The notes below the pieces were generated by a model. That model ran no database searches, was not told the origin of the DNA, and worked only from the letters and a program-made list of their open reading frames with translations. The translations under genes and the position numbers were made by a program. Shown piece after piece: positions 1 to 64,000 of a stretch of DNA of 64,000 nucleotides; positions within the stretch are counted from its first letter, which is position 1, and the number at the start of each line of letters is the position of its first letter. The stretch is from contig NZ_JAPELX010000001.1 of assembly GCF_026343335.1 (NCBI RefSeq), positions 4,464,001 through 4,528,000 of the forward strand. Reading direction: 5' to 3'. Origin of the DNA: Streptomyces sp. NBC_00078 (GTDB lineage Bacteria > Actinomycetota > Actinomycetes > Streptomycetales > Streptomycetaceae).

Positions 1-1
1 A

Positions 2-829
2 GGCGCGCCGGACGAGAACGCCGCCGAGGGACCCGAACCGCTGGACGGGCCGGGCGGGGCCGTCGAGGTGGCGGACCCGCCGCGGCCGCAGCCGATGGAC
101 GACGAACTGCCGCCGGAGCCGCTGGACAACCCGCGGCGGCTGCTGGTGTGGCCCGCGCCGGACGTGACGACCCAGCAGGCGCTGAGCGACCGTGGCTACC
201 GGCCCGTGATCGTGCACTCGCGCGAGGAGGTCGACGCGCAGATCGCGGCTTTCCCTGCCGCACTGTTCGTGGACCCGCTGACCGGGCCGATCACCCGTAC
301 CGCGCTGCAGTCCCTGCGGCAGGCCGCCGTCGCTGCCGAGGTGCCGGTGATGGTGACCGCGGGACTCGGACAGGCGACACGCGAGGCGGCGTACGGTGCC
401 GATCCCGCCGTACTCCTGAAGGCACTCGCGCCGCGGGACAGTGAGCAGCACCCGCCGCGGGTGCTGCTGATCGAGGAGCACGCGGAGATCGCGCTGGCGC
501 TGACCGCGACGCTGGAGCGGCGCGGGATGCAGGTGGCGCGGGCCGCGAGTGATGCGGACGCGGTGACTCTGGCGGGGCAGTTCAGGCCGAACCTGGTCGT
601 GATGGACCTGCTGCAGGTGCACCGGCGCCAGGCCGGGATCATCGACTGGCTGCGCGCGAACGGGCAGCTCAACCGCACCCCGCTCGTCGTCTACACCGCC
701 GCCGTCGACCAGGCCGACCTGCCGCGGCTGGCCTCCGGCGAGACGGTGCTGTTCCTCGCGGAGCGTTCCACGAGCGGCGAGGTGCAGAGCCGGATCGTGG
801 ACCTGCTGTCGCGGATCGGGACCAACTGA
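2..829 (+). CDS. C-terminal part of a (probable hybrid kinase) protein with tandem receiver-like domains; 5' end outside window
   Basis: The reading frame is open to the left edge of the window, so only the last 275 residues are visible; the GTG at 68 is probably internal. A Pro/Glu-rich linker is followed by two receiver-like folds. The first begins near RRLLVWPAP and looks degenerate. The second begins at RVLLIEEHAE (acidic pair EE) and has a candidate phospho-acceptor Asp in VVMDLL and the switch Thr in VVYTA. The conserved Lys after beta-5 is not evident (LFLAERS). This layout fits the C-terminus of a hybrid sensor kinase with pseudo-receivers. That is inference, because the catalytic part lies outside the window. 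Confidence 0.6.
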   Translation, partial: GAPDENAAEGPEPLDGPGGAVEVADPPRPQPMDDELPPEPLDNPRRLLVWPAPDVTTQQALSDRGYRPVIVHSREEVDAQIAAFPAALFVDPLTGPITRTALQSLRQAAVAAEVPVMVTAGLGQATREAAYGADPAVLLKALAPRDSEQHPPRVLLIEEHAEIALALTATLERRGMQVARAASDADAVTLAGQFRPNLVVMDLLQVHRRQAGIIDWLRANGQLNRTPLVVYTAAVDQADLPRLASGETVLFLAERSTSGEVQSRIVDLLSRIGTN

Positions 830-883
830 CGCGGCAGAGCAGCCGATTGACCGGCCAACAGGCCGACCAGGAGTCTGCGCGGT

Positions 884-1102
884 TCACTTCGCGACGAGCC
901 TGCGTGCCGCCTCCTTGATCGAGGCGCGCAGGCGGTCCTGGTCGGTGTCGTCGGCGGCCACCAGAGGACTGCCGTGCGACACGGGGCCCGGACCGCCGTA
1001 CGAAAGGGTGCCCGGACCGCCGTACAAGACGGAGGCCGGACCGCCGTACAAGACGGAGGCCGGACCGCCGTACAAGACGGAGGCCGGACTGCCGACTGCC
1101 AT
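884..1102 (-). pseudogene. Small repeat-bearing ORF downstream of the acyl-CoA ligase; possibly frameshifted
   Basis: A 72-codon frame starts at ATG 1102. It has octapeptide repeats (GGPASVLY and variants) and then a tail that looks like real protein, DDTDQDRLRASIKEAARR. No good ribosome-binding site precedes the ATG. A related repeat stretch (YDSPGTVSYDSPGPVSHGS) sits just upstream in another frame. The two are put out of register by what looks like a 7-bp duplication (CGGCAGT) near 1091-1104. It may be the remnant of a longer repeat protein, or non-coding. Function unknown. Confidence 0.3.
1021..1092. repeat. Three tandem copies of a 24-bp unit with degenerate flanking copies
   Basis: Units lie at 1021-1044, 1045-1068 and 1069-1092 and are almost identical; the third has one change. 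Each unit contains GTACAAGACGGAGGCCGGAC. More diverged copies with the core GCCGTACGA or GTCGTACGA extend the array to about 975-1155. The period is a multiple of three, so one minus-strand frame reads an octapeptide repeat. Confidence 0.9.
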
Positions 1103-1173
1103 GCGAAACGGGGCCCGGGCTGTCGTACGAGACCGTGCCCGGGCTGTCGTACGCCCGCCTCGTGGCCCTGGGT

Positions 1174-2832
<1,659 letters not shown>

Positions 2833-2990
2833 GGTGTCCTCCCGGGGCGACATTGCCTACGCGGCGGTGAGATCTGCGCTGATTCTGCGCACATACCACG
2901 CGGTATGTCACTAGGTGCCGATGATCGATCGCATCACGTCGGCTCCCAATAGCCACCAGGTCGGCCCTCAACAGCCACCAGGTCGGCGCA

Positions 2991-3548
2991 TTACCGCACA
3001 AGCCCCAGCTCAGAATCCTCGCGCAGCTTGCCGAGCGCACGCGACACCGCCGACTTCACCGTCCCCACCGACACACCGAGCACCTCGGCCGTCTGCACCT
3101 CGCTGAGGTCCTCGTAGTACCTGAGGACGACCATCGCCCGCTGCCGCGCGGGCAGTTTCATGATCGCCCGCCACATCGCGTCGCGCAGCGCCTGCTGCTC
3201 GGCCGGGTCGTCCGTGCCCCGCAAGGGCTCCGGCTCGGGCAGCTCCTCGCACACGAACTCGTCGACCCTGCGCTTGCGCCACTGCGATGTACGGGTGTTC
3301 AGCAGGGCCCGGCGCACATAGCCGTCGAGCGCGCGGTGGTCCTCGATGCGCTCCCAGGCGACATACGTCTTGGTGAGCGCCGTCTGCAGCAGGTCCTCCG
3401 CGTCGCTCGGGCTCGCGGTGAGCGACCGGGCGGTACGCAGCAGCATCGGCTGCCGGGCCCTCACGTACGACGCGAACGACGGGTACGGGAGAGTCTGCGT
3501 CGCCGGCGTGGCGGCGTTCGAAGCACTGGTGCAGACGGGTGTGGTCAT
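2991..3548 (-). CDS. SigE-family ECF RNA polymerase sigma factor
   Basis: A 185-residue sigma-70 family protein. Region 2 (YVRARQPMLLRTARSLTASPSDAEDLLQTAL) and region 4 (LPARQRAMVVLRYYEDLSEVQTAEVLGVSVGTVKSAVSRAL) are both present, the latter with a complete helix-turn-helix. This is the actinobacterial SigE-family arrangement. No anti-sigma gene is adjacent. The 2-nt spacing between GGAG and the ATG is short, but no better start exists without cutting into region 2. The target promoters are unknown. The downstream acyl-CoA ligase has the same orientation but is separated by about 160 bp. Confidence 0.88.
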   Translation of the reverse strand: MTTPVCTSASNAATPATQTLPYPSFASYVRARQPMLLRTARSLTASPSDAEDLLQTALTKTYVAWERIEDHRALDGYVRRALLNTRTSQWRKRRVDEFVCEELPEPEPLRGTDDPAEQQALRDAMWRAIMKLPARQRAMVVLRYYEDLSEVQTAEVLGVSVGTVKSAVSRALGKLREDSELGLVR

Positions 3549-3687
3549 GGCTCCACGCTATGAGCGAGGGCGCCTCCGGCTCATCGGCCGCAGGTCCCGA
3601 AGCCGAGTCCGCCTCAGGTTGTAGGGGTGGAGGTGGCTGCACCTCCTGAAGGTGGACGAGCGGGTGGGGGTACTGCGGGATGACACC

Positions 3688-3709
3688 TGAGGGACACCCG
3701 GGTGCCTCA
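3688..3709 (-). terminator. Hairpin overlapping the thiolase stop codon
   Basis: TGAGG at 3688-3692 pairs with CCTCA at 3705-3709 around a CACCCGGGTG core. It overlaps the last codons and stop of the thiolase-like gene, and there is no U-tract. A terminator role is inferred from its position at the end of the three-gene operon. Confidence 0.45.
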
Positions 3710-4873
3710 GCCGTCCGCGGCCAGGACCAGGCCCGATGTCGGCACCCCGGTCCCTGCCGTGACCAGCACCCGCCCCGCCCCCGGTATGAGGTTCACGGCC
3801 GAGCCGCGCAGCTGCCGCACCCCCTCCGCCACCCCGTTCATCCCATGGAGGTACGCCTCCCCGAGCTGCCCTCCGTGAGTGTTGATCGGCAACGCCCCAC
3901 CTGCCACGAAGTCCGCCGCCTCCCCTGGCCCGCAGAACCCGAACTCCTCCAGCTGCATCAGCACGAACGGTGTGAAGTGGTCGTACAGGATCGCCACGTC
4001 CATGTCGGCCGGCGCCAGCCCGGAGGTGCGCCACAGCTGGCGGGCGACCACACCCATCTCCGGCAGGCCGGCCAGGTCGTCCCGGTAGAAGCTGGTCATC
4101 TGCTCCTGCCCGCGGCCCGCGCCCTGGGCGGCCGCCGCTATGACGGCGGGCGGGTGGGGCAGATCGCGGGCCCGCTCGACCGACGTGACGACGATCGCCT
4201 GACCGCCGTCCGTCTCCTGGCAGCAGTCCAGAAGTCTGAGCGGCTCGACGATCCAGCGCGAGGCCGCGTGGTCGGCGAGGGTGATCGGGCGGCCATGGAA
4301 GTACGCCGCCGGGTTCGTCGCCGCGTACGTCCGGTCGACGACCGCCACGTGCCCGAACGCCTCCGGGGTCAGCCCGTGGGTGTACAGATAGCGCTGGGCC
4401 GCCATCGCCACCCACGAGGCCGGGGTCAGCAGGCCGAACGGCAGGGACCAGCCGAGCGCCGCGCCCTCCGCCGACGGCTCCCGGTGCTGCACCCCGGAGC
4501 CGAAGCGGCGGCCCGATCTCTCGTTGAAGGCCCGGTAGCAGACGACCACCTCCGCCACACCCGTCGCCACCGCGAGCGCCGCCTGCTGGACGGTCGCGCA
4601 GGCCGCGCCCCCGCCGTAGTGGATCCGGGAGAAGAAGGACAGCTCGCCGATCCCGCAGGCCTGGGCCACGGTGATCTCCGGGCTGGTGTCCATCGTGAAC
4701 GTGACCATCCCGTCCACCTCGCCGGGCGTCAGCCCCGCGTCGTCCAGCGCGGCCCGCACCGCCTCCGCGGCCAGCCGCAGCTCGCTGCGCCCCGAGTCCT
4801 TGGAGAACTCCGTGGCCCCTATGCCGACGATCGCGGCCCGCCCGCCCAGCTCGTCCCGGCCACGCACGCTCAT
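3707..4873 (-). CDS. Thiolase-fold lipid-transfer protein, Ltp2-like (probable retro-aldolase)
   Basis: A 388-residue SCP-x/thiolase-superfamily protein. It starts with the typical AAIVGIGATEFSKDSGRS and keeps GGGAACATVQQAAL around Cys92. In actinobacterial steroid degradation, Ltp2 partners a DUF35 protein and performs the last C-C cleavage of the C17 side chain. The gene starts at ATG 4873 inside an ATGA overlap with the MaoC gene, so the three genes are translationally coupled, as in the mycobacterial chsH1-chsH2-ltp2 arrangement. The substrate here (steroid or other branched acyl-CoA) is not determined. A thiolase or acetyl-CoA acetyltransferase label would be less specific. Confidence 0.82.
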   Translation of the reverse strand: MSVRGRDELGGRAAIVGIGATEFSKDSGRSELRLAAEAVRAALDDAGLTPGEVDGMVTFTMDTSPEITVAQACGIGELSFFSRIHYGGGAACATVQQAALAVATGVAEVVVCYRAFNERSGRRFGSGVQHREPSAEGAALGWSLPFGLLTPASWVAMAAQRYLYTHGLTPEAFGHVAVVDRTYAATNPAAYFHGRPITLADHAASRWIVEPLRLLDCCQETDGGQAIVVTSVERARDLPHPPAVIAAAAQGAGRGQEQMTSFYRDDLAGLPEMGVVARQLWRTSGLAPADMDVAILYDHFTPFVLMQLEEFGFCGPGEAADFVAGGALPINTHGGQLGEAYLHGMNGVAEGVRQLRGSAVNLIPGAGRVLVTAGTGVPTSGLVLAADG

Positions 4874-5289
4874 CCGGCACCTCCCGACGGGACGGTGACC
4901 GTCACCATGCCCGTGACATGGCTGCCGATGCTGTTCGCACCGACCACCCGTACCGTCGCGGTGTTGCCATCGGCCTCCTCGACGACTTTCTCGACCGTGC
5001 CCGTCAACACCATCGTGTCCCCGGGGTAGTTGGGCGCCCCGAGGCGTATGGCCACCTTGCGAAGGACCGCAGCCGGGCCGAACTGGTCGGTGATGTAGCG
5101 CCCGACCAGGCCGTTCGTCGTGAGGATGTTCATGAAGATGTCCGGGGAGCCCTTCTGCCGGGCCAGCTCGGCGTCATGGTGCACATCCTGGTAGTCGCGG
5201 GAGGCGATGGCGCCGGCGACGATCTGGGTGCGGGTGATGGGGATCTCCAGCGCAGGCAGGACCTCTCCGGGCCGCGGGGCGTGCCTCAT
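4870..5289 (-). CDS. MaoC-family enoyl-CoA hydratase subunit, ChsH1-like
   Basis: A 139-residue single hot-dog domain. The hydratase segment SRDYQDVHHD supplies the candidate catalytic Asp32 and His37. Start ATG 5289 lies in an ATGA overlap with the upstream MaoC/DUF35 gene; the much longer open frame reaching 5565 is a shadow of that gene. In the characterised steroid system, ChsH1 supplies the catalytic residues and pairs with the non-catalytic hot-dog domain of ChsH2. The neighbours here match that pairing exactly. Confidence 0.82.
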   Translation of the reverse strand: MRHAPRPGEVLPALEIPITRTQIVAGAIASRDYQDVHHDAELARQKGSPDIFMNILTTNGLVGRYITDQFGPAAVLRKVAIRLGAPNYPGDTMVLTGTVEKVVEEADGNTATVRVVGANSIGSHVTGMVTVTVPSGGAG

Positions 5290-6260
5290 GCCGCGCCCTC
5301 CAGGGTGCGGAAGACGGGGAGCACCAACTCCTCGTCGTACGACTGGAATTCGAGCCGCACGGGCATGCCGATGCGCACCTTGTCGCAGGGCACCCCCACC
5401 ACGTTGCTGATCATCCGCACGCCTTCCGCCAGTTCGATCAGTGCGACCGCATAGGGAGGGGAGAAGGCCGGGAAGGGTGGGTGGTGCATGACGACGTACG
5501 AGTACACCGTCCCCTCGCCGCTCGCCTCCACGGTGTCCCAGTCCGGGCCTCCGCAGCCGCTGCACCCCGGCAGCCAGGGGAAGCGGAGGGTCGCGCAGTC
5601 GGTGCAGCGCTGTATGAGCAGTCGGTGGTGCTGGACTCCTTCCCAGAATCCGGCGTTGTCGCGGTTGACGACGGGGCGGGGGCGGGGCGGGGGCTTGTGG
5701 TCACGGCGGGCGGGGGCGTACTTGAGGATGCGGAAGCGGTGGGTGCCGACGAGGGTGGGGGTGGTAGGCGTGGCGGGGGTGGTGGGGGCGTCCGGGGCGC
5801 GTTTCGCCCTGATGTCCGTGCGCGTGGTCACGAAGTAGCCCGTGCCCAGCTTCGTCGTCTTGCGCTGTGACACCGACTCGATCACCGTGTCGAAGGTGAT
5901 CTCGTCCCCGGGGCGCAGTGATCGCACGTACTCCTGCTCGCAGTCGGTGGCGACAACCGAGGTGCAGCCCGCCTCGTCGAGCAGGCCGAGCAGTTCGTCG
6001 TAGCCCCCCGTGCGTCCCTCGTGGCCGGAGAGTCCGCCCATGGTCCAGGCCTGGAGCATGGTGGGCGGGGCCATGGCGTCGGGGCCGGCGTAGGCCGGAT
6101 TGGTGTCTCCCATCGCCTCGCACCAGTGCCGGATCATCGGCATGTTGACGGGGTCCTTGCCCGCGCCGGCCACGGCGGCGGCCCGCCCCTCGTAGGCCTT
6201 CAGCCGCACCTCCAGCTCGTCCTCACCCGTCACCACCGCAGCCACCTCGCCCTCGCTCAC
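5286..6260 (-). CDS. MaoC N-terminal hot-dog / DUF35 OB-fold fusion, ChsH2-like
   Basis: A 324-residue two-domain protein. Residues about 15-185 form a hot-dog domain (MIRHWCEAMGDTNPAY, RSLRPGDEITFD). A low-complexity PTTPATPTTPT linker follows. The C-terminal DUF35 part has a zinc-ribbon (CTDCATLRFPWLPGCSGC) followed by the OB-fold (TVYSYVVMHHPPFPAF). This is the ChsH2 architecture: the hot-dog pairs with ChsH1 for hydration and the DUF35 domain binds Ltp2 for retro-aldol cleavage. It is the first gene of the three-gene operon. An operator-like repeat lies about 80-106 bp upstream. Confidence 0.85.
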   Translation of the reverse strand: MSEGEVAAVVTGEDELEVRLKAYEGRAAAVAGAGKDPVNMPMIRHWCEAMGDTNPAYAGPDAMAPPTMLQAWTMGGLSGHEGRTGGYDELLGLLDEAGCTSVVATDCEQEYVRSLRPGDEITFDTVIESVSQRKTTKLGTGYFVTTRTDIRAKRAPDAPTTPATPTTPTLVGTHRFRILKYAPARRDHKPPPRPRPVVNRDNAGFWEGVQHHRLLIQRCTDCATLRFPWLPGCSGCGGPDWDTVEASGEGTVYSYVVMHHPPFPAFSPPYAVALIELAEGVRMISNVVGVPCDKVRIGMPVRLEFQSYDEELVLPVFRTLEGAA

Positions 6261-6339
6261 CGTCGCCCCCTCGTCGTCTGCCGCATCTCACTGACACTTC
6301 TGGTACACCGCTGCCGCCGAGCGGGTTCCCACGATCTCC

Positions 6340-6366
6340 GTCAGATTTTTCTGACTGTCCGTCAGA
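6340..6366. promoter_or_regulatory. Three alternating half-sites GTCAGA/TCTGAC/GTCAGA, candidate TetR-type operator
   Basis: GTCAGA at 6340-6345, TCTGAC at 6350-6355 and GTCAGA at 6361-6366 form two overlapping perfect inverted repeats with spacers of 4 and 5 nt. TCCGTCAGAT also repeats with a 21-bp period. The site lies upstream of the hydratase/aldolase operon. TetR-family regulators of acyl-CoA genes use sites of this shape, but the regulator is not in the window. Confidence 0.5.
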
Positions 6367-6500
6367 TACGGTGGCCTGTCAAGGTCGCTCCGAACGCGAA
6401 AACGCCTGTGCGGCGGCACCGAAGTACCGCCGCACAGACGCCTTGCACCCCTTGCACACCACAGCGCACCCCCGACTCCCCTTGGGTCAGGGGCGTCGGC

Positions 6501-6812
6501 TCACCACAGCTCGCTGAAGTTGATGGCCACGTTCTTGTTCCCCTGGTTGATGGCCGTGAACGCCGAGCCCTTCACCTGGGCGGTGTTGCTCTGGTTCGAG
6601 GCGCCGTTGCCGACCGCGTTCTGCTGCGTGGTGGACGAGTTGCCGTTGTTGTCGTGACCGACACCGCTGCCGACGACACTCGCGACACCCGCGTTCGATC
6701 CGTTGTCCGCGATGGCGCCGTTGTCCGCCGCCGCGACGCCGGTGAACAGAGCGGCTGCCAGCGGAAGGGCGGAGAGGGCGGCGATGACGCGGGCAGTACG
6801 GATGCTTGCCAT
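6501..6812 (-). CDS. Small secreted protein, Asn/Gly/Ser-rich (chaplin-like composition, unknown function)
   Basis: 103 residues. Start ATG 6812 has GGAGG 6 nt upstream; the longer frame upstream has no such support. A Sec signal peptide (MASIRTAR, then a hydrophobic stretch ending FTGVAAA) is cut before DNGAIADNG. The mature protein is short, polar and rich in N, G, S and Q (NNGNSSTTQQNAVGNGASN), with no cysteines. The composition recalls actinomycete surface proteins, but the chaplin domain motif is not present. Monocistronic and secreted; function unknown. Confidence 0.75.
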   Translation of the reverse strand: MASIRTARVIAALSALPLAAALFTGVAAADNGAIADNGSNAGVASVVGSGVGHDNNGNSSTTQQNAVGNGASNQSNTAQVKGSAFTAINQGNKNVAINFSELW

Positions 6813-7142
6813 GTTGTTCCTCCAGAACACCAACGTGAAGTACGGCTTGTTCCAAGGCAGTTGGCCGACCACCTCGGCGGTTGCTCGACGTCGCAAGATC
6901 AGAGTTGCCCACCGAACCCCGGCGAACCACCCCGGAAGCCGCTATTCCTCCTCAAGTGCTACAGCAAGTCGATAAACCCCTACCACTACTTCTAAGCCTC
7001 AGTTCGGAACAGAACGGGCGACTCGGCACCAAGCGCCGCAAGGGGTGAAGCACTCCTGCACAATTCCGGCCAACCTCGCCGGCCCGGCGCGTCGCACCCG
7101 ACCCCTCTTCCCTTTTTCGAACATGCGTACGAACATAGAGGC
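6813..7142. other. Divergent intergenic region without a gene
   Basis: This region separates the start of the small secreted protein from the start of the primase-polymerase. It must hold both promoters. The only clear element I see is the LexA-box-like sequence at 7117-7132. Confidence 0.6.
7117..7132 (+). promoter_or_regulatory. LexA (SOS) box-like sequence upstream of the primase-polymerase
   Basis: TCGAACATGCGTACGA differs at one base from the perfect palindrome TCGAAC-N4-GTTCGA, which matches the actinobacterial LexA core GAAC-N4-GTTC. It ends 10 nt before the ATG, where repressor binding would block expression. One half-site is therefore imperfect and functional binding is unproven. 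Confidence 0.45.
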
Positions 7143-8015
7143 ATGGCCACCACCGACCGGCAGGCCACGACGCTGGCCCTCGCACACGCCCTGTCAGCCG
7201 CCGAGCGCGGACTGGCCGTCATCCCCCTGTCCCGGACGAAACTTCCGGCCCTGCGCTCCCCCCACCACGACGATCCCGAACGCCGGCCCCAGCCCTGTCA
7301 CGGCGAGTGCGGACGCCTCGGACACGGTGTCTACGACGCCTCGACCCACCCGGCTCGCATCCGCGAGCAGTTCGCAGCGGCCCCCTGGGCAACCGGCTAC
7401 GGCATCGCCTGCGGCCTGCCGCCCCACCACCTCATCGGCGTCGACCTCGACACGAAATCGGGCACGGACTCCTCGGCCGCCCTGCGCGAACTGGCCTTAC
7501 GACACCTGTTCACGATCCCCGACACCGTGGTCGTCCTCACCCCGAGCGGCGGCCGCCACCTCTGGCTGAGCGGCCCGCCGGAGGTCGTCGTCCCCAACTC
7601 CGCCGGCCGCCTCGCCCCCGGCATCGACATCCGCGGCGCCGGCGGCTACCTCGTAGGCCCCGGCTCCCGTACCGACCACGGCGTCTACGGCACGGCTCCC
7701 GGCACCGCCCACCTCGCCCCCGCGGCCTGCCCGCCCGCTCTGCTGCGCCTGCTGCTCCCGCCGCCCCGTGCGCAGCACCCCACCCCTCCCTCGGCCGGCG
7801 ACCACGGCCAGGGTCTCGTCCAGTTCGTCCTCGCCGCTCACGAGGGGCAGCGCAACACACGCCTGTTCTGGGCGGCCTGCCGTGCCTACGAGGACGGCAT
7901 CGGCCCGGCCCTCGTCGATCCCCTGGTCGAGGCGGCCCTCAACACCGGTCTGACCGAACGCGAGGCGCGGGCGACGATCGCCTCGGCGGCCCGGATGACG
8001 GGGCACCGGCCCTGA
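7143..8015 (+). CDS. Bifunctional DNA primase/polymerase (PrimPol, archaeo-eukaryotic primase domain)
   Basis: 290 residues covering a stand-alone prim-pol domain. Catalytic features are visible: the acidic pair in IGVDLDTKSG (Asp101, Asp103), the SGGRHLWL histidine motif (His139) and the third acidic position in GIDIRGAGGYLVGPGS (Asp162). No helicase domain is attached. Such proteins occur on plasmids and integrated elements, and also as core Streptomyces genes. The LexA-like box just upstream suggests a DNA-damage role (inference). The next gene follows after 44 bp with its own RBS. Confidence 0.88.
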   Translation: MATTDRQATTLALAHALSAAERGLAVIPLSRTKLPALRSPHHDDPERRPQPCHGECGRLGHGVYDASTHPARIREQFAAAPWATGYGIACGLPPHHLIGVDLDTKSGTDSSAALRELALRHLFTIPDTVVVLTPSGGRHLWLSGPPEVVVPNSAGRLAPGIDIRGAGGYLVGPGSRTDHGVYGTAPGTAHLAPAACPPALLRLLLPPPRAQHPTPPSAGDHGQGLVQFVLAAHEGQRNTRLFWAACRAYEDGIGPALVDPLVEAALNTGLTEREARATIASAARMTGHRP

Positions 8016-8059
8016 CACCCACGGGACGACCGTGGCAGCGCAAGAACAAGAGGAGCTCC

Positions 8060-8518
8060 ATGCACGACCGCCCGAGAGCGCGGACCATGTCGCTGACCCG
8101 CGTGGTCCTCGCCTCCGGCCGCCCCGTCGACCTCGCCGAGCTGCGGCTGTCGTCGACGTACGGAGGAATGCCCGCGGGCTATCCCTGCAAGCCGGTCAAC
8201 GAGATGGTGATCAAGAGCCTGTTGCACACCACCGAACACACCTTTCCCACCAGCCCCATCCACCTCGTCCCGCCCCCGCGCGAATACCCGGACCAGTACG
8301 CGGGCGCCTTCGGCCCGGTGGAGATCCTGCCGCCGGTCGCCTGCGTGGGGTCGTTCCGCTCCACGGCGCTGGACCCGTCCCACGACCCGGTCGACCGCTT
8401 TTCGGCGCTGACGGTCATCTGGTTCCAGCCGACGATGCAGGTGCCGTCCGAATGCGACGCGGCGGCCTCGCTGCGGGAGGTCGACTGGGAGGGGCTGGCG
8501 CGCGACTACGCGCTGTAG
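8060..8518 (+). CDS. Conserved hypothetical protein
   Basis: 152 residues, starting at ATG 8060 (GAGGAG 4 nt upstream); ATG 8087 (MSLTRVV) is an alternative. Soluble, no signal peptide or membrane segment. Segments such as ASGRPVDLAELRLSSTYGGM and AGAFGPVEILPPVACVGSF look like a globular alpha/beta domain. I recall similar proteins across Streptomyces but no assigned function. It follows the primase-polymerase closely on the same strand, so co-transcription is possible. Confidence 0.75.
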   Translation: MHDRPRARTMSLTRVVLASGRPVDLAELRLSSTYGGMPAGYPCKPVNEMVIKSLLHTTEHTFPTSPIHLVPPPREYPDQYAGAFGPVEILPPVACVGSFRSTALDPSHDPVDRFSALTVIWFQPTMQVPSECDAAASLREVDWEGLARDYAL

Positions 8519-8561
8519 CGGTACGTCCGCTCACACCTGATCGACGGGAAGAAACCATCGG

Positions 8562-8950
8562 TCATGAGCTGTGTGGGAAGCACACCAGAGGCTGGGCCGA
8601 CTCCACAGCCCGAACGCGTACCTCCGGCTCGCCCCGCAGAATCTGCTCCTCAAGGCGCCGCAGGCCATTCGTCGGATCGAATCCGAGTTCGTCCGCGAGG
8701 ATACGGCGGACCTGCGGGTAGGCGGCGAGAGCATCAGCCTGCCGGCCCATGGGGTGGAGGGCGATAGTCAGCATTTCCCAGATCCGTTCCCTGAACGGGT
8801 GCTGCTGGGTCAGGGAGCGCAGTTCCGGTACGAGAGCGTCTGACTGTCCCAGTTCAAGGCGTACTTGCGCATAGTGCTCGACGGCGAGCAGTCGCAGCTC
8901 CTCCAGACGCTGCAGCTCCCCCTGCAGTTCAGGCCCTGTGCCCGCCGCCC
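8562..8950 (-). pseudogene. Remnant of a SARP/AfsR-type regulator (BTAD domain fragment)
   Basis: The minus strand encodes a helical stretch typical of the bacterial transcriptional activator domain: LRLLAVEHYAQVRLELGQ, HPFRERIWEMLTIALHPMGR and QADALAAYPQVRRILADELG. There is no DNA-binding domain upstream and no NB-ARC region downstream; the frame leaves recognisable homology on both sides. It lies 3' of tRNA-Ser, a classic landing place for integrative elements. I read it as debris rather than a working gene. Confidence 0.7.
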
Positions 8951-9116
8951 GGTAGAGGGCGCTGCAGGAACGGCCCGGACACCGGGCGGGACGCATAAGC
9001 CTCCGCACCGGCATGGGTCGCTCAGCACTTTCACCTGGCCCACGGCTGGCCCACACGCACTGGTCAGAGGCGGTACGCATCCGATCCGGAGTGAGACAGG
9101 GTGAGCAGAAAAGGCG

Positions 9117-9135
9117 TGCCCCCGAATCGGGGGCA
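9117..9135 (-). terminator. Perfect hairpin downstream of tRNA-Ser
   Basis: TGCCCCCGA and TCGGGGGCA form a perfect inverted repeat around a single central base, 33 nt beyond the 3' end of the tRNA. It is the likely transcription terminator of the tRNA. Confidence 0.65.
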
Positions 9136-9167
9136 AGCCCTCTGACCTGCTGCTTCTATGACCTCGG

Positions 9168-9254
9168 CGGAGGCGGTGGGATTTGAACCCACGGTGACAT
9201 CGCTGCCACGACGGTTTTCAAGACCGTTCCCTTAGGCCGCTCGGGCACGCCTCC
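9168..9254 (-). tRNA. tRNA-Ser (anticodon TGA)
   Basis: Acceptor strands GGAGGCG (9254-9248) and CGCCTCC (9175-9169) pair perfectly. The anticodon loop CTTGAAA carries TGA, reading UCA serine codons. A long variable arm and the T-loop sequence GGTTCAAATCC are present, as in class II serine tRNAs. The length is 87 nt with discriminator G; CCA is not encoded. Confidence 0.96.
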
Positions 9255-9366
9255 CCGCGCCGCCCTGTGGATCAGCGGCGCGGGGACAAGAGTAACGGGT
9301 TGGCACGCGCGCGCGTGGGTCAGATGGTGCTCGACCGGGGAGGTACGCGCGCGTGCGTCGGTGGGG

Positions 9367-10848
9367 TCAGCTGTCGCCCGAGCGGGAGCCCAGGGTCAGC
9401 GGGACCGTGTGGGTCCTGCCGTCTCGTTCGTAGGTGATCGTGACCTTGTCGCCGGGCTGGTGGGTCCAGATCTCGCCGATCAGGGTGGGCCCGGAGTCGA
9501 TCACATGGTCGTCGAGCTTGGTGATCAAGTCGCCGGGCTTGAGGCCGGCCTTGTCGGCAGGGCCGCCGGACTCTACCGCGGCGGAACCGCCGGAACCCTG
9601 GTCGGTGATCTTCGCGCCGCCCGAGGAGCCCTCCAGGGAGACGGACGCGCCGATCTTCGCGTAGACCGGCTTGCCGGTCTTGATCAGCTGCTGGGCGACG
9701 TACTTGGCCTGGTTGATCGGGATGGCGAAGCCCAGGCCGATCGAGCCGGACTGGCTGGTGCCGCCGAGGCCGCCGCTGCTGCTGGACTGGATCGCGGAGT
9801 TGATGCCGATGACGTTGCCCGACGCGTCGAGCAGCGGGCCGCCGGAGTTGCCGGGGTTTATCGAGGCGTCCGTCTGCAGGGCGCTCATGTACGAGGCGTT
9901 GCTGCCGGTGCCGTCACTGGAGGCCACCGGGCGGTTCTTCGCGCTGATGATGCCGGTGGTGACGGTGTTGGACAGGCCGAAGGGGGCGCCGATGGCGATC
10001 GTGGAGTCGCCCACGGCCACCTTGTCGGAGTCGCCCAGGGCCAGGGGCTTGAGGTCCGACGGGGCGTTCTTCAGCTTGATGACCGCCACGTCGTAGCCCT
10101 GCGCGTGGCCGACGACCTCGGCGTCGTACTTCTTCCCGCTCGGGAAGGTCGCCGTGAGCTTGCCGCCGTCGACCGCGTCCGCGACGACGTGGTTGTTGGT
10201 GACGATGTGGCCCTGGGTGTCGAAGACGAAGCCGGTGCCGGTGCCGCCCTCGCCGCTGTTGGACTCGGCCTCGATGGTGACCGTGCTGGGCACGGCCTTG
10301 GCGGCCACGCCCGCGACCGTGCCCGGGTCGCGCTTGACGGAGGTGCCGCTGTCGGAGGCGGCGACCGTCGTGGAGCCGGTGTTGTCATCGTTGTTCTTCG
10401 CCAGCGTGTAGCCGAGGCCGCCGCCCAGGCCTCCGGCGACCAGTGCGGCCACCAGGATCGCGGCGACGAGACCACCGCGGCCGGACTTCGGTGCGGGCTG
10501 CTGCTGGTACGAGGAGCCCCAGCCGGCACCCGAGCCGCCGGAGCCCGCGTCGGAGTAGGAGGGAGTGGCGGGGGCCGGGGGCGGCCAGGAGGCGTCCGGG
10601 GCCGAGCCCTGGGTCCCGCCCGCTCCCTGAGGGCCCTGCGCGCCCGTCGACGCGTAGGCAGGTGCATGGCCGGCGTGCACCAGTTCCTGCTCCTGCGCGC
10701 CGGGGACGCTCTGAGGCACCGGCGGGAGCGGGGTCGTCGGGGCGCTTCCCCCGGGGGCGTCGGGTGCCGAGGGAGTGGGAGCGTCCACCGGCACGGGAGG
10801 CGCGGACGGGGCAGGGGGTACGGCAGTGCCCTCGTTCTCGGTGCTCAC
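9367..10848 (-). CDS. HtrA/DegP-like membrane-anchored serine protease with PDZ domain
   Basis: 493 residues. Domain order: a Pro/Ala/Gly-rich cytoplasmic region (1-120), one membrane segment (about 127-150), a trypsin-like protease domain with the full triad (His220 in TNNHVV, Asp253 in YDVAVIKL, Ser335 in NPGNSGGP), and a C-terminal PDZ domain (AGLKPGDLITKLDDHVI). It should face the outside of the membrane and degrade or sense misfolded exported proteins. Monocistronic; starts 256 bp from a divergent GDPD gene. Streptomyces carry several paralogues, so I do not assign htrA, degP or pepD. Confidence 0.9.
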   Translation of the reverse strand: MSTENEGTAVPPAPSAPPVPVDAPTPSAPDAPGGSAPTTPLPPVPQSVPGAQEQELVHAGHAPAYASTGAQGPQGAGGTQGSAPDASWPPPAPATPSYSDAGSGGSGAGWGSSYQQQPAPKSGRGGLVAAILVAALVAGGLGGGLGYTLAKNNDDNTGSTTVAASDSGTSVKRDPGTVAGVAAKAVPSTVTIEAESNSGEGGTGTGFVFDTQGHIVTNNHVVADAVDGGKLTATFPSGKKYDAEVVGHAQGYDVAVIKLKNAPSDLKPLALGDSDKVAVGDSTIAIGAPFGLSNTVTTGIISAKNRPVASSDGTGSNASYMSALQTDASINPGNSGGPLLDASGNVIGINSAIQSSSSGGLGGTSQSGSIGLGFAIPINQAKYVAQQLIKTGKPVYAKIGASVSLEGSSGGAKITDQGSGGSAAVESGGPADKAGLKPGDLITKLDDHVIDSGPTLIGEIWTHQPGDKVTITYERDGRTHTVPLTLGSRSGDS

Positions 10849-11104
10849 AGCTTCTCTCCTCGGTCCACGGCTGTTGTTCTGGGTCGCACTCGGTCACGCT
10901 CGTCACGTTGGTCGGCGATCCGGCGCGATGCAGCTGTGCGTGTTCTTTTGTATGCCGTCAGCTTTTCCCATGAGCCGTCAGGGCACCATAAGCCGTGCCT
11001 GTGCATTCGGGGCCATTCCTTATATAGGTCATGACGGGCAAAAGGGTCGCAATCTATGTTCCTCCGATCGCACGACTACCCCGCTCCGGTGGCACCATGA
11101 CGCG

Positions 11105-11932
11105 GTGACCCACGCACGGCAGCACCGGATTCAAGTCGTCGCCCACCGCGGAGCCTCCGAAGAGGCCCCCGAGCACACCCTGGCCGCGTACAAGAAGGCG
11201 ATCGAGGACGGTGCGGACGCCCTCGAGTGCGATGTACGCCTGACGGCGGACGGTCATCTCGTCTGCGTCCACGACCGCCGCGTCAACCGTACGTCCAACG
11301 GCCGGGGTGCGGTCTCCGCGCTGGAGCTCGCCGATCTCGCCGCCCTGGACTTCGGCTCGCGCAAGACCCGTGAGCTGTGGCGCACCCGCGACGAGGAGCC
11401 CGACTGGGAGTTCCTCCCCGAGGACCCCGAGGACACCTCCGTACTGACCCTGGAGCGGCTGCTGGAACTGGTCGCGGACGCGGGGCGGCGGGTGGAGCTG
11501 GCGATGGAGACCAAGCACCCGACCCGGTGGGCGGGCCAGGTGGAGGAGCGGCTGCTGGTGCTGCTGAAACGGTTCGGGCTGGACGCTCCGGCCTCCGCCG
11601 CCGAGTCGCCCGTGCGCGTGATGAGCTTCTCGGCGCGGTCGCTGCATCGCGTGCGTGCCGCCTCTCCGACGCTGCCGACGGTCTATCTGCTGCAGTTCGT
11701 CTCGCCCCGGCTGCGCGACGGACGGCTGCCGGCGGGTGTCCGGATCGCAGGCCCCTCGATCCGGACCGTGCGCAATCACCCTGCGTATGTCGAACGGCTG
11801 AAACGGGCCGGCCACCAGGTGCACGTGTGGACCGTAAACGAGCCCGAGGATGTTGATCTCTGCCTCGACCTGGGCATCGACGCCATCATCACCAACCGCC
11901 CACGCGCTGTCCTGCGTCAGCTCGGCCGGTGA
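11105..11932 (+). CDS. Glycerophosphodiester phosphodiesterase
   Basis: Hydrolyses glycerophosphodiesters to glycerol-3-phosphate and an alcohol. 275 residues of a GDPD TIM barrel, with the diagnostic N-terminal VVAHRGASEEAPEHTLAAY, DALECDVRLTADG and CVHDRRVNRTSNG motifs that supply the His, Glu/Asp and His metal and catalytic residues. There is no signal peptide, so it is cytosolic. The GTG at 11105 is chosen because homology begins immediately after it; the nearby ATG at 11097 is out of frame. A hairpin follows the stop codon. Confidence 0.9.
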   Translation: MTHARQHRIQVVAHRGASEEAPEHTLAAYKKAIEDGADALECDVRLTADGHLVCVHDRRVNRTSNGRGAVSALELADLAALDFGSRKTRELWRTRDEEPDWEFLPEDPEDTSVLTLERLLELVADAGRRVELAMETKHPTRWAGQVEERLLVLLKRFGLDAPASAAESPVRVMSFSARSLHRVRAASPTLPTVYLLQFVSPRLRDGRLPAGVRIAGPSIRTVRNHPAYVERLKRAGHQVHVWTVNEPEDVDLCLDLGIDAIITNRPRAVLRQLGR

Positions 11933-11937
11933 CCGAT

Positions 11938-11967
11938 GTTCTTCACTGGTAAAGACCTGTGAAGAAC
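11938..11967 (+). terminator. Hairpin after the GDPD gene
   Basis: GTTCTTCAC and GTGAAGAAC form a perfect 9-bp stem with a 12-nt loop, starting 5 nt after the GDPD stop codon. No U-tract follows, as is usual in Streptomyces. Confidence 0.6.
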
Positions 11968-12168
11968 CCTTGACCCATCCACCCCTTCGGCACCATTCTC
12001 CAGACTCGTCCACAGTCGGAATCCAGCCACTCGACTACGGGGAGTGCTCCGGCGCGTTCGCTTCGTGTTCGATCGTTTCGAATGCGTCACTGAACGTGGA
12101 TTGGCCGGTTTCCGGTACAGGCCAATGGGGCATCCACACCGTGGCGTGGGGCAAAGGAGGTCTCGGGG

Positions 12169-12729
12169 GTGGCGTTGGTGGTGGCACAGGAGGTGCCCGC
12201 GTCGTCGAGCATGGCCGTACCCCATGGCCCGGCGGGCGTGGGCGAGGCGAGACACCGTATGCGCGAGCAGTTGCGCACGGGCGGTCTGCCGGATGCGGTG
12301 ATCGACGACGCCGTACTGATTCTTTCCGAACTCTTGAGCAACGCGTGCAAGCACGGCCGCCCGCTGGGAGACGCCCTCGCCGGGGACGGCGACGTACGGG
12401 CGGCCTGGCGTGTGGACCCGGCCGGGCGACTGACGGTGGAGGTGACGGACGGCGGTGGACCCACCCGCCCGGCTCCGGCCACCCCCTCGGTCACCGCGCA
12501 CGGCGGCCGCGGCCTGAACATCATCACCGCACTCGCCGACGACTGGGGTGTACGGGACGACGCCCGGGGCGAGGTCACGGTGTGGGTCGTCGTCGACGAC
12601 GCCACCCACGACCCGGACGCGGGACTTCGCCGCGACCGCTTTCCTGCGCGCGTCACGTCCCCGTCGGTGTCGAGGATTCCGCCGATGCCGGGCCGGGAGT
12701 TCGCGGACGCATTCGACGACCTGGACTGA
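12169..12729 (+). CDS. HATPase-domain protein (RsbW/SpoIIAB-like anti-sigma/regulatory kinase family)
   Basis: 186 residues containing one GHKL ATPase fold: N-box LSELLSNACKHG, G1 box VTDGGGPT and G2 HGGRGLNIITALADDWG. The C-terminal 45 residues are a low-complexity tail. Start GTG 12169 follows AAGGAGGT. Streptomyces has dozens of such stand-alone ATPases; some phosphorylate anti-sigma antagonists and others have unknown partners. No STAS or sigma gene is adjacent. An ATTGGCC/GGCCAAT stem lies in the leader near 12098-12124. Confidence 0.82.
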   Translation: MALVVAQEVPASSSMAVPHGPAGVGEARHRMREQLRTGGLPDAVIDDAVLILSELLSNACKHGRPLGDALAGDGDVRAAWRVDPAGRLTVEVTDGGGPTRPAPATPSVTAHGGRGLNIITALADDWGVRDDARGEVTVWVVVDDATHDPDAGLRRDRFPARVTSPSVSRIPPMPGREFADAFDDLD

Positions 12730-12813
12730 ACGGTCCACAGGTTCCCCTGGGCCGTGGTGTGAACGGCTAGGCTCCCGCCGTACCAGACGAGCCGTACCCG
12801 GGAGACACCCACG

Positions 12814-13803
12814 ATGGCCAAGAAGCGACCTCAGACGAAGGCCAAGCGCCCGCAGAGCACTGATGGAGCCCGCGCCGCAGGCGCTGATGGACACGTTCCG
12901 GTCGTCGGCGCACGCGAGCCCTGCCCGTGTGGCAGCGGCCGCCGCTACAAGGCCTGTCACGGACGGGCAGCCGCGCACGCCGTGACCGAGCTGGTGCACC
13001 GTCCCTTCGAGGGTCTCGCGGGCGAGTGCGACTGGGTGGCGCTGCGCGAACTGGTGCCGGCGGCCACGGTGGAACTGCCCCTGAAGGGCGGCCTGCCCGA
13101 GGGCGTCCCGTCGGTGACGCTGGCGACCGTGCTGCCCATGGCCTGGCCGGCCCTGCGCCGGGACGACGGCTCGGTGCTGCTGGGCCTGCAGAACGACACG
13201 GCGTCCGGTGACATCAGCCGCGACCTCGCCGACACCCTCCAGCGCGCGCTGGCCGCCGAGCCGGGCACGCCGGTCGAGGGCCGTCGCGCGCCCGCGGACG
13301 GTCCGCGACTGCAGGATCTGCTCGATCCCGAAGGCGTGTTCGAGCCAGTTGTGCACAGCGGTTTCGAGTTCTGGGTTCCGGACTCGGAGAACGCCACACC
13401 GGAAGTGACCGCCTCCCTGGAGCGGGCCAACGCCGCGGCCATCCCGACCGAGAAGCTCACGGGCGTGGACGCCGCGTACTGGTGCGAGACGCCGGACAAG
13501 AACCACCTGCGCTGGGTCATGCCGCACCCGGAGGAGCAGCTTCTGGACGCCCTCGCGCGCCTGCACGCGGCGGGCGGGTCGAACCTCGGTGAAGGCACTC
13601 GCCTCGTGGGTTCCTTCCGCGCTCACGGGCTCACCGTGCCGGTCTGGGACCTGCCGAGCGGGGTCGCCGCGAGCGACATCGAGAAGCCGGCGGCCGAGTT
13701 CGCCGAGCGCTTCGCGAGTGCTCTCGCCTCGGACGCGCCGCTGACCGTCGACGAGCGGCGCGCGCGCGGCGGTCTCACCAATCGGCAGGTCACGCTCAGT
13801 TGA
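12814..13803 (+). CDS. DUF5926-family protein with N-terminal SEC-C-type metal motif
   Basis: 329 residues. A basic N-terminus (MAKKRPQTKAKRPQ) is followed by a SEC-C-like zinc motif, EPCPCGSGRRYKACHG (Cys37, Cys39, Cys48, His49). The rest is a conserved actinobacterial domain I recognise as DUF5926. No catalytic motif is evident. The zinc motif in SecA-type proteins binds partners or metal; the role here is unknown. A 50-bp palindrome begins 8 nt after the stop codon. Confidence 0.82.
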   Translation: MAKKRPQTKAKRPQSTDGARAAGADGHVPVVGAREPCPCGSGRRYKACHGRAAAHAVTELVHRPFEGLAGECDWVALRELVPAATVELPLKGGLPEGVPSVTLATVLPMAWPALRRDDGSVLLGLQNDTASGDISRDLADTLQRALAAEPGTPVEGRRAPADGPRLQDLLDPEGVFEPVVHSGFEFWVPDSENATPEVTASLERANAAAIPTEKLTGVDAAYWCETPDKNHLRWVMPHPEEQLLDALARLHAAGGSNLGEGTRLVGSFRAHGLTVPVWDLPSGVAASDIEKPAAEFAERFASALASDAPLTVDERRARGGLTNRQVTLS

Positions 13804-13810
13804 GAACCGT

Positions 13811-13860
13811 GATGTAGCCGGGTTCGGCTGACCGGCCGGTCAGCCGAACCCGGCTACATC
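13811..13860. terminator. 50-bp perfect palindrome between convergent genes
   Basis: Positions 13811-13835 (beginning GATGTAGCCGGGTTCGGCTG) are exactly reverse-complemented at 13836-13860, with no loop bases. It lies 8 nt after the DUF5926 stop and faces a minus-strand gene ending at 14048. As RNA it would fold into a roughly 23-bp hairpin on either strand, so a bidirectional terminator is the simple explanation. The length and perfection are unusual. Confidence 0.8.
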
Positions 13861-13931
13861 GGAATCGGTGACTCCGCTCACAACTCCCGTTCGGCGCAAG
13901 CACGTCCGTGACTGGAAAGCCCGGATCGAAT

Positions 13932-13959
13932 TTGCGAACCGCCGATCTCTTGTTACCGT
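13932..13959 (+). promoter_or_regulatory. Housekeeping-type promoter for the candidate small RNA
   Basis: TTGCGA (13932-13937), a 16-nt spacer and TACCGT (13954-13959) fit the Streptomyces HrdB consensus (TTGAC, TAnnnT). The expected start point is about 13965-13967. No plus-strand ORF follows, only the hairpin. Confidence 0.5.
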
Positions 13960-13965
13960 TCGAGT

Positions 13966-14012
13966 AGCCCGGTTGCTGGTGCATCCCCCGTCGCCAGCAA
14001 CCGGGCCTTTCC
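13966..14012 (+). ncRNA. Candidate ~50-nt small RNA: one long hairpin with a C-rich loop
   Basis: GCCCGGTTGCTGG (13967-13979) pairs perfectly with CCAGCAACCGGGC (13994-14006), giving a 13-bp stem with a 14-nt loop containing five consecutive C. It is followed by CTTTCC. A promoter ends just upstream, so the transcript would be little more than this hairpin. It could be a C-rich-loop regulatory RNA or simply a terminator. It has one hairpin, so I do not call it the two-hairpin 6C RNA. Confidence 0.45.
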
Positions 14013-14047
14013 ATGCCTGCGATCCCTTTACGGAATGCCGCCGTACG

Positions 14048-14680
14048 TCAACTGATCGCAGATGCCCCGGAGTTTCCTCCGGAGCCGCTCTCGGGGCCGT
14101 CCTCGGACTCGCTTCCGGCGCGCAGCAGCAGTGGCCCGCGCCCGGACTTCGCCGCGAACTCCGCGACCGCCGCGTAGGCGGTCGGCTCACCCTCGGTACG
14201 CTCCCGGGGCGTCTCGCACATCCCCGGCTCGTCCTCGGAGCCCACGGCGCAGTGCAACTGCAGCGTGCGGCCGTCGGGCTTCATCAGAGTCAGCGCGGAG
14301 TCCAGGATCTCGCCCGTCGCGTTGCGGTAGTAGCTGCGCGCCCAGGTGTCCTGGCCCTGGGTGAGCACACAGGTCTGCGCCTCGATGCCTTCGGGGGAAC
14401 TGAGTTCGGGGCCGCAGCGGACGGCGGTGGCCAGGCCGAGACCGAGCAGCAGGGGAGATTCGGTGGGAGCGGGGGAGAGCGCCTTGGCGTCCTCTTCGCG
14501 CGGAGAGGACCGTACGGCTTCGCGCGCGGGGGCGCGCACGACGGTGCGGCCCTCGTCGCCCACCGGTCCCGCGGATGCCACGGCCAGCGGCAGCGCGACG
14601 GCGCACGCCACGACGCCCGCAAGGGCGAGCAGACGGATCTTTTGGGGGTCTGGGGGTCGCTCCCCAGAATGACGCAGCAT
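14048..14680 (-). CDS. Secreted or membrane-anchored hypothetical protein
   Basis: 210 residues. A short basic N-terminus is followed by a hydrophobic segment (LLALAGVVACAVALPLAVASA), which is a signal peptide or anchor. The outer part is rich in charged residues. Its middle section (GLATAVRCGPELSSPEGIEAQTCV, then LQLHCAV and GMCETPRERTEG) contains four cysteines that could form two disulfides. The C-terminus is Gly/Ser/Glu-rich. No known domain recognised. Monocistronic; its 3' end faces the candidate small RNA. Confidence 0.7.
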   Translation of the reverse strand: MLRHSGERPPDPQKIRLLALAGVVACAVALPLAVASAGPVGDEGRTVVRAPAREAVRSSPREEDAKALSPAPTESPLLLGLGLATAVRCGPELSSPEGIEAQTCVLTQGQDTWARSYYRNATGEILDSALTLMKPDGRTLQLHCAVGSEDEPGMCETPRERTEGEPTAYAAVAEFAAKSGRGPLLLRAGSESEDGPESGSGGNSGASAIS

Positions 14681-14736
14681 ACTGCGGAAGATAACTACCG
14701 CTCAGGGGCCTGCCGTCCCGCGCGCGCCGGACACCC

Positions 14737-15402
14737 CTACAACTCGGGCGCGCTCACACCCGTACGAGTGAGGGCCTCGACCGCGGCGTCCACCACGGCC
14801 TCGACGTCGGGGACCCAGGGGGAGGCGGAGCCGGGCAGTGGCGCGCGCTCCCAGCGGATGTCGCCCTCGCCCGTCTCGGACGGGGGCAGGGTGATGTAAC
14901 CACCCTCGCCGTGGAAGCGCAGGGAACCGGGGACGAAGTCCTTGGCGAAGAGCAGTTCGCCCAACTGCTCCATGGTGTACGGCTTCACGAGGATCGCCCA
15001 GCGGCTCGGCGAGGCGACGACCGGGCCCAGGCGCATGCCCATGCGGTCGAGCGCGCTGAGGGCGTGCACGGCGGCGAGAGCCGGCAGGCTCACGGCGCAG
15101 GGGGCGTTGCCACCGGTGGCCAGGATGATCGGCGCGGTGGGCCGGTTGGTCCACCACCAGCGCACCATGCGGGCGTCGGCGGTGGCCGCGAGGAGGCCGG
15201 GGTCGAAGGGATGCGCACCGGGCACCGTGCAGTCCGCGTCGGGGCAGGCGCAGCGGGATCGCCCCTGTGGGTCCGCCGCCACACCCGGGAGTACGGGCCA
15301 CTGCCATTCCGTCGCGAAGGTCAGGGCCGCGCCGATCAACTCAGGCCTTCCGTCGCTGCGCTGGGACAGGAGCCTGCGTCGCCTTCCGAGGATCTCGCGC
15401 AT
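14737..15402 (-). CDS. Degenerate primase-polymerase-like protein (PrimPol N-terminal domain without catalytic acids)
   Basis: 221 residues. The N-terminal half matches the start of stand-alone PrimPol proteins: ALTFATEWQWPVLPG, then a Cys/His knuckle CACPDADCTVPGAHP and the RMVRWWWTNRPTAPIILATGG segment. Where active enzymes have VDxDxxxGG, this one reads CAVSLPALAAVHALSALD, without either metal-binding Asp. The SGGxHxx motif is replaced by SRWAILVKPY. I therefore expect no polymerase activity; it may be structural or regulatory. Conserved length and intact frame argue against a pseudogene. Divergent from the phosphatase gene. Confidence 0.7.
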   Translation of the reverse strand: MREILGRRRRLLSQRSDGRPELIGAALTFATEWQWPVLPGVAADPQGRSRCACPDADCTVPGAHPFDPGLLAATADARMVRWWWTNRPTAPIILATGGNAPCAVSLPALAAVHALSALDRMGMRLGPVVASPSRWAILVKPYTMEQLGELLFAKDFVPGSLRFHGEGGYITLPPSETGEGDIRWERAPLPGSASPWVPDVEAVVDAAVEALTRTGVSAPEL

Positions 15403-15895
15403 GAGCGCTCGTTCCTTTCCGTTGCACCGCTGGCAACACCGTGGGTCACATCACACCATGTGTCGATCACTTCACTGTGCGTACCTGTTGGCGCATCACA
15501 CCCCTGCCTGAGGCAAGGGGAACCCCTATGGGCCGAACGTTGACTGCATCCGCGGCGGCCTCGTCCGTGCTGCATCCATCAAAAGCATGGGCGTGGCGTG
15601 GGGGTGGCGAAGTCTGGCGTTTTGCCGTCCCGCATTTTTCTCTTCGCCTCCGCCACGGGAGGATGGGGCTCGGTCGTCGGTGGCTAAGACGCCCGGGTCG
15701 GTCACCAGGTTCCGGGTGGCGTTCAACCATCCCTGGCCTTCTCCGAGTACGTACCCATCACGACCGGTGTGACGCTCTGTGGAGCAACGCCAGTCGACCG
15801 CAATACCCCGTTACCCGAGTCAGTTTTAAGCCAAATTTGCTTTTAGGCAAGGGGACCACTGCTTGCCCGTGGACACCAGGAATCCCGGCAGGACA
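15403..15895. other. Long divergent intergenic region (493 bp), no gene seen
   Basis: Lower in GC than its neighbours in places. It contains TTGACT near 15540, a TGCCTGAGGCA palindrome near 15507, and near-repeats TTTTAAGCCAA and TTTTAGGCAA close to the phosphatase start. Small ORFs in all frames lack coding bias. It must carry the promoters of both flanking genes. Confidence 0.5.
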
Positions 15896-17407
15896 ATGCT
15901 GGACATCCCCTCACGAGTGCGTGTACATGTGGAGACACTGCTAGCGGCGCAGAATGACATGGGGGTTTGCGATGCTTTTGAGCAATACGCACCGGTCCGA
16001 AAGCCGGACGCCATGAACGCCCCTCACCCTTCGAAAGTGGCTGGAATCGATTCAACGGTTCCCTCGCCCGCACACACTGTCGCGCCCGCGCCCGCCGCCT
16101 CGGGCACCTCTCCGGTCTCCCCACCGCATGCACCAGGGACGTTGCTCACCGACCGTCTCGCCGCCTGGGTCTCCGACCTCACCACCCTCCATGAACTCAC
16201 CGAACGCCTGGCCCGCACGGACACACTCACGGACGCCCTGACGGAACTGCTGCGCGCCGGAGCCGCCCTCGTGGGCGCCCGGCGCGGCCTCGTCGTGCTG
16301 GAGCCGGGCGACGGACTCGGACCGGACACGACCATCGGCCTCGGCCTCGCCCGCGCCGACCTCGGGCACATCGAGACCGTGCCGCGCAGCGCGATGTCGT
16401 ACGGCCGCATCCTCGACGGACTGCCGGGCGGGGACGGTGAGATCGCCCAGCCGGATCTCTTCGCCGAGGACGGACTGGACCCCCGGCACCGTGAGGTGGC
16501 CGCCCGTCTCGGCTATGCCGCCTGTTATGCCCTTCCGCTGGCCGGCGAGAGCGCGGGCCGGACCGGCGCCGCCGTGTGGCTGTACGACGAGCCCGCCGAG
16601 CCGGTCGAGCGCCAGCGCCACCTCGTGGGGCTCTACGCCCGTTACGCCGGCGAGCACCTGGCCCGGCTGGTGGAGGTGGAGCGCACGCGCGCGTGCATGA
16701 AGACGATGACCGAGGAGCTGCTGCCGTCCCGGCTCCCCCGCGTGGCCGGCGTCCAGCTCGCCGCCCGCCACCGCACCGGCCCGCGCGGCGGCGGCGACTG
16801 GTTCGACGCGCTGCCGCTGCCGGACGCCGCGCTGGGTCTCGCGGTCGGCTCCGTGACCGGCTCCGGGCCGAGCGCGGTCGCCGCGATGGGACGGCTGCGG
16901 GCGTCCCTGCGCGCGTATGCCGTGATGGAGGGCGAGGACCCGGTCGCCGTCCTGTCCGACCTCGAACTGCTGCTGCGGCTGACCGAGCCCGCCCGCTCCG
17001 CCACCGCCCTGTTCGCCTACTGCGAACCCTCCCTGCGCAAGATCACGCTGGCCGGCGCCGGGCACTGCCCGCCGCTGCTGGTCGGCGAGCGGCGCACCGA
17101 GTTCGCGGAGACGTCCGTGTCCGCGCCGCTCGGCATGCTCGCCTGCTGGGAGGCGCCGAGCATGGAGCTGCAGGCCGAAGCCGGCGAGACGGTGCTGCTC
17201 TACACCGACGGGCTGCTGCACCGCACCGGCGACCCCACCGACCGTGCCTTCGCCCGGCTGCACGCGGCGGCGGCCGACGTGCCCAGGGCGCTGCGGCACG
17301 ACCCCGACGCGATCGCCGACCACGTGCTGCGGACGGTGCTGCCGGACGGGCTGGACTCCGCGGACAGCGAAGAGGACGTGGTGCTACTGGCGGCTCGCTT
17401 CGAGTAG
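15896..17407 (+). CDS. GAF-domain SpoIIE/RsbU-type PP2C phosphatase, one metal ligand altered
   Basis: 503 residues from ATG 15896 (GGCAGGA upstream; a TTG at 15863 is an alternative). After an unstructured N-terminus, a GAF domain spans about 95-260 (LTERLARTDTLTDALTELLRAG). A SpoIIE phosphatase domain follows: GGGDWFDAL (Asp301, Asp304), AGAGHCPPLLV, LLYTDGLLHR (Asp438) and EEDVVLLAA. The motif that usually reads GDVxGHG is GSVTGSG here, placing Ser319 at a normal metal-binding Asp. Activity may be reduced or lost. Family members dephosphorylate anti-sigma antagonists; no partner is adjacent. Confidence 0.85.
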   Translation: MLDIPSRVRVHVETLLAAQNDMGVCDAFEQYAPVRKPDAMNAPHPSKVAGIDSTVPSPAHTVAPAPAASGTSPVSPPHAPGTLLTDRLAAWVSDLTTLHELTERLARTDTLTDALTELLRAGAALVGARRGLVVLEPGDGLGPDTTIGLGLARADLGHIETVPRSAMSYGRILDGLPGGDGEIAQPDLFAEDGLDPRHREVAARLGYAACYALPLAGESAGRTGAAVWLYDEPAEPVERQRHLVGLYARYAGEHLARLVEVERTRACMKTMTEELLPSRLPRVAGVQLAARHRTGPRGGGDWFDALPLPDAALGLAVGSVTGSGPSAVAAMGRLRASLRAYAVMEGEDPVAVLSDLELLLRLTEPARSATALFAYCEPSLRKITLAGAGHCPPLLVGERRTEFAETSVSAPLGMLACWEAPSMELQAEAGETVLLYTDGLLHRTGDPTDRAFARLHAAAADVPRALRHDPDAIADHVLRTVLPDGLDSADSEEDVVLLAARFE

Positions 17408-17504
17408 CCGCCGGTGACGTCCGTAACAGGTCCTCCTGCCCTGGGCCCCCTTCCGTACGACCGTACGATGGAGGGGGTCCAGTGCCGTATCAAGGAGGAT
17501 GACC

Positions 17505-18986
17505 GTGGCGGAGGAGCTCACCCCGGCCGAGACATTTGCTGCTGCCGCAGCGGGCCCGGAAGAGACCGAAGAGCCGATCAGGCAGCGCAAGAACGGCCTG
17601 TACCCGGGCGTGTCCGACGAGCTGGCCGACAGCATGAAGTCCGGCTGGGCCGACACGGAGCTGCGCGACCCGCAGCCGATCGCACAGGCCGCCGAGACCG
17701 CCGCTCGACGCTCGGCGTTGTCGGCGCGGTTCCCGGGCGAGCGTCTGGTGATCCCCGCGGGCAACCTCAAGACCCGCTCGAACGACACGGAGTACCCCTT
17801 CCGGGCGTCGGTGGAGTACGCGTACCTCACCGGCAACCAGACCGAGGACGGCGTCCTCGTGCTGGAGCCCACGGCCGACGGCCACCGGGAGACGATCTAC
17901 CTCCTGCCGCGCTCCGACCGGGAGAACGGCGAGTTCTGGCTCTCCGGCCAGGGCGAGCTGTGGGTCGGACGCCGGCACTCGCTCACCGAGGCGGAGAAGC
18001 TGCACGGCATCCCCGCCTCCGACGTGCGCGAGCTGGCGGACGCGCTGCGCGAGGCCACCGGCCCGGTGCGGGTCGTGCGCGGGCACGACGCCGGGATCGA
18101 GTCGGCCCTGACCGACAAGGTCACCGCCGAGCGGGACGAGGAGCTGCGGGTCTTCCTGTCCGAAGCACGGCTGGTCAAGGACGAGTTCGAGATCGGCGAG
18201 CTGCAGAAGGCGGTCGACTCGACCGTGCGCGGCTTCGAGGACGTCGTGAAGGTCCTCGACAAGGCGGAGGCGACCTCCGAGCGGTACATCGAGGGCACGT
18301 TCTTCCTTCGCGCGCGCGTGGAGGGCAACGACGTCGGCTACGGCACGATCGCCGCAGCCGGTCCGCACGCCTGCACGCTGCACTGGGTGCGAAACGACGG
18401 GCCGGTGCGCTCGGGCGACCTGCTGCTCCTGGACGCCGGCGTGGAGACGCACACGTACTACACCGCAGACGTCACACGCACGCTTCCGGTCAACGGACGC
18501 TTCTCCGAGATCCAGAAGCGGATCTACGACGCCGTGTACGACGCCCAGGAGGCCGGGATCGCGGCGGTGCAGCCGGGCGGCAAGTACCGGGACTTCCACG
18601 ACGCCGCGCAACATGTGCTCACCGAGCGGCTCGTCGAGTGGGGCCTGGTCGAGGGACCGGTGGAGCGGGTGCTGGAGCTCGGGCTGCAGCGGCGGTGGAC
18701 GCTGCACGGGACCGGGCACATGCTCGGGATGGACGTGCACGACTGCGCTGCCGCGCGCGTGGAGTCGTACGTCGACGGCACGCTGGAGCCGGGGATGTGC
18801 CTCACTGTCGAACCGGGGTTGTACTTCCAGGCCGATGACCTGACGGTGCCGGAGGAGTACCGGGGGATCGGTGTTCGGATCGAGGACGACATTCTGGTGA
18901 CGGTGGAGGGGAACCGGAACCTCAGCGCTGCACTGCCTCGGCGGTCCGACGAGGTCGAGGCTTGGATGGCTTCGCTCAAGGGCTGA
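17505..18986 (+). CDS. pepP: Aminopeptidase P family protein (Xaa-Pro aminopeptidase)
   Basis: Removes N-terminal residues preceding proline; dinuclear metallopeptidase with the pita-bread fold. 493 residues. The N-terminal creatinase-like domain is followed by the M24B catalytic domain with metal ligands in LLLLDAGVETHTYYTADVTRT (two Asp), HGTGHMLGMDVHD (His), TVEPGLYF (Glu) and IGVRIEDDILVT (Glu). Start GTG 17505 is preferred because AAGGAGG lies 6 nt upstream; the ATG at 17499 directly abuts that site. Monocistronic. Confidence 0.93.
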   Translation: MAEELTPAETFAAAAAGPEETEEPIRQRKNGLYPGVSDELADSMKSGWADTELRDPQPIAQAAETAARRSALSARFPGERLVIPAGNLKTRSNDTEYPFRASVEYAYLTGNQTEDGVLVLEPTADGHRETIYLLPRSDRENGEFWLSGQGELWVGRRHSLTEAEKLHGIPASDVRELADALREATGPVRVVRGHDAGIESALTDKVTAERDEELRVFLSEARLVKDEFEIGELQKAVDSTVRGFEDVVKVLDKAEATSERYIEGTFFLRARVEGNDVGYGTIAAAGPHACTLHWVRNDGPVRSGDLLLLDAGVETHTYYTADVTRTLPVNGRFSEIQKRIYDAVYDAQEAGIAAVQPGGKYRDFHDAAQHVLTERLVEWGLVEGPVERVLELGLQRRWTLHGTGHMLGMDVHDCAAARVESYVDGTLEPGMCLTVEPGLYFQADDLTVPEEYRGIGVRIEDDILVTVEGNRNLSAALPRRSDEVEAWMASLKG

Positions 18987-19097
18987 TGGTTGGTCGATGG
19001 CCGGGTACGAGTCGGTGCCCGGCCATTTGTATGCGGTCTGCGGCAGGTGGGGGCTGGTCGCGCCCACGCGGCGGAGCCGCACATCGGTGCAGTCCCG

Positions 19098-19115
19098 CGC
19101 CCCTGAAGGGGCGCT
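19098..19115. terminator. Near-perfect hairpin downstream of pepP
   Basis: GCGCCCCT and AGGGGCGC form an 8-bp stem with a 2-nt loop. It lies about 110 bp after pepP and just upstream of the MocR regulator. This hairpin type is common in Streptomyces intergenic DNA and probably acts as a terminator. Confidence 0.5.
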
Positions 19116-19135
19116 TCAGCTCACGGGGGTTATAC

Positions 19136-20503
19136 GTGAACGACTTCTGGTCCGGCGTCGGTGTCGATCTGCATCTTGAGCCCGATGCCGGTGACGGGCG
19201 GCGGGTCGGGCTTGAGCGCGCCCTGCGAGACGCCGTGCGGGACGGACGGCTGGCGCCCGGGAGCCGGTTGCCCGCCACCCGGCGGCTCGCGGCGGAGCTG
19301 GGGGTCTCCCGGGGGACCGCCAAGGCCGCTTACGACCAGTTGGTCGCCGAGGGGTATCTGACGGCCCGGCAGGGGTCCGGTACGCAGGTCGCCTCGCTGC
19401 CCTCCGTGGACGCCGATGCGCCGGAGGCGGCCGCCCGCACGCGTACCCCGCGTTTCGATCTGCGGCCCGGGAGTCCGGACGTCGGGGCGTTTCCGGCAGC
19501 GGCCTGGTTGCGGGCGCTGCGGCGGGCCATCGCGACGGCGCCGCTGCTGGCGTACGACTACGGGGATCCGCGTGGCCGTATCGAGTTGCGGACGGCGTTG
19601 TCGGGGTATCTGGGGCGGGCCCGGGGTGTGATCGCGCCGCCCGAGCGGATCGTGATCACCTCCGGGTATGTGCAGGGGCTCGCGCTGCTCACGCGCGTGC
19701 TGGAGGGCGGCACGGTCGCCATGGAGGACCCTGGACTGCCCTTCCACCGGGAGGTGGTGCGGCACAACGGGGGAATCGTGGCGCCGGTGCGGGTCGACGA
19801 GCGGGGGGTGTGCGCGCAGGAGCTGGGGGACGCCGGGGCCGTGGTCGTGACGCCGGCCCATCAGTACCCGACCGGTGTGACACTGCGCCCCGAGCGGCGG
19901 CGGGCGCTCACGGACTGGGCACGCGCGCGTGGCGGCCTGATCGTCGAGGACGACTACGACGGGGAGTTCCGCTACGACCGGCAGCCGGTGGGCGCGTTGC
20001 AGGGGATGGCACCCGGGCAGGTCGTCTACCTCGGCACGGCCTCCAAGACGCTGGGGCCCGCGCTGCGGCTGGGCTGGATGGTGCTGCCGCCGCACCTGGT
20101 CGACGCGGTCGCCGACGCCAAGCTGCACAGCGACCACCACACCGAGTCGATCGGCCAGTTGGCGCTCGCCGAGCTCATCGACAGCCATGCCTACGACCGT
20201 CACGTGCGCGCGTGCCGGCTCAGATACCGCAGACGCCGGGACCAGCTCCTGGGCCGGCTCGGCGGGCGGCACGGCGTGCGCGGGATCGCGGCCGGGCTGC
20301 ACGCGCTCGTGGAGGTCGAGGACGAGGCGGATGTGCTGAAGCGGGCCGAGGCGGAGGGGCTCGCGCTGGGGCGGCTGGGCGATCACTGGCACACGCCGGG
20401 CCAGGGGCGGCCCCAGGGACTGGTCGTGGGGTACGGGACACCTCGGGAGCGGGTGTATCCGGAGGCCTTGGAGGTACTGGGCCAGGTGCTGGACGGCCGC
20501 TGA
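19136..20503 (+). CDS. MocR/PdxR-type GntR regulator with aminotransferase domain
   Basis: 455 residues. The N-terminal GntR winged helix spans about 20-90 (LPATRRLAAELGVSRGTAKAAYDQLVAEGYLTARQGSG). A fold-type I aminotransferase-like domain binds PLP, with the lysine in GTASKTLGPALRLGWM and the Asp/Tyr site in VEDDYDGEFRYDR. MocR proteins usually control a neighbouring gene, often in vitamin B6 or amine metabolism. Here the next gene is an MFS exporter, now separated from it by an IS element. Start GTG 19136 gives the typical family N-terminus. Confidence 0.88.
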   Translation: MNDFWSGVGVDLHLEPDAGDGRRVGLERALRDAVRDGRLAPGSRLPATRRLAAELGVSRGTAKAAYDQLVAEGYLTARQGSGTQVASLPSVDADAPEAAARTRTPRFDLRPGSPDVGAFPAAAWLRALRRAIATAPLLAYDYGDPRGRIELRTALSGYLGRARGVIAPPERIVITSGYVQGLALLTRVLEGGTVAMEDPGLPFHREVVRHNGGIVAPVRVDERGVCAQELGDAGAVVVTPAHQYPTGVTLRPERRRALTDWARARGGLIVEDDYDGEFRYDRQPVGALQGMAPGQVVYLGTASKTLGPALRLGWMVLPPHLVDAVADAKLHSDHHTESIGQLALAELIDSHAYDRHVRACRLRYRRRRDQLLGRLGGRHGVRGIAAGLHALVEVEDEADVLKRAEAEGLALGRLGDHWHTPGQGRPQGLVVGYGTPRERVYPEALEVLGQVLDGR

Positions 20504-20570
20504 ATCGGGCAGAATTGGGCCAGTCATACGGGTGATGATTGGGACTATAAAGCGGCCCATTGCGCTTCTA

Positions 20571-21827
20571 GTAGACTGTCGCGACTTAATTTCGCTGCGT
20601 GGTTGGGTAGAGGTGGCGTAGTTTCACGCGTGCGTCGTCGGTGGTGAAGTGCCAGTCGACTTGGCGCTGGTTGCTGTTGGTGTGCTGCTGCCAGGCGGCG
20701 AGTTCGGCGTTGAGCACGGCGAGGTCGTCGATGCGGCGGTCCAGGCACTGGCGGGTGAGCGCGGAGAGCTCGATCTCGGCGATGTTGAGCCAGGACCCGT
20801 GTTTGGGGGTGTGGTGGATCTCCAGGCGCTGGGCCAGCGCGAAGGCCTTTGCCGGGTCGAACGCTTCGTAGAGCGAGGCGGTGGTGTGGGTGTTGAGGTT
20901 GTCCATCACCAGCACGACCGTGGCGGCGTCGGGATAGTCCACGGTCAGCAGGTGCTCGACCTGGTGCGCCCAGTCGACCCTGGTCCGGCGGGGCCGGGCG
21001 TCGACGCGCCGCCATCCGCGCAGCGGCTCGACCCAGCAGAAGATCGAGCAGGTCCCCGAGCGGACGTACTCGTTGTCCTCACGCCGGTCACGGCCCGGCT
21101 GCGCGGGAAGCGGATCGCGGACGTGGCCGAGGAGCTGGTACGGCTTCTCGTCCATGCACACCACCGGGCGCGCCGGATCGAAGGGTCGGTGGTAGACCGC
21201 CAGGACGTCCTCCATCGCCGCGGCGAAGGCCGCATTCGCAGCCGGCGGAATGGTCCAGCACTTCTTCACATGAGGACGCAGTTCCGTTTTTTAACACCCG
21301 GCCGATGGTGGAGTGGTCCAGATCCGGGATGTCCTCGACCAGCGCGACGTGCTTCTCCAGCAGGCGCAGCGACCACCTGGCGTGTCCTTTGGGCGGCGTC
21401 GAGCAGGCCAGCGCGATCAGCCTCGCCTCGACCTCGCCGGTCACCACAGAGGGCACCGGCGGGAGTGCGCGTTCCTTCCGGCCGACCGTGGCCCACACAT
21501 CGCCGCCGGTCTCCGCGTAGCGCTTCGAGATCAGGCGGACCGAATCGCACGAGACCCCGACCCGGTCCGCGATCACCGCCCGCGGATCGACCTCACCGAC
21601 CGAGGTGTCCAGCGCGAGCAGTACCCGCGCCCGCCTGATCATCGACGCGCTGCGGACCCCCGTCGTCGTCACACGCTCCAACGCCCGACGATCTTCGGCG
21701 CTCAACGCGACCGGATACTTCTTCTGCGAGGACACGGCACCCCTGCCCAGCCGAACGGAAGCGACAAGCGAAGCTCGCCCGACCCCAACTCTGCCAACCA
21801 GCACGACACTTAGTCGCGACAGTCTAC
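20571..21827 (-). mobile_element. IS630-family insertion sequence, 1257 bp
   Basis: Perfect 16-bp terminal inverted repeats (GTAGACTGTCGCGACT at the left end) flank the transposase. A TA is present on each side inside a CTAG context, which is the IS630 target duplication (20569-20570 and 21828-21829). The pre-insertion site can be rebuilt as GCGCTTCTAGTGTCCTGG. The element sits between the MocR regulator and the MFS gene, only 13 bp upstream of the MFS start codon. Confidence 0.93.
20586..21735 (-). pseudogene. IS630-family transposase, two frames joined at an A6 run
   Basis: The N-terminal frame (from GTG 21735, VSSQKKYPVALSAEDRRALE) carries the helix-turn-helix region up to STIGRVLK. The C-terminal frame (through 20586) carries the DDE domain: [20 protein letters not shown] and [10 protein letters not shown]. 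They meet at a run of six A near 21289-21294 on the minus strand. Reading across needs a net +1 shift (equivalent to -2); five or eight A would be in frame. Either transcriptional or ribosomal slippage makes the full protein, or this copy is inactive. Confidence 0.85.
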
Positions 21828-21840
21828 TAGTGTCCTGGGT

Positions 21841-23079
21841 ATGACCTCTCGTCCCGTACCGCCCGCCGGTCCGCAGCGTCTCCTGGCGCTGGCCCAGTTG
21901 ACCAACTCCATCGGTGACGGCGCCTACTACGTGACCTCGGCGCTCTACTTCACCCATGTCGTCGGCCTGGCGCCTGCGCGCGTGGGGCTCGGGCTGACCG
22001 TGGCCTGGGCGGTGGGCTCGCTGGCGGGGGTGCCGCTCGGGCGGGTCGCCGACCGGCGCGGGGCGCGCGGGACGGCCGTACTGCTGGCGCTGGGAACCGG
22101 GGCGGCGGTCGCCTCGTTCCTGGTGGTGCGGGGGTTCGTGCCGTTCGTCCTCGCCGCCTGTGCGTACGCGACGGCGCAGTCGGGTCTGGCGGCGGCCCGG
22201 CAGGCGCTGCTGGCGGGGCTGGTGGCGGTCGCGGAGCGGACGGGGCTGCTCGCGCATCTGCAGGCGACGCTCAACGCGGGGCTCGCGGTCGGGGCGGGGC
22301 TGGGCGGGCTGGCGTTGCAAGCGGGGACGCGGGCCGCGTATCTCGCGGTGTTCGCCCTGGACGCGGCGAGCTTCCTGGTGTGCGCCGCGATGTTGCTGCG
22401 GCTGCCGGCGGTGGCGCCCGTCGCCGTGCGCAAGCGGGACACGCTCGGTGTGCTGCGCGACCGGCCGTACGCGCTGCTCACGCTCCTCAACACCGTTCTG
22501 CTGCTGCGGATGCCGCTGCTCAGCCTGGGGCTGCCGCTGTGGATCGCCGAGCGGACGACGGCGCCGACCTGGCTGGTGTCCGCGCTGTTCGTGCTCAACA
22601 CCGGGGCGGTGATGCTGTTCCAGGTGCGGACGGCGCGGGGCGTCACCGGCCTCGCGTCCGCCACGCGCGTGGTGCGGCGCTCCGGCTGGGTCATGCTCGG
22701 GGCGTGCGCTGTGTTCGCGCTGTCGGCGGGGGCCTCGCTGCGGGTGGCGGTGGGGGCTCTGGTCGTGGGAGCCGTGCTCCAGGTGGTCGCCGAGATGGGA
22801 CAGTCCGCCGGTTCCTGGCAGCTGTCCTTCGATCTGGCACCGGCCGGCCGGGTGGGCGAGTACCAGGGCTTCTTCGGGACCGGTGTGACGGTGGCCCGGA
22901 CACTCGGTCCGCTCGTGCTGACCTCGCTCCTGGTGGAGTGGGGAACCCCCGGATGGCTGCTGCTCGGCGCGCTCACCGTGGTGGCGTCGTACGCGATGGG
23001 GCCGGCGACCCGCAGGGCCGCAGGGCGGGCGGCCGGCGGTGCGAGGCAGCCGGAGCTGGTCGGCTGTGACCGGGGGTGA
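21841..23079 (+). CDS. MFS transporter (probable multidrug-type exporter)
   Basis: 412 residues with about 12 hydrophobic segments. It has the family loop motif PLGRVADRRGARG between the second and third helices. Single-component inner membrane transporter driven by proton motive force; substrate unknown. The ATG at 21841 lies 13 bp from the end of the IS630 copy. Its former leader and likely -10 (TATAAA at 20546-20551) remain on the other side of the element. The native promoter is therefore probably disconnected. No strong RBS precedes the ATG. Confidence 0.85.
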   Translation: MTSRPVPPAGPQRLLALAQLTNSIGDGAYYVTSALYFTHVVGLAPARVGLGLTVAWAVGSLAGVPLGRVADRRGARGTAVLLALGTGAAVASFLVVRGFVPFVLAACAYATAQSGLAAARQALLAGLVAVAERTGLLAHLQATLNAGLAVGAGLGGLALQAGTRAAYLAVFALDAASFLVCAAMLLRLPAVAPVAVRKRDTLGVLRDRPYALLTLLNTVLLLRMPLLSLGLPLWIAERTTAPTWLVSALFVLNTGAVMLFQVRTARGVTGLASATRVVRRSGWVMLGACAVFALSAGASLRVAVGALVVGAVLQVVAEMGQSAGSWQLSFDLAPAGRVGEYQGFFGTGVTVARTLGPLVLTSLLVEWGTPGWLLLGALTVVASYAMGPATRRAAGRAAGGARQPELVGCDRG

Positions 23080-23093
23080 AGCATGCGGGGCCC

Positions 23094-23148
23094 GTGGCCG
23101 GTGGCGGACATCCCCCTCCCCGCCCCCGTGGACCGCATCCCCGGCCAC
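23094..23148. terminator. Inverted repeat between convergent MFS and HATPase genes
   Basis: GTGGCCGG (23094-23101) is repeated inverted as CCGGCCAC (23141-23148), with further G/C pairing outside. It lies between two converging genes and probably terminates both. Confidence 0.4.
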
Positions 23149-23203
23149 ACCCCACGGCCCCCGTCCTCACCGGAGATGACCCGCTACCGCAGCCCGACGC
23201 CCC

Positions 23204-23650
23204 TCACACCGCCACCAACGGTGCGTCCTCACGCCACTTGAGGATCTTGTCGAAGCTCACGATCGTGCCCCCGCGCCCCGGCTTGTTGCCGATGTGGACG
23301 TGGTCGGCGAGTTCGCGGATCAGGTAGAGGCCACGGCCGTGTTCGGCCTCGGCGCGGGCGCGGCGGGGGGTCAGGGAGGCGGCGAAGCCGGGGCCGGAGT
23401 CGGCGACTTCGATACGGCACGTCTCGCCGTCGAGGTAGGCCGTCACCCGGTACGCCTCGGAGGACTCGCCGTGCACGGTGTCCCCGCCGTGCTCGACGGC
23501 GTTCGCGCAGGCCTCGCTGAGGGCGACGGAGAGGTCGTAGGAGATGTCGGGGTCGACACCCGCCGTCTCCATCGTGCCGAGCAGCAGTCGCCGGGCGAGC
23601 GGAACGCTCGCAGCTTCACGCCGCAAGTGGAGTGACCACCAGATGCTCAT
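23204..23650 (-). CDS. HATPase-domain regulatory protein (RsbW-like)
   Basis: 148 residues, from ATG 23650 (GGAGG 7 nt upstream); the longer frame upstream is not supported. The GHKL fold is complete: N-box LSEACANAVEHG, G1 EVADSGPGF and G2 HGRGLYLIRELADHVHIG. It has the typical length of stand-alone anti-sigma-factor-like kinases of Streptomyces. The opening MSIWWSLHLRREAASVPLARRLLLG is the usual family N-terminus. The partner is unknown. Confidence 0.85.
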   Translation of the reverse strand: MSIWWSLHLRREAASVPLARRLLLGTMETAGVDPDISYDLSVALSEACANAVEHGGDTVHGESSEAYRVTAYLDGETCRIEVADSGPGFAASLTPRRARAEAEHGRGLYLIRELADHVHIGNKPGRGGTIVSFDKILKWREDAPLVAV

Positions 23651-23873
23651 ACTCCAGCCTCCAGGCCGCGGCTCGACATACCGTTTCTTATTGCCGCGTG
23701 TACCCCGGTGTAAGCACGGAGTTGACGTGATGCCGCCCATATGGGCGATGCGTCCGAAACAGAATCGGTGTATGTGAGGGCGGGCCGTACCAGAGAGTGA
23801 CCTTCCGGTTCGTACGGAACCTTGCGGACCTGCCGTATGGCACCCATGAGGCCAGTGCGATGATGAGCCCGCC

Positions 23874-24740
23874 ATGACTGCCCCCCACCAGCGCAGGGCG
23901 CGCTCCGGAAACGATCTCCGGATACTGCGGGCCGCGGTGTTCGCCGCGGTCTGCGTCGTGCTGGCCGCGGCCGGTCACACCCTCGCCTCCTGCGCCACGG
24001 TTCCGCTGTGGACGCTGGGCGCGGGATTCCTGGGGGCTTTCCTGGTCGCGGCACCCCTCGCCGGACGCACCCGCTCGCTGACCGGCACAGCGGCGCTGCT
24101 CGCGGCCGGACAGACCGTGCTGCACACGCTGTTCGGACTGGGGCAGCACGCGGCCGCGGCTCCGGGCACAGGGTCGTCGATGTCCTCGATGCGATGGATG
24201 TCGTCGATGCAGCCGATGGCCGACGCCTCCCTCGTGGAGCGGGCGGCTCGGTTCGTGTGCGGGACCACGGCGGCGGCGATCAGCCCCGCCCAGGCCCGCA
24301 GGATCCTCGCCGACGCGCGGCTCTCCCCGGACACGGCCATGGACATGGGCTCCGTGCACCACCCGGCGGACGCCCTGTCCACCACCGGTTCCGTCTCTTC
24401 GCTGCTGCCGTCCCTGCCGATGCTGCTCAGCCACGTCCTCGCGGCGATCGCCGCCGGCTGGCTGCTGCGCCGTGGCGACCTGGCACTGCTGCGGCTCGCG
24501 GAACTGTCCACGCTGTCGGCCCAATCGATCACCGACGGGGCGCTCGTACGATCCCTGCGCGCGGCGCTCGCGCTGGTGCGCGCCCTGCGTGCCGGCCTCC
24601 CGGCCGCGCCCGAAGAGGGCCCGCGCCCGCCGCACACCGCCCTGCTCGCGCCGCCCAAGCCCCGCACCACCGCACTCCAGCACACGGTGATCAGGCGCGG
24701 CCCGCCGGCCGCCGCGCTCGACATCGACCTCGCTGCCTGA
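23874..24740 (+). CDS. Membrane protein with Met/His-rich loop, upstream of copper genes
   Basis: 288 residues. About four hydrophobic segments (AAVFAAVCVVLAAAGHTL, LGAGFLGAFLVAAPLAG, TGTAALLAAGQTVLHTLFGL, MLLSHVLAAIAAGWLL) enclose a loop rich in methionine and histidine (SSMSSMRWMSSMQPM, then TAMDMGSVHH). Met/His clusters often bind copper(I). Together with the adjoining YcnI-Sco-PCuAC-CopCD genes, this suggests a role in copper handling, which is inference. The family is unnamed to me. The C-terminal 70 residues are cytoplasmic and Pro/Arg-rich. Confidence 0.7.
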   Translation: MTAPHQRRARSGNDLRILRAAVFAAVCVVLAAAGHTLASCATVPLWTLGAGFLGAFLVAAPLAGRTRSLTGTAALLAAGQTVLHTLFGLGQHAAAAPGTGSSMSSMRWMSSMQPMADASLVERAARFVCGTTAAAISPAQARRILADARLSPDTAMDMGSVHHPADALSTTGSVSSLLPSLPMLLSHVLAAIAAGWLLRRGDLALLRLAELSTLSAQSITDGALVRSLRAALALVRALRAGLPAAPEEGPRPPHTALLAPPKPRTTALQHTVIRRGPPAAALDIDLAA

Positions 24741-24800
24741 CGCGACGCGACCACCGCTGCGCATCCACTTCGGATCCGCGGGAGAGGGCCGCCGTCGTGC

Positions 24801-24816
24801 GGCACACGCGTGTGCC
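24801..24816. promoter_or_regulatory. 16-bp perfect palindrome upstream of the ycnI-like gene
   Basis: GGCACACGCGTGTGCC is self-complementary over 16 bp and lies 84 bp before the YcnI start, in the only sizeable gap ahead of the copper operon. It may be a regulator site or a terminator for the preceding gene. It does not resemble a CsoR site that I know. Confidence 0.35.
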
Positions 24817-24899
24817 CGCTGCCGACCGACAGGTCACCGCCACGCACGCGTACCTCTTCCAGCACCAGGAACCTCACCCGAAGTGGAGTGCACCCGTTC

Positions 24900-25655
24900 A
24901 TGAAGGCTTCCCGTCTCGCCGTCACCGGCGCCGTCGCCGCCTCTGCCGTCGTCGTCCTGTCCGCGCCCGCGTTCGCGCACGTCACCGTGCAGCCCGAGGG
25001 CACCGCCGCCAAGGGCGGCTACGCGGTCATCGACTTCAAGGTCCCCAACGAGCGCGACAACGCCTCGACGACCAAGCTCGAGGTCAACTTCCCCACCGAC
25101 CATCCGCTGGCCTCCGCCATGCCGCAGCCGATGGACGGCTGGAAGATCCAGGTCACCAAGTCCAAGCTGGCCAAGCCGATCGAGATGCACGGCAAGAAGA
25201 TCGACGAGGCCGTCTCGAAGATCACCTGGACCGCGGAGGGCAAGGGCGTCGAGCCCGGCTACTTCCAGAAGTTCCCCATCTCCGTGGGCACGTTGCCGAC
25301 GGACGCCGACGAACTCGTCTTCAAGGCGCTGCAGACGTACTCCGACAAGGAGGTCGTGCGCTGGATCGAGGTGCAGAAGGACGGCGCGGAGGAGCCCGAG
25401 AACCCGGCCCCCGTGCTCGCCCTGTCCGCCGCCTCCGAGGACGGGCACTCGCACGGCTCGTCGACCGCCGAGGACGCCTCCGCCGACTCCAAGGACGCCG
25501 GCTCCAAGGACGCCGAGAACACGGCCGCCGACACCTCCGCCTCCGCCGGCAGCAGTGACACCACCGCGCGCGTGCTGGCCGTCGTGGGCATCGTCGTCGG
25601 CGCGCTGGGCGTGGCGTACGGCGTGCTCGCCGGCCGTCGGCGCAGCGACGCCTGA
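24900..25655 (+). CDS. ycnI: YcnI-family copper-binding protein (DUF1775), membrane anchored
   Basis: 251 residues. The signal peptide ends SAPAFA, leaving His as the first mature residue (HVTVQPEGTAAKGGY). That N-terminal His is the copper ligand in YcnI proteins. A cupredoxin-like DUF1775 domain follows, then a Ser/Asp/Ala-rich spacer and a C-terminal membrane helix (VLAVVGIVVGALGVAYGVLAG) with RRR at the cytoplasmic end. First gene of the copper operon; Sco follows after 88 bp. Confidence 0.88.
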   Translation: MKASRLAVTGAVAASAVVVLSAPAFAHVTVQPEGTAAKGGYAVIDFKVPNERDNASTTKLEVNFPTDHPLASAMPQPMDGWKIQVTKSKLAKPIEMHGKKIDEAVSKITWTAEGKGVEPGYFQKFPISVGTLPTDADELVFKALQTYSDKEVVRWIEVQKDGAEEPENPAPVLALSAASEDGHSHGSSTAEDASADSKDAGSKDAENTAADTSASAGSSDTTARVLAVVGIVVGALGVAYGVLAGRRRSDA

Positions 25656-25743
25656 GGCCTGTTCGTCCGTGTGCTGCACCGGGGCGCAAGCCTGTGCCCG
25701 CCCCCGGTGCACACCGGAGCTCTCACATCTGGGACATTTTTCT

Positions 25744-26397
25744 ATGCGCAAGAAGACGTTCGCCACGGCCGCGCTGTTCGCCGCCGCCACTCTGACCCTC
25801 TCCGCCTGCGGCAGCGGCGACGACAGCAAGTCACCTGTCGCCGTGGTCTCCGAGGAAACCTCGCAGAAGCCCGCGACCATCCTCGACAAGCCCTTCGAGA
25901 AGCCGGACCTCGTCCTCACCGACACCAAGGGCGAGAAGTACGACTTCCGCAAGGAGACCGCGGGCCGGCCGACGCTGGTCTACTTCGGCTACACCCACTG
26001 CCCCGACATCTGCCCGCTGACGATGAACAACCTCGCCGTCGCCAAGAAGCAGCTGCCCAAGGACGAGCAGGACAAGCTGCGGGTCGTGTTCGTCACCACC
26101 GACCCCGAGCGGGACACCTCGTCCGAGCTCGGCAAGTGGCTCAAGGGCATCGACCCCCAGTTCGTCGGCCTGACCGGCGACTTCGCCACCATCCAGGCCG
26201 GCGCCCGTACCCTCGGCATCTCCATCGAGCCGACCCACAAGGACAAGAAGACCGGCAAGACGGTCTCGGTGCACGGCACCCAGGTCATCGCGTTCTCACC
26301 GAAGACCAACGGCGGTTACGTGCTCTACGGCGAGGACGCCACGGTCGGCGACTACACCAAGGACCTCCCCAAGATCATCAAGGGAGCGAACCCGTGA
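25744..26397 (+). CDS. sco: SCO1/SenC-family copper chaperone lipoprotein
   Basis: 217 residues. Lipoprotein signal with lipobox LSAC. The thioredoxin-like domain carries the copper-binding CxxxC in GYTHCPDICPLT and the distal His in VSVHGTQVIAF. Sco proteins deliver copper to the CuA site of cytochrome c oxidase, and in Streptomyces they also affect copper-dependent morphogenesis. The stop codon overlaps the GTG of the next gene (GTGA), so the pair is translationally coupled. Confidence 0.93.
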   Translation: MRKKTFATAALFAAATLTLSACGSGDDSKSPVAVVSEETSQKPATILDKPFEKPDLVLTDTKGEKYDFRKETAGRPTLVYFGYTHCPDICPLTMNNLAVAKKQLPKDEQDKLRVVFVTTDPERDTSSELGKWLKGIDPQFVGLTGDFATIQAGARTLGISIEPTHKDKKTGKTVSVHGTQVIAFSPKTNGGYVLYGEDATVGDYTKDLPKIIKGANP

Positions 26398-26849
26398 GGC
26401 ACCTGGCCATACCCGCCGCGGTCATGGCGGGCGCACTGGCTCTGACGGTGACGGGCTGCGGCGGCTCCGACGACGCGAAGGCCGAACTGTCCGTCAGCTC
26501 CTCCTACATGCCCCAGCCCGTCTCCGACATGGCCGCAGGCTTCCTCACCATCGAGAACAAGGGCGGCGCCGGGGACGAACTGACCTCCGTCACCAGCGAC
26601 GCCGCGGGCAGTGTCACCATCCACAGGACGGTCGGGCAGTCCATGGAGGAGGTCAAGTCCCTGGATGTCCCCGCACACGGTCAACTCGTGTTCAAGAGCG
26701 GCGGCAACCACCTGATGTTCGAGAACCTGAAGCGGAAGCCGAAGCAGGGCCAGAAGGTGACCGTCGAACTCCACTTCGCCAAGGCCGGTCCGATCAAGGC
26801 TGAGATACCCGTGAAGTCCGCGACGTACAACCCCGCGACCGGACACTGA
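26394..26849 (+). CDS. PCuAC-type copper chaperone lipoprotein (ECuC-like)
   Basis: 151 residues. It begins at GTG 26394 within the Sco stop codon. The lipobox is VTGC. The copper(I) site follows the PCuAC pattern: His in VTIHRTVGQ, Met in SMEEV and HxM in GGNHLMFENL. It is expected at the outer face of the membrane, supplying copper to Sco and then to oxidase. In S. lividans (from memory) the matching protein is called ECuC and acts in the same pathway. Confidence 0.88.
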   Translation: MRHLAIPAAVMAGALALTVTGCGGSDDAKAELSVSSSYMPQPVSDMAAGFLTIENKGGAGDELTSVTSDAAGSVTIHRTVGQSMEEVKSLDVPAHGQLVFKSGGNHLMFENLKRKPKQGQKVTVELHFAKAGPIKAEIPVKSATYNPATGH

Positions 26850-26862
26850 GGGAGGGACCACC

Positions 26863-28869
26863 ATGACGCAGACCATCACCCCCCGCCGTATGCGGACCCT
26901 GGTGCTGCTGTTCCTTGCCGTCGTCGGCGTGCTCCTCGCCGGTGCCGGACCGGCCTCCGCGCACGCCGCACTGAACGGCAGCGACCCCGCGCAGGGGGTG
27001 GTGGTCGACAAGGCACCCGACCAGGTCACGCTCACCTTCTCCGAGAAGGTCGCCACGTCCGACGACTCGCTGCGCGTACTCGACCCCAAGGGCAAGCGTG
27101 TCGACTCCGGCAAGCCCTCCAACGTGAGCGGCACCTCGTACGCCGTGCAGCTGCACAGCAACCTGCCCGACGGCACCTACACGGTGTCCTGGCAGGTCGT
27201 CTCGGCGGACAGCCACCCCGTCTCCGGGGCCTTCACCTTCTCCATCGGCGCCCCCTCCACGACCTCCGTCAAGGCGGTCGGCCAGGAGGTCGGCGGCGGG
27301 GTCGTCGGCTGGCTGTACGGCTTCGGACGGTACGTGTCCTACGCCGGCTTCATCGTCATGGTCGGCGGCGCCGCCTTCGTCCTCGCCTGCTGGCAGCGCG
27401 GTTCCGGCGTACGGCCCCTGCAGCGGTTCGTGGTCTCCGGCTGGCTCGCGCTCACCTCGGCGACCCTCCTGCTGCTGCTTCTGCGCGGCTCCTACACCAG
27501 CTCCGGCAAGGTCGGCGACATCTTCGACCTGAACCTGCTCGGGCAGGTGCTGCAGACCAAGTCGGGCGCGGCGCTGGTCTCCCGGCTGCTGCTGCTCGCT
27601 GCGGCGGCGCTGTTCATCGCCGTGCTCTTCGGCGCGTACGACAAGCGTGAGGAGGAGGAGAAGCGGGATCTGACCTTCGGGCTCGCGATCGGCGGATTCG
27701 TCGTGTCCGCCGGTCTCGCGGCGAGCTGGGCGATGGCCGAGCACGCCTCGACCGGGCTCCAGCCCGGTATCGCGATGCCGGTCGACATCGTCCACCTGCT
27801 GGCGGTCGCGGCCTGGCTGGGCGGGCTGAGCGCGCTCCTCGTGGCGCTCTACCGGTCGGAGATCCCGGTCGACTCCTCGGCCGTGCGCCGCTTCTCGCAA
27901 GTCGCCTTCTCCAGCGTGGTCGCCCTGGTCGCGACCGGCGTCTACCAGTCGTGGCGCCAGCTCGGTTCCTGGTCGGCCTTCACCGGCACCAGGTACGGAC
28001 AGCTGCTCCTCGTGAAGATCGGTCTCGTGGTGCTGCTGGTGGGCATCGCGTCGATCTCCCGGCGCTGGACGGCGCGGCTGGCGGACGCGGCCGTCCTGAC
28101 GCCGGGCAAGGCGAGGGACGCGGGCGCGCGGGAGGCGGACGAGGGCGACGCCCAGGGCGAGAAGGAGCCGGCGGCCGCCCGGGCGGGGGCCGGCTCGGCG
28201 AAGACGGCGACGGCGTCCGGCGAGGCCCGGGGCTCTGGTGGCTCCGGCAGCGCCGGTGACTCCCAAGCCCCCGCCGACCGCGAGCGCGCCGCCCAACTCG
28301 CGCGCCAGCAGGCCGCCGTGGACACGGCTCGGCAGAAGCGGCAGCGCGACACCGACCCCGGCCGCGTCGGGCTGCGGCGCTCCGTGCTCGCCGAGGCCGG
28401 TGTCGCCGTGGTCCTGCTCGCCGTCACCACCGTGCTGACGCAGACCGAGCCGGGTCGCACCGAGCAGGACGCCAAGGCGGCCAGGTCGTCGTCCTCGTCC
28501 TCCTCTTCCCCGTCCGACTCGTCGTCCGGCGCGCTGACGCTGACGATGCCTTTCAACACGGGTGGCACCGACGGCAAGGGCGTCGTCTCGGTCGACTTCG
28601 ACCCCGCGCGCGTGGGCGGCAACGAGATGCACGTCTACGTGACCCGGCCCAACGGGCGGGCCTTCGACATCCCCGAGGTGAAGGTCGCCTTCACGCTTGA
28701 GGCGAAGAAGATCGGGCCGCTGCCCGTCAACCCCGACCATGTCACCACGGGACACTGGTCGGCGAGCGGAGTGCAGATCCCCATGGCCGGCGACTGGAAG
28801 ATCGCCGTGACCGTGCGTACCTCCGACATCGACCAGGCGACCGTCTCCAAGAACGCGCAGATCGGCTGA
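26863..28869 (+). CDS. CopC-CopD fusion (YcnJ-like copper import/resistance membrane protein)
   Basis: 668 residues. A signal peptide is followed by a CopC domain starting HAALNGSDPAQG, with its N-terminal His as copper ligand. Eight or so membrane helices of the CopD domain follow (about 145-400). A long charged Ala/Gln-rich cytoplasmic insert comes next (about 405-500), then one more helix and a C-terminal beta-rich domain (MPFNTGGTDGKGVVSVDF). Probably moves copper across the membrane. It starts 13 bp after the PCuAC gene. Confidence 0.88.
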   Translation: MTQTITPRRMRTLVLLFLAVVGVLLAGAGPASAHAALNGSDPAQGVVVDKAPDQVTLTFSEKVATSDDSLRVLDPKGKRVDSGKPSNVSGTSYAVQLHSNLPDGTYTVSWQVVSADSHPVSGAFTFSIGAPSTTSVKAVGQEVGGGVVGWLYGFGRYVSYAGFIVMVGGAAFVLACWQRGSGVRPLQRFVVSGWLALTSATLLLLLLRGSYTSSGKVGDIFDLNLLGQVLQTKSGAALVSRLLLLAAAALFIAVLFGAYDKREEEEKRDLTFGLAIGGFVVSAGLAASWAMAEHASTGLQPGIAMPVDIVHLLAVAAWLGGLSALLVALYRSEIPVDSSAVRRFSQVAFSSVVALVATGVYQSWRQLGSWSAFTGTRYGQLLLVKIGLVVLLVGIASISRRWTARLADAAVLTPGKARDAGAREADEGDAQGEKEPAAARAGAGSAKTATASGEARGSGGSGSAGDSQAPADRERAAQLARQQAAVDTARQKRQRDTDPGRVGLRRSVLAEAGVAVVLLAVTTVLTQTEPGRTEQDAKAARSSSSSSSSPSDSSSGALTLTMPFNTGGTDGKGVVSVDFDPARVGGNEMHVYVTRPNGRAFDIPEVKVAFTLEAKKIGPLPVNPDHVTTGHWSASGVQIPMAGDWKIAVTVRTSDIDQATVSKNAQIG

Positions 28870-28877
28870 ACCGCACC

Positions 28878-30176
28878 ATGGCTGAACAGTCCATTCCGGA
28901 GACCCGCGCTCCCAAGGCACCGCCGTCCGGGGCCGCTGCCGGGGACACGTCCCCAGGAGACGGCATCTCGCGACGGAAACTGCTCGGCACCGCCGGCGCC
29001 ACCGGGCTCGTGCTCGGCGCGGCCGGCGGCGCCGTGGGGTATGCCGCCGCCCCCTCCGGGGCCACCCCGCTCAGCTCACTCGGCTCCGACCGGGCGATGT
29101 TTCACGGGAAACATCAGCCCGGCATCACCGAAGGTCTCCAGGCCCGCGGCCATCTCGCCGCGTTCGACCTGGCGGCGGGCGCGGGCCGCAAGGAGGCGGC
29201 CGCACTGCTGCGCCGCTGGTCGGTGACGGCCGGGCGCCTGATGAGCGGCGAGGGGGCGGCGCACGACGACACGGATGTGGCCCGCGACGCCGGCCCGTCC
29301 TCGCTCACCCTCACCTTCGGCTTCGGCCACAGCTTCTTCTCCCGCACCGGTCTGGAGAAGCAGCGCCCGGTCTCCCTCGACCCGCTGCCCGACTTCTCCT
29401 CCGACCTCCTCGACAAGGCCCGCAGCAACGGCGATCTGTGGGTGCAGATCGGCGCCGACGACGCCCTGGTCGCCTTCCACGCCCTGCGCGCGATCCAGAA
29501 GGACGCGGGCGGCGCGGCCCGCATCCGCTGGCAGATGAACGGCTTCAACCGCACACCGGGCGCCACCACGCACACCATGACGGCCCGCAACCTCATGGGC
29601 CAGCTGGACGGCACGCGCAATCCGAAGCCGGCCGAGCCCGACTTCGACCAGCGGATCTTCGTTCCGTCCTCGGGCTCGAACGACCCGGCCTGGATGGCCA
29701 ACGGCTCCTACGCCGTCGTCCGCCGCATCCGCATGCTCCTCGACGACTGGGAGAAGCTCTCACTCATGGCCCAGGAGAACGTCATCGGGCGCCGGAAATC
29801 CAATGGGGCGCCCTTGTCGGGCGGCACCGAGACGACCCCGATGGACCTCGACAAGGCCGACTCCAAGGGCGAGTACGTCGTCCCGGTGAACGCCCACGCC
29901 CGCATCACGCGCCCCGACCAGAACGGCGGTGCGGCCATCCTGCGGCGCCCGTTCTCGTACCACGACGGCTTCGACGCGGACGGGGTTCCTGACGCGGGCC
30001 TGCTCTTCGTCTGCTGGCAGGCCGACCCGCTGCAGGGCTTCGTCCCCCTCCAGCGCAAGCTCGACCGGGGCGACGCCCTGTCGAGGTACATCCGCCACGA
30101 GGCGAGCGGTCTGTTCGCCGTGCCGGGCGGGGCGGCGCAGGGCGAATACGTGGGGCAGCGGCTGCTGGAGGGGTGA
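28878..30176 (+). CDS. dtpA: Dye-decolorising peroxidase (DyP), Tat-exported, DtpA-like
   Basis: 432 residues. The twin-arginine signal SRRKLLGTAG (Arg32, Arg33) directs folded haem protein export. The DyP signature GxxDG is present as GQLDG (catalytic Asp244) followed by TRNPK; the haem-ligand His lies in the C-terminal half. It begins 8 bp after CopCD. In S. lividans, DtpA works with the copper chaperones during maturation of a copper radical oxidase (from memory). A parS-like site lies inside the coding region at 29098-29113. Confidence 0.9.
   Translation: MAEQSIPETRAPKAPPSGAAAGDTSPGDGISRRKLLGTAGATGLVLGAAGGAVGYAAAPSGATPLSSLGSDRAMFHGKHQPGITEGLQARGHLAAFDLAAGAGRKEAAALLRRWSVTAGRLMSGEGAAHDDTDVARDAGPSSLTLTFGFGHSFFSRTGLEKQRPVSLDPLPDFSSDLLDKARSNGDLWVQIGADDALVAFHALRAIQKDAGGAARIRWQMNGFNRTPGATTHTMTARNLMGQLDGTRNPKPAEPDFDQRIFVPSSGSNDPAWMANGSYAVVRRIRMLLDDWEKLSLMAQENVIGRRKSNGAPLSGGTETTPMDLDKADSKGEYVVPVNAHARITRPDQNGGAAILRRPFSYHDGFDADGVPDAGLLFVCWQADPLQGFVPLQRKLDRGDALSRYIRHEASGLFAVPGGAAQGEYVGQRLLEG
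29098..29113. promoter_or_regulatory. parS-like site (ParB binding), one mismatch, within dtpA
   Basis: TGTTTCACGGGAAACA differs from the consensus TGTTTCACGTGAAACA at one position. Other parS sites occur in this window. Confidence 0.6.
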
Positions 30177-30239
30177 GGGCCGGGACGGGAGCCCACGGAC
30201 GGGGCCCTGGTGAGACGGGCGAGCCGCGCTTTCGTCAGG

Positions 30240-30249
30240 CCCATTAGGG
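30240..30249. repeat. Left target-site duplication of the IS4-family element
   Basis: CCCATTAGGG is repeated exactly at 31768-31777 on the other side of the element. The 10-bp length is typical of IS4-family target duplication. Confidence 0.9.
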
Positions 30250-30262
30250 CAAGGCCGTGAAG

Positions 30263-31564
30263 TTATGGGCTGATGGGCCCTGTCAACAGGATGTCGATGC
30301 TGATGGTGGCCTTGTAGGTGCGTCGGTCCACTCGCAGGCTCTTGTACGCGTATCGGGACAGTGGTCGCTTGACGGCGCGGGGGCTGACGCGCAGGCGGCG
30401 GGCTGTCATCGGGTGGTTCAGGACGGCTCGTCCGATGGTTCCGACGAGGTCGATGGTGGTGTCGGCGATGATGCCTGCGGCTTGGACGACCTGGTCGCGG
30501 GCGGTGTGGAGGGCGATGCTGAAGCTGGCCCGGTCGGGGTCCGCGTGGGGGAGGGTCGCGGTGGCGTCGGCGATGGCAATCCTGATCAGCTGGTAGGCGG
30601 TCAGCAGGGCGTAGACCTCCTGGGCGATACCGGACATGGTCCGGGCGCGCAGGACCCGGCGCCCGAGGATGGACTTCTTGATCGCGAAGAAGGCGGACTC
30701 CACTTCCCACCGCTCGTGATACTGCTTGACCAGCTCGAATGCCGGGTAGCGGCGGTGGTCGAGCAGGGTGGTGGCCAGCCGGTAGACACCGGTGGTGCGC
30801 CCGGCGGTGGTGGCGATGGTGATCTCGCACTCGATGACGCGGACCTCCAGCCGGCCGATCCTGGACAGGAACGAGCCGTCCTCGTAGCGGTGCAGGATGG
30901 GTGGTTTGCGGGTGGCGGACAGCCGGGCGAGGAACGCGGCGCCGGTGTCCGCGACCGTGGTCAGGAAGGCATTGGAGGACAAGCCGCGGTCCAGCAGGAC
31001 GAGCATGCCCTCGTGCAAGGAGCGGGCCAGGCGCTTGCCATGGGTGGTCTCGCCGCTGGTGCGCGGGCCGAAGACCGCGTCGATCACGGCCCGGGTGCCG
31101 CAGGCGACCAGGGTGACCAGGCAGATCTGGGGATAGCCTGAAGTGGCGTACTGGTTGGAGCCTTTGCCCAGGTGGGCCCGGGTGGCGGGAGCGTCGGGGA
31201 CGTCGAGGTAGGTGCCGTCGACGGCGACGACCAGCAGACCCGCCCAGCGGGCCCCGGTGGTGCGGATCGCGCTCGCCGGGCCGCGCAGCAGGTCGAACAG
31301 GGCCCGCATGGGGCGGACACCGAGCCGGGCGCGGGCGTGCCACAGTGCCGTTGCGGTGACCTTCGGGACCGGCAGGCAGTGCAGTGCGGAGGTCAGCCTG
31401 GCCCACACCGCCGGATAGCCGCACTCCTCGAACAGAGCAGCGGCCAGGAGGAGGTAGACGACCACCCGGGCGGGGAGTTTCCGCAATCGCTGCTGGACGG
31501 CCCCGCACTCAGCCAGGGCGGCGTCGACCATCTCGAACGGGACGATCTGCGTCAACTCACCCAA
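30263..31564 (-). CDS. IS4-family transposase, apparently intact
   Basis: 433 residues. The N-terminal IS4 domain (about 1-95) is followed by a DDE catalytic domain: VVAVDGTYLDVPD (first Asp), VLLDRGLSSNAF (second Asp) and the YREK-type motif YHERWEVESAFFAIKKSIL with the catalytic Glu. No frameshift or internal stop. The intact frame and exact target duplication suggest a recent insertion. The region 31565-31767 upstream holds its promoter and the outward promoter. Confidence 0.95.
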   Translation of the reverse strand: MGELTQIVPFEMVDAALAECGAVQQRLRKLPARVVVYLLLAAALFEECGYPAVWARLTSALHCLPVPKVTATALWHARARLGVRPMRALFDLLRGPASAIRTTGARWAGLLVVAVDGTYLDVPDAPATRAHLGKGSNQYATSGYPQICLVTLVACGTRAVIDAVFGPRTSGETTHGKRLARSLHEGMLVLLDRGLSSNAFLTTVADTGAAFLARLSATRKPPILHRYEDGSFLSRIGRLEVRVIECEITIATTAGRTTGVYRLATTLLDHRRYPAFELVKQYHERWEVESAFFAIKKSILGRRVLRARTMSGIAQEVYALLTAYQLIRIAIADATATLPHADPDRASFSIALHTARDQVVQAAGIIADTTIDLVGTIGRAVLNHPMTARRLRVSPRAVKRPLSRYAYKSLRVDRRTYKATISIDILLTGPISP

Positions 31565-31729
31565 GTGACCCGGAGCGAAAAGACCGTCGGCTACCGCGAT
31601 CTCGCGGCTGATGACACACTGACCCGACAGCGGAGCCTCCGGTGCTGTGAACGGCTTGTCTTGGCGGACCAGCCAGTTCTACCGGGGCTCCGCTTCTCGC
31701 GTCCGGTGTTCCTCCAGATCAGACCCCAC

Positions 31730-31757
31730 TTGCAGCCACGGACCCGCCCCGTAACTT
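31730..31757 (+). promoter_or_regulatory. Outward-facing promoter at the IS4 right end, reading into pheA
   Basis: TTGCAG (31730-31735), a 16-nt spacer and TAACTT (31752-31757) lie at the element's right terminus, the -10 within its inverted repeat. Transcription would start near 31764 and give a leader of about 20 nt into pheA, whose RBS survives beside the target duplication. The -35 matches the consensus only in TTG, so strength is uncertain. Confidence 0.5.
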
Positions 31758-31767
31758 CATGGCCTTG

Positions 31768-31777
31768 CCCATTAGGG
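31768..31777. repeat. Right target-site duplication of the IS4-family element
   Basis: An exact copy of the left duplication, CCCATTAGGG. Its AGGG continues into TGAGG and keeps the pheA ribosome-binding region (AGGGTGAGG) intact. Confidence 0.9.
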
Positions 31778-31784
31778 TGAGGTC

Positions 31785-32717
31785 ATGCCAGCGAGCTACG
31801 CGTATCTCGGTCCCGAGGGCACCTTCACCGAAGCCGCCCTGCGCACCCTTCCCGAGACGGCCACCCGGGAACTGATCCCGTACGTGTCCGTCCAGTCCGC
31901 GCTCGACGCGGTCCGCGCCGGTGAGGCCGAGGCCGCGTTCGTGCCGATCGAGAACTCCGTCGAGGGCGGCATCACCACCACCCTTGACGAGCTGGTCGCG
32001 GGCGCCCCGCTGATGATCTACCGCGAGGTGCTCCTGTCGATCACCTTCGCGCTGCTGGTGCGGCCGGGCACCAAGCTCTCCGACGTCAAGACCGTCTCCG
32101 CGCACCCGGCCGCCCAGCCGCAGGTGCGCAACTGGCTCAGGAACAACCTCCCGGACGCCCACTGGGAGTCGGCCGCCTCGAACGCGGACGCCGCCCGGCT
32201 GGTCCAGGAGGGCCAGTACGACGCGGCCTTCGCCGGCGAGTTCGCCGCCGCCCTGTACGGCCTGGAGGCGCTGGAGACCGGGATCCACGACGCCGAGAAC
32301 GCGCAGACGCGGTTCGTGCTCGTGGGCCGCCCCGCCCGGCCCGCGGCACCGACCGGCGCGGACAAGACGTCCGTCGTGCTGTGGCAGCGCGACGACCACC
32401 CCGGCGGCCTGCGCGATCTGCTCGACGAGTTCGCCACCCGCGGCATCAACCTGATGCTGCTGCAGTCGCGGCCCACCGGCGCCGGCATCGGCAACTACTG
32501 CTTCTGCATCGACGCGGAGGGCCATATCTCCGACCGCCGGGTGGCCGAGACCCTGATGGGGCTCAAGCGGATCTGCCTGGAAGTGCGGTTCCTGGGTTCG
32601 TACCCGCGTGCGGACATCGGCGTCGAGGACGTACGCGCGCTGTGGCGGGGAACGTCCGACGAGGAGTTCGTCGCGGCCTCGGACTGGGTGGCGCGCTGCC
32701 AGGACGGCCGTTTCTAG
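31785..32717 (+). CDS. pheA: Prephenate dehydratase
   Basis: Converts prephenate to phenylpyruvate in phenylalanine synthesis. 310 residues. It opens YAYLGPEGTFTEAALRTL and carries the substrate motifs VPIENSVEGGI and TRF (NAQTRFVLVG). A C-terminal ACT domain follows (DDHPGGLRDLLDEFATRGINLMLLQSRP) with the ESRP-like phenylalanine-binding region. Start ATG 31785 follows AGGGTGAGG. The IS4 copy now separates the gene from whatever promoter lay beyond 30240, so present expression probably depends on the element. Confidence 0.95.
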   Translation: MPASYAYLGPEGTFTEAALRTLPETATRELIPYVSVQSALDAVRAGEAEAAFVPIENSVEGGITTTLDELVAGAPLMIYREVLLSITFALLVRPGTKLSDVKTVSAHPAAQPQVRNWLRNNLPDAHWESAASNADAARLVQEGQYDAAFAGEFAAALYGLEALETGIHDAENAQTRFVLVGRPARPAAPTGADKTSVVLWQRDDHPGGLRDLLDEFATRGINLMLLQSRPTGAGIGNYCFCIDAEGHISDRRVAETLMGLKRICLEVRFLGSYPRADIGVEDVRALWRGTSDEEFVAASDWVARCQDGRF

Positions 32718-32774
32718 CCCAACCGTCCAGTCTGCCCAGGGGCACGACCGGCCAGTCCTACCTGCAGATTTTCG

Positions 32775-33114
32775 TTGTCCACAGGAGTTATCCACAGGCA
32801 GGCTTCTCGACCTGGGGACAAGTCGACACCTACACATCGCTCGGTCGACAAATCGGCCTGCAGGCCCCTCTCGCGTCCACCGGCCCGCATGTCACCGTTC
32901 GTCCACCCGTTTCCTTTAGGCAATCCTTTGGAGCGACCCATTTCCACTCGAAAGCAGTGGTAAAGCAGGGTCTGCACCGGGAATCCAGGGCGTGACGCAG
33001 CAGTTTCGGAGTGATCAATTCCGAAATCCACAGACCGTCCGCACACCCTGTGGATAACTCTTCGGGGGTTGTGGATCGCTGTGGACAACCGAGCCCCAAG
33101 TCCCGTTCCCCACA
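32775..33114. promoter_or_regulatory. Cluster of DnaA boxes between pheA and serS
   Basis: Near-consensus 9-mers: TTGTCCACA at 32775, TTATCCACA at 32788, TGTGGATAA at 33049 and TGTGGACAA at 33080. Weaker boxes lie at 32813 (TGGGGACAA), 33024 (AAATCCACA), 33070 (TGTGGATCG) and 33106 (TTCCCCACA). This 564-bp gap has no gene. From memory, a high-affinity non-origin DnaA-box cluster called D78 was described on S. coelicolor cosmid D78, which covers this locus, and limits replication initiation. Confidence 0.85.
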
Positions 33115-33176
33115 AGGGAATCGAGTCAACCAGCCACCAACCGCCTGCCCCGTTCCGGGGAGTGAGACACCTTTTG

Positions 33177-33206
33177 TTGACACTGTGCGTAATTCGCCCA
33201 TAACGG
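33177..33206 (+). promoter_or_regulatory. Candidate serS promoter
   Basis: TTGACA (33177-33182), an 18-nt spacer and TAACGG (33201-33206). It would give a leader of about 70 nt to the GTG start. The -35 is perfect; the -10 is weak. Confidence 0.4.
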
Positions 33207-33281
33207 AACGTAAGGCATAATTGCCAACCGTTGGGAATGGTGAGTCGTGGGCCGTATGCCCGCACCGGTAGCCTTGACCGC

Positions 33282-34559
33282 GTGATTGACCTTCGCCTGC
33301 TCCGTGAGGACCCCGACCGTGTGCGCGCGTCCCAGCGTGCCCGTGGAGAGGACGTCGCGCTCGTCGACGCTCTCCTGTCTGCCGACGAGCGGCGCAGGTC
33401 GTCCGGCGTCCGCTTCGACGAGCTGCGTTCCGAGCAGAAGGCGCTCGGCAAGCTCATCCCCAAGGCCTCCGGCGACGAGAAGGCGGAGCTGCTCAAGCAG
33501 ACGGGCCGTCTCGCCGCCGACGTCAAGGCGGCCGACGCCGAGCAGCACGAGGCGGACGAAGAGACCAAGCGGCTTCTGCTCCAGCTCGGCAACCTCATCC
33601 ACCCGGACGTCCCGGTCGGCGGCGAGGAGGACTTCGTCGTCCTGGAGACGCACGGCACCATCCGCGACTTCGCCGCCGAGGGCTTCGAGCCCAGGGACCA
33701 CCTGGAGCTCGGCGAGGCGCTGGGCGCCATCGACGTCGAGCGCGGCGCCAAGGTGTCGGGCTCCCGCTTCTACTACCTGACGGGCGTCGGCGCCCTCCTG
33801 GAGCTGGCGCTCGTCAACGCCGCGATCGCGCAGGCCACCGAGGCGGGCTTCGTCCCGATGCTCACCCCCGCGCTGGTCCGCCCCCGCGCCATGGAGGGCA
33901 CCGGCTTCCTCGGCCAGGCCGCGGAGAACGTCTACCACCTGGAGAAGGACGACTACTACCTGGTCGGCACCTCCGAGGTCCCGCTCGCCGCGTACCACAT
34001 GGACGAGATCCTTGACGCGGACAAGCTGCCGCTGCGTTACGCCGGCTTCTCGCCGTGCTTCCGCCGCGAGGCCGGGACGTACGGCAAGGACACCCGGGGC
34101 ATCTTCCGCGTGCACCAGTTCGACAAGGTCGAGATGTTCTCGTACGTCGCCCCCGAGGACGCGGAGAACGAGCACCGGCGGCTCCTGGAGTGGGAGAAGC
34201 AGTGGCTCACCGGCCTGGAACTGCCCTTCCAGGTCATCGACGTGGCCTCCGGCGACCTGGGCGCCTCGGCGTCCCGCAAGTTCGACTGCGAGGCGTGGAT
34301 CCCCACGCAGGGCAAGTACCGCGAGCTGACCTCTGCCTCCAACTGCGACGGCTTCCAGGCACGCCGGCTGTCCGTCCGCATGCGCGACGGCAAGAAGGTG
34401 CAGCCGCTGGCGACGCTCAACGGCACGCTGTGCGCCGTACCGCGCACGATCGTGGCGATCCTGGAGAACCACCAGCAGGCCGACGGCTCGGTGTACGTGC
34501 CGAAGGTGCTGCGCCCGTTCCTGGGCGGCCGAGAGGTCCTGGAGCCGATCGCCAAGTGA
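33282..34559 (+). CDS. serS: Seryl-tRNA synthetase
   Basis: Charges tRNA-Ser. 425 residues, the usual length. N-terminal coiled-coil arm ([23 protein letters not shown] onward, about 1-100), then the class II core: motif 2 [21 protein letters not shown] and motif 3 [16 protein letters not shown], with TSEVPL for serine binding. GTG 33282 is chosen because family proteins begin with IDLR at once. The stop codon overlaps the GTG of the HAD gene (GTGA). Confidence 0.97.
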
Positions 34560-35374
34560 GCGACGCGTCTCCCGTCAAGGGCTTCCCGTACCGGCTGATC
34601 GCGACCGACCTCGACGGCACGCTCCTGCGCTCCGACGAGTCGGTCTCACAGCGCACCCGTGACGCGCTCGCCGCGGCCACGGCGGCGGGCGCCGCGCACA
34701 TCGTCGTCACCGGCCGCGCGGTCCCCTGGACCCGGCACATCCTCGACGACCTCGGCTACCAGGGCCTCGCGGTCTGCGGCCAGGGCGCCCAGGTGTACGA
34801 CGCCGGCTCGCACCGCCTGCTGACGTCGGTCACCCTGGACCGGCAGCTGGCGGGCGTGGCCCTGGCGAAGATCGAGGCGGAGGTCGGCCCGCTGCATCTG
34901 GCGGCCAGCCGTGACGGTCTGGACGGCGATGTGCTGGTGGGGCCGGGTTACGCGGTCACCGGCAGCCTTCCGTCGACCCCGTTCACGGACGCGTCCGACC
35001 TGTGGACCGCCCCGCTGAACAAGATCTACATACAGCACCCGGAGCTGTCCGACGACGCCCTCGCAGAGGCGGCCCGCCGGGCCGCGGGCGGCTTCGTCAC
35101 GGTGGCGATGGCGGGCGAGGGCATCGTCGAACTGCTGCCGCTGGGTCTGTCCAAGGCGACGGGCCTCTCGCTGGCGGCCCGCCGCCTGGGCGTCAAGGCG
35201 GCGGACACGATCGCCTTCGGCGACATGCCGAACGACATCCCGATGTTCGCCTGGGCGGCGCGTGGCGTGGCGATGGCCAACGCCCACGAGGAGCTGAAGG
35301 CGGTGGCGGACGAGGTGACGTCGTCGAACGAGGAGGACGGCATCGCCGTCGTTCTGGACCGCCTACTCGCATAG
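34556..35374 (+). CDS. HAD-superfamily phosphatase, Cof type
   Basis: 272 residues. Motif [14 protein letters not shown] provides the nucleophile Asp; motif II is IVVTGR; the late Lys is in [10 protein letters not shown]; motif IV is [13 protein letters not shown]2-type cap lies between motifs II and III, as in the Cof family, whose members hydrolyse sugar phosphates, FMN or PLP. Coupled to serS by a GTGA overlap. A paralogue with the same motifs lies at 45530. Confidence 0.9.
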
Positions 35375-35788
35375 GCCGGGCAAGAGGCGGACCGCCTGCT
35401 CGCACCTGTGCGGGCGGACGTGCCGCTGGGGCGGTACGGGTGGGCGCAACGGCACCTCGTGGTGCCGGACTGCGCAACCGACCCGCCCGCCCCAGCGGAG
35501 GATGCCCCCTGTGATGGGGGCGACGGGGAAGGCGGCCCACGCAAGCGCAGCGCGCGTCGCGTGCTCGAAGCGGCCGCCCCGGGCAACTCCCTGTGCGATA
35601 CGGGGTCGACGGTGGGGTAACTACACCGGAACCCGCCGCTGGCTGCCCTGTCGGGAGCTGGACGAACTGTCGTGCATGGACACCGTCCCGCTCCTCTCCC
35701 TGAACATGGCGCCGGATCGTCGTCCGGCGGCGGGGACACAACCACTGTGCCGGTTCGACGAGTTGGGCGCCACCGAATTAGTGCGAGG
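35375..35788. other. Intergenic region with a large imperfect hairpin, no gene
   Basis: A long structure spans roughly 35419-35501. The outer arms CGCTGGGGCGG and CCGCCCCAGCG-like sequences enclose a 7-bp hairpin CGGCACC-TCGT-GGTGCCG (35450-35467) and a GCGCA/TGCGC pair. It follows the serS-HAD operon and faces a minus-strand gene, so a terminator role is likely. Nothing else is seen. Confidence 0.45.
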
Positions 35789-35989
35789 TCAGCGGCGTCG
35801 CCACCGCCGGCGTCGCCCCTTGCTGAAGAACCACCCGGCGGGCGGCTCGTCCGAGCGCCAGGGCTGCGGCTCGGGCTCCTCCGCGCGCCAGCGCGCGGCC
35901 AGCATGCGCGCGCGGGCGGACGGCTCGGAAGTCTCGGCGCCCTGTACGAAGTCCTCGTCCAGGACCAGGTCGTCCCAGTCGTCCGCCAT
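35789..35989 (-). CDS. Small acidic/basic conserved hypothetical protein
   Basis: 66 residues from ATG 35989 (GAGGG upstream). The N-terminal half is acidic (MADDWDDLVLDEDFVQGAE), the middle is helical (SARARMLAARWRAE) and the end is strongly basic (GRRRRWRRR) after a PPAGWFF segment. No known domain. I recall similar short proteins in other Streptomyces at this locus. It lies just downstream of the ABC operon on the same strand. Confidence 0.65.
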   Translation of the reverse strand: MADDWDDLVLDEDFVQGAETSEPSARARMLAARWRAEEPEPQPWRSDEPPAGWFFSKGRRRRWRRR

Positions 35990-36067
35990 CGCCGTCCCTC
36001 CCAGCCGTATCCGCTTCTTCCCAGTGTGCCCGGACCGAAGTGAACCCTCCGTCAAGATCAGGACCTG

Positions 36068-36787
36068 TCATTCCTCCCCGGCGAGCGTCAGCGTGCGCAG
36101 CTTCTGGCCGGCGTACCAGGTGGCCAGGACGGTCACCGCGACCAGGAACACCGTCGCCGTCGTCAGTCCGACGTCGGAGGTGACCAGGTCACCGCCGGCC
36201 ACCTTGTGCGCGACGGCCAGCGACCACTGCTGGACGCTCAGCGTGCGGGCGCCCGGCACCAGGGAGCCGAACAGGGCTTCCCAGACCAGCGCGTAGACGA
36301 GCCCGAAGACCACCGCGTGCCGGGAGACCGTGCCCAGCAGCAGGAACAGCGCCGCGTACGCGATGGAGGAGACCAGCGCGGCCACCGTGTAGGCGACGGC
36401 GATCTGCTGGCCGTTGCCGTTGAGGATGAAGCCGGCGACGAGGGTCGGCAGCGCGGAGAACACCATGGTCACGGCGATCGCCACGATCAGCTTGGTGAAG
36501 ATGATCGTCGGCCGCTTCAGCGGCTTGGACAGCAGGTACACCACCGAGCCGTCGTCGATCTCCGGACCGATCGCGCCGGTGCCGGCGATGACGCCGATGA
36601 TCGGCACCATCGTGGCGAGCGCGAGCCCGCCCAGCAGGTCCGAGGCCGTCTGGTCGTCGGCGCCGGCGAGAGCCCGCACGACGACGGAGATCGCGATCAG
36701 CAGCAGGGGCAGCGCACCCAGGATGAGGGCCCGGCGACGGCCGAGCAGGGCCCGGTAGGTGAGTCGGGCGACTGTGGGGTCGTACAT
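36068..36787 (-). CDS. ABC-2 type transporter permease
   Basis: 239 residues with six predicted helices (for example ALILGALPLLLIAISVVVRAL and VFLVAVTVLATWYAG). The YLLSKPLKRPTIIFTKL segment is typical of ABC-2 permeases that pair with a CcmA-like ATPase. Start ATG 36787 (MYDPTVARLTYRALLGRRR). Last gene of a four-gene operon with two ATPases and two permeases. Substrate unknown. Confidence 0.87.
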   Translation of the reverse strand: MYDPTVARLTYRALLGRRRALILGALPLLLIAISVVVRALAGADDQTASDLLGGLALATMVPIIGVIAGTGAIGPEIDDGSVVYLLSKPLKRPTIIFTKLIVAIAVTMVFSALPTLVAGFILNGNGQQIAVAYTVAALVSSIAYAALFLLLGTVSRHAVVFGLVYALVWEALFGSLVPGARTLSVQQWSLAVAHKVAGGDLVTSDVGLTTATVFLVAVTVLATWYAGQKLRTLTLAGEE

Positions 36788-36797
36788 CTTCGGCCTC

Positions 36798-37709
36798 CTA
36801 CGCCGCGACGAGATACGAGAAGACGGACTCAAGCGACTCGTCGGACGGCGAGACCGCGAGCAGCCGGATGCCGTGGTCGCGGGCGACCCTGGGCAACAGG
36901 GCCGTGAAGCGGCCGAAGTCGACGGCCTGGATGCGCAACGCGCCCTCGGCGAGGTCGACTTCGATTCCGGACGTCGACGGGTCGGCGATCAGCGCGGCCG
37001 CGAGCGCGCGGTCGTCGCTGGAGCGCACCAGGTAGCGGTGCGGGCGGTCGGTCATCAGACGGCGGATCTTGCGGAAGTCGCCGCTGGCCGCGTGCCTTCC
37101 GGCGACGACGACCTCGATGTGCCAGGCGAGTTGCTCGACCTCTTCGAGGATGTGGGACGAGAACAGCACCGTGCGGCCCTCGTCGCCCATCCGCCGCAGC
37201 AGGTCCATGAGCTGCATGCGCTGGCGCGGGTCCATGCCGTTGAAGGGTTCGTCGAGCAGGAGCAGCGAGGGGTCGTGGACGAGGGCGGACGCCATCTTCA
37301 CGCGCTGGCGCATGCCCTTGGAGTACGTGGAGATCTTCCGGTCCTGCGCGTACTCCATCTCGACCGTGGCGAGCGCCTTCTGGGCCGCCTTGGCGTTCAG
37401 GCCGTGCAACTCCGCGTTGGCCACGACGAATTCGCGCCCGGTGAGGAAGTCGTACATCGCCTCGCGCTCGGGGACGATGCCGATGTGCCTGTAGACCGTC
37501 TCGTTGCGCCACACCTGCTGGCCGTCGAGGGTGACCGTGCCGGTGGAGGGGGCGAGGAAGCCGGCCATCATGTTGATGAGGGTGGACTTTCCGGCGCCGT
37601 TCGGACCGAGCAGGCCGGTGACGCCGGGGCCGATCGTCATGGTGACGTCGTTGACGGCGACCACGTTGCCGAACCAGCGGGAGACGTGGTCGATGTTGAG
37701 CGTGGTCAC
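36798..37709 (-). CDS. ABC transporter ATP-binding protein
   Basis: 303 residues. Walker A GPNGAGKST, signature YSKGMRQRVKMA, Walker B LLLLDEPFNGMD and switch His in FSSHILEEVEQ. The C-terminal 80 residues form a regulatory or dimerisation region. GTG 37709 lies in a GTGA overlap with the preceding permease. It pairs with the permeases at 36068 and 37706. Confidence 0.93.
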   Translation of the reverse strand: MTTLNIDHVSRWFGNVVAVNDVTMTIGPGVTGLLGPNGAGKSTLINMMAGFLAPSTGTVTLDGQQVWRNETVYRHIGIVPEREAMYDFLTGREFVVANAELHGLNAKAAQKALATVEMEYAQDRKISTYSKGMRQRVKMASALVHDPSLLLLDEPFNGMDPRQRMQLMDLLRRMGDEGRTVLFSSHILEEVEQLAWHIEVVVAGRHAASGDFRKIRRLMTDRPHRYLVRSSDDRALAAALIADPSTSGIEVDLAEGALRIQAVDFGRFTALLPRVARDHGIRLLAVSPSDESLESVFSYLVAA

Positions 37710-38623
37710 AGGCCCACCTTCCGGTAGCGGCGCATCAGGAGGCCGTAGCAGGCGGCGATGAGACCCAGGACGACCAGGACGTAGACCACGCCCTCGCCGT
37801 TCGTCGGGCCGATCTCGCCGGGGGACGCCGAGGCCGCGCCGAGGAACGCGGTCTGGACACCGTCGACGAGGGTCACGGGCGAGAAGAGGCCGATCCAGGG
37901 AATGGCCCTCGTGCTGTTCTGCGCTTCGGCGATGGCCTGGAGCGTGGAGACGGCGCCGTAGGAGATGGTCATCACGGCGATCACGGCCGCGATGCCGAAG
38001 CCGCGCCTCGGAGTCACCGAGGCGATGACCAGGCCGATGCCGGCGAAGAGCAGCGAGAGCAGTGCCACGGAGACGAGTCCCTGAGCGAACCCCTTGGTCT
38101 GGTCGGCGAAGTCGAGCTTCGCCAGCAGCGCGCCGACATAGAGGACGAGCAGCGGGGCCGCGGTCAGGACGAACAACGCGGAGGCCAGCGCCGCGTACTT
38201 GGCACGCACGTAGTCGGCGGTCTCGATCGGCCGCGAGAAGTACAGCGGCACGGTCTTGAAGCGCAGGTCGCGGGAGACGGACTGGGGCGCCTGCGAGGCG
38301 ACGTACAGGCTGATGACGGCCTGCATGATGATCGCGTAGCGCGTGTAGTCGACGGGCAGGTCCTTGGCCTTCGTGGCGACCGCGACGGCGACCATGATGG
38401 CCGCGGGCACGCACATCACCACGAACAGCAGCATCGGCAGCACCTTGGACTTGACCGAGCGGCCGAGGCCGTAGGCGCCGCGCAGGGACTGCGAGTACAG
38501 CGAGCGAGTGGCATAGGAACGGCCGAGGCGGGGGCCGTCGTAGTTGCGGTAGCCGATGTTGTGGATGCGGGTCTGGTCACCCGACGCCGCGGCCGGTGTC
38601 CGCATGGGCTGCTCAACTGCCAT
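37706..38623 (-). CDS. ABC-2 type transporter permease
   Basis: 305 residues. A cytoplasmic N-terminus (IHNIGYRNYDGPRLGR) precedes about six membrane helices. The stretch SRDLRFKTVPLYFSRPIETADYVRAKY matches ABC-2 permeases that move between membranes with CcmA-type ATPases. Its start overlaps the upstream ATPase by 11 nt and its stop overlaps the next by GTGA, so translation is tightly coupled. Confidence 0.88.
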   Translation of the reverse strand: MAVEQPMRTPAAASGDQTRIHNIGYRNYDGPRLGRSYATRSLYSQSLRGAYGLGRSVKSKVLPMLLFVVMCVPAAIMVAVAVATKAKDLPVDYTRYAIIMQAVISLYVASQAPQSVSRDLRFKTVPLYFSRPIETADYVRAKYAALASALFVLTAAPLLVLYVGALLAKLDFADQTKGFAQGLVSVALLSLLFAGIGLVIASVTPRRGFGIAAVIAVMTISYGAVSTLQAIAEAQNSTRAIPWIGLFSPVTLVDGVQTAFLGAASASPGEIGPTNGEGVVYVLVVLGLIAACYGLLMRRYRKVGL

Positions 38624-39593
38624 GGACGGCCGCCTCCTTCGTCACGTCCTGCTCCTCGGTGTCCGCGTGGAAGACCTCGGAGATGTGGTGCCTGCGCTGC
38701 TCCATGCGCACCAGGCCGAGGCCGAGATCGGCGACGACGTCGCGCACGAGGTCGTACGTCTGCTCGCCCTGCGCGGTCAGCAGCAGGATGTGGCCGGCGC
38801 CCGGCAGGCCGTTGCTGCCGTCGAGGACCTCCACCCCGCGCGCGTGCAGCACCTCGCGCACCGCGCGCGTGCCGTCCGGGTGCTCGTCGGTGTCGGTGAC
38901 CTCGATCGCCAGAGTGGTCGTGGTCTGTGTGAAGTCCGTGGTGGAGCTGGAGCGCAGGAGCTTGCCGCCGTCGATGACGACGACGTGGTCGCAGGTCCGC
39001 TCCAGCTCGCCCAGCAGGTGCGAGGTGACCAGCACCGAGATGCCGAAGTCGGTGTGGATACGGCGGATCAGGCCGAGCATGTCGTCGCGGCCGACCGGGT
39101 CGAGGCCGTTGGTCGGCTCGTCCAGGAAGACCAGCTGCGGGTCGTGGACCAGGGCCTGCGCGAGCTTCACACGCTGCTTCATACCGGTCGAGTAGCCGCC
39201 GATGGGGCGGTAGCGCTCCTCGTACAGACCGACATGGCGCAGCGTGTCCGCGGTGCGCTCGCGCGCGGCCGTGGGCGGCAGGCCGGACATGCGCGCCATA
39301 TGGACGACGAACTCGGTCGCCGAGACGTCCGGCGGCAGACAGTCGTGCTCCGGCATGTAGCCGACCCGCTCACGGATGTCGGCGCCCTTGGCCGCGACGT
39401 CGAGCCCGAGCACTTCGGCGCGGCCCTCGGAGGCGGGGGTCAGACCCAGAAGGATCTTGATCAGAGTGGACTTGCCGGCCCCGTTCGCTCCGACGAGTCC
39501 GGTCACACCGGGCCCGACGTCGACGGAGAGCCGGTCAAGCGCGGTCACCCGGGGGAACCGCATGCTCAGGCTTTCGGTCGCGATCACAGTCAC
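38613..39593 (-). CDS. ABC transporter ATP-binding protein
   Basis: 326 residues from GTG 39593. Walker A GANGAGKSTLIKI, signature YSTGMKQRVKLAQ, Walker B LVFLDEPTNGLDP and switch VTSHLLGELE. First gene of the four-gene operon. Two ATPase/permease pairs in one operon suggest either a heteromeric transporter or two related ones. Substrate unknown. A single DnaA box lies 117 bp upstream. Confidence 0.92.
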   Translation of the reverse strand: MTVIATESLSMRFPRVTALDRLSVDVGPGVTGLVGANGAGKSTLIKILLGLTPASEGRAEVLGLDVAAKGADIRERVGYMPEHDCLPPDVSATEFVVHMARMSGLPPTAARERTADTLRHVGLYEERYRPIGGYSTGMKQRVKLAQALVHDPQLVFLDEPTNGLDPVGRDDMLGLIRRIHTDFGISVLVTSHLLGELERTCDHVVVIDGGKLLRSSSTTDFTQTTTTLAIEVTDTDEHPDGTRAVREVLHARGVEVLDGSNGLPGAGHILLLTAQGEQTYDLVRDVVADLGLGLVRMEQRRHHISEVFHADTEEQDVTKEAAVHGS

Positions 39594-39709
39594 GGCTAAG
39601 ACGATAGTGACGGGTACCACGCCGGTCGTCAGACCGCAGAGCTGTCTTGACGTCCGACTCCAGGCGTACGGGTCCGTAGGGGATTCCCCTACCTGAGAGC
39701 TACGCAGAG

Positions 39710-39718
39710 TTATCCACA
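39710..39718 (+). promoter_or_regulatory. Single DnaA box
   Basis: TTATCCACA, a perfect E. coli-type box, in the divergent gap between the ABC operon and the M24 peptidase gene. Confidence 0.6.
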
Positions 39719-39823
39719 GCCCGGACCCGGCCTATTGACGCAGCCTCTAACAACTGTCACATTCACCGGTGTCACGTTACGAGCACGTACCGCAGTCGGA
39801 GTGGACGAGGGTGGGGCGGTGGC

Positions 39824-40666
39824 ATGACGACAGCAGTGGCAGACGAACTCCCCGTGCGGCTGCCGGGGTTCAGGCAGGTGCAGCGCCTCGCGTACGACTG
39901 CGCGGAGGCGGTCGCCGCCCGCCTGCGGCCGGGCGTGACCGAGCGCGAGGCGGCCCGGATGCAGCGCGAGTGGCTGCGCGAGCGCGGCGTGCGGGACTGG
40001 TTCCACCTGCCCTTCGCCTGGTTCGGTGACCGCACGGCGTTCGCCGGCTTCCGCGTACCGCTCCAGTTCTTCCCGACCGGCCGCCGCCTGGAGCCGGGGA
40101 TGCCGTTCATCCTCGACATGGCTCCCGTGTACGACGGATTCACCGCCGACATCGGCTACTCGGGCTCCCTCGGCATCAACCCCGTGCAGGACCGGCTCAT
40201 GGCCAACCTGGAGGCCCACCGCGAGCTCATCCTGCGCGAGGTGCGCGAGCGACGCCCGCTGCGCACCATCTACGAGGACGTGGACCGCCTCATGGTCCGC
40301 CAGGGCTACACCAACCGGCACCGCGCCTACCCCTTCGGCGTGATCGCCCACAAGGTCGGCCGCGTACAACAGCGCCGCTGGTCACCGCACCTGTTCGGAT
40401 TCGGCACGCAGTCCCTGAAGGGGCTCGCCTCCGACGCGCTGCACGGCCACCGCGACGGCTGGTCCCCTCTCTGGTCGCCGTACCGCTTCTCCGACCACCC
40501 GCCGCAGCCGGGCCTGTGGGCGGTCGAACCCCACCTGGGCTTCCGGGGCACGGGCGCGAAGTTCGAGGAGATCCTGGTCGTCACCGACTCCGCGGACCCC
40601 GCCGAGAGCGCCTTCTGGCTGGACGACGATCTGCCGCATGTGCGGCGCTGGGCGGAGGACAAGTGA
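39824..40666 (+). CDS. M24-family metallopeptidase-like protein
   Basis: 280 residues with a pita-bread fold and no N-terminal creatinase domain. Candidate ligands: PFILDMAPVYDGFTADIGYSG (two Asp) and WAVEPHLGFRGTGAKFEEILVVT (two Glu). The histidine motif is less certain (GVIAHKVGR). It may be an aminopeptidase or an inactive relative. Its stop overlaps the GTG of the hydrolase/SDR fusion gene, so the two are coupled. Confidence 0.82.
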   Translation: MTTAVADELPVRLPGFRQVQRLAYDCAEAVAARLRPGVTEREAARMQREWLRERGVRDWFHLPFAWFGDRTAFAGFRVPLQFFPTGRRLEPGMPFILDMAPVYDGFTADIGYSGSLGINPVQDRLMANLEAHRELILREVRERRPLRTIYEDVDRLMVRQGYTNRHRAYPFGVIAHKVGRVQQRRWSPHLFGFGTQSLKGLASDALHGHRDGWSPLWSPYRFSDHPPQPGLWAVEPHLGFRGTGAKFEEILVVTDSADPAESAFWLDDDLPHVRRWAEDK

Positions 40667-42435
40667 CACGCTTTCCCGAGGCGATGCTGAAGGGCGCGCG
40701 CGAGCGCCGCGTGCCGACCGGCGGCGTCGAGCTGTGCGTGGCCGAGCTGGGGGACGCCGGGCAGCCCACGGTGGTCCTCGTGCACGGCTACCCGGACAGC
40801 AAGGAGGTCTGGTCGGAGGTGGCCGCCCGCCTGGCCGAGCACTTCCACGTCGTGCTGTACGACGTGCGGGGCCACGGCCGGTCGACGGCACCGCAGCCGC
40901 TGCGCGGCGGTTTCACCCTGGAGAAGCTGACGGACGACTTCCTGGCCGTGATCGACGCGGTCAGCCCGGACCGGCCGGTGCACGTCGTGGGGCACGACTG
41001 GGGCTCGGTGCAGTCCTGGGAGTTCGTCACCGTCAAGCGCACCGAGGGGCGCATCGCCTCCTTCACCTCGATGTCCGGACCGTCCCTGGACCACTTCGGC
41101 CACTGGATCAACGGACGCCTCAGGCGGCCCACCCCGCGCCGGATCGGCCAGCTCCTCGGCCAGGGCGCCAAGTCCTGGTACGTGTACCTGCTGCACACAC
41201 CCGTGCTGCCCGAGCTGGCCTGGCGCGGACCCCTCGGCAAGCGCTGGCCCGCCATCCTGGAGCGCTTCGAGAAGGTGCCCGGCGGCGGCTACCCGACCTC
41301 CTCCCTGCCCCAGGACGCGGCGCACGGCGCCTGGCTGTACCGCGACAACGTCCGGGCCAGGCTGCGCAGGCCCCGCCCGGACGCGTACGCACACGCGCCC
41401 GTGCAGCTCATCACGCCCCTGGGGGACGCCTTCCTGTCGGAGAAGCTCCACGACGAACTGGAGCAGTGGGTTCCGCAGTTGACCCGCCGCACCCTCCCGG
41501 CCAAGCACTGGATACCGCGCACCCGACCCGACCAACTGGCCGCCTGGATCACCGAGTTCGTGACAACCACCGAGGGCGGAAAGAGCCAGGTGAACGCGAC
41601 CGGCAAGTACGCCGACCGGTTCGGCGGGCAGCTCGTCCTGGTCACCGGCGCCGGCAGCGGCATCGGCCGGGCCACGGCGTTCGCCTTCGCGGAGGCCGGC
41701 GCCCGCGTGGTAGCCGTCGACCGGGACGCCGAGGCCGCCGCCCGCACCGCCGAACTGTCCCTTCTGCTCGGCGCCCCCAAGGCCTGGGCCGAGACGACCG
41801 ACGTCTCCGACGAACAGGCCATGGAGAAACTCGCCGGGAAAGTCGCCACCGAATACGGCGTGGTGGACGTCCTGGTGAACAACGCCGGGATCGGCCTGGG
41901 CGGCTCCTTCTTCGACACCACCCCGGAGGACTGGAAGACGGTCCTCGACGTCAACCTGTGGGGCGTCATCCACGGCTGCCGGCTGTTCGGCAGGCAGATG
42001 GCCGAGCGCGGGCAGGGCGGCCACATCGTCAACACCGCGTCCGCGGCGGCGTACCAGCCCTCCAAGGCACTGCCCGCCTACAGCACCTCCAAGGCGGCCG
42101 TCCTGATGCTCAGCGAGTGCCTGCGCGCGGAACTGGCGGGCCAGGGGATCGGCGTCAGCGCGATCTGCCCCGGCTTCGTCAACACCAACATCACCTCCAC
42201 CGCGCGATTCGCCGGCGTGGACGCAGCCGAGGAGAAGCGGCGGCAGAAGAGATCGGCGCGCCTGTACGGCCTCAGGAACTACCCGCCGGAGAAGGTCGCC
42301 GACGCGATCCTGAAAGCGGTCGTCCGCAACGAGGCCGTCGTACCGGTCACCCCGGAAGCCCGGGGCGCCCACCTGATGTCGCGGTTCGCCCCGCGCGCGT
42401 TGCGGGCGATCGCCCGTCTGGAACCACCACTGTGA
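40663..42435 (+). CDS. Alpha/beta hydrolase-SDR oxidoreductase fusion, EphD-like
   Basis: 590 residues, two enzymes in one chain. Residues about 1-295 are an alpha/beta hydrolase of epoxide hydrolase type (VLVHGYPDSKEVW oxyanion motif, HVVGHDWGS with the nucleophile Asp). Residues about 315-590 are a short-chain dehydrogenase (TGAGSGIG cofactor motif, NNAGIG, and YSTSKAA for the catalytic Tyr/Lys). The length matches mycobacterial EphD, which is linked to mycolate/lipid metabolism. Streptomyces lacks mycolates, so the substrate here is open. GTGA overlap with the M24 gene. Confidence 0.9.
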   Translation: MTRFPEAMLKGARERRVPTGGVELCVAELGDAGQPTVVLVHGYPDSKEVWSEVAARLAEHFHVVLYDVRGHGRSTAPQPLRGGFTLEKLTDDFLAVIDAVSPDRPVHVVGHDWGSVQSWEFVTVKRTEGRIASFTSMSGPSLDHFGHWINGRLRRPTPRRIGQLLGQGAKSWYVYLLHTPVLPELAWRGPLGKRWPAILERFEKVPGGGYPTSSLPQDAAHGAWLYRDNVRARLRRPRPDAYAHAPVQLITPLGDAFLSEKLHDELEQWVPQLTRRTLPAKHWIPRTRPDQLAAWITEFVTTTEGGKSQVNATGKYADRFGGQLVLVTGAGSGIGRATAFAFAEAGARVVAVDRDAEAAARTAELSLLLGAPKAWAETTDVSDEQAMEKLAGKVATEYGVVDVLVNNAGIGLGGSFFDTTPEDWKTVLDVNLWGVIHGCRLFGRQMAERGQGGHIVNTASAAAYQPSKALPAYSTSKAAVLMLSECLRAELAGQGIGVSAICPGFVNTNITSTARFAGVDAAEEKRRQKRSARLYGLRNYPPEKVADAILKAVVRNEAVVPVTPEARGAHLMSRFAPRALRAIARLEPPL

Positions 42436-42680
42436 GCGCGCGCACCGGCCCGCGCCGCACGACCTTCGTGCAGGTCTTCGAGGAAGACCTGCCGCTGGTC
42501 AGGGACCCCGAACTGCCCACCGGGGTCAAGGGGTTCATGGGCGAAGCGGCCACGCACAGCGTCCGGCACGCGCACGCGCCCGACCACGGCAGGCTCGGGC
42601 CTGCTGCCCGCCGAGCCGGGCAGCGGAGTATCCGGAGAGAGTGCCCGCGGCCAGGCGGCGGTCGCCCAGCAGCACCGTGA
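42432..42680 (+). pseudogene. Remnant of a metal-dependent hydrolase (PF10118-like), internally deleted
   Basis: It starts with GTG 42432 in a GTGA overlap with the SDR fusion gene. After ARTGPRR it jumps to FVQVFEEDLPLVRDPELPTGVKGFMGEAATHSVRHAH. That matches the middle of a metal-dependent hydrolase family usually found here with an SDR and a MerR gene. The expected 40-50 residues before it are missing, and the rest degenerates into a frameshifted Arg/Gly-rich tail. Operon position is kept while the gene is decayed. Confidence 0.6.
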
Positions 42681-42794
42681 CAGTCATCTGAACCGGCCGT
42701 GGCCAGTCGTTGCGCAGAGCGGGACGGGCGGGCACGGCCTGCAGCGCCGGGGCGCGTCGCACGGACGGCGCGGCGGCGGACGGAGGCACCGAGC

Positions 42795-43727
42795 ATGGAG
42801 ACGACGTACCGGATCGAGGACCTGGCGCACGTCAGCGGCGCCACGGTCCGCACCATCCGCGCCTATCAGGACCGCGGCCTCCTCCCCCGCCCCGAGCGCC
42901 GCGGCCGCGCCAACCTCTACTCGGACGCGCATCTCGCCCGGCTGCGTCAGATCGCCGACCTCCTGGACCGCGGCTACACCCTGGCCTCCATCAAGGAGCT
43001 TCTGGAGGCCTGGGACGCGGGCCGCGGCCTGGGCGGCGTGCTCGGGCTGGTCGCCGAGGTCGACGGCCCGTGGACCGATGAGCAGGCGGTACGGGTCTCC
43101 CGGGCCGAGCTGTCCGAGCGGTTCGGCGGCTCCCCCGACGACGTGGCACTCGCCGACGCCGTCGAGCTGGGCGTACTCGAACCCGTCTCCGGAGAGGAGG
43201 ACTCCTTCCTCGTGCCGAGCCCCCAAGAGCTGGCCGTGGCCGTCGAGTTGTCCGCGGCGGGCATCCCCCTGTCCACGATCGCGGGCCATCTACGGGAGTT
43301 GAGGGGTCAGGTCGAGCACATCGCGGCCCGTTTCCTGGAGTTCACCACCGAGCACGTCTTCGCCAGGTACCTCGAAGGACCGCACCGCCCGACCGACGCG
43401 GAAACGGCCGAAGCGGCCTCCCTGGTACGACGACTGCGGCCGCTCGCGCAGCAGACGGTGGACGCGGAACTCGCCCGCGCGATGCGTATGTTGGCGGTGC
43501 GGCAGCTGCGTCAGCGACTCGGCACCGGCGAAAGCGCGCCGAGCGCTCCGATGTCACGCTCCGTGTCGTTGCCCGAGGAGACGATGCGGGCGGTGGAGAA
43601 GCTGGTTGGTCCGGAACGGACGGCGGAGTTCGTCGGGCTGGCGGCTGAACGGGAGGTGCGGGCAAGGGCGTTGGACGCGCTCACGTCAAGTGGAGGGCCC
43701 CCAGTCGATCTTGACGAACGGGGCTGA
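42795..43727 (+). CDS. MerR-family transcriptional regulator
   Basis: 310 residues. The N-terminal winged helix is clear (YRIEDLAHVSGATVRTIRAYQDRGLLPRPERRG, then LYSDAHLARLRQIADLLDRGYTLASIKELL). The long C-terminal effector region has no metal-binding cysteines, so a drug or lipid-like effector is more likely than a metal. It follows the EphD-like gene and the hydrolase remnant and probably regulates them. ATG 42795 is preceded by GGAGG at 9 nt. Confidence 0.9.
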   Translation: METTYRIEDLAHVSGATVRTIRAYQDRGLLPRPERRGRANLYSDAHLARLRQIADLLDRGYTLASIKELLEAWDAGRGLGGVLGLVAEVDGPWTDEQAVRVSRAELSERFGGSPDDVALADAVELGVLEPVSGEEDSFLVPSPQELAVAVELSAAGIPLSTIAGHLRELRGQVEHIAARFLEFTTEHVFARYLEGPHRPTDAETAEAASLVRRLRPLAQQTVDAELARAMRMLAVRQLRQRLGTGESAPSAPMSRSVSLPEETMRAVEKLVGPERTAEFVGLAAEREVRARALDALTSSGGPPVDLDERG

Positions 43728-43739
43728 CATGTCGGGTAG

Positions 43740-43793
43740 TTGTCCACAGGACCGCCAAATAGCCTGTGGATAACTACAGTTGGTTGTGGATCA
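43740..43793. promoter_or_regulatory. Second DnaA-box group (three boxes)
   Basis: TTGTCCACA at 43740-43748, TGTGGATAA at 43765-43773 and TGTGGATCA at 43785-43793 lie within 54 bp, between the MerR gene and the 2'-phosphotransferase gene. A weaker TGATCCACG follows near 43819. Confidence 0.75.
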
Positions 43794-43848
43794 AACCTCC
43801 GCGAAAAAAAATCTGCGTGATCCACGTCTCTCCCGTCATGCTGAGCAG

Positions 43849-44397
43849 ATGGACGAAAGACGCACCGTGAAGGTGTCGAAGTACCTCTCCAGACATCTGC
43901 GCCACCAGCCCGAGCGGATCGGGCTCACACTCGACGAGGCCGGCTGGGTCGAGATCGACGTGCTGATCACCGCGGCCGCCGCCCACGGCTTCCGCTTCAC
44001 CCGCGAAGAGCTGGACCACGTGGTCGCCGCGAACGACAAGAAGCGCTTCGCGATGGAGGGCACCCGGATCCGCGCCAGCCAGGGCCACAGCGTCGAGATC
44101 GACCTCGGACTGCCCCCGGCAACCCCTCCGCCGTACCTCTACCACGGCACCGTTGCCCGCACCCTGGACGCAATCCGCACCGAAGGGCTGCGCCCCATGA
44201 ACCGGCACGACGTGCACCTCTCGCCCGACCGCGAGACGGCGACCCGCGTCGGAGCCCGCCGCGGCCGCCCCGTCGTGCTCTCGGTGGACGCGGCGGCCAT
44301 GCACCGCGACGGACACGTCTTCCACGTCAGCGAGAACGGAGTGTGGCTCACCAAGGCCGTGCCGCCCCAGTACCTGCGCTTCCCGCAGCAGCACTGA
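43849..44397 (+). CDS. kptA: RNA 2'-phosphotransferase (KptA/Tpt1 family)
   Basis: Transfers an internal RNA 2'-phosphate to NAD+. 182 residues, the normal length. N-terminal winged domain VSKYLSRHLRHQPERIGLTLDEAGWV with the conserved Arg/His pair. The ART-fold C-terminal half has YLYHGT, GLRPMNRHDVHLS and GVWLTKAVPPQYL. ATG 43849 is chosen because family homology starts there. Bacterial function is unclear, as most bacteria lack tRNA splicing of the yeast kind. Confidence 0.93.
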   Translation: MDERRTVKVSKYLSRHLRHQPERIGLTLDEAGWVEIDVLITAAAAHGFRFTREELDHVVAANDKKRFAMEGTRIRASQGHSVEIDLGLPPATPPPYLYHGTVARTLDAIRTEGLRPMNRHDVHLSPDRETATRVGARRGRPVVLSVDAAAMHRDGHVFHVSENGVWLTKAVPPQYLRFPQQH

Positions 44398-44508
44398 CAC
44401 CCGGCCGCCTCGGCAGCGTCCGACAACCGGCCCCACCAGCGCGTGGCCGCGCGACCGCGCATGGTGACCGTTTCGTCCGTCGCCAGTGCGCGGCTTAGTC
44501 TCGGAAGC

Positions 44509-45420
44509 ATGAGTCTGCGTCTGAGCACCGTGATCCTCCCGTACCGCCGCTGGCACGAGGGCGGCAGTTCGGCATGGCGGCGCGCGGAGCAGCTCGGCCT
44601 CCACACCGCGTACACCTACGACCACCTGTCCTGGCGCAGTTTCCGGGACGGCCCGTGGTTCGGTGCCGTACCGACCCTGACCGCGGCCGCGGCCGTCACC
44701 GAGCGGATCCGCCTGGGCACCCTGGTGACCTCGCCGAACTTCCGCCACCCGGTGCCCTACGCCAAGGAGCTGATCTCACTCGACGACATCTCCGCGGGCC
44801 GCTTCACCCTCGGCATCGGCGCGGGCGGCAACGGCTTCGACGCGACCGTGCTGGGACAGGAGTCCTGGACCCCGCGGGAGCGCGCCGACCGGTTCGCGGA
44901 GTTCGTCCAGCTCCTCGACCGGCTGCTGACCGAGGACGGCAAGGAAGGCGTGTCCTACGAGGGCGACTTCTACTCGGCGCACGAGGCCCGCAACATCCCC
45001 GGCTGTGTGCAGCGCCCCCGACTGCCCTTCGCGGTGGCCGCGACGGGCCCGCGCGGCCTGCGTCTCGCGGCACGGCACGGACAGGCGTGGGTGACCACCG
45101 GCGACCCGAAACTGTACGAGAACGGCACGCCTGAACAGTCGATTCAAGCCATTCGCGGCCAGGCCGAGAAGCTGGCCGACGCCTGCGCCGAGATCGGCCG
45201 GGACGTGTCCGGGATCGACAAGATCCTGCTCGCCGGCTTCACCCCGGACCGCGCCCGGCCGCTGGAGTCTCTCGACGCCTTCGTGGACTTCGCGGGCCGG
45301 CACCGGGAACTGGGCTTCACCGAGATCGTGATCCACTGGCCCATCCCCGACTCCGACTTCGCCGCCGACGAGAAGGTCTTCGAGCAGATCGCCCTGGAGG
45401 CCCCGGCCCAGCTCGACTGA
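44509..45420 (+). CDS. LLM-class flavin-dependent oxidoreductase
   Basis: 303 residues with the luciferase-like barrel: [60 protein letters not shown] and [19 protein letters not shown]. Likely FMN- or F420-dependent. Substrate unknown. ATG 44509 gives the usual [13 protein letters not shown] start. Monocistronic. Confidence 0.9.
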
Positions 45421-45529
45421 GCGTCCGGGGCGGGGCGCTGCCGACGCGGACGGCCCTGACGCGGACGGCAACTCCTCACCTGTGCGGACTCCCGCACGGG
45501 CGTGCAGGCATATGCGGGAGAATGAACGG

Positions 45530-46399
45530 GTGACCTCAGCGACTCGACAGCCCGAGACCCCGGCCGCCGCCGTTCCGCCACGGCTCATAGCCACCGATCT
45601 CGACGGCACCCTCCTGCGGGACGACCAATCGGTCTCCCCGCGCACGGTCGCCGCCCTCGCCGCCGCCGAGGAGGCAGGCATCGAGGTCTTCTTCGTCACC
45701 GGCCGCCCCGCCCGCTGGATGGACGTCGTCAGCGACCACGTCCACGGCCACGGACTGGCGATCTGCGGCAACGGCGCGGCCGTGGTCGACCTGCACGGCG
45801 GCCCCGGCGCCCACCGCTTCGTGAAGGTGCGTGAGCTCGCCCGGGACAACGCGCTGGACGCCGTAAGGCTGCTGCGCGACGCGGCACCGGGCACGGTGTA
45901 CGCGGTGGAGCAGACGTACGGCTTCCACCAGGAGCCGGACTACCCCAAGCTGCACATGGAGATCCCGGACAACCGCGCGCCGGCCGAGGACCTGCTGGCG
46001 CCCGACGGCCCCGGTACCGCGGAGCCGGTGCTCAAGATCCTCGCCTACCACCCCTCCCTCGACCCGGACGGTTTCCTCACCACCGCCCGTCTCGCCCTCG
46101 GTGAGCGTGCCAACGTCACCCGCTCCAGCCCCAGCGCCCTGCTGGAGATCAGCGGCCCCGGCGTCTCCAAGGCCAGCACGCTCGCCCTGTGCTGTGCCGA
46201 GCGCGGTATCTCGCACGAAGAGGTCGTCGCCTTCGGAGACATGCCGAACGACGTCGAGATGCTCACCTGGGCCGGCCGGTCGTACGCGATGGGCAACGCC
46301 CACCCGGACGTCATCGCCGCGGCCTCGGGCCGCACGGTCGCCAACAACGACGACGGTGTGGCGGTCGTGATCGAGCGGATGCTGGCCGCACGGCCGTAG
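45530..46399 (+). CDS. HAD-superfamily phosphatase, Cof type
   Basis: 289 residues from GTG 45530 (GGGAG upstream). Motifs: [31 protein letters not shown] (Lys) and [11 protein letters not shown]. The arrangement parallels the HAD gene next to serS at 34556, with a different cap domain ([16 protein letters not shown]). Probably a sugar-phosphate or cofactor phosphatase. Its 3' end faces the M23 peptidase gene. Confidence 0.9.
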
Positions 46400-46453
46400 G
46401 GCTCGCCTCCTTCGGACAGGACCGCGCGGCACCGGGCCGCCCTGCTGCCTTCG

Positions 46454-47524
46454 TCATCCGAGAGGGACGCCTCGCGCCGCCAGCCACGGCACCGGGTCCA
46501 CCGCGGAACCCATCTGAGGCGTGACCCGCACCTCGAAGTGCAGATGCGGGCCGGTGGAGTTGCCGGTGGTGCCCGACTGGCCGATCCTCTGCCCGGTGTC
46601 CACCCGCTCGCCCTGGCCGACAGCGACGGTGGCGAGATGGGCGTACTGCGTGTAGTAGCCGCCCGCGTGCCGGATGACGATCTCGATGCCGAAGGGGCCC
46701 CCGCACGACACACTCACCACCCGCCCGGCACCGGCCGCCCGCACCGGCGTTCCGATCGGCACCGCGAAGTCCTGCCCGGTGTGCCGGTTCACCCACCGGT
46801 CGCCGCCACTGCCGAAGCCCGCGGACAGTGTGTACGTCTCCACGGGTGCGATCCACGCCTGCGTGACGTCCGTCTCCGGCTGCTCGAGCGGCACCGGCCC
46901 GCGGCAACTGCCTGCCGCGGCCGAGGCGTCCGCCTGTCCCTGCAACTGCCCTCGCGCCTCGTCGAGTTTCCGCTCGATGGTGTCCTTCACCGCGGCGAGT
47001 TCGCTGTTCTGCTTCTCCAGTGCCTGCCACGCCACCGTGGCCTTCCCCTCGTCCGCGGTCAGCCGCGCCTCGGCCCGCCGACTCCTGCCGACGGACCCGG
47101 CGAGGGCCTGACCGGCCTGCGCCAGGACATGCTGACCACGCAGCAACCCGTCCGGGTCATCCGCGAGGATCAGCCGGGCGGCCACCGGCAGACCGCCGCC
47201 GGTGCGGTACTGGGCGCGCGCCATCCGGCCGAGGTCCTCGTGCAGGGCGGTGATCTCCCGCCGCTCACGGTCCAGCAGTGCCTCGGCCCGCTCGGCCCGC
47301 TTCCGCTGCACCTCGGCCCGGCGCCGCCCCAGCTCGTACCGCTGTGTCGCCAGCGCCGCGTCCTCGTAGAGCCGCGCGACCTCGGCGCCGACCCCTGACC
47401 CGGAACCGCTGCCGACCCCGTCGCCGTCGTCCACGCCCGCAGCCCCGGCGGGCCTGGCCCCCAGCATGACGAGCGCGCACAGCAACGCCGGAACGAGCAG
47501 CGGATGACGGCGGCATGAGCGCAT
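46454..47524 (-). CDS. Secreted M23-family peptidoglycan endopeptidase with coiled coil
   Basis: 356 residues. Signal peptide (MRSCRRHPLLVPALLCALVMLG, then RPAGA), a long coiled-coil region (about 45-205) rich in Arg, Glu and Ala, and a C-terminal LytM/M23 domain. Metal ligands are visible in NRHTGQDFAVPIGTPV and STGPHLHFEVR, with QYAHLATV between them. The EnvC/NlpD-like layout suggests a wall hydrolase or hydrolase activator. All zinc ligands appear present, so it is probably active. Confidence 0.92.
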   Translation of the reverse strand: MRSCRRHPLLVPALLCALVMLGARPAGAAGVDDGDGVGSGSGSGVGAEVARLYEDAALATQRYELGRRRAEVQRKRAERAEALLDRERREITALHEDLGRMARAQYRTGGGLPVAARLILADDPDGLLRGQHVLAQAGQALAGSVGRSRRAEARLTADEGKATVAWQALEKQNSELAAVKDTIERKLDEARGQLQGQADASAAAGSCRGPVPLEQPETDVTQAWIAPVETYTLSAGFGSGGDRWVNRHTGQDFAVPIGTPVRAAGAGRVVSVSCGGPFGIEIVIRHAGGYYTQYAHLATVAVGQGERVDTGQRIGQSGTTGNSTGPHLHFEVRVTPQMGSAVDPVPWLAARGVPLG

Positions 47525-47708
47525 GCCGGCGATCGTGGCCCGCTCCTACGGTCCCGGTCATCTTCAACTCGTACACCCGGGGGAAGCGGCACCCCGTACG
47601 GCTCAGTACGGACGCGTCGGATGGACAGTGCCTACGGAGTTCGGTACGCCACCTGTCAGTCGCGCCGACGACGGCACAGAGGGCCGGCATCGGTGGCAGG
47701 CGCTGCGG

Positions 47709-50700
47709 CTATCCCGCCCCCACCAGCAGCTCCGCCTCCGCCTCTCGCTCGGCCATCCCCCTGAACGGCCCGGGTACGGCGGCCAGTTCGGCGTATGTTC
47801 CGCGCTGCACCACACGTCCCTCGTCCAGGACGACCACCTCGTCCACCGCTTCCAGGCCGGCAAGCCGATGCGTGATGAGCAGCGTCGTCCGGCCCCGTGT
47901 GGCTGCCAGCAGATCGGCGGTGAGCGCGTCGGCCGTCGGCAGGTCGAGGTGTTCGGCGGGCTCGTCGAGGACGAGGACGGGGAAGTCGGCGAGCAGCGCG
48001 CGGGCCAGCGCGAGCCGCTGCCGCTGCCCGCCCGACAGCCGGGCCCCGTGCTCGCCGACCAGCGTGTCGAGCCCGTCGGGCAGAGTATCGGCCCAGTCCA
48101 GCAGCCGGGCGCGCTTCAGTGCGTCGCGCAGATCATCCTCGGTGGCGTCCTTCCTCGCCAGCAGAAGGTTCTCGCGCACCGAGCTGTCGAAGACGTGCGC
48201 GTCCTGGGCACACAGCCCGACGAGCCGTCGTACGTCGTCGCCGGCGAGCGCGTACGCGTCCACGCCGGCCAGCGTGTACGACCCGGCGTCCGCGTCCAGG
48301 AAGCGCAGCAGCACCTGCGCCAGCGTCGTCTTGCCGGAGCCCGAAGGTCCGACCACGGCGATCCGGCGCCCCTCGTCGAGGGTCAGGTCGAGACCGTCGA
48401 GCGCCTCCCGCCGCTGGCCGGCGTGCCTGGCGCTCAGGCCCCTGAGGGCCATCGGGAAGGGGGCGGCGGGCGTCTGTCGCGCCCGCTCCGGCTCCCGTAC
48501 CGGCTCGGGCGCGTCCAGCACCTCGTAGACGCGCTCCGCGCTTCTGCGCACCCGTTGCCGGTACTGCACGGCGAGCGGCAGCCCGAGGACCGCCTCGAAG
48601 GCGGCCAGTGGGGTGAGGACGACGACGGCCATCGTCACGCCGCCCAGCCGCTCGTCGGCGACCGCCTGGGCACCCATGAGGGCGGTGGCGGCGACCGTCA
48701 GGCCGGACAGCAGAGCGGTGAGTCCGTCGCCGAGCGCGGTGGCGGTGGCGGCGCGCGAGGCGATCCGGGTGAGCGTGTTGTCGGCGCGCCGTGCCTCGGC
48801 GGTGCGAGCGGGCAGAGCGCCTGCGACGGTCAACTCCGCGGTGCCGGTGAGCAGATCGGTCACGCGCGTCGCGAGTACCCCTCGTGCGGGGGCCAGCCTG
48901 CGTTCGGCGCGGCGGGCCACGGCACCGGTGACCAGCGGGACCCCGACTCCGGCCGCCACCAGCCCGACGGCCAGTGCGAGGCCGGCCTCGGGCAGCAGCC
49001 ACGCCGTGAAGCCGACGGACGCGGCAGACACGATCGCCGCGGAAGCGGCGGGCAGCAACCAGCGCAGCCAGTAGTCCTGCAGGGCGTCCACGTCCACGAC
49101 GAGCCGCGACAGCAGGTCGCCGCGGCGGGTGCGGCGCAGCCCGGCGGGCGCCAGCCGCTCCAGCCGCCGGTAGACGGCGACCCTGGTGTCGGCCAGCATC
49201 CGCAGCACCGCGTCGTGCGACACGAGCCGCTCGCCGTACCGGAAGACGGCCCGCCCGATACCGAAGGCCCTCGTCGCCGTGACCGCCACCATCAGATACA
49301 GCACGGGCGGCTGCTGCGAGGCCCGCGAGATGAGCCACCCGGAGGTGGCCATGAGCCCGACGGCACTGCCGAGCGCGAGGCTCCCGAGCAGCAGGGCGAG
49401 AGTGAGACGGCCGCGCCGGGGGCCGGACACGGCACGGACGCGGGCGAGCACGCCGCCTCGGCTGCTGGCAGGTGCGGCGCCTGCGGGCTCGTGCGTGGCG
49501 CTTTCGTACGTTTCCTGGGCCGCCGGGCGCCCCTCGGGCGTCCGGCGTTCCACGGAGGCAGGGACGGTCCGCCCCGCCAACCGCACCACCCGGTCCGCGA
49601 CTGCGAGCAGCGCCGGCCGGTGCACGACCAGCAGTACCGTCCGCCCCACCGCCAGCCGCCGTACCGCCTCCACGACCTCGGCCTCGGTGGCCCCGTCCAG
49701 GGCGGCCGTCGGCTCGTCGAGCAACAGCACCGGACGGTCCGCGAGGAACGCCCGTGCCAGCGCGAGCCGTTGCCGCTGCCCGGCCGACAGCCCGGCACCG
49801 TCCTCGCCGAGCAGCGTGTCCGCCCCGTCGGGCAGGGCGTCCACGAACTCCAGCGCTCCGGCCTCCCCCAAGGCCCGCCGCACAGCGGCGTCGTCGGCAT
49901 CGGAACGCGCCAGCCGTACGTTCTCGGCGACGCTTCCGGCAAACAGGTGCGGCCGCTGCGGCACCCAGGCGATCCGCGACCGCCACCGCTCCAGGTCGAC
50001 GTCACAGAGATCGGCTCCGCCGGCCCTTACTTGCCCCTCGGACGGCTGGACAAAGCCCAACAGCACGTTCAGCAGCGTGGACTTGCCGAAGCCGCTCGGC
50101 CCGACGAGTGCGACCGTCTCCCCGGGCTCGACGGCGAAGGACACATCCGACACGGCGTCCCCGGACCGCCCGGGATACCGAACCGTCACCCCCTCGAAGG
50201 CGATGCCACCCGCCGGCACGACCCCTGTGCCCGACGCCGGCAGGGGGGTCTCCAGGACGGCGAAGATCTCCTCGGCCGCCGCGAGCCCTTCCGCCGCCGC
50301 GTGGTACTGCGCGCCGACCTGACGCAGGGGCAGGTAGGCCTCGGGCGCGAGGACGAGGATGACCAGGCCGATGTACAGATCCATCTCACCGCGCACGAGG
50401 CGCATGCCGATCGTCACGGCGACCAGTGCGACAGAGAGCGTGGAGAGCAGCTCCAGCGCGAAGGACGAGATGAAGGCGACCCGCAGCGTCCGCATGGTCG
50501 CCTGCCGGTACTCACCGGTGATCCGCTTGATCGACTCGGCCTGCGCCTTGGCCCGCCCGAACACCTTCAGGGTCGGCAGCCCCGCGACAACATCCAGGAA
50601 GTGTCCGGACAGCTGGGACAGCAATCGCCACTGACGGTCCATCCGGGACTGCGTGGCCCAGCCGATCAGGACCATGAAGACCGGGATGAGTGGCAGGGTT

Positions 50701-51206
50701 CCCACGATGATCGCCGCCGAGACCCAGTCCTCGGTGACGATCCGGGCCAGCACCGCCACGGGCACGACCACCGCGAGCCCCAACTGCGGCAGATAGCGCG
50801 AGAAATAGTCGTCGAGGGCGTCGACGCCCCGAGTGGCGAGAGCGACGAGCGATCCGGTCCGCTGTCCGCTCAGCCACCCGGGCCCCAGCGCCCCGGCTCG
50901 TTCCAGCAACCGTCCCCGCAGCTCCGACTTCACCGCCGCGCTCGCCCGGTGCGCGGCGAGTTCCGTGAGCCACGAGACCAGCGCACGGCCGCAGGCGACA
51001 GCCACCAACTGCAGCAGGGGAGTGCCGAGTTCTGCGACCGACATCCCGTGCTGGAACGACCCCACCACCACCTCGGCGATGAGCATCGCCTGGGCGATGA
51101 GCAGCCCCGCGCCCAGGGCGCCCAGGCTGACGACCGACACCAGGAAGAGGCGGGTGGCACGGGCGTAGTGGAGCAGACGCGGGTCGATCGGTTTCACGTG
51201 AAACAC
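47709..51206 (-). CDS. cydDC: Fused CydD-CydC thiol reductant ABC exporter
   Basis: 1165 residues: two complete ABC exporter halves in one polypeptide, as is usual in Streptomyces. Half one: membrane domain about 15-310, Walker A GPSGFGKSTLLN, signature LSAGQRQRLALARAFL, Walker B LLLDEPTAALD. Half two: Walker A GPSGSGKTTLAQ, signature LSGGQRQRLALARALL, Walker B LVLDEPAEHLD. It exports glutathione/cysteine-type thiols or haem-related compounds needed to assemble cytochrome bd. The start (GTG 51206, reading MFHVKP) lies inside a parS site. Last gene of the cyd operon. Confidence 0.95.
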   Translation of the reverse strand: MFHVKPIDPRLLHYARATRLFLVSVVSLGALGAGLLIAQAMLIAEVVVGSFQHGMSVAELGTPLLQLVAVACGRALVSWLTELAAHRASAAVKSELRGRLLERAGALGPGWLSGQRTGSLVALATRGVDALDDYFSRYLPQLGLAVVVPVAVLARIVTEDWVSAAIIVGTLPLIPVFMVLIGWATQSRMDRQWRLLSQLSGHFLDVVAGLPTLKVFGRAKAQAESIKRITGEYRQATMRTLRVAFISSFALELLSTLSVALVAVTIGMRLVRGEMDLYIGLVILVLAPEAYLPLRQVGAQYHAAAEGLAAAEEIFAVLETPLPASGTGVVPAGGIAFEGVTVRYPGRSGDAVSDVSFAVEPGETVALVGPSGFGKSTLLNVLLGFVQPSEGQVRAGGADLCDVDLERWRSRIAWVPQRPHLFAGSVAENVRLARSDADDAAVRRALGEAGALEFVDALPDGADTLLGEDGAGLSAGQRQRLALARAFLADRPVLLLDEPTAALDGATEAEVVEAVRRLAVGRTVLLVVHRPALLAVADRVVRLAGRTVPASVERRTPEGRPAAQETYESATHEPAGAAPASSRGGVLARVRAVSGPRRGRLTLALLLGSLALGSAVGLMATSGWLISRASQQPPVLYLMVAVTATRAFGIGRAVFRYGERLVSHDAVLRMLADTRVAVYRRLERLAPAGLRRTRRGDLLSRLVVDVDALQDYWLRWLLPAASAAIVSAASVGFTAWLLPEAGLALAVGLVAAGVGVPLVTGAVARRAERRLAPARGVLATRVTDLLTGTAELTVAGALPARTAEARRADNTLTRIASRAATATALGDGLTALLSGLTVAATALMGAQAVADERLGGVTMAVVVLTPLAAFEAVLGLPLAVQYRQRVRRSAERVYEVLDAPEPVREPERARQTPAAPFPMALRGLSARHAGQRREALDGLDLTLDEGRRIAVVGPSGSGKTTLAQVLLRFLDADAGSYTLAGVDAYALAGDDVRRLVGLCAQDAHVFDSSVRENLLLARKDATEDDLRDALKRARLLDWADTLPDGLDTLVGEHGARLSGGQRQRLALARALLADFPVLVLDEPAEHLDLPTADALTADLLAATRGRTTLLITHRLAGLEAVDEVVVLDEGRVVQRGTYAELAAVPGPFRGMAEREAEAELLVGAG
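51190..51205. promoter_or_regulatory. parS site overlapping the cydDC start
   Basis: GGTTTCACGTGAAACA, 15/16 match to the ParB site TGTTTCACGTGAAACA. It covers the first codons of cydDC, so the protein begins FHVKP because of it. Confidence 0.85.
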
Positions 51207-51225
51207 ACCCTCTACTCAAGGGGCA

Positions 51226-51241
51226 TGTTTCACGTGAAACA
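51226..51241. promoter_or_regulatory. Perfect parS site between cydB and cydDC
   Basis: TGTTTCACGTGAAACA, an exact 16-bp parS palindrome, 36 bp from the first one. It occupies most of the 50-bp cydB-cydDC gap. Confidence 0.93.
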
Positions 51242-51256
51242 TGCCCCAGGTCGGAC

Positions 51257-52261
51257 TCAGTGCACGGCGTCTGCGATGTGCTGCGTACCGATCCGCTTGC
51301 GGAACACCCAGTAGGTCCACCCCTGGTAGAGCATGACGATCGGCGTGGCGATCACCGCACACCAAGTCATGATCTTCAAGGTGTACGGGCTCGATGAGGC
51401 GTTGCTGACCGTCAGGCTCCAGTCCTCATTGAGCGACGACGGCATGACGTTCGGGAAGAGCGACAGGAAGAGCATGGCCACGGCGGCCACGATCGTGATC
51501 CCGGACAGCGCGAACGACCAGCCCTCACGCCCGGCCTGATTCGCCACCAAGGCGGCGACCAAAGCGGCGACGGCCACGGCGAGCGCGACCAGGCTCTTGC
51601 CGTCACCACTGTCGACCTGCGTCCACACCAGGAAGATCAGCGCGACCACGGCCGCGGTCAGACCGACAGCCAGGGCGAGCTTCCGTGCCCGCTCCCTGAT
51701 CTCCCCGACCGTCTTGAGCGCCGTGAACACCGCCCCGTGGAAGGTGAACAGCGTCAGCGTCACGAGTCCGCCGAGCAGCGCGTACGGATTGAGCAGATCC
51801 CAGAAGGTGCCGACGTACTCGAAGTTCTTGTCGATCTTCACGCCCCGCACGATGTTGCCGAAGGCCACGCCCCACAGGAACGCCGGGATCAAGGAGGTCC
51901 AGAAGATCGCGGTCTCCCAGTTGCGCTGCCAGTTCTCCTCGGGCCGCTTCGCCCGGTACTCGAAGGCGACGCCTCGCACGATCAGGCAGACCAGGATGAT
52001 CAGCACAGCCAGATAAAAGCCGGAGAAGAGCGTGGCGTACCACTCGGGGAAGGCGGCGAAGGTCGCTCCGCCCGCTGAGAGCAGCCACACTTCGTTGCCG
52101 TCCCAGACGGGGCCGATGGTGTTGATGAGCACCCGCTTCTCGGGCCGGTTCCGGGCCAGCAGCTTGGTGAGGATGCCGACCCCGAAGTCGAAGCCCTCCA
52201 GGAAGAAGTAGCCCGTCCACAGGACGGCGATGAGCACGAACCAGACGTCGTGAAGTTCCAT
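51257..52261 (-). CDS. cydB: Cytochrome bd ubiquinol/menaquinol oxidase subunit II
   Basis: 334 residues with eight or nine membrane helices. It opens MELHDVWFVLIAVLWTGYFFLEGFDFGVG, the CydB signature, and contains PVWDGNEVWLLSAGGATFAAFP. It supports the haem-bearing CydA subunit. It starts 18 bp after cydA and ends 50 bp before cydDC. The complex reduces oxygen under low-oxygen conditions. Confidence 0.97.
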   Translation of the reverse strand: MELHDVWFVLIAVLWTGYFFLEGFDFGVGILTKLLARNRPEKRVLINTIGPVWDGNEVWLLSAGGATFAAFPEWYATLFSGFYLAVLIILVCLIVRGVAFEYRAKRPEENWQRNWETAIFWTSLIPAFLWGVAFGNIVRGVKIDKNFEYVGTFWDLLNPYALLGGLVTLTLFTFHGAVFTALKTVGEIRERARKLALAVGLTAAVVALIFLVWTQVDSGDGKSLVALAVAVAALVAALVANQAGREGWSFALSGITIVAAVAMLFLSLFPNVMPSSLNEDWSLTVSNASSSPYTLKIMTWCAVIATPIVMLYQGWTYWVFRKRIGTQHIADAVH

Positions 52262-52279
52262 GACTCGCTCTCCCTCGGC

Positions 52280-53788
52280 CTAGTACGAGAAGGCCATCGG
52301 CTTGTCGGCGTCACGGGTGTCGCCGCCGATCTTCGTGGGCGGGTTGAGGTCGGCATCAGTGAGCTCGGGCGGGCCCGCCTTCACGTACTTCACCAGCAGC
52401 TTGACCTCGACCACGGCGAGGATGGCGTAGAGCGTGGTGAAGACGATCATTGAGGTGAGGACCTCGGCCTGGGAGACGCTGGGGGAGACCGCGTGCCGGG
52501 TCTGCAGGACGCCGTAGACGACCCACGGCTGACGGCCCATCTCGGTGAAGATCCAGCCCCAGGAGTTGGCGATCAGCGGGAAGCCGAGGGTCCAGATCGC
52601 CACGAGCCAGTACAGCCTGCTGAGCTTGGGACCCAGCGCCTTGTTCCTGAAGAGGACGAGATGCGGCACCTCGTCGTCACCAACCCGCAGATGCTGCGGC
52701 AGCATGAACTTCTTGCGGGTCAGCCAGAGCCCGGCCAGGCCGATACCGAAGGACGCCATGCCGAACCCGATCATCCAGCGGAACGCCCAGAAGGTGACGG
52801 GGATGATGGGCCGGTAGTCCCCGGGACCGTACTTCTCCTGCTCGGCCTTGTTGGTGTCGTTGATGCCGGGGACGTACGAGTTGAAGTTGTCGTCGGCGAG
52901 GAACGACAGTATTCCGGGGACGGACAGCTCGACCGAGTTGTGGCCCTTGCTCACGTCCCCGTACGCGAAGACCGAGAACGGCGCGGAGTGCTGGCCGTCC
53001 CACAGCGCCTCGGCGGCGGCCATCTTCATCGGCTGCTGCTTGAACATGACCTTGCCGAGCGTATCGCCGCTGATCGCGGTCAGCAGGCCGGCGATGGCGA
53101 CGGTGACCAGCCCCAGTCGCAGCGAGGTCTTCATCACGTTGATGTGCTTCTTGCGGAACAGGTGGAAGGCGGCGATGCCGACCATGAACGCGCCACCTGT
53201 CAGGAAAGAGGCCGCGAGCGTGTGGAACGCCTGGGCGAGCGCGGTGTTCTGGGTCAGCACATGCCAGAAGTCGGTGAGTTCGGCACGCCCCTTGGCCTTG
53301 TTGATCCGGTAGCCGACGGGGTGCTGCATCCACGAGTTGGCTGCGAGGATGAAGTACGCCGACAGGATCGTGCCGATCGAGACCATCCAGATGCAGGCCA
53401 GGTGGATCCTCTTGGGCAGCTTGTCCCAGCCGAAGATCCACAGGCCGATGAAGGTCGACTCGAAGAAGAACGCGATCAGAGCCTCGAAGGCGAGCGGGGC
53501 ACCGAAGACGTCACCGACGAAGCGCGAGTAGTCGGACCAGTTCATGCCGAACTGGAACTCCTGCACGATGCCGGTGACCACACCCATCGCGATGTTGATC
53601 AGGAAGAGCTTGCCCCAGAACTTCGTCGCCCTGAGGTACTTCTCCTTCTCCGTGCGCACCCAGGCGGTCTGCAGGCCGGCCGTGAGGGCGGCGAGCGAGA
53701 TCGTCAGCGGGACGAAGAGGAAGTGGTAGACGGTGGTGATGCCGAACTGCCAGCGCGCCAACGTCTCCGGCGCCAGAGCCAGGTTCAC
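52280..53788 (-). CDS. cydA: Cytochrome bd quinol oxidase subunit I
   Basis: 502 residues with about nine helices. Haem b558/b595/d ligand regions are present: RWQFGITTVYHFLFVPLTI (haem His), the helix around FGMNWSDYSRFVGDVFGAPLAFE and the GRQPWVVYG motif of the quinol-binding loop. The Q-loop is short, as in Gram-positive CydA. First gene of cydA-cydB-cydDC; a perfect Rex operator lies 84 bp upstream, so high NADH/low oxygen should induce it. Confidence 0.97.
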   Translation of the reverse strand: MNLALAPETLARWQFGITTVYHFLFVPLTISLAALTAGLQTAWVRTEKEKYLRATKFWGKLFLINIAMGVVTGIVQEFQFGMNWSDYSRFVGDVFGAPLAFEALIAFFFESTFIGLWIFGWDKLPKRIHLACIWMVSIGTILSAYFILAANSWMQHPVGYRINKAKGRAELTDFWHVLTQNTALAQAFHTLAASFLTGGAFMVGIAAFHLFRKKHINVMKTSLRLGLVTVAIAGLLTAISGDTLGKVMFKQQPMKMAAAEALWDGQHSAPFSVFAYGDVSKGHNSVELSVPGILSFLADDNFNSYVPGINDTNKAEQEKYGPGDYRPIIPVTFWAFRWMIGFGMASFGIGLAGLWLTRKKFMLPQHLRVGDDEVPHLVLFRNKALGPKLSRLYWLVAIWTLGFPLIANSWGWIFTEMGRQPWVVYGVLQTRHAVSPSVSQAEVLTSMIVFTTLYAILAVVEVKLLVKYVKAGPPELTDADLNPPTKIGGDTRDADKPMAFSY

Positions 53789-53871
53789 GTCGTCAGTCTC
53801 CTTAGGTCGCCACGATATAGCGGCAGCTTGCCCCTTTTGTCACACACATCGTGGGAGCAACGGGACCAGCT

Positions 53872-53887
53872 TGTGAACGCGTTCACA
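53872..53887. promoter_or_regulatory. Rex operator (ROP) upstream of cydA
   Basis: TGTGAACGCGTTCACA is a perfect 16-bp palindrome preceded by T, matching the Rex site known from the S. coelicolor cyd promoter. Rex releases DNA when NADH/NAD+ rises. It also lies upstream of the divergent gene at 53998. Confidence 0.9.
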
Positions 53888-53997
53888 TTCACAAGCAATT
53901 ATGACGCACCGCTTTCCGGCCTGAGCACGGGGGTCGTGTCTGCTCCGTCACGCCAACCCCTTGGCAGCGACTTCAACATCTTGTTGAATTACCTGTC

Positions 53998-54372
53998 GTG
54001 CAGATACGGATCTCGTGGCCCGCCGGCCACCTCACAGCGACACTCGACGACACCCCGACCACTCAGGCCCTGACCACGGCACTGCCCCTCGCCTCCACCG
54101 CCCGCACCTGGGGCGAGGAGGTCTACTTCGACACGGGCGTCTCTGTTCCACGTGAAACAGGCGCCCGGCAGGTCGTGGACCCGGGCACGGTGGCCTTCTG
54201 GACCGACGGGAACGCCCTCGCACTCCCCTACGGCCCGACACCAGTCTCGCGAGACGCCGAGTGTCGCCTCGCGAGCCCGTGCAACGTCCTGGGCCGCATC
54301 GACGGCGACCTCCGGCTCCTCGCCACGGTCCGGGACGGCGACCCGGTACGTGTGGAACTCGTAGCCGAATAG
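53998..54372 (+). CDS. Cyclophilin-like (DUF3830/TM1367-type) small protein
   Basis: 124 residues from GTG 53998, opening MQIRISWPAGHLTATLDDTPTTQALTTALPLASTARTWGEEVYFD. This matches the cyclophilin-like beta-barrel family of unknown function (DUF3830/TM1367). It is soluble, with no catalytic motif. Divergent from cydA across the Rex operator, so possibly also redox-controlled. A parS-like site lies within the gene; its end is 7 bp from the convergent hisC stop. Confidence 0.78.
   Translation: MQIRISWPAGHLTATLDDTPTTQALTTALPLASTARTWGEEVYFDTGVSVPRETGARQVVDPGTVAFWTDGNALALPYGPTPVSRDAECRLASPCNVLGRIDGDLRLLATVRDGDPVRVELVAE
54144..54159. promoter_or_regulatory. parS-like site within the cyclophilin-like gene
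   Basis: TGTTCCACGTGAAACA, 15/16 match to the ParB consensus. In the protein it encodes the local sequence VPRET. Confidence 0.8.
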
Positions 54373-54379
54373 CTCTGGT

Positions 54380-55459
54380 TCAGAGCTCCTTGCGGAACCC
54401 TTCCGCCACCTTCAGGAAGATGTCGTTCGCCTCGGTCTCCCCGACCGTCACCCGTACACCCTCGCCCTGGAACGGCCGGACCACCACGCCGTGCTGCTCG
54501 CACGCCGCCGCGAACGCGACCGTGCTCTCCCCCAGCCGCAGCCACACGAAGTTGGCCTGGGTCTCGGGCACCGTCCAGCCCTGCCCGCGCAGCGCGTCGA
54601 CCACGCGGTTGCGCTCGCAGACCAGCGAGCCGACCCGGCCGAGCAGTTCGTCCTCGGCCCGGAGCGAGGCGACGGCCGCCTCCTGCGCGAGCTGGCTCAC
54701 ACCGAACGGCACCGCCGTCTTGCGCAGGGCCGCCGCCACCGGCTCATGGGCGATCGCGAAACCGACCCGCAGACCCGCGAGACCGTACGCCTTGGAGAAC
54801 GTGCGCAGCACGCACACGTTCGGCCGCTCGCGGTACAGCTCCACACCGTCCGGCACTTCCCTGTCGCGGATGAACTCGCGGTACGCCTCGTCCAGCACCA
54901 CGAGCACATCGCTCGGCACCCGGTCGAGGAACCGCTCCAGCTCCGCCCGCCGTACGACCGTGCCGGTCGGGTTGTTGGGGTTGCAGACGAAGACGAGACG
55001 GGTCCGGTCAGTGATCGCGTCCGCCATCGCGTCCAGGTCGTGCACATCGCCCGGCGTCAGCGGCACCTGCACCGAGGTCGCGCCGCTGACCTGCGTGATG
55101 ATCGGGTACGCCTCGAAGGACCGCCAGGCATAGATGACCTCGTCACCGGGGCCGCTGGTCGCCTGGACCAACTGCTGGGCGACGCCGACCGAACCGGTGC
55201 CGGTGGCCAGGTGAGTGAGCGGCACGCCGAAGCGGTCGGACAGCTCGTTCATCAGCCCCGTGCAGGCCATGTCCGGGTAGCGGTTGAAGGACGAGGCCGC
55301 GGCCGTCACGGTCTCCATCACGCCAGGCAGCGGCGGATAGGGGTTCTCGTTGGAGGACAGCTTGTAGGCCACCGGCCCGCCCGCCGCGGCGGGCTTGCCC
55401 GGCTTATAGGTGGGGATACCCTCCAGCTCGGCGCGCAGCTTGGGGCTCGTCTCGCTCAC
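54380..55459 (-). CDS. hisC: Histidinol-phosphate/aromatic aminotransferase family protein
   Basis: 359 residues, class I/II aminotransferase. It has [16 protein letters not shown] near the start, [11 protein letters not shown] and the PLP-lysine motif [18 protein letters not shown] 55459 is chosen for its good RBS (GGAGGA) and family length. No other his genes are nearby, so this is probably the second HisC-type enzyme of Streptomyces, which may act on aromatic keto acids instead. Gene symbol is therefore tentative. Confidence 0.88.
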
Positions 55460-55858
55460 CGCAGTCCTCCTCATGACCACCACCGGCTTCAATACTGCTC
55501 ACCTTATGAGGATTCGGCGCCGCTGCGTACAGCTGAGGACAGACCCCATCCGTCACACGCGCATCAGGGGCATCAGCGCCCGTAGCCAGACGAATCGGGG
55601 GGCGTGATCACATATATCTATGCGCCGGTGGCTCGCGCGGTAGCGCGCATCACCCGTGAAGGTGAGTTGAGACCTCTTCGAAACATCGGAGAGTTGGCAG
55701 GCCCATGCGCGTCGACAAGTCACCTAGGTCCATTGGATCGCCCAACTGTCTTTGTTTCAAAGGTAGTTGACCGTATATGACCTTGCAGAAACGTGCCTGT
55801 CAACGCGTGCATATGCGTCCGCCCTACCCCACCGTATGAGCCCTACTATCGGCTCGCC
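55460..55858. other. Divergent intergenic region (399 bp), no gene seen
   Basis: Between hisC and the LacI-family gene. It is lower in GC than its surroundings and includes CACATATATCTATG and CCGTATATGACC. Small hairpins occur (GCGCG-GTA-GCGCGC near 55640). I see no ORF with coding bias and no recognisable RNA gene. Confidence 0.5.
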
Positions 55859-56971
55859 ATGACAGCAGCAGGGAAGCACCAGGTGAGCCGCGCGGAAACC
55901 TCACGCCGAGGCAGTCGGCCGGGCCGGGCGGGCATCAGAGACGTGGCCGCCGCCGCCGGAGTCTCCATCACGACCGTCTCCGACGCTCTCAACGGGAAGG
56001 GCCGGCTCCCGGACGCCACCCGACGCCATGTCCGCGAAGTCGCCGACCGACTGGGCTATCGCCCGTCCGCAGCGGCCCGAACCCTCCGTACCGGCAAGTC
56101 CGGCCTCATCGGCCTGACCGTGACGACGTACGGGGATGAACCTTTCACCTTCACCGAATTCGCGTACTTCGCCGAGATGGCGCGCGCCGCCACCTCGGCC
56201 GCTCTCGCCCGCGGCTACGCCCTGGTCATCCTGCCCGCGACCTCGCGCCACGACGTGTGGTCGAACGTGGCGCTCGACGGAACGGTCGTCATCGACCCCT
56301 CCGACCAGGACCCGGTCGTCAGCGAACTGGTCCGGCAGGGTCTGCCGGTCGTCTCCGACGGCCGCCCGGCCGGCGCGCTGCCGGTCACCGCGTGGGTCGA
56401 CAACGACCACGAAGCCGCCGTGCTCGGCATCCTCGACCACCTGGCCGACGCCGGCGCCCGCCGCATCGGCCTGCTGACGGGCACGACGACCGACACGTAC
56501 ACCCATCTGTCGACCACGGCGTACCTGCGCTGGTGCGAACGCGTCGGCCAGGACCCGGTGTACGAGGCCTACCCGGCGCACGACCCGTGTGCGGGCGCCG
56601 TGGCCGCCGACCGGCTGCTCGCCCGCCCCGACCGGCCCGACGCCGTCTACGGCCTGTTCGACCCGAACGGCACAGACCTGCTCGCCGCCGCCCGCCGCTA
56701 CGGCTTGCGCGTACCGGACGACCTGCTTCTGGTCTGCTGCAGCGAATCCACCGTGTACGCCAACACCGAGCCGCCGGTCACCACGCTCTCGCTGAAGCCG
56801 CGCCGCATCGGCACGGCTGTGGTGCAACTCCTCATCGACGCGATCGAGGGGGTCGAATCGGACCAACCGGTCGAGCAGGTGATACCGACGGAGCTGATCG
56901 TGCGTACCTCGTCCCAGCGACGTCCGCCACGCACGACGGTCAGCGCGCCACGGTCGCCCGAGGAAGAGTAG
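55859..56971 (+). CDS. LacI-family transcriptional regulator
   Basis: 370 residues from ATG 55859. The N-terminal helix-turn-helix is complete (IRDVAAAAGVSITTVSDALNGKGRLPDATRRHVREVADRLGYRPSAAARTLRTG). The periplasmic-binding-protein-like effector domain follows (LIGLTVTTYG, and GLLTGTTTDTYTHLS). It normally responds to a sugar or nucleoside, but no uptake genes adjoin, so the target is unknown. Monocistronic. Confidence 0.92.
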   Translation: MTAAGKHQVSRAETSRRGSRPGRAGIRDVAAAAGVSITTVSDALNGKGRLPDATRRHVREVADRLGYRPSAAARTLRTGKSGLIGLTVTTYGDEPFTFTEFAYFAEMARAATSAALARGYALVILPATSRHDVWSNVALDGTVVIDPSDQDPVVSELVRQGLPVVSDGRPAGALPVTAWVDNDHEAAVLGILDHLADAGARRIGLLTGTTTDTYTHLSTTAYLRWCERVGQDPVYEAYPAHDPCAGAVAADRLLARPDRPDAVYGLFDPNGTDLLAAARRYGLRVPDDLLLVCCSESTVYANTEPPVTTLSLKPRRIGTAVVQLLIDAIEGVESDQPVEQVIPTELIVRTSSQRRPPRTTVSAPRSPEEE

Positions 56972-57172
56972 AACGGCGGCCGTCAGCATGCGGTCGAAGC
57001 CCTGCCCAATCGGGGCGAAAGCCGCGGTGAACTGGACTCTTACTCCGATTCACCACCCCTGGGTCATCACATGGCGCGATCGGCATTCCTATGATGGGCC
57101 CACGACACCGCGGGCCGCTGCGACCAGGCAGTCCGATGCGGTGCAGATGCGGCGCGATGGTGGAGGGGTCTG

Positions 57173-58249
57173 ATGACTCAGGGGGCCGGTCAGGGACCCG
57201 AAGTGGAGCGAACGGCGACGTTGCGCGACTTCCGGGTACCGGCGTATGTCCACGAGACCGGTCCGTACGGCCACAGCACTCACCCCGGTGATGTCGCCGC
57301 GCCCCACGAGGAGCCCTACTCGGAGGGGTACACGCCGACCGAGCGCGACCTGCCGGTCATCAACCGCGGTGACACGCTTCAGGTGAGCGTCGACCCCGCC
57401 TCCCTCGCGGACCCGGAGCAGACGGACGGCGCGGGTCCGCTGTACGTCGTCGGTGACGTGCACGGCTATCTCGACGAGTTGCTGGCCGCCCTCCAGGAGC
57501 AGGGCCTCGTCGACGCGGCGGCCAACTGGTGCGCGGGCACCTCCCGGCTGTGGTTCCTCGGCGACTTCACCGACCGCGGCCCGGACGGCATCGGCGTCAT
57601 CGACCTCGTGATGCGCCTGTCCGCGGAGGCAGCCGCGGCCGGCGGCTACTGCAAGGCGCTCATGGGCAACCACGAGCTGCTGCTGCTGGGCGCCAAGCGG
57701 TTCGGCGACACCCCCGTCAACTCAGGAGCGGGCACCGCCACCTTCCAGGCGGCCTGGCTGCTCAACGGCGGCCAGAAGACCGACATGGACCGCCTCCAGG
57801 ACCACCACCTGCAGTGGATGGCCCGCCTCGACGCCATCGAGGAGGTCGACGGCTATCTGCTCGTCCACTCCGACACCACCGCCTATCTCGACTACGGCGA
57901 CTCGATCGAGGCGGTCAACGACACCGTCCGCGAAACGCTCACGCGCAACGACGCCGACGAGTGCTGGGATCTGTTCCGCAAGTTCACCAAGCGGTTCTCC
58001 TTCCGCGACGAGGGCGGTGCAGAAGCCGTACGCTCCCTGCTGCATACGTACGGCGGCACGCGGATTGTCCACGGTCACAGCCCCATTCCCTACCTGCTGG
58101 GCGAGGTCGGCTCCGAGGACGGCGAGGACAGCGCGGGGCCCGTGGTCGAAGGGCCGCATGTCTACGCCGAGGGCCTGGCCATCGCCATGGACGGCGGAGT
58201 GACCATGGCCGGAAAGCTGCTGGTCCAGCAACTTCCCCTGGATATCTGA
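57173..58249 (+). CDS. PP1-like Ser/Thr metallophosphoesterase
   Basis: 358 residues. Metal-site motifs in order: GDVHGYLDELL, GDFTDRGPDG, GNHELLLLG, HSDTTAYLD and HGHSPIPYLLG. The catalytic pattern fits calcineurin-like PPP phosphatases. The first 90 residues are a variable extension rich in Pro, His and Glu. No signal peptide. GGAGGGG lies just before the ATG. Monocistronic; substrate unknown. Confidence 0.92.
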   Translation: MTQGAGQGPEVERTATLRDFRVPAYVHETGPYGHSTHPGDVAAPHEEPYSEGYTPTERDLPVINRGDTLQVSVDPASLADPEQTDGAGPLYVVGDVHGYLDELLAALQEQGLVDAAANWCAGTSRLWFLGDFTDRGPDGIGVIDLVMRLSAEAAAAGGYCKALMGNHELLLLGAKRFGDTPVNSGAGTATFQAAWLLNGGQKTDMDRLQDHHLQWMARLDAIEEVDGYLLVHSDTTAYLDYGDSIEAVNDTVRETLTRNDADECWDLFRKFTKRFSFRDEGGAEAVRSLLHTYGGTRIVHGHSPIPYLLGEVGSEDGEDSAGPVVEGPHVYAEGLAIAMDGGVTMAGKLLVQQLPLDI

Positions 58250-58442
58250 ACGTTCACAGGGCAGGCGCCGGTGGATGGAGGAATCGCGATAAACAACGCA
58301 GGCCAGGGCCCAATTTCTGGAAAGCCCCTGTCACCGCGTGCCGTCGTCGCTCTACCATCGGCTTATCCGTAGCAGGCTCCCCTCCGTTTCTGCCCGACGG
58401 CTCGTTGTCATGCGAGCCCCAAGCCCTACGGAGCATCGGGGG

Positions 58443-59318
58443 ATGCACATGAACAGCGTTCCGCAGCACCTGCTGAGCGAGGACCGCCAGGAGTACGAAC
58501 GGGTCCTCGATGAGGCGCTGCGCTCCGCCCCAAACCGCCCGGAACTGGCCGCTGTCGGACAGCGGCTCAACCCCGAACAGCTGCGCACCATGGCGCTCAA
58601 CGCCACCGCGATCATCACCGTGGCAGCGGCGACCGAGTACCAGCACTACGTGAAGGTTCGCGAGGAACTGCGCCGGCCGGCGCCGTCCACCCCTTCGCCC
58701 ACCCGCGAGTCCGGCTCCGCAGGAGAGCCGGGCGTGGGAGGCGCGATGGGGCTCGCCACCACCCTCGGCGAGGCCGCCGAGCCGGCCGGCGCGGGCGCCG
58801 TCGCCGTCGCCGCTGTCCTAGCCCCCGTCCTCGCCGGAACAGCCGCGGTGATCTTCCTGCTCGTCGGCTACATCATCAAGTCACTCGACTCCAAACAGGT
58901 GTTCGGCAAAACCATGATCACCGCGGGTTGGGTGTTCGGCGCCATGACCGCGGCCGCGATCCTGGTCGCCGCCGTCGGGCTGCTGCTCACCGCGCTGCGC
59001 AACCGGCCCTCGCTCGAGACCGGCCTGTACGGCGAAGTCAGCGAGGAAGTGGCCAGGGCCAGGGAAGCCTGGCACACGGCACTCCTGGAGCGCGGCATCA
59101 TGCCGTTCCTCCGGGAAGCACTGGCCGACCCCGGCACCCCCACGGCACTGCACACCACGACACCGTCGACGCCGACCAGCCGTATGCCGCATCTCGGCTA
59201 CGGCCGCCCGGGCTTCAGCAGCCCGGACGACGGCGCGGACCCCGGCTCACGCCCGAGCTTCAGCAGTCCGGACTACTCCAGCCCGGACTTCGGAGGCCCG
59301 GAACACCAGCCGGAGTAA
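58443..59318 (+). CDS. Two-helix membrane protein with SPD-repeat tail
   Basis: 291 residues. A helical cytoplasmic N-terminus (LLSEDRQEYERVLDEALRSAP) is followed by a Pro/Ser linker, two adjacent hydrophobic helices (VAAVLAPVLAGTAAVIFLLV and VFGAMTAAAILVAAVGLLL) and a C-terminal tail with FSSPD-like repeats (four SSPD/SPD units). No known domain. Homologues in Streptomyces are only called transmembrane proteins, as far as I recall. Its 3' end converges on thiC. Confidence 0.7.
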   Translation: MHMNSVPQHLLSEDRQEYERVLDEALRSAPNRPELAAVGQRLNPEQLRTMALNATAIITVAAATEYQHYVKVREELRRPAPSTPSPTRESGSAGEPGVGGAMGLATTLGEAAEPAGAGAVAVAAVLAPVLAGTAAVIFLLVGYIIKSLDSKQVFGKTMITAGWVFGAMTAAAILVAAVGLLLTALRNRPSLETGLYGEVSEEVARAREAWHTALLERGIMPFLREALADPGTPTALHTTTPSTPTSRMPHLGYGRPGFSSPDDGADPGSRPSFSSPDYSSPDFGGPEHQPE

Positions 59319-59321
59319 CCG

Positions 59322-59382
59322 TCGGCTTGCGCCCTCCGCACCAAAGGGACCTGTCAGGATCCGCCGGGGGAGCGCAAGCCGA
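59322..59382. terminator. Terminator hairpin between the membrane protein gene and thiC
   Basis: TCGGCTTGCGC (59322-59332) pairs perfectly with GCGCAAGCCGA (59372-59382), with additional CTCC/GGGG pairing inside. It sits between two convergent stop codons and could act on both strands. Confidence 0.65.
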
Positions 59383-59477
59383 ACGTTGATGCGCCTCGAC
59401 GGCTCCGCACTACGGCAGCTCACACCGCAGAGCGGGACCGTCTTCCACGTCGGCGGCGCGACTCGCTCCGGCGCGCG

Positions 59478-61455
<1,978 letters not shown>

Positions 61456-61533
61456 TGCAAAGGTGCCTCCACGCTAGCGTCAATTCAGGCGCGCTGAACA
61501 GAGGGCCCCTGTCGTTCTTGCGATGATCTGGCG

Positions 61534-63009
61534 GTGACCACGACGCATCGGCCCCCGCACCCGCCTCCGGAGCCGCCCCATGGGCCCGGCTCCGGCAACG
61601 GCCATGGCTCGGGCGCCGGGCACCACCACGCGCCTCGATCCGACGAGGAGCACGGGTCCGGAACCGGTGCCGGGCACGGGCACGCTCCTGGTCCCGGTGG
61701 CGGGCACGGTCACTCGCACAGCCACGGTCCTGCGGCTCCCGTCTCCAAGCACCTGCGCAAGGTGATCGCGGCGATCCTCATCCCGTTCAGCGCGGCCGTG
61801 GTGGTCGGTCTGGTGGTGCTGTGGCCTGGCGGAGCCCCGCCGCATGCGCGCACCGGCGTGGGATTCGACCGACAGACGCAGCAGGCGACGGTCACCAAGG
61901 TCGTGAGCGTGAGCTGCAAGTCGGTGAACGCCTCGGGCGAGACCCCGACCGGCGACACCTCCACCGCCGAGGGCTCCTCCGCCCAGCGGGAGGCGAACGG
62001 CACCTGCAAGAAGGCGACGATCCGCGTCGACTCCGGCAGCGACAAGGGCCGTACGTTCACCGAGATCGTGCAGCCGGACCAGTCGCGGCAGCTGCACGAG
62101 GGCGAGAAGGTGGTGGCCGCCTACGAGCCCTCGGCGCCCAAGGACCTGCAGTACTCGGTCGCTGACGTCAACCGCAGGTTCCCCATGGCGTTGCTCGCCG
62201 GCATTTTCGCGCTCGCCGTCGTGGTGGTGGGCCGGATGCGCGGCCTCATGGCGCTGGTCGCGCTGGCCGTCAGCTTCATGGTGCTGACGTTCTTCATCCT
62301 GCCCGCGGTTCTGCAGGGCTCGAACCCGCTGCTCGTGGCGGTGATCGGGTCGAGCGCCATCATGCTGATCGCTCTGTACATGTGCCACGGTCTGTCGGCC
62401 CGTACATCCGTGGCGGTGCTGGGGACCCTGCTGTCGCTCGTACTGATCGGCCTGCTCGGCTCCGGGTTCATCGGCTGGGCCGCGCTGACCGGCAACACGG
62501 ACGACAACACCGGTCTGATCCACGGCCTGTACCCGTCGATCGACATGAGCGGTCTGCTGCTCGCGGGCGTCATCATCGGCTCGCTCGGCGTTCTCGACGA
62601 CGTGACGGTCACTCAGACGTCGGCGGTCTGGGAGCTGCACGAGGCGAATCCGTCGATGGGCTGGCGGGGGCTGTACCGGGCGGGCATCCGCATCGGGCGA
62701 GACCACATCGCGTCCGTCGTCAACACTCTCGTCCTTGCCTACGCGGGCGCCGCGCTGCCGTTGCTGCTGCTTTTCTCCATCGCGCAGAGCAGTGTGGGGG
62801 CGGTCGCCAACAGCGAGTTGGTGGCGGAGGAGATCGTGCGCACGCTGGTGGGCTCGATCGGCCTGGTCGCCTCGGTGCCGGTCACGACACTGCTCGCGGC
62901 TCTGGTGGTCGCTGCCGACCGCCCGGGTCCGGAGTCGGCGACTGCGACGGCCGGCGCAGCAGCACCGGCCCTGGCACGCACGGGACGGGGCCGGCGCCGC
63001 AAGCACTGA
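61534..63009 (+). CDS. YibE/F-family membrane protein
   Basis: 491 residues. The N-terminal 70 residues are rich in His, Gly and Pro (HGSGAGHHH, GGHGHSHSHG), which suggests metal binding. A first helix (VIAAILIPFSAAVVVGLVV), an extracellular domain with Cys residues and a seven-helix YibE/F region follow (SIDMSGLLLAGVIIGSLGVLDDVTVTQTSAVWE). Transport function is presumed; substrate unknown. Start GTG 61534. It lies between thiC and ssgA, as in S. coelicolor (from memory). Confidence 0.87.
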   Translation: MTTTHRPPHPPPEPPHGPGSGNGHGSGAGHHHAPRSDEEHGSGTGAGHGHAPGPGGGHGHSHSHGPAAPVSKHLRKVIAAILIPFSAAVVVGLVVLWPGGAPPHARTGVGFDRQTQQATVTKVVSVSCKSVNASGETPTGDTSTAEGSSAQREANGTCKKATIRVDSGSDKGRTFTEIVQPDQSRQLHEGEKVVAAYEPSAPKDLQYSVADVNRRFPMALLAGIFALAVVVVGRMRGLMALVALAVSFMVLTFFILPAVLQGSNPLLVAVIGSSAIMLIALYMCHGLSARTSVAVLGTLLSLVLIGLLGSGFIGWAALTGNTDDNTGLIHGLYPSIDMSGLLLAGVIIGSLGVLDDVTVTQTSAVWELHEANPSMGWRGLYRAGIRIGRDHIASVVNTLVLAYAGAALPLLLLFSIAQSSVGAVANSELVAEEIVRTLVGSIGLVASVPVTTLLAALVVAADRPGPESATATAGAAAPALARTGRGRRRKH

Positions 63010-63070
63010 GGCGGGCGGAGGACCGGCGCGCGTGCGTGCGACCGTCGGGAGGTCCCGGACTGTTGGGCCG

Positions 63071-63089
63071 GCCCTTCCCGAAGGGGGGC
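63071..63089. terminator. Hairpin between the YibE/F gene and ssgA
   Basis: GCCCTTCCCGAAGGGGGGC folds with a 6-7-bp stem between two convergent genes. Weak but well placed. Confidence 0.4.
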
Positions 63090-63159
63090 GTTGCTACGCC
63101 CTCCACGTCCAATGCAGACGCGCTCCGGCCAGTTCCGGCCGCGTCCCCCCGTCTCCGCT

Positions 63160-63597
63160 TCAGCCCGCGCTCTGCTCTTCCGCCAGGATGCGGTCCAGCG
63201 CCTCGTCGAGGTGGGCGTCGAAGTCCTTGAGGGAACCCTCCTGGCCGAGGGGCACCAGCTTGTCGGTGCGGTCGAGGAAGGCGATGAGCGGCGCCGTGGA
63301 CGAGCGGAACAGCGCTTGGTCGCGGCCGACCTGAAGGCGGATCAGGACCTCTGTCAACGAGTCAGGTTCGACGGGTGAGACGCGCACGTCCCCGTCCCCG
63401 CTCGGGCGGTTCACCCCGTCGATGAGCAGCTCCCGTCCGAACGCCCAGGTCACCGGCGCGTCCCCGGGCAGATGGAAGGTCAGCCGCACGGCATAGGGAT
63501 CACTTGTCTCGTAGCGCAGCTCCACCGGGATACGGAAGGAGAGCTCCTCGGACACGAGAAAGCTCATCATGACCTCTGCCTGTACGGACTCGCGCAT
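63160..63597 (-). CDS. ssgA: SsgA, sporulation-specific cell division activator
   Basis: 145 residues. SsgA-like protein with the characteristic ELSFRIPVELRYETSDPYAVRLTFHLPGD and PVTWAFGRELLIDGVNRPSGDGDV. The N-terminus MRESVQAEVMMSFLVS matches SsgA rather than SsgB-G as I remember it. It promotes septum-site selection during sporulation, acting with SsgB to recruit FtsZ. Located directly downstream of ssgR, its known activator. Confidence 0.95.
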   Translation of the reverse strand: MRESVQAEVMMSFLVSEELSFRIPVELRYETSDPYAVRLTFHLPGDAPVTWAFGRELLIDGVNRPSGDGDVRVSPVEPDSLTEVLIRLQVGRDQALFRSSTAPLIAFLDRTDKLVPLGQEGSLKDFDAHLDEALDRILAEEQSAG

Positions 63598-63697
63598 CGC
63601 CTACCCCGTCGTGTGAAGCCGACCCGGCTGGGAAATGATCCCCTGACATTGGTGGCATCTTGCTGAACGTACACGGCAGATCACAAGGAGTGAGTTT

Positions 63698-64000
63698 TCA
63701 GATACTGATAGAGAGCGCGAGTGACCCCAGCAGTCGCCCGATTTCGCACTGAAGTTGCTGGGCCGCGGACACCAACCGGTCGGCCTGATGAGAAGGCAGG
63801 GAGATGGCCAGCGTCGCCGCTGTCGTACCCACAGTGATCGGAATCGCCGCGCAGACCGTCCCCAGCGCGTATTCCTGCCGCTCCGTCACCGGTCCCATCC
63901 GCCGCGTTCGCTCCAGCCGCCGGAGCAGGGTGTGGCTGTCCCGCACGGTGTACGGGGTGAGGGACTGCACGGGGTAGCGGTCGAGGTGGTCACGGCGGGC
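63698..64000 (-). CDS. ssgR: SsgR, IclR-family regulator of ssgA (C-terminal part; 5' end outside window)
   Basis: The frame runs open to the right edge; 100 residues plus the stop are visible. DHLDRYPVQSLTPYTVRDSHTLLRRLERTR and GTVCAAIPITVGTTAATLAISLPSHQADRLVSAAQQLQ are typical of the IclR effector domain. The helix-turn-helix lies outside. Position and orientation immediately upstream of ssgA identify it as ssgR, the transcriptional activator of ssgA. Confidence 0.9.
   Translation of the reverse strand, partial: ARRDHLDRYPVQSLTPYTVRDSHTLLRRLERTRRMGPVTERQEYALGTVCAAIPITVGTTAATLAISLPSHQADRLVSAAQQLQCEIGRLLGSLALSISI

Follow-up and report, generated by a model that had tools for sequence, protein, structure and literature searches.

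Insertion of an IS4-family element into a probable leaderless pheA promoter in Streptomyces sp. NBC_00078, with a target duplication that rebuilds the -10 box

We analyzed a 64,000-nucleotide stretch of the Streptomyces sp. NBC_00078 genome (the window), in which a gene for a deferrochelatase/Dyp-type peroxidase, identified by Pfam and NCBIfam matches (28878-30176, plus strand), is the upstream neighbor of pheA (31785-32717, plus strand), an open frame encoding a 310-aa prephenate dehydratase with PDT and ACT domains. Between the two genes lies an intact IS4-family insertion sequence of 1518 bp (30250-31767, minus strand), flanked by an exact 10-bp duplication, CCCATTAGGG, whose left copy at 30240-30249 and right copy at 31768-31777 were located in the sequence by script. 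The distance from the element to the pheA ATG at 31785 is 17 bp. The first-pass annotation of this DNA had described an intact 1518-bp IS4-type element with an exact 10-bp duplication 17 bp before pheA, separating the gene from its old upstream DNA; the sequence, the paired arms and the transposase matches bear this out, and the element does lie between that flank and the gene. Outside the window, about 215 kb into contig C1, the genome carries a second prephenate dehydratase gene (L326, G000:C1:215077-215607) with an open frame of 282 aa and a match to PF00800 of 171.7 bits, and survival of the strain is therefore no proof of pheA expression.

The element ends pair over 23 nt at 91% (arms 30247-30269 and 31748-31770), and the paired arms extend 3 nt into each copy of the duplication. 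The terminal inverted repeats themselves occupy 30250-30269, at the transposase 3′ end, and 31748-31767, at the transposase 5′ end, which faces pheA. A single open frame on the minus strand (30263-31564) encodes a transposase of 433 aa that matches the Pfam profiles Nterm_IS4 (7e-28) and DDE_Tnp_1 (1.7e-15), both above cut-off, as well as the NCBIfam IS4 profile (3.7e-48), with NF033592 giving 164.3 bits against a cut-off of 115. The Y(2)R(3)E(6)K motif was found at residues 282-296 as YHERWEVESAFFAIK, and D116, D192 and E289 were placed by motif with spacers of 75 and 96. For the IS4 family the covered part of PMC2266710 gives D(60-110)D(100-150)E, and the spacer of 96 falls just below the second range as printed, which is marked there as approximate. 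The 10-bp duplication fits the IS4-family trait of approximately one helix turn and is exact in all three identical copies in this genome. According to the same part of PMC2266710, the IS4Sa subgroup has ends of the form CA------T, repeats of 8-10 bp and a size of 1150-1750 bp; the element has CAAGGCCGT, 10 bp and 1518 bp, so that its ends, size and duplication fit IS4Sa. The stop codon of the transposase frame, TAA (30263-30265), is inside the terminal inverted repeat, so that the coding end and the repeat are jointly constrained. A search for a transposase promoter on the minus strand between 31561 and 31790 returned no TANNNT.

The 9.33-Mb genome contains three identical full-length copies of the element with three different exact duplications, alongside one further element of 71% identity and four weaker matches. 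Three identical copies with three different duplications indicate recent movement of the element and rule out a chance match. For comparison of the ends we used both ends of 33 distinct elements (66 ends), comprising a near clade (n=15, transposase >70% identical, own copy included) and a farther clade (n=18, 50-65%); the 33 differ in sequence and include same-genome copies (for example L045, L309 and L310). The list used to pair element ends, with 54 rows, contained some false pairings such as the 1829-bp L122 and 1780-bp L169 rows, and later element counts were limited to lengths below 1540 bp. The target-motif count was chosen by identity and mismatch only; it and the other target counts allowed at most one mismatch between duplication copies and merged sites with identical 14 bases on both sides (L310 beside L043 was removed). 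A distant 1794-bp relative, which contains TTGACA, is present in genome G225 in three copies (L305, L306 and L307). All three are flanked by the 10-bp duplication GCCCTTGACA (or its complement) next to an identical set of six bases, which points to a longer and more specific target. At L123, two farther-clade elements stand head to tail and have one GGGCTAGCCC copy in common.

On the pheA side, joining the flanks gives the ancestral order ...GTCAGGCCCATTAGGGTGAGGTC-ATG. The duplicated ten bases stop at the fifth base of the hexamer TAGGGT. The base that follows the left copy is a C supplied by the element, yielding TAGGGC, and the base that follows the right copy is a T, yielding an intact TAGGGT at 31773-31778 that ends 6 nt before the ATG. 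The sequence from -17 to the ATG is unaltered, and the exchanged DNA lies beyond -17 only. The joined ancestral stretch (139 bp of upstream flank plus the pheA side) contains TAGGGT as its one TANNNT, and its best -35-like hexamer has 2/6 matches to TTGACA (spacing 14-19). In the present arrangement, the plus strand from 31565 to 31784 contains exactly two TANNNT, TAACTT and TAGGGT, which are 21 bp apart.

We compared this region across 90 pheA loci of the same genus, the window included, out of 150 genomes; the 90 are the 30 best matches (the window among them) and 60 picked from lower ranks, and the loci are related. TANNNT lies 12 or 13 nt ahead of the start codon in 77 of the 90 (at -12 in 71 and at -13 in 6), and no other single offset between -60 and -6 has it in more than 2. 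The inner bases of the 77 loci are GGG in 54, GGC in 10, CCG in 4, AGG in 3, CTG and CGC in 2 each, and CGG and AAG in 1 each, a variation that fits a -10 box and not a Shine-Dalgarno sequence. The covered part of PMC4895711 gives TANNNT as the -10 motif of S. coelicolor, present at 80.4% of its starts, and classes 21.0% of its primary starts as leaderless. Information content in our comparison peaks from -14 to -5 and is at most 0.11 bit from -36 to -31 (73 of 90 rows, in two of which, L221 and L252, the start is set too far downstream), and 76 of the 77 TANNNT loci have at most 3/6 matches to TTGACA at a spacing of 16-19. We therefore rejected a classical -35 ahead of the native -10 in the relatives on information content and hexamer matches, the latter scored against TTGACA, the weaker -35 motif of S. 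coelicolor being NTGACC. Among the 90 loci, the end of this element was found within 60 bp upstream of pheA in the window alone.

A Shine-Dalgarno 4-mer at the usual spacing is present in 3 of the 77 TANNNT loci, each time as AAGG within TAAGGT, whereas 11 of the 13 other loci have one (Fisher p 6e-10, which overstates independence as kinship among the loci is uncorrected). Those 11 carry the Shine-Dalgarno sequence in place of TANNNT at -12/-13 (L240, L242, L250, L251, L253, L255, L256, L261, L265, L273 and L274), and L258 and L264 have neither. Predicted anti-Shine-Dalgarno pairing energy differs modestly between the TANNNT loci and the others (means of -6.7 and -7.9 kcal/mol, respectively; p 0.015). 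With TANNNT at -12/-13, varied inner bases and a Shine-Dalgarno sequence mostly absent (74 of the 77 TANNNT loci have no such 4-mer), and with TAGGGT 6 nt before the ATG in the window, pheA is probably leaderless. The pattern suggests two start modes for pheA, leaderless in most loci and led by a ribosome site in a minority; it further suggests that the gene changed between the two within one genus, which would make it a natural test case for such a switch. In the literature searched, judged from titles and abstracts, we found no mapped start for pheA (SCO3962), and the word "prephenate" does not occur in the main text of PMC4895711, the part of that source covered here.

We also considered the element ends as promoters. 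The end facing pheA carries TTGCAG (31730-31735) and TAACTT (31752-31757) separated by 16 nt on the plus strand, a candidate outward promoter at 31730-31757 whose TAACTT is within the terminal repeat and whose geometry would place a start at about 31764 with a leader of about 21 nt. TTGCAG matches TTGACA at 3/6 positions with a spacing of 16, a weak promoter on paper, and a sigma-70 scan of 29800-32000, with a scan not made for streptomycete promoters, returned no site. TAACTT, which fits TANNNT, lies within both terminal repeats of the window element and is invariant at the pheA-facing end type in 15/15 near-clade elements; across the 33 elements, almost all ends have AACT as part of the repeat. 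A TTGAC block is located near position -37 from the tip at 41/66 ends, and the spacer from TTGAC to TAACTT is 15 bp at most near-clade ends having TTGAC. The block is kept in 24/27 ends without TANNNT versus 17/39 with it, a contrast confounded with clade because most ends without TANNNT are from the farther clade. At the end type that faces pheA, TTGAC together with TANNNT is found in 3/15 near-clade elements, so a paired -35/-10 is not conserved there, and the window element carries TTGCAG instead; the pair is found at the opposite end type in 12/15, the window element among them. This far end reads TTGACA-N15-TAACTT on the minus strand (30260-30286), pointing away from pheA toward the end of the peroxidase gene, and its TTGAC block overlaps the last transposase codons. 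From these comparisons, the TTGAC block may be read as part of a two-part terminal repeat, and an outward promoter at the far end, directed away from pheA, is possible. Also possible are a weak chance start at about 31764 in the pheA-facing end and a hybrid promoter joining an element -35 to the native -10, for which the best hexamer is GTAACT (spacing 16, 3/6).

We propose that the -10 box of a leaderless pheA promoter was the landing site of an IS4-family element that has been active recently. The 10-bp target would have ended one base before the last T of the box. Next to pheA the duplication would thereby have rebuilt TAGGGT, 6 nt ahead of the ATG, while the far copy was left as the broken TAGGGC. 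The exchange would have affected only the DNA beyond -17, where the relatives have little conservation and no -35-like peak. The pheA transcript would then begin with, or close to, the A of the ATG, the gene keeping its own -10 and its leaderless translation and the element acting as new flanking DNA, perhaps with a weak second start. The insertion, the duplication, the remade box and the conservation of that box can be read directly from the DNA; we infer use of the box, a leaderless mRNA and near-normal expression. Judged on sequence evidence, we give the reading that pheA still starts without a leader from its own remade -10 a probability of about two in three. The first-pass annotation had held that the duplication preserves the pheA ribosome-binding region, but what it chiefly keeps is the TAGGGT box, which is conserved in the genus at a leaderless position, and the supposed ribosome site probably overlaps that box.

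That annotation also took TTGCAG-N16-TAACTT for the promoter that drives pheA, which would give a leader of about 20 nt and put expression under the element, possibly with a change in strength or timing. Both hexamers exist where it placed them, TAACTT is a genuine outward TANNNT, TTGAC occurs near the same place across the wider group, the opposite near-clade end type pairs it with TANNNT, and the leader pairs with the anti-Shine-Dalgarno sequence at -6.9 kcal/mol, between the two class means, hence the transcript would be translatable and not without a ribosome site. We nevertheless consider a main promoter in the element quite unlikely: TTGCAG is a poor -35 and the sigma-70 scan was empty, the invariance of TAACTT is that of a terminal repeat present at both ends, TTGAC is rare at this end type and is kept more often overall where TANNNT is missing (subject to the clade confounding), and the native -10 is still whole. 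The ancestral site was, moreover, already without a -35-like hexamer (2/6 versus the element's 3/6). Of the earlier reading as a whole, then, the analysis supports the insertion, the duplication, the separation from upstream DNA and the outward TANNNT, and gives no support to the ribosome site as what the duplication chiefly keeps, the element-driven pheA or the built-in promoter.

Use of both starts, giving a leaderless and a short-leader mRNA and regulation or timing altered by the extra start, is unlikely as well; it draws on the presence of exactly two plus-strand TANNNT upstream of the gene, but at 21 bp apart the two may be near enough to compete. We regard as very improbable that the insertion cripples the pheA promoter and that the strain relies on the second prephenate dehydratase or on external phenylalanine. 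The genome does encode that second PF00800 protein, and the covered part of PMC6585502 lists pheA (SCO3962) among the genes of a genome-wide mutagenesis screen of S. coelicolor, which suggests that such mutants can live; against this, the pheA frame is open, the -10 is whole and the relatives have no conserved -35 to lose. Our preferred reading remains transcription from the restored native box.

The choice of target was compared across the element and its relatives. Position 3 is C and position 8 is G in each of the 13 near-clade duplications; 8/13 fit NNCTWWAGNN exactly and 5 are one base off, the pheA site CCCATTAGGG among them. Farther-clade duplications follow NNNCTAGNNN in 21/22 sites. 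Symmetrical targets, near CTWWAG or CTAG, are used by the element and its relatives; the literature searched, judged from titles and abstracts, contained no description of this target rule. In the 64-kb window, CTWWAG occurs once and CTAG 10 times, where base composition alone predicts about 16 and 176, and C[AT]TTAG or its complement occurs 3 times, all outside predicted genes, two of these being the copies of this duplication. The window's only CTWWAG, at 32914 in the pheA-serS spacer, is an unused near-clade target.

Among the 34 insertions with enough flank, we placed 22 in the spacers between predicted genes, 8 at stop codons and 4 within genes, whereas random points in the same loci fall between genes in 39.8%, at stop codons in 0.4% and inside genes in 59.8%. 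Genes were predicted by G+C at the third position and site classes are approximate; L072 was left out of the classing (<250 bp of flank), and the classes of L309, L311 and L317 are weak (about 300 bp). Coding DNA has few of the target motifs, and insertions accordingly lie between genes or at stops in 30/34 cases. No additional selection against insertion into genes is needed to explain this, as the other CTAG/CTWWAG sites of these loci (n=40) are split similarly (27 between genes, 6 at stops and 7 internal). At L002, L122, L098, L165, L177, L059, L060 and L056 the element or its relatives have inserted at predicted stop codons, the target supplying a TAG or TAA, and the duplication preserves the stop. 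We also considered targeting of hairpins or terminators, given that several near-clade sites are loop-like (CCCCG..CGGGG), and set it aside; the folding energy of 36 empty sites is mostly ordinary compared with windows of the same loci, with L138 and L178 in the lowest 2%.

Tentatively, and with less than even confidence, we suggest that this lineage picks symmetrical, A+T-rich targets bearing TAG or TAA, which in a 70% G+C genome would mostly be stop codons, -10 boxes and spacer DNA, and that the duplication remakes the signal on the gene side, so that an insertion would repair itself and do almost no harm, even one as close as 17 bp to a biosynthetic gene. For stop codons this idea draws on 8/34 sites, and for -10 boxes on the single pheA site. 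A target rule that avoids codons, combined with a duplication that restores signals, suggests how such elements could do little harm in GC-rich bacteria. The locus additionally illustrates how easily an insertion before a leaderless gene is misread as promoter capture, the apparent ribosome site being the -10 box.

IS10/Tn10 has a symmetrical target, NGCTNAGCN, a 9-bp duplication and an outward promoter at one end. The element described here shares a symmetrical target with CT...AG, but differs in its 10-bp duplication, its CTWWAG-like or CTAG target and an outward promoter that is only putative. With IS4Sa, as described in the covered part of PMC2266710, it shares YREK, a single transposase frame, ends of the form CA------T, a 10-bp duplication and a size within 1150-1750 bp, a placement in the subgroup by ends and sizes. 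Like the Streptomyces leaderless promoters in the covered part of PMC4895711, pheA has an AUG start and a TANNNT placed for transcription from the ATG; unlike them, an insertion split its box and the duplication restored it, and its start is predicted. Elements that activate neighboring genes through an outward or hybrid promoter (PMC9330008 and PMC7986276, in the parts covered) resemble the window element in having an end near a gene start and an outward TANNNT, but those elements supply the promoter, whereas the own -10 of pheA survives. We view the pheA insertion as a clear case of a known type of event with an instructive twist.
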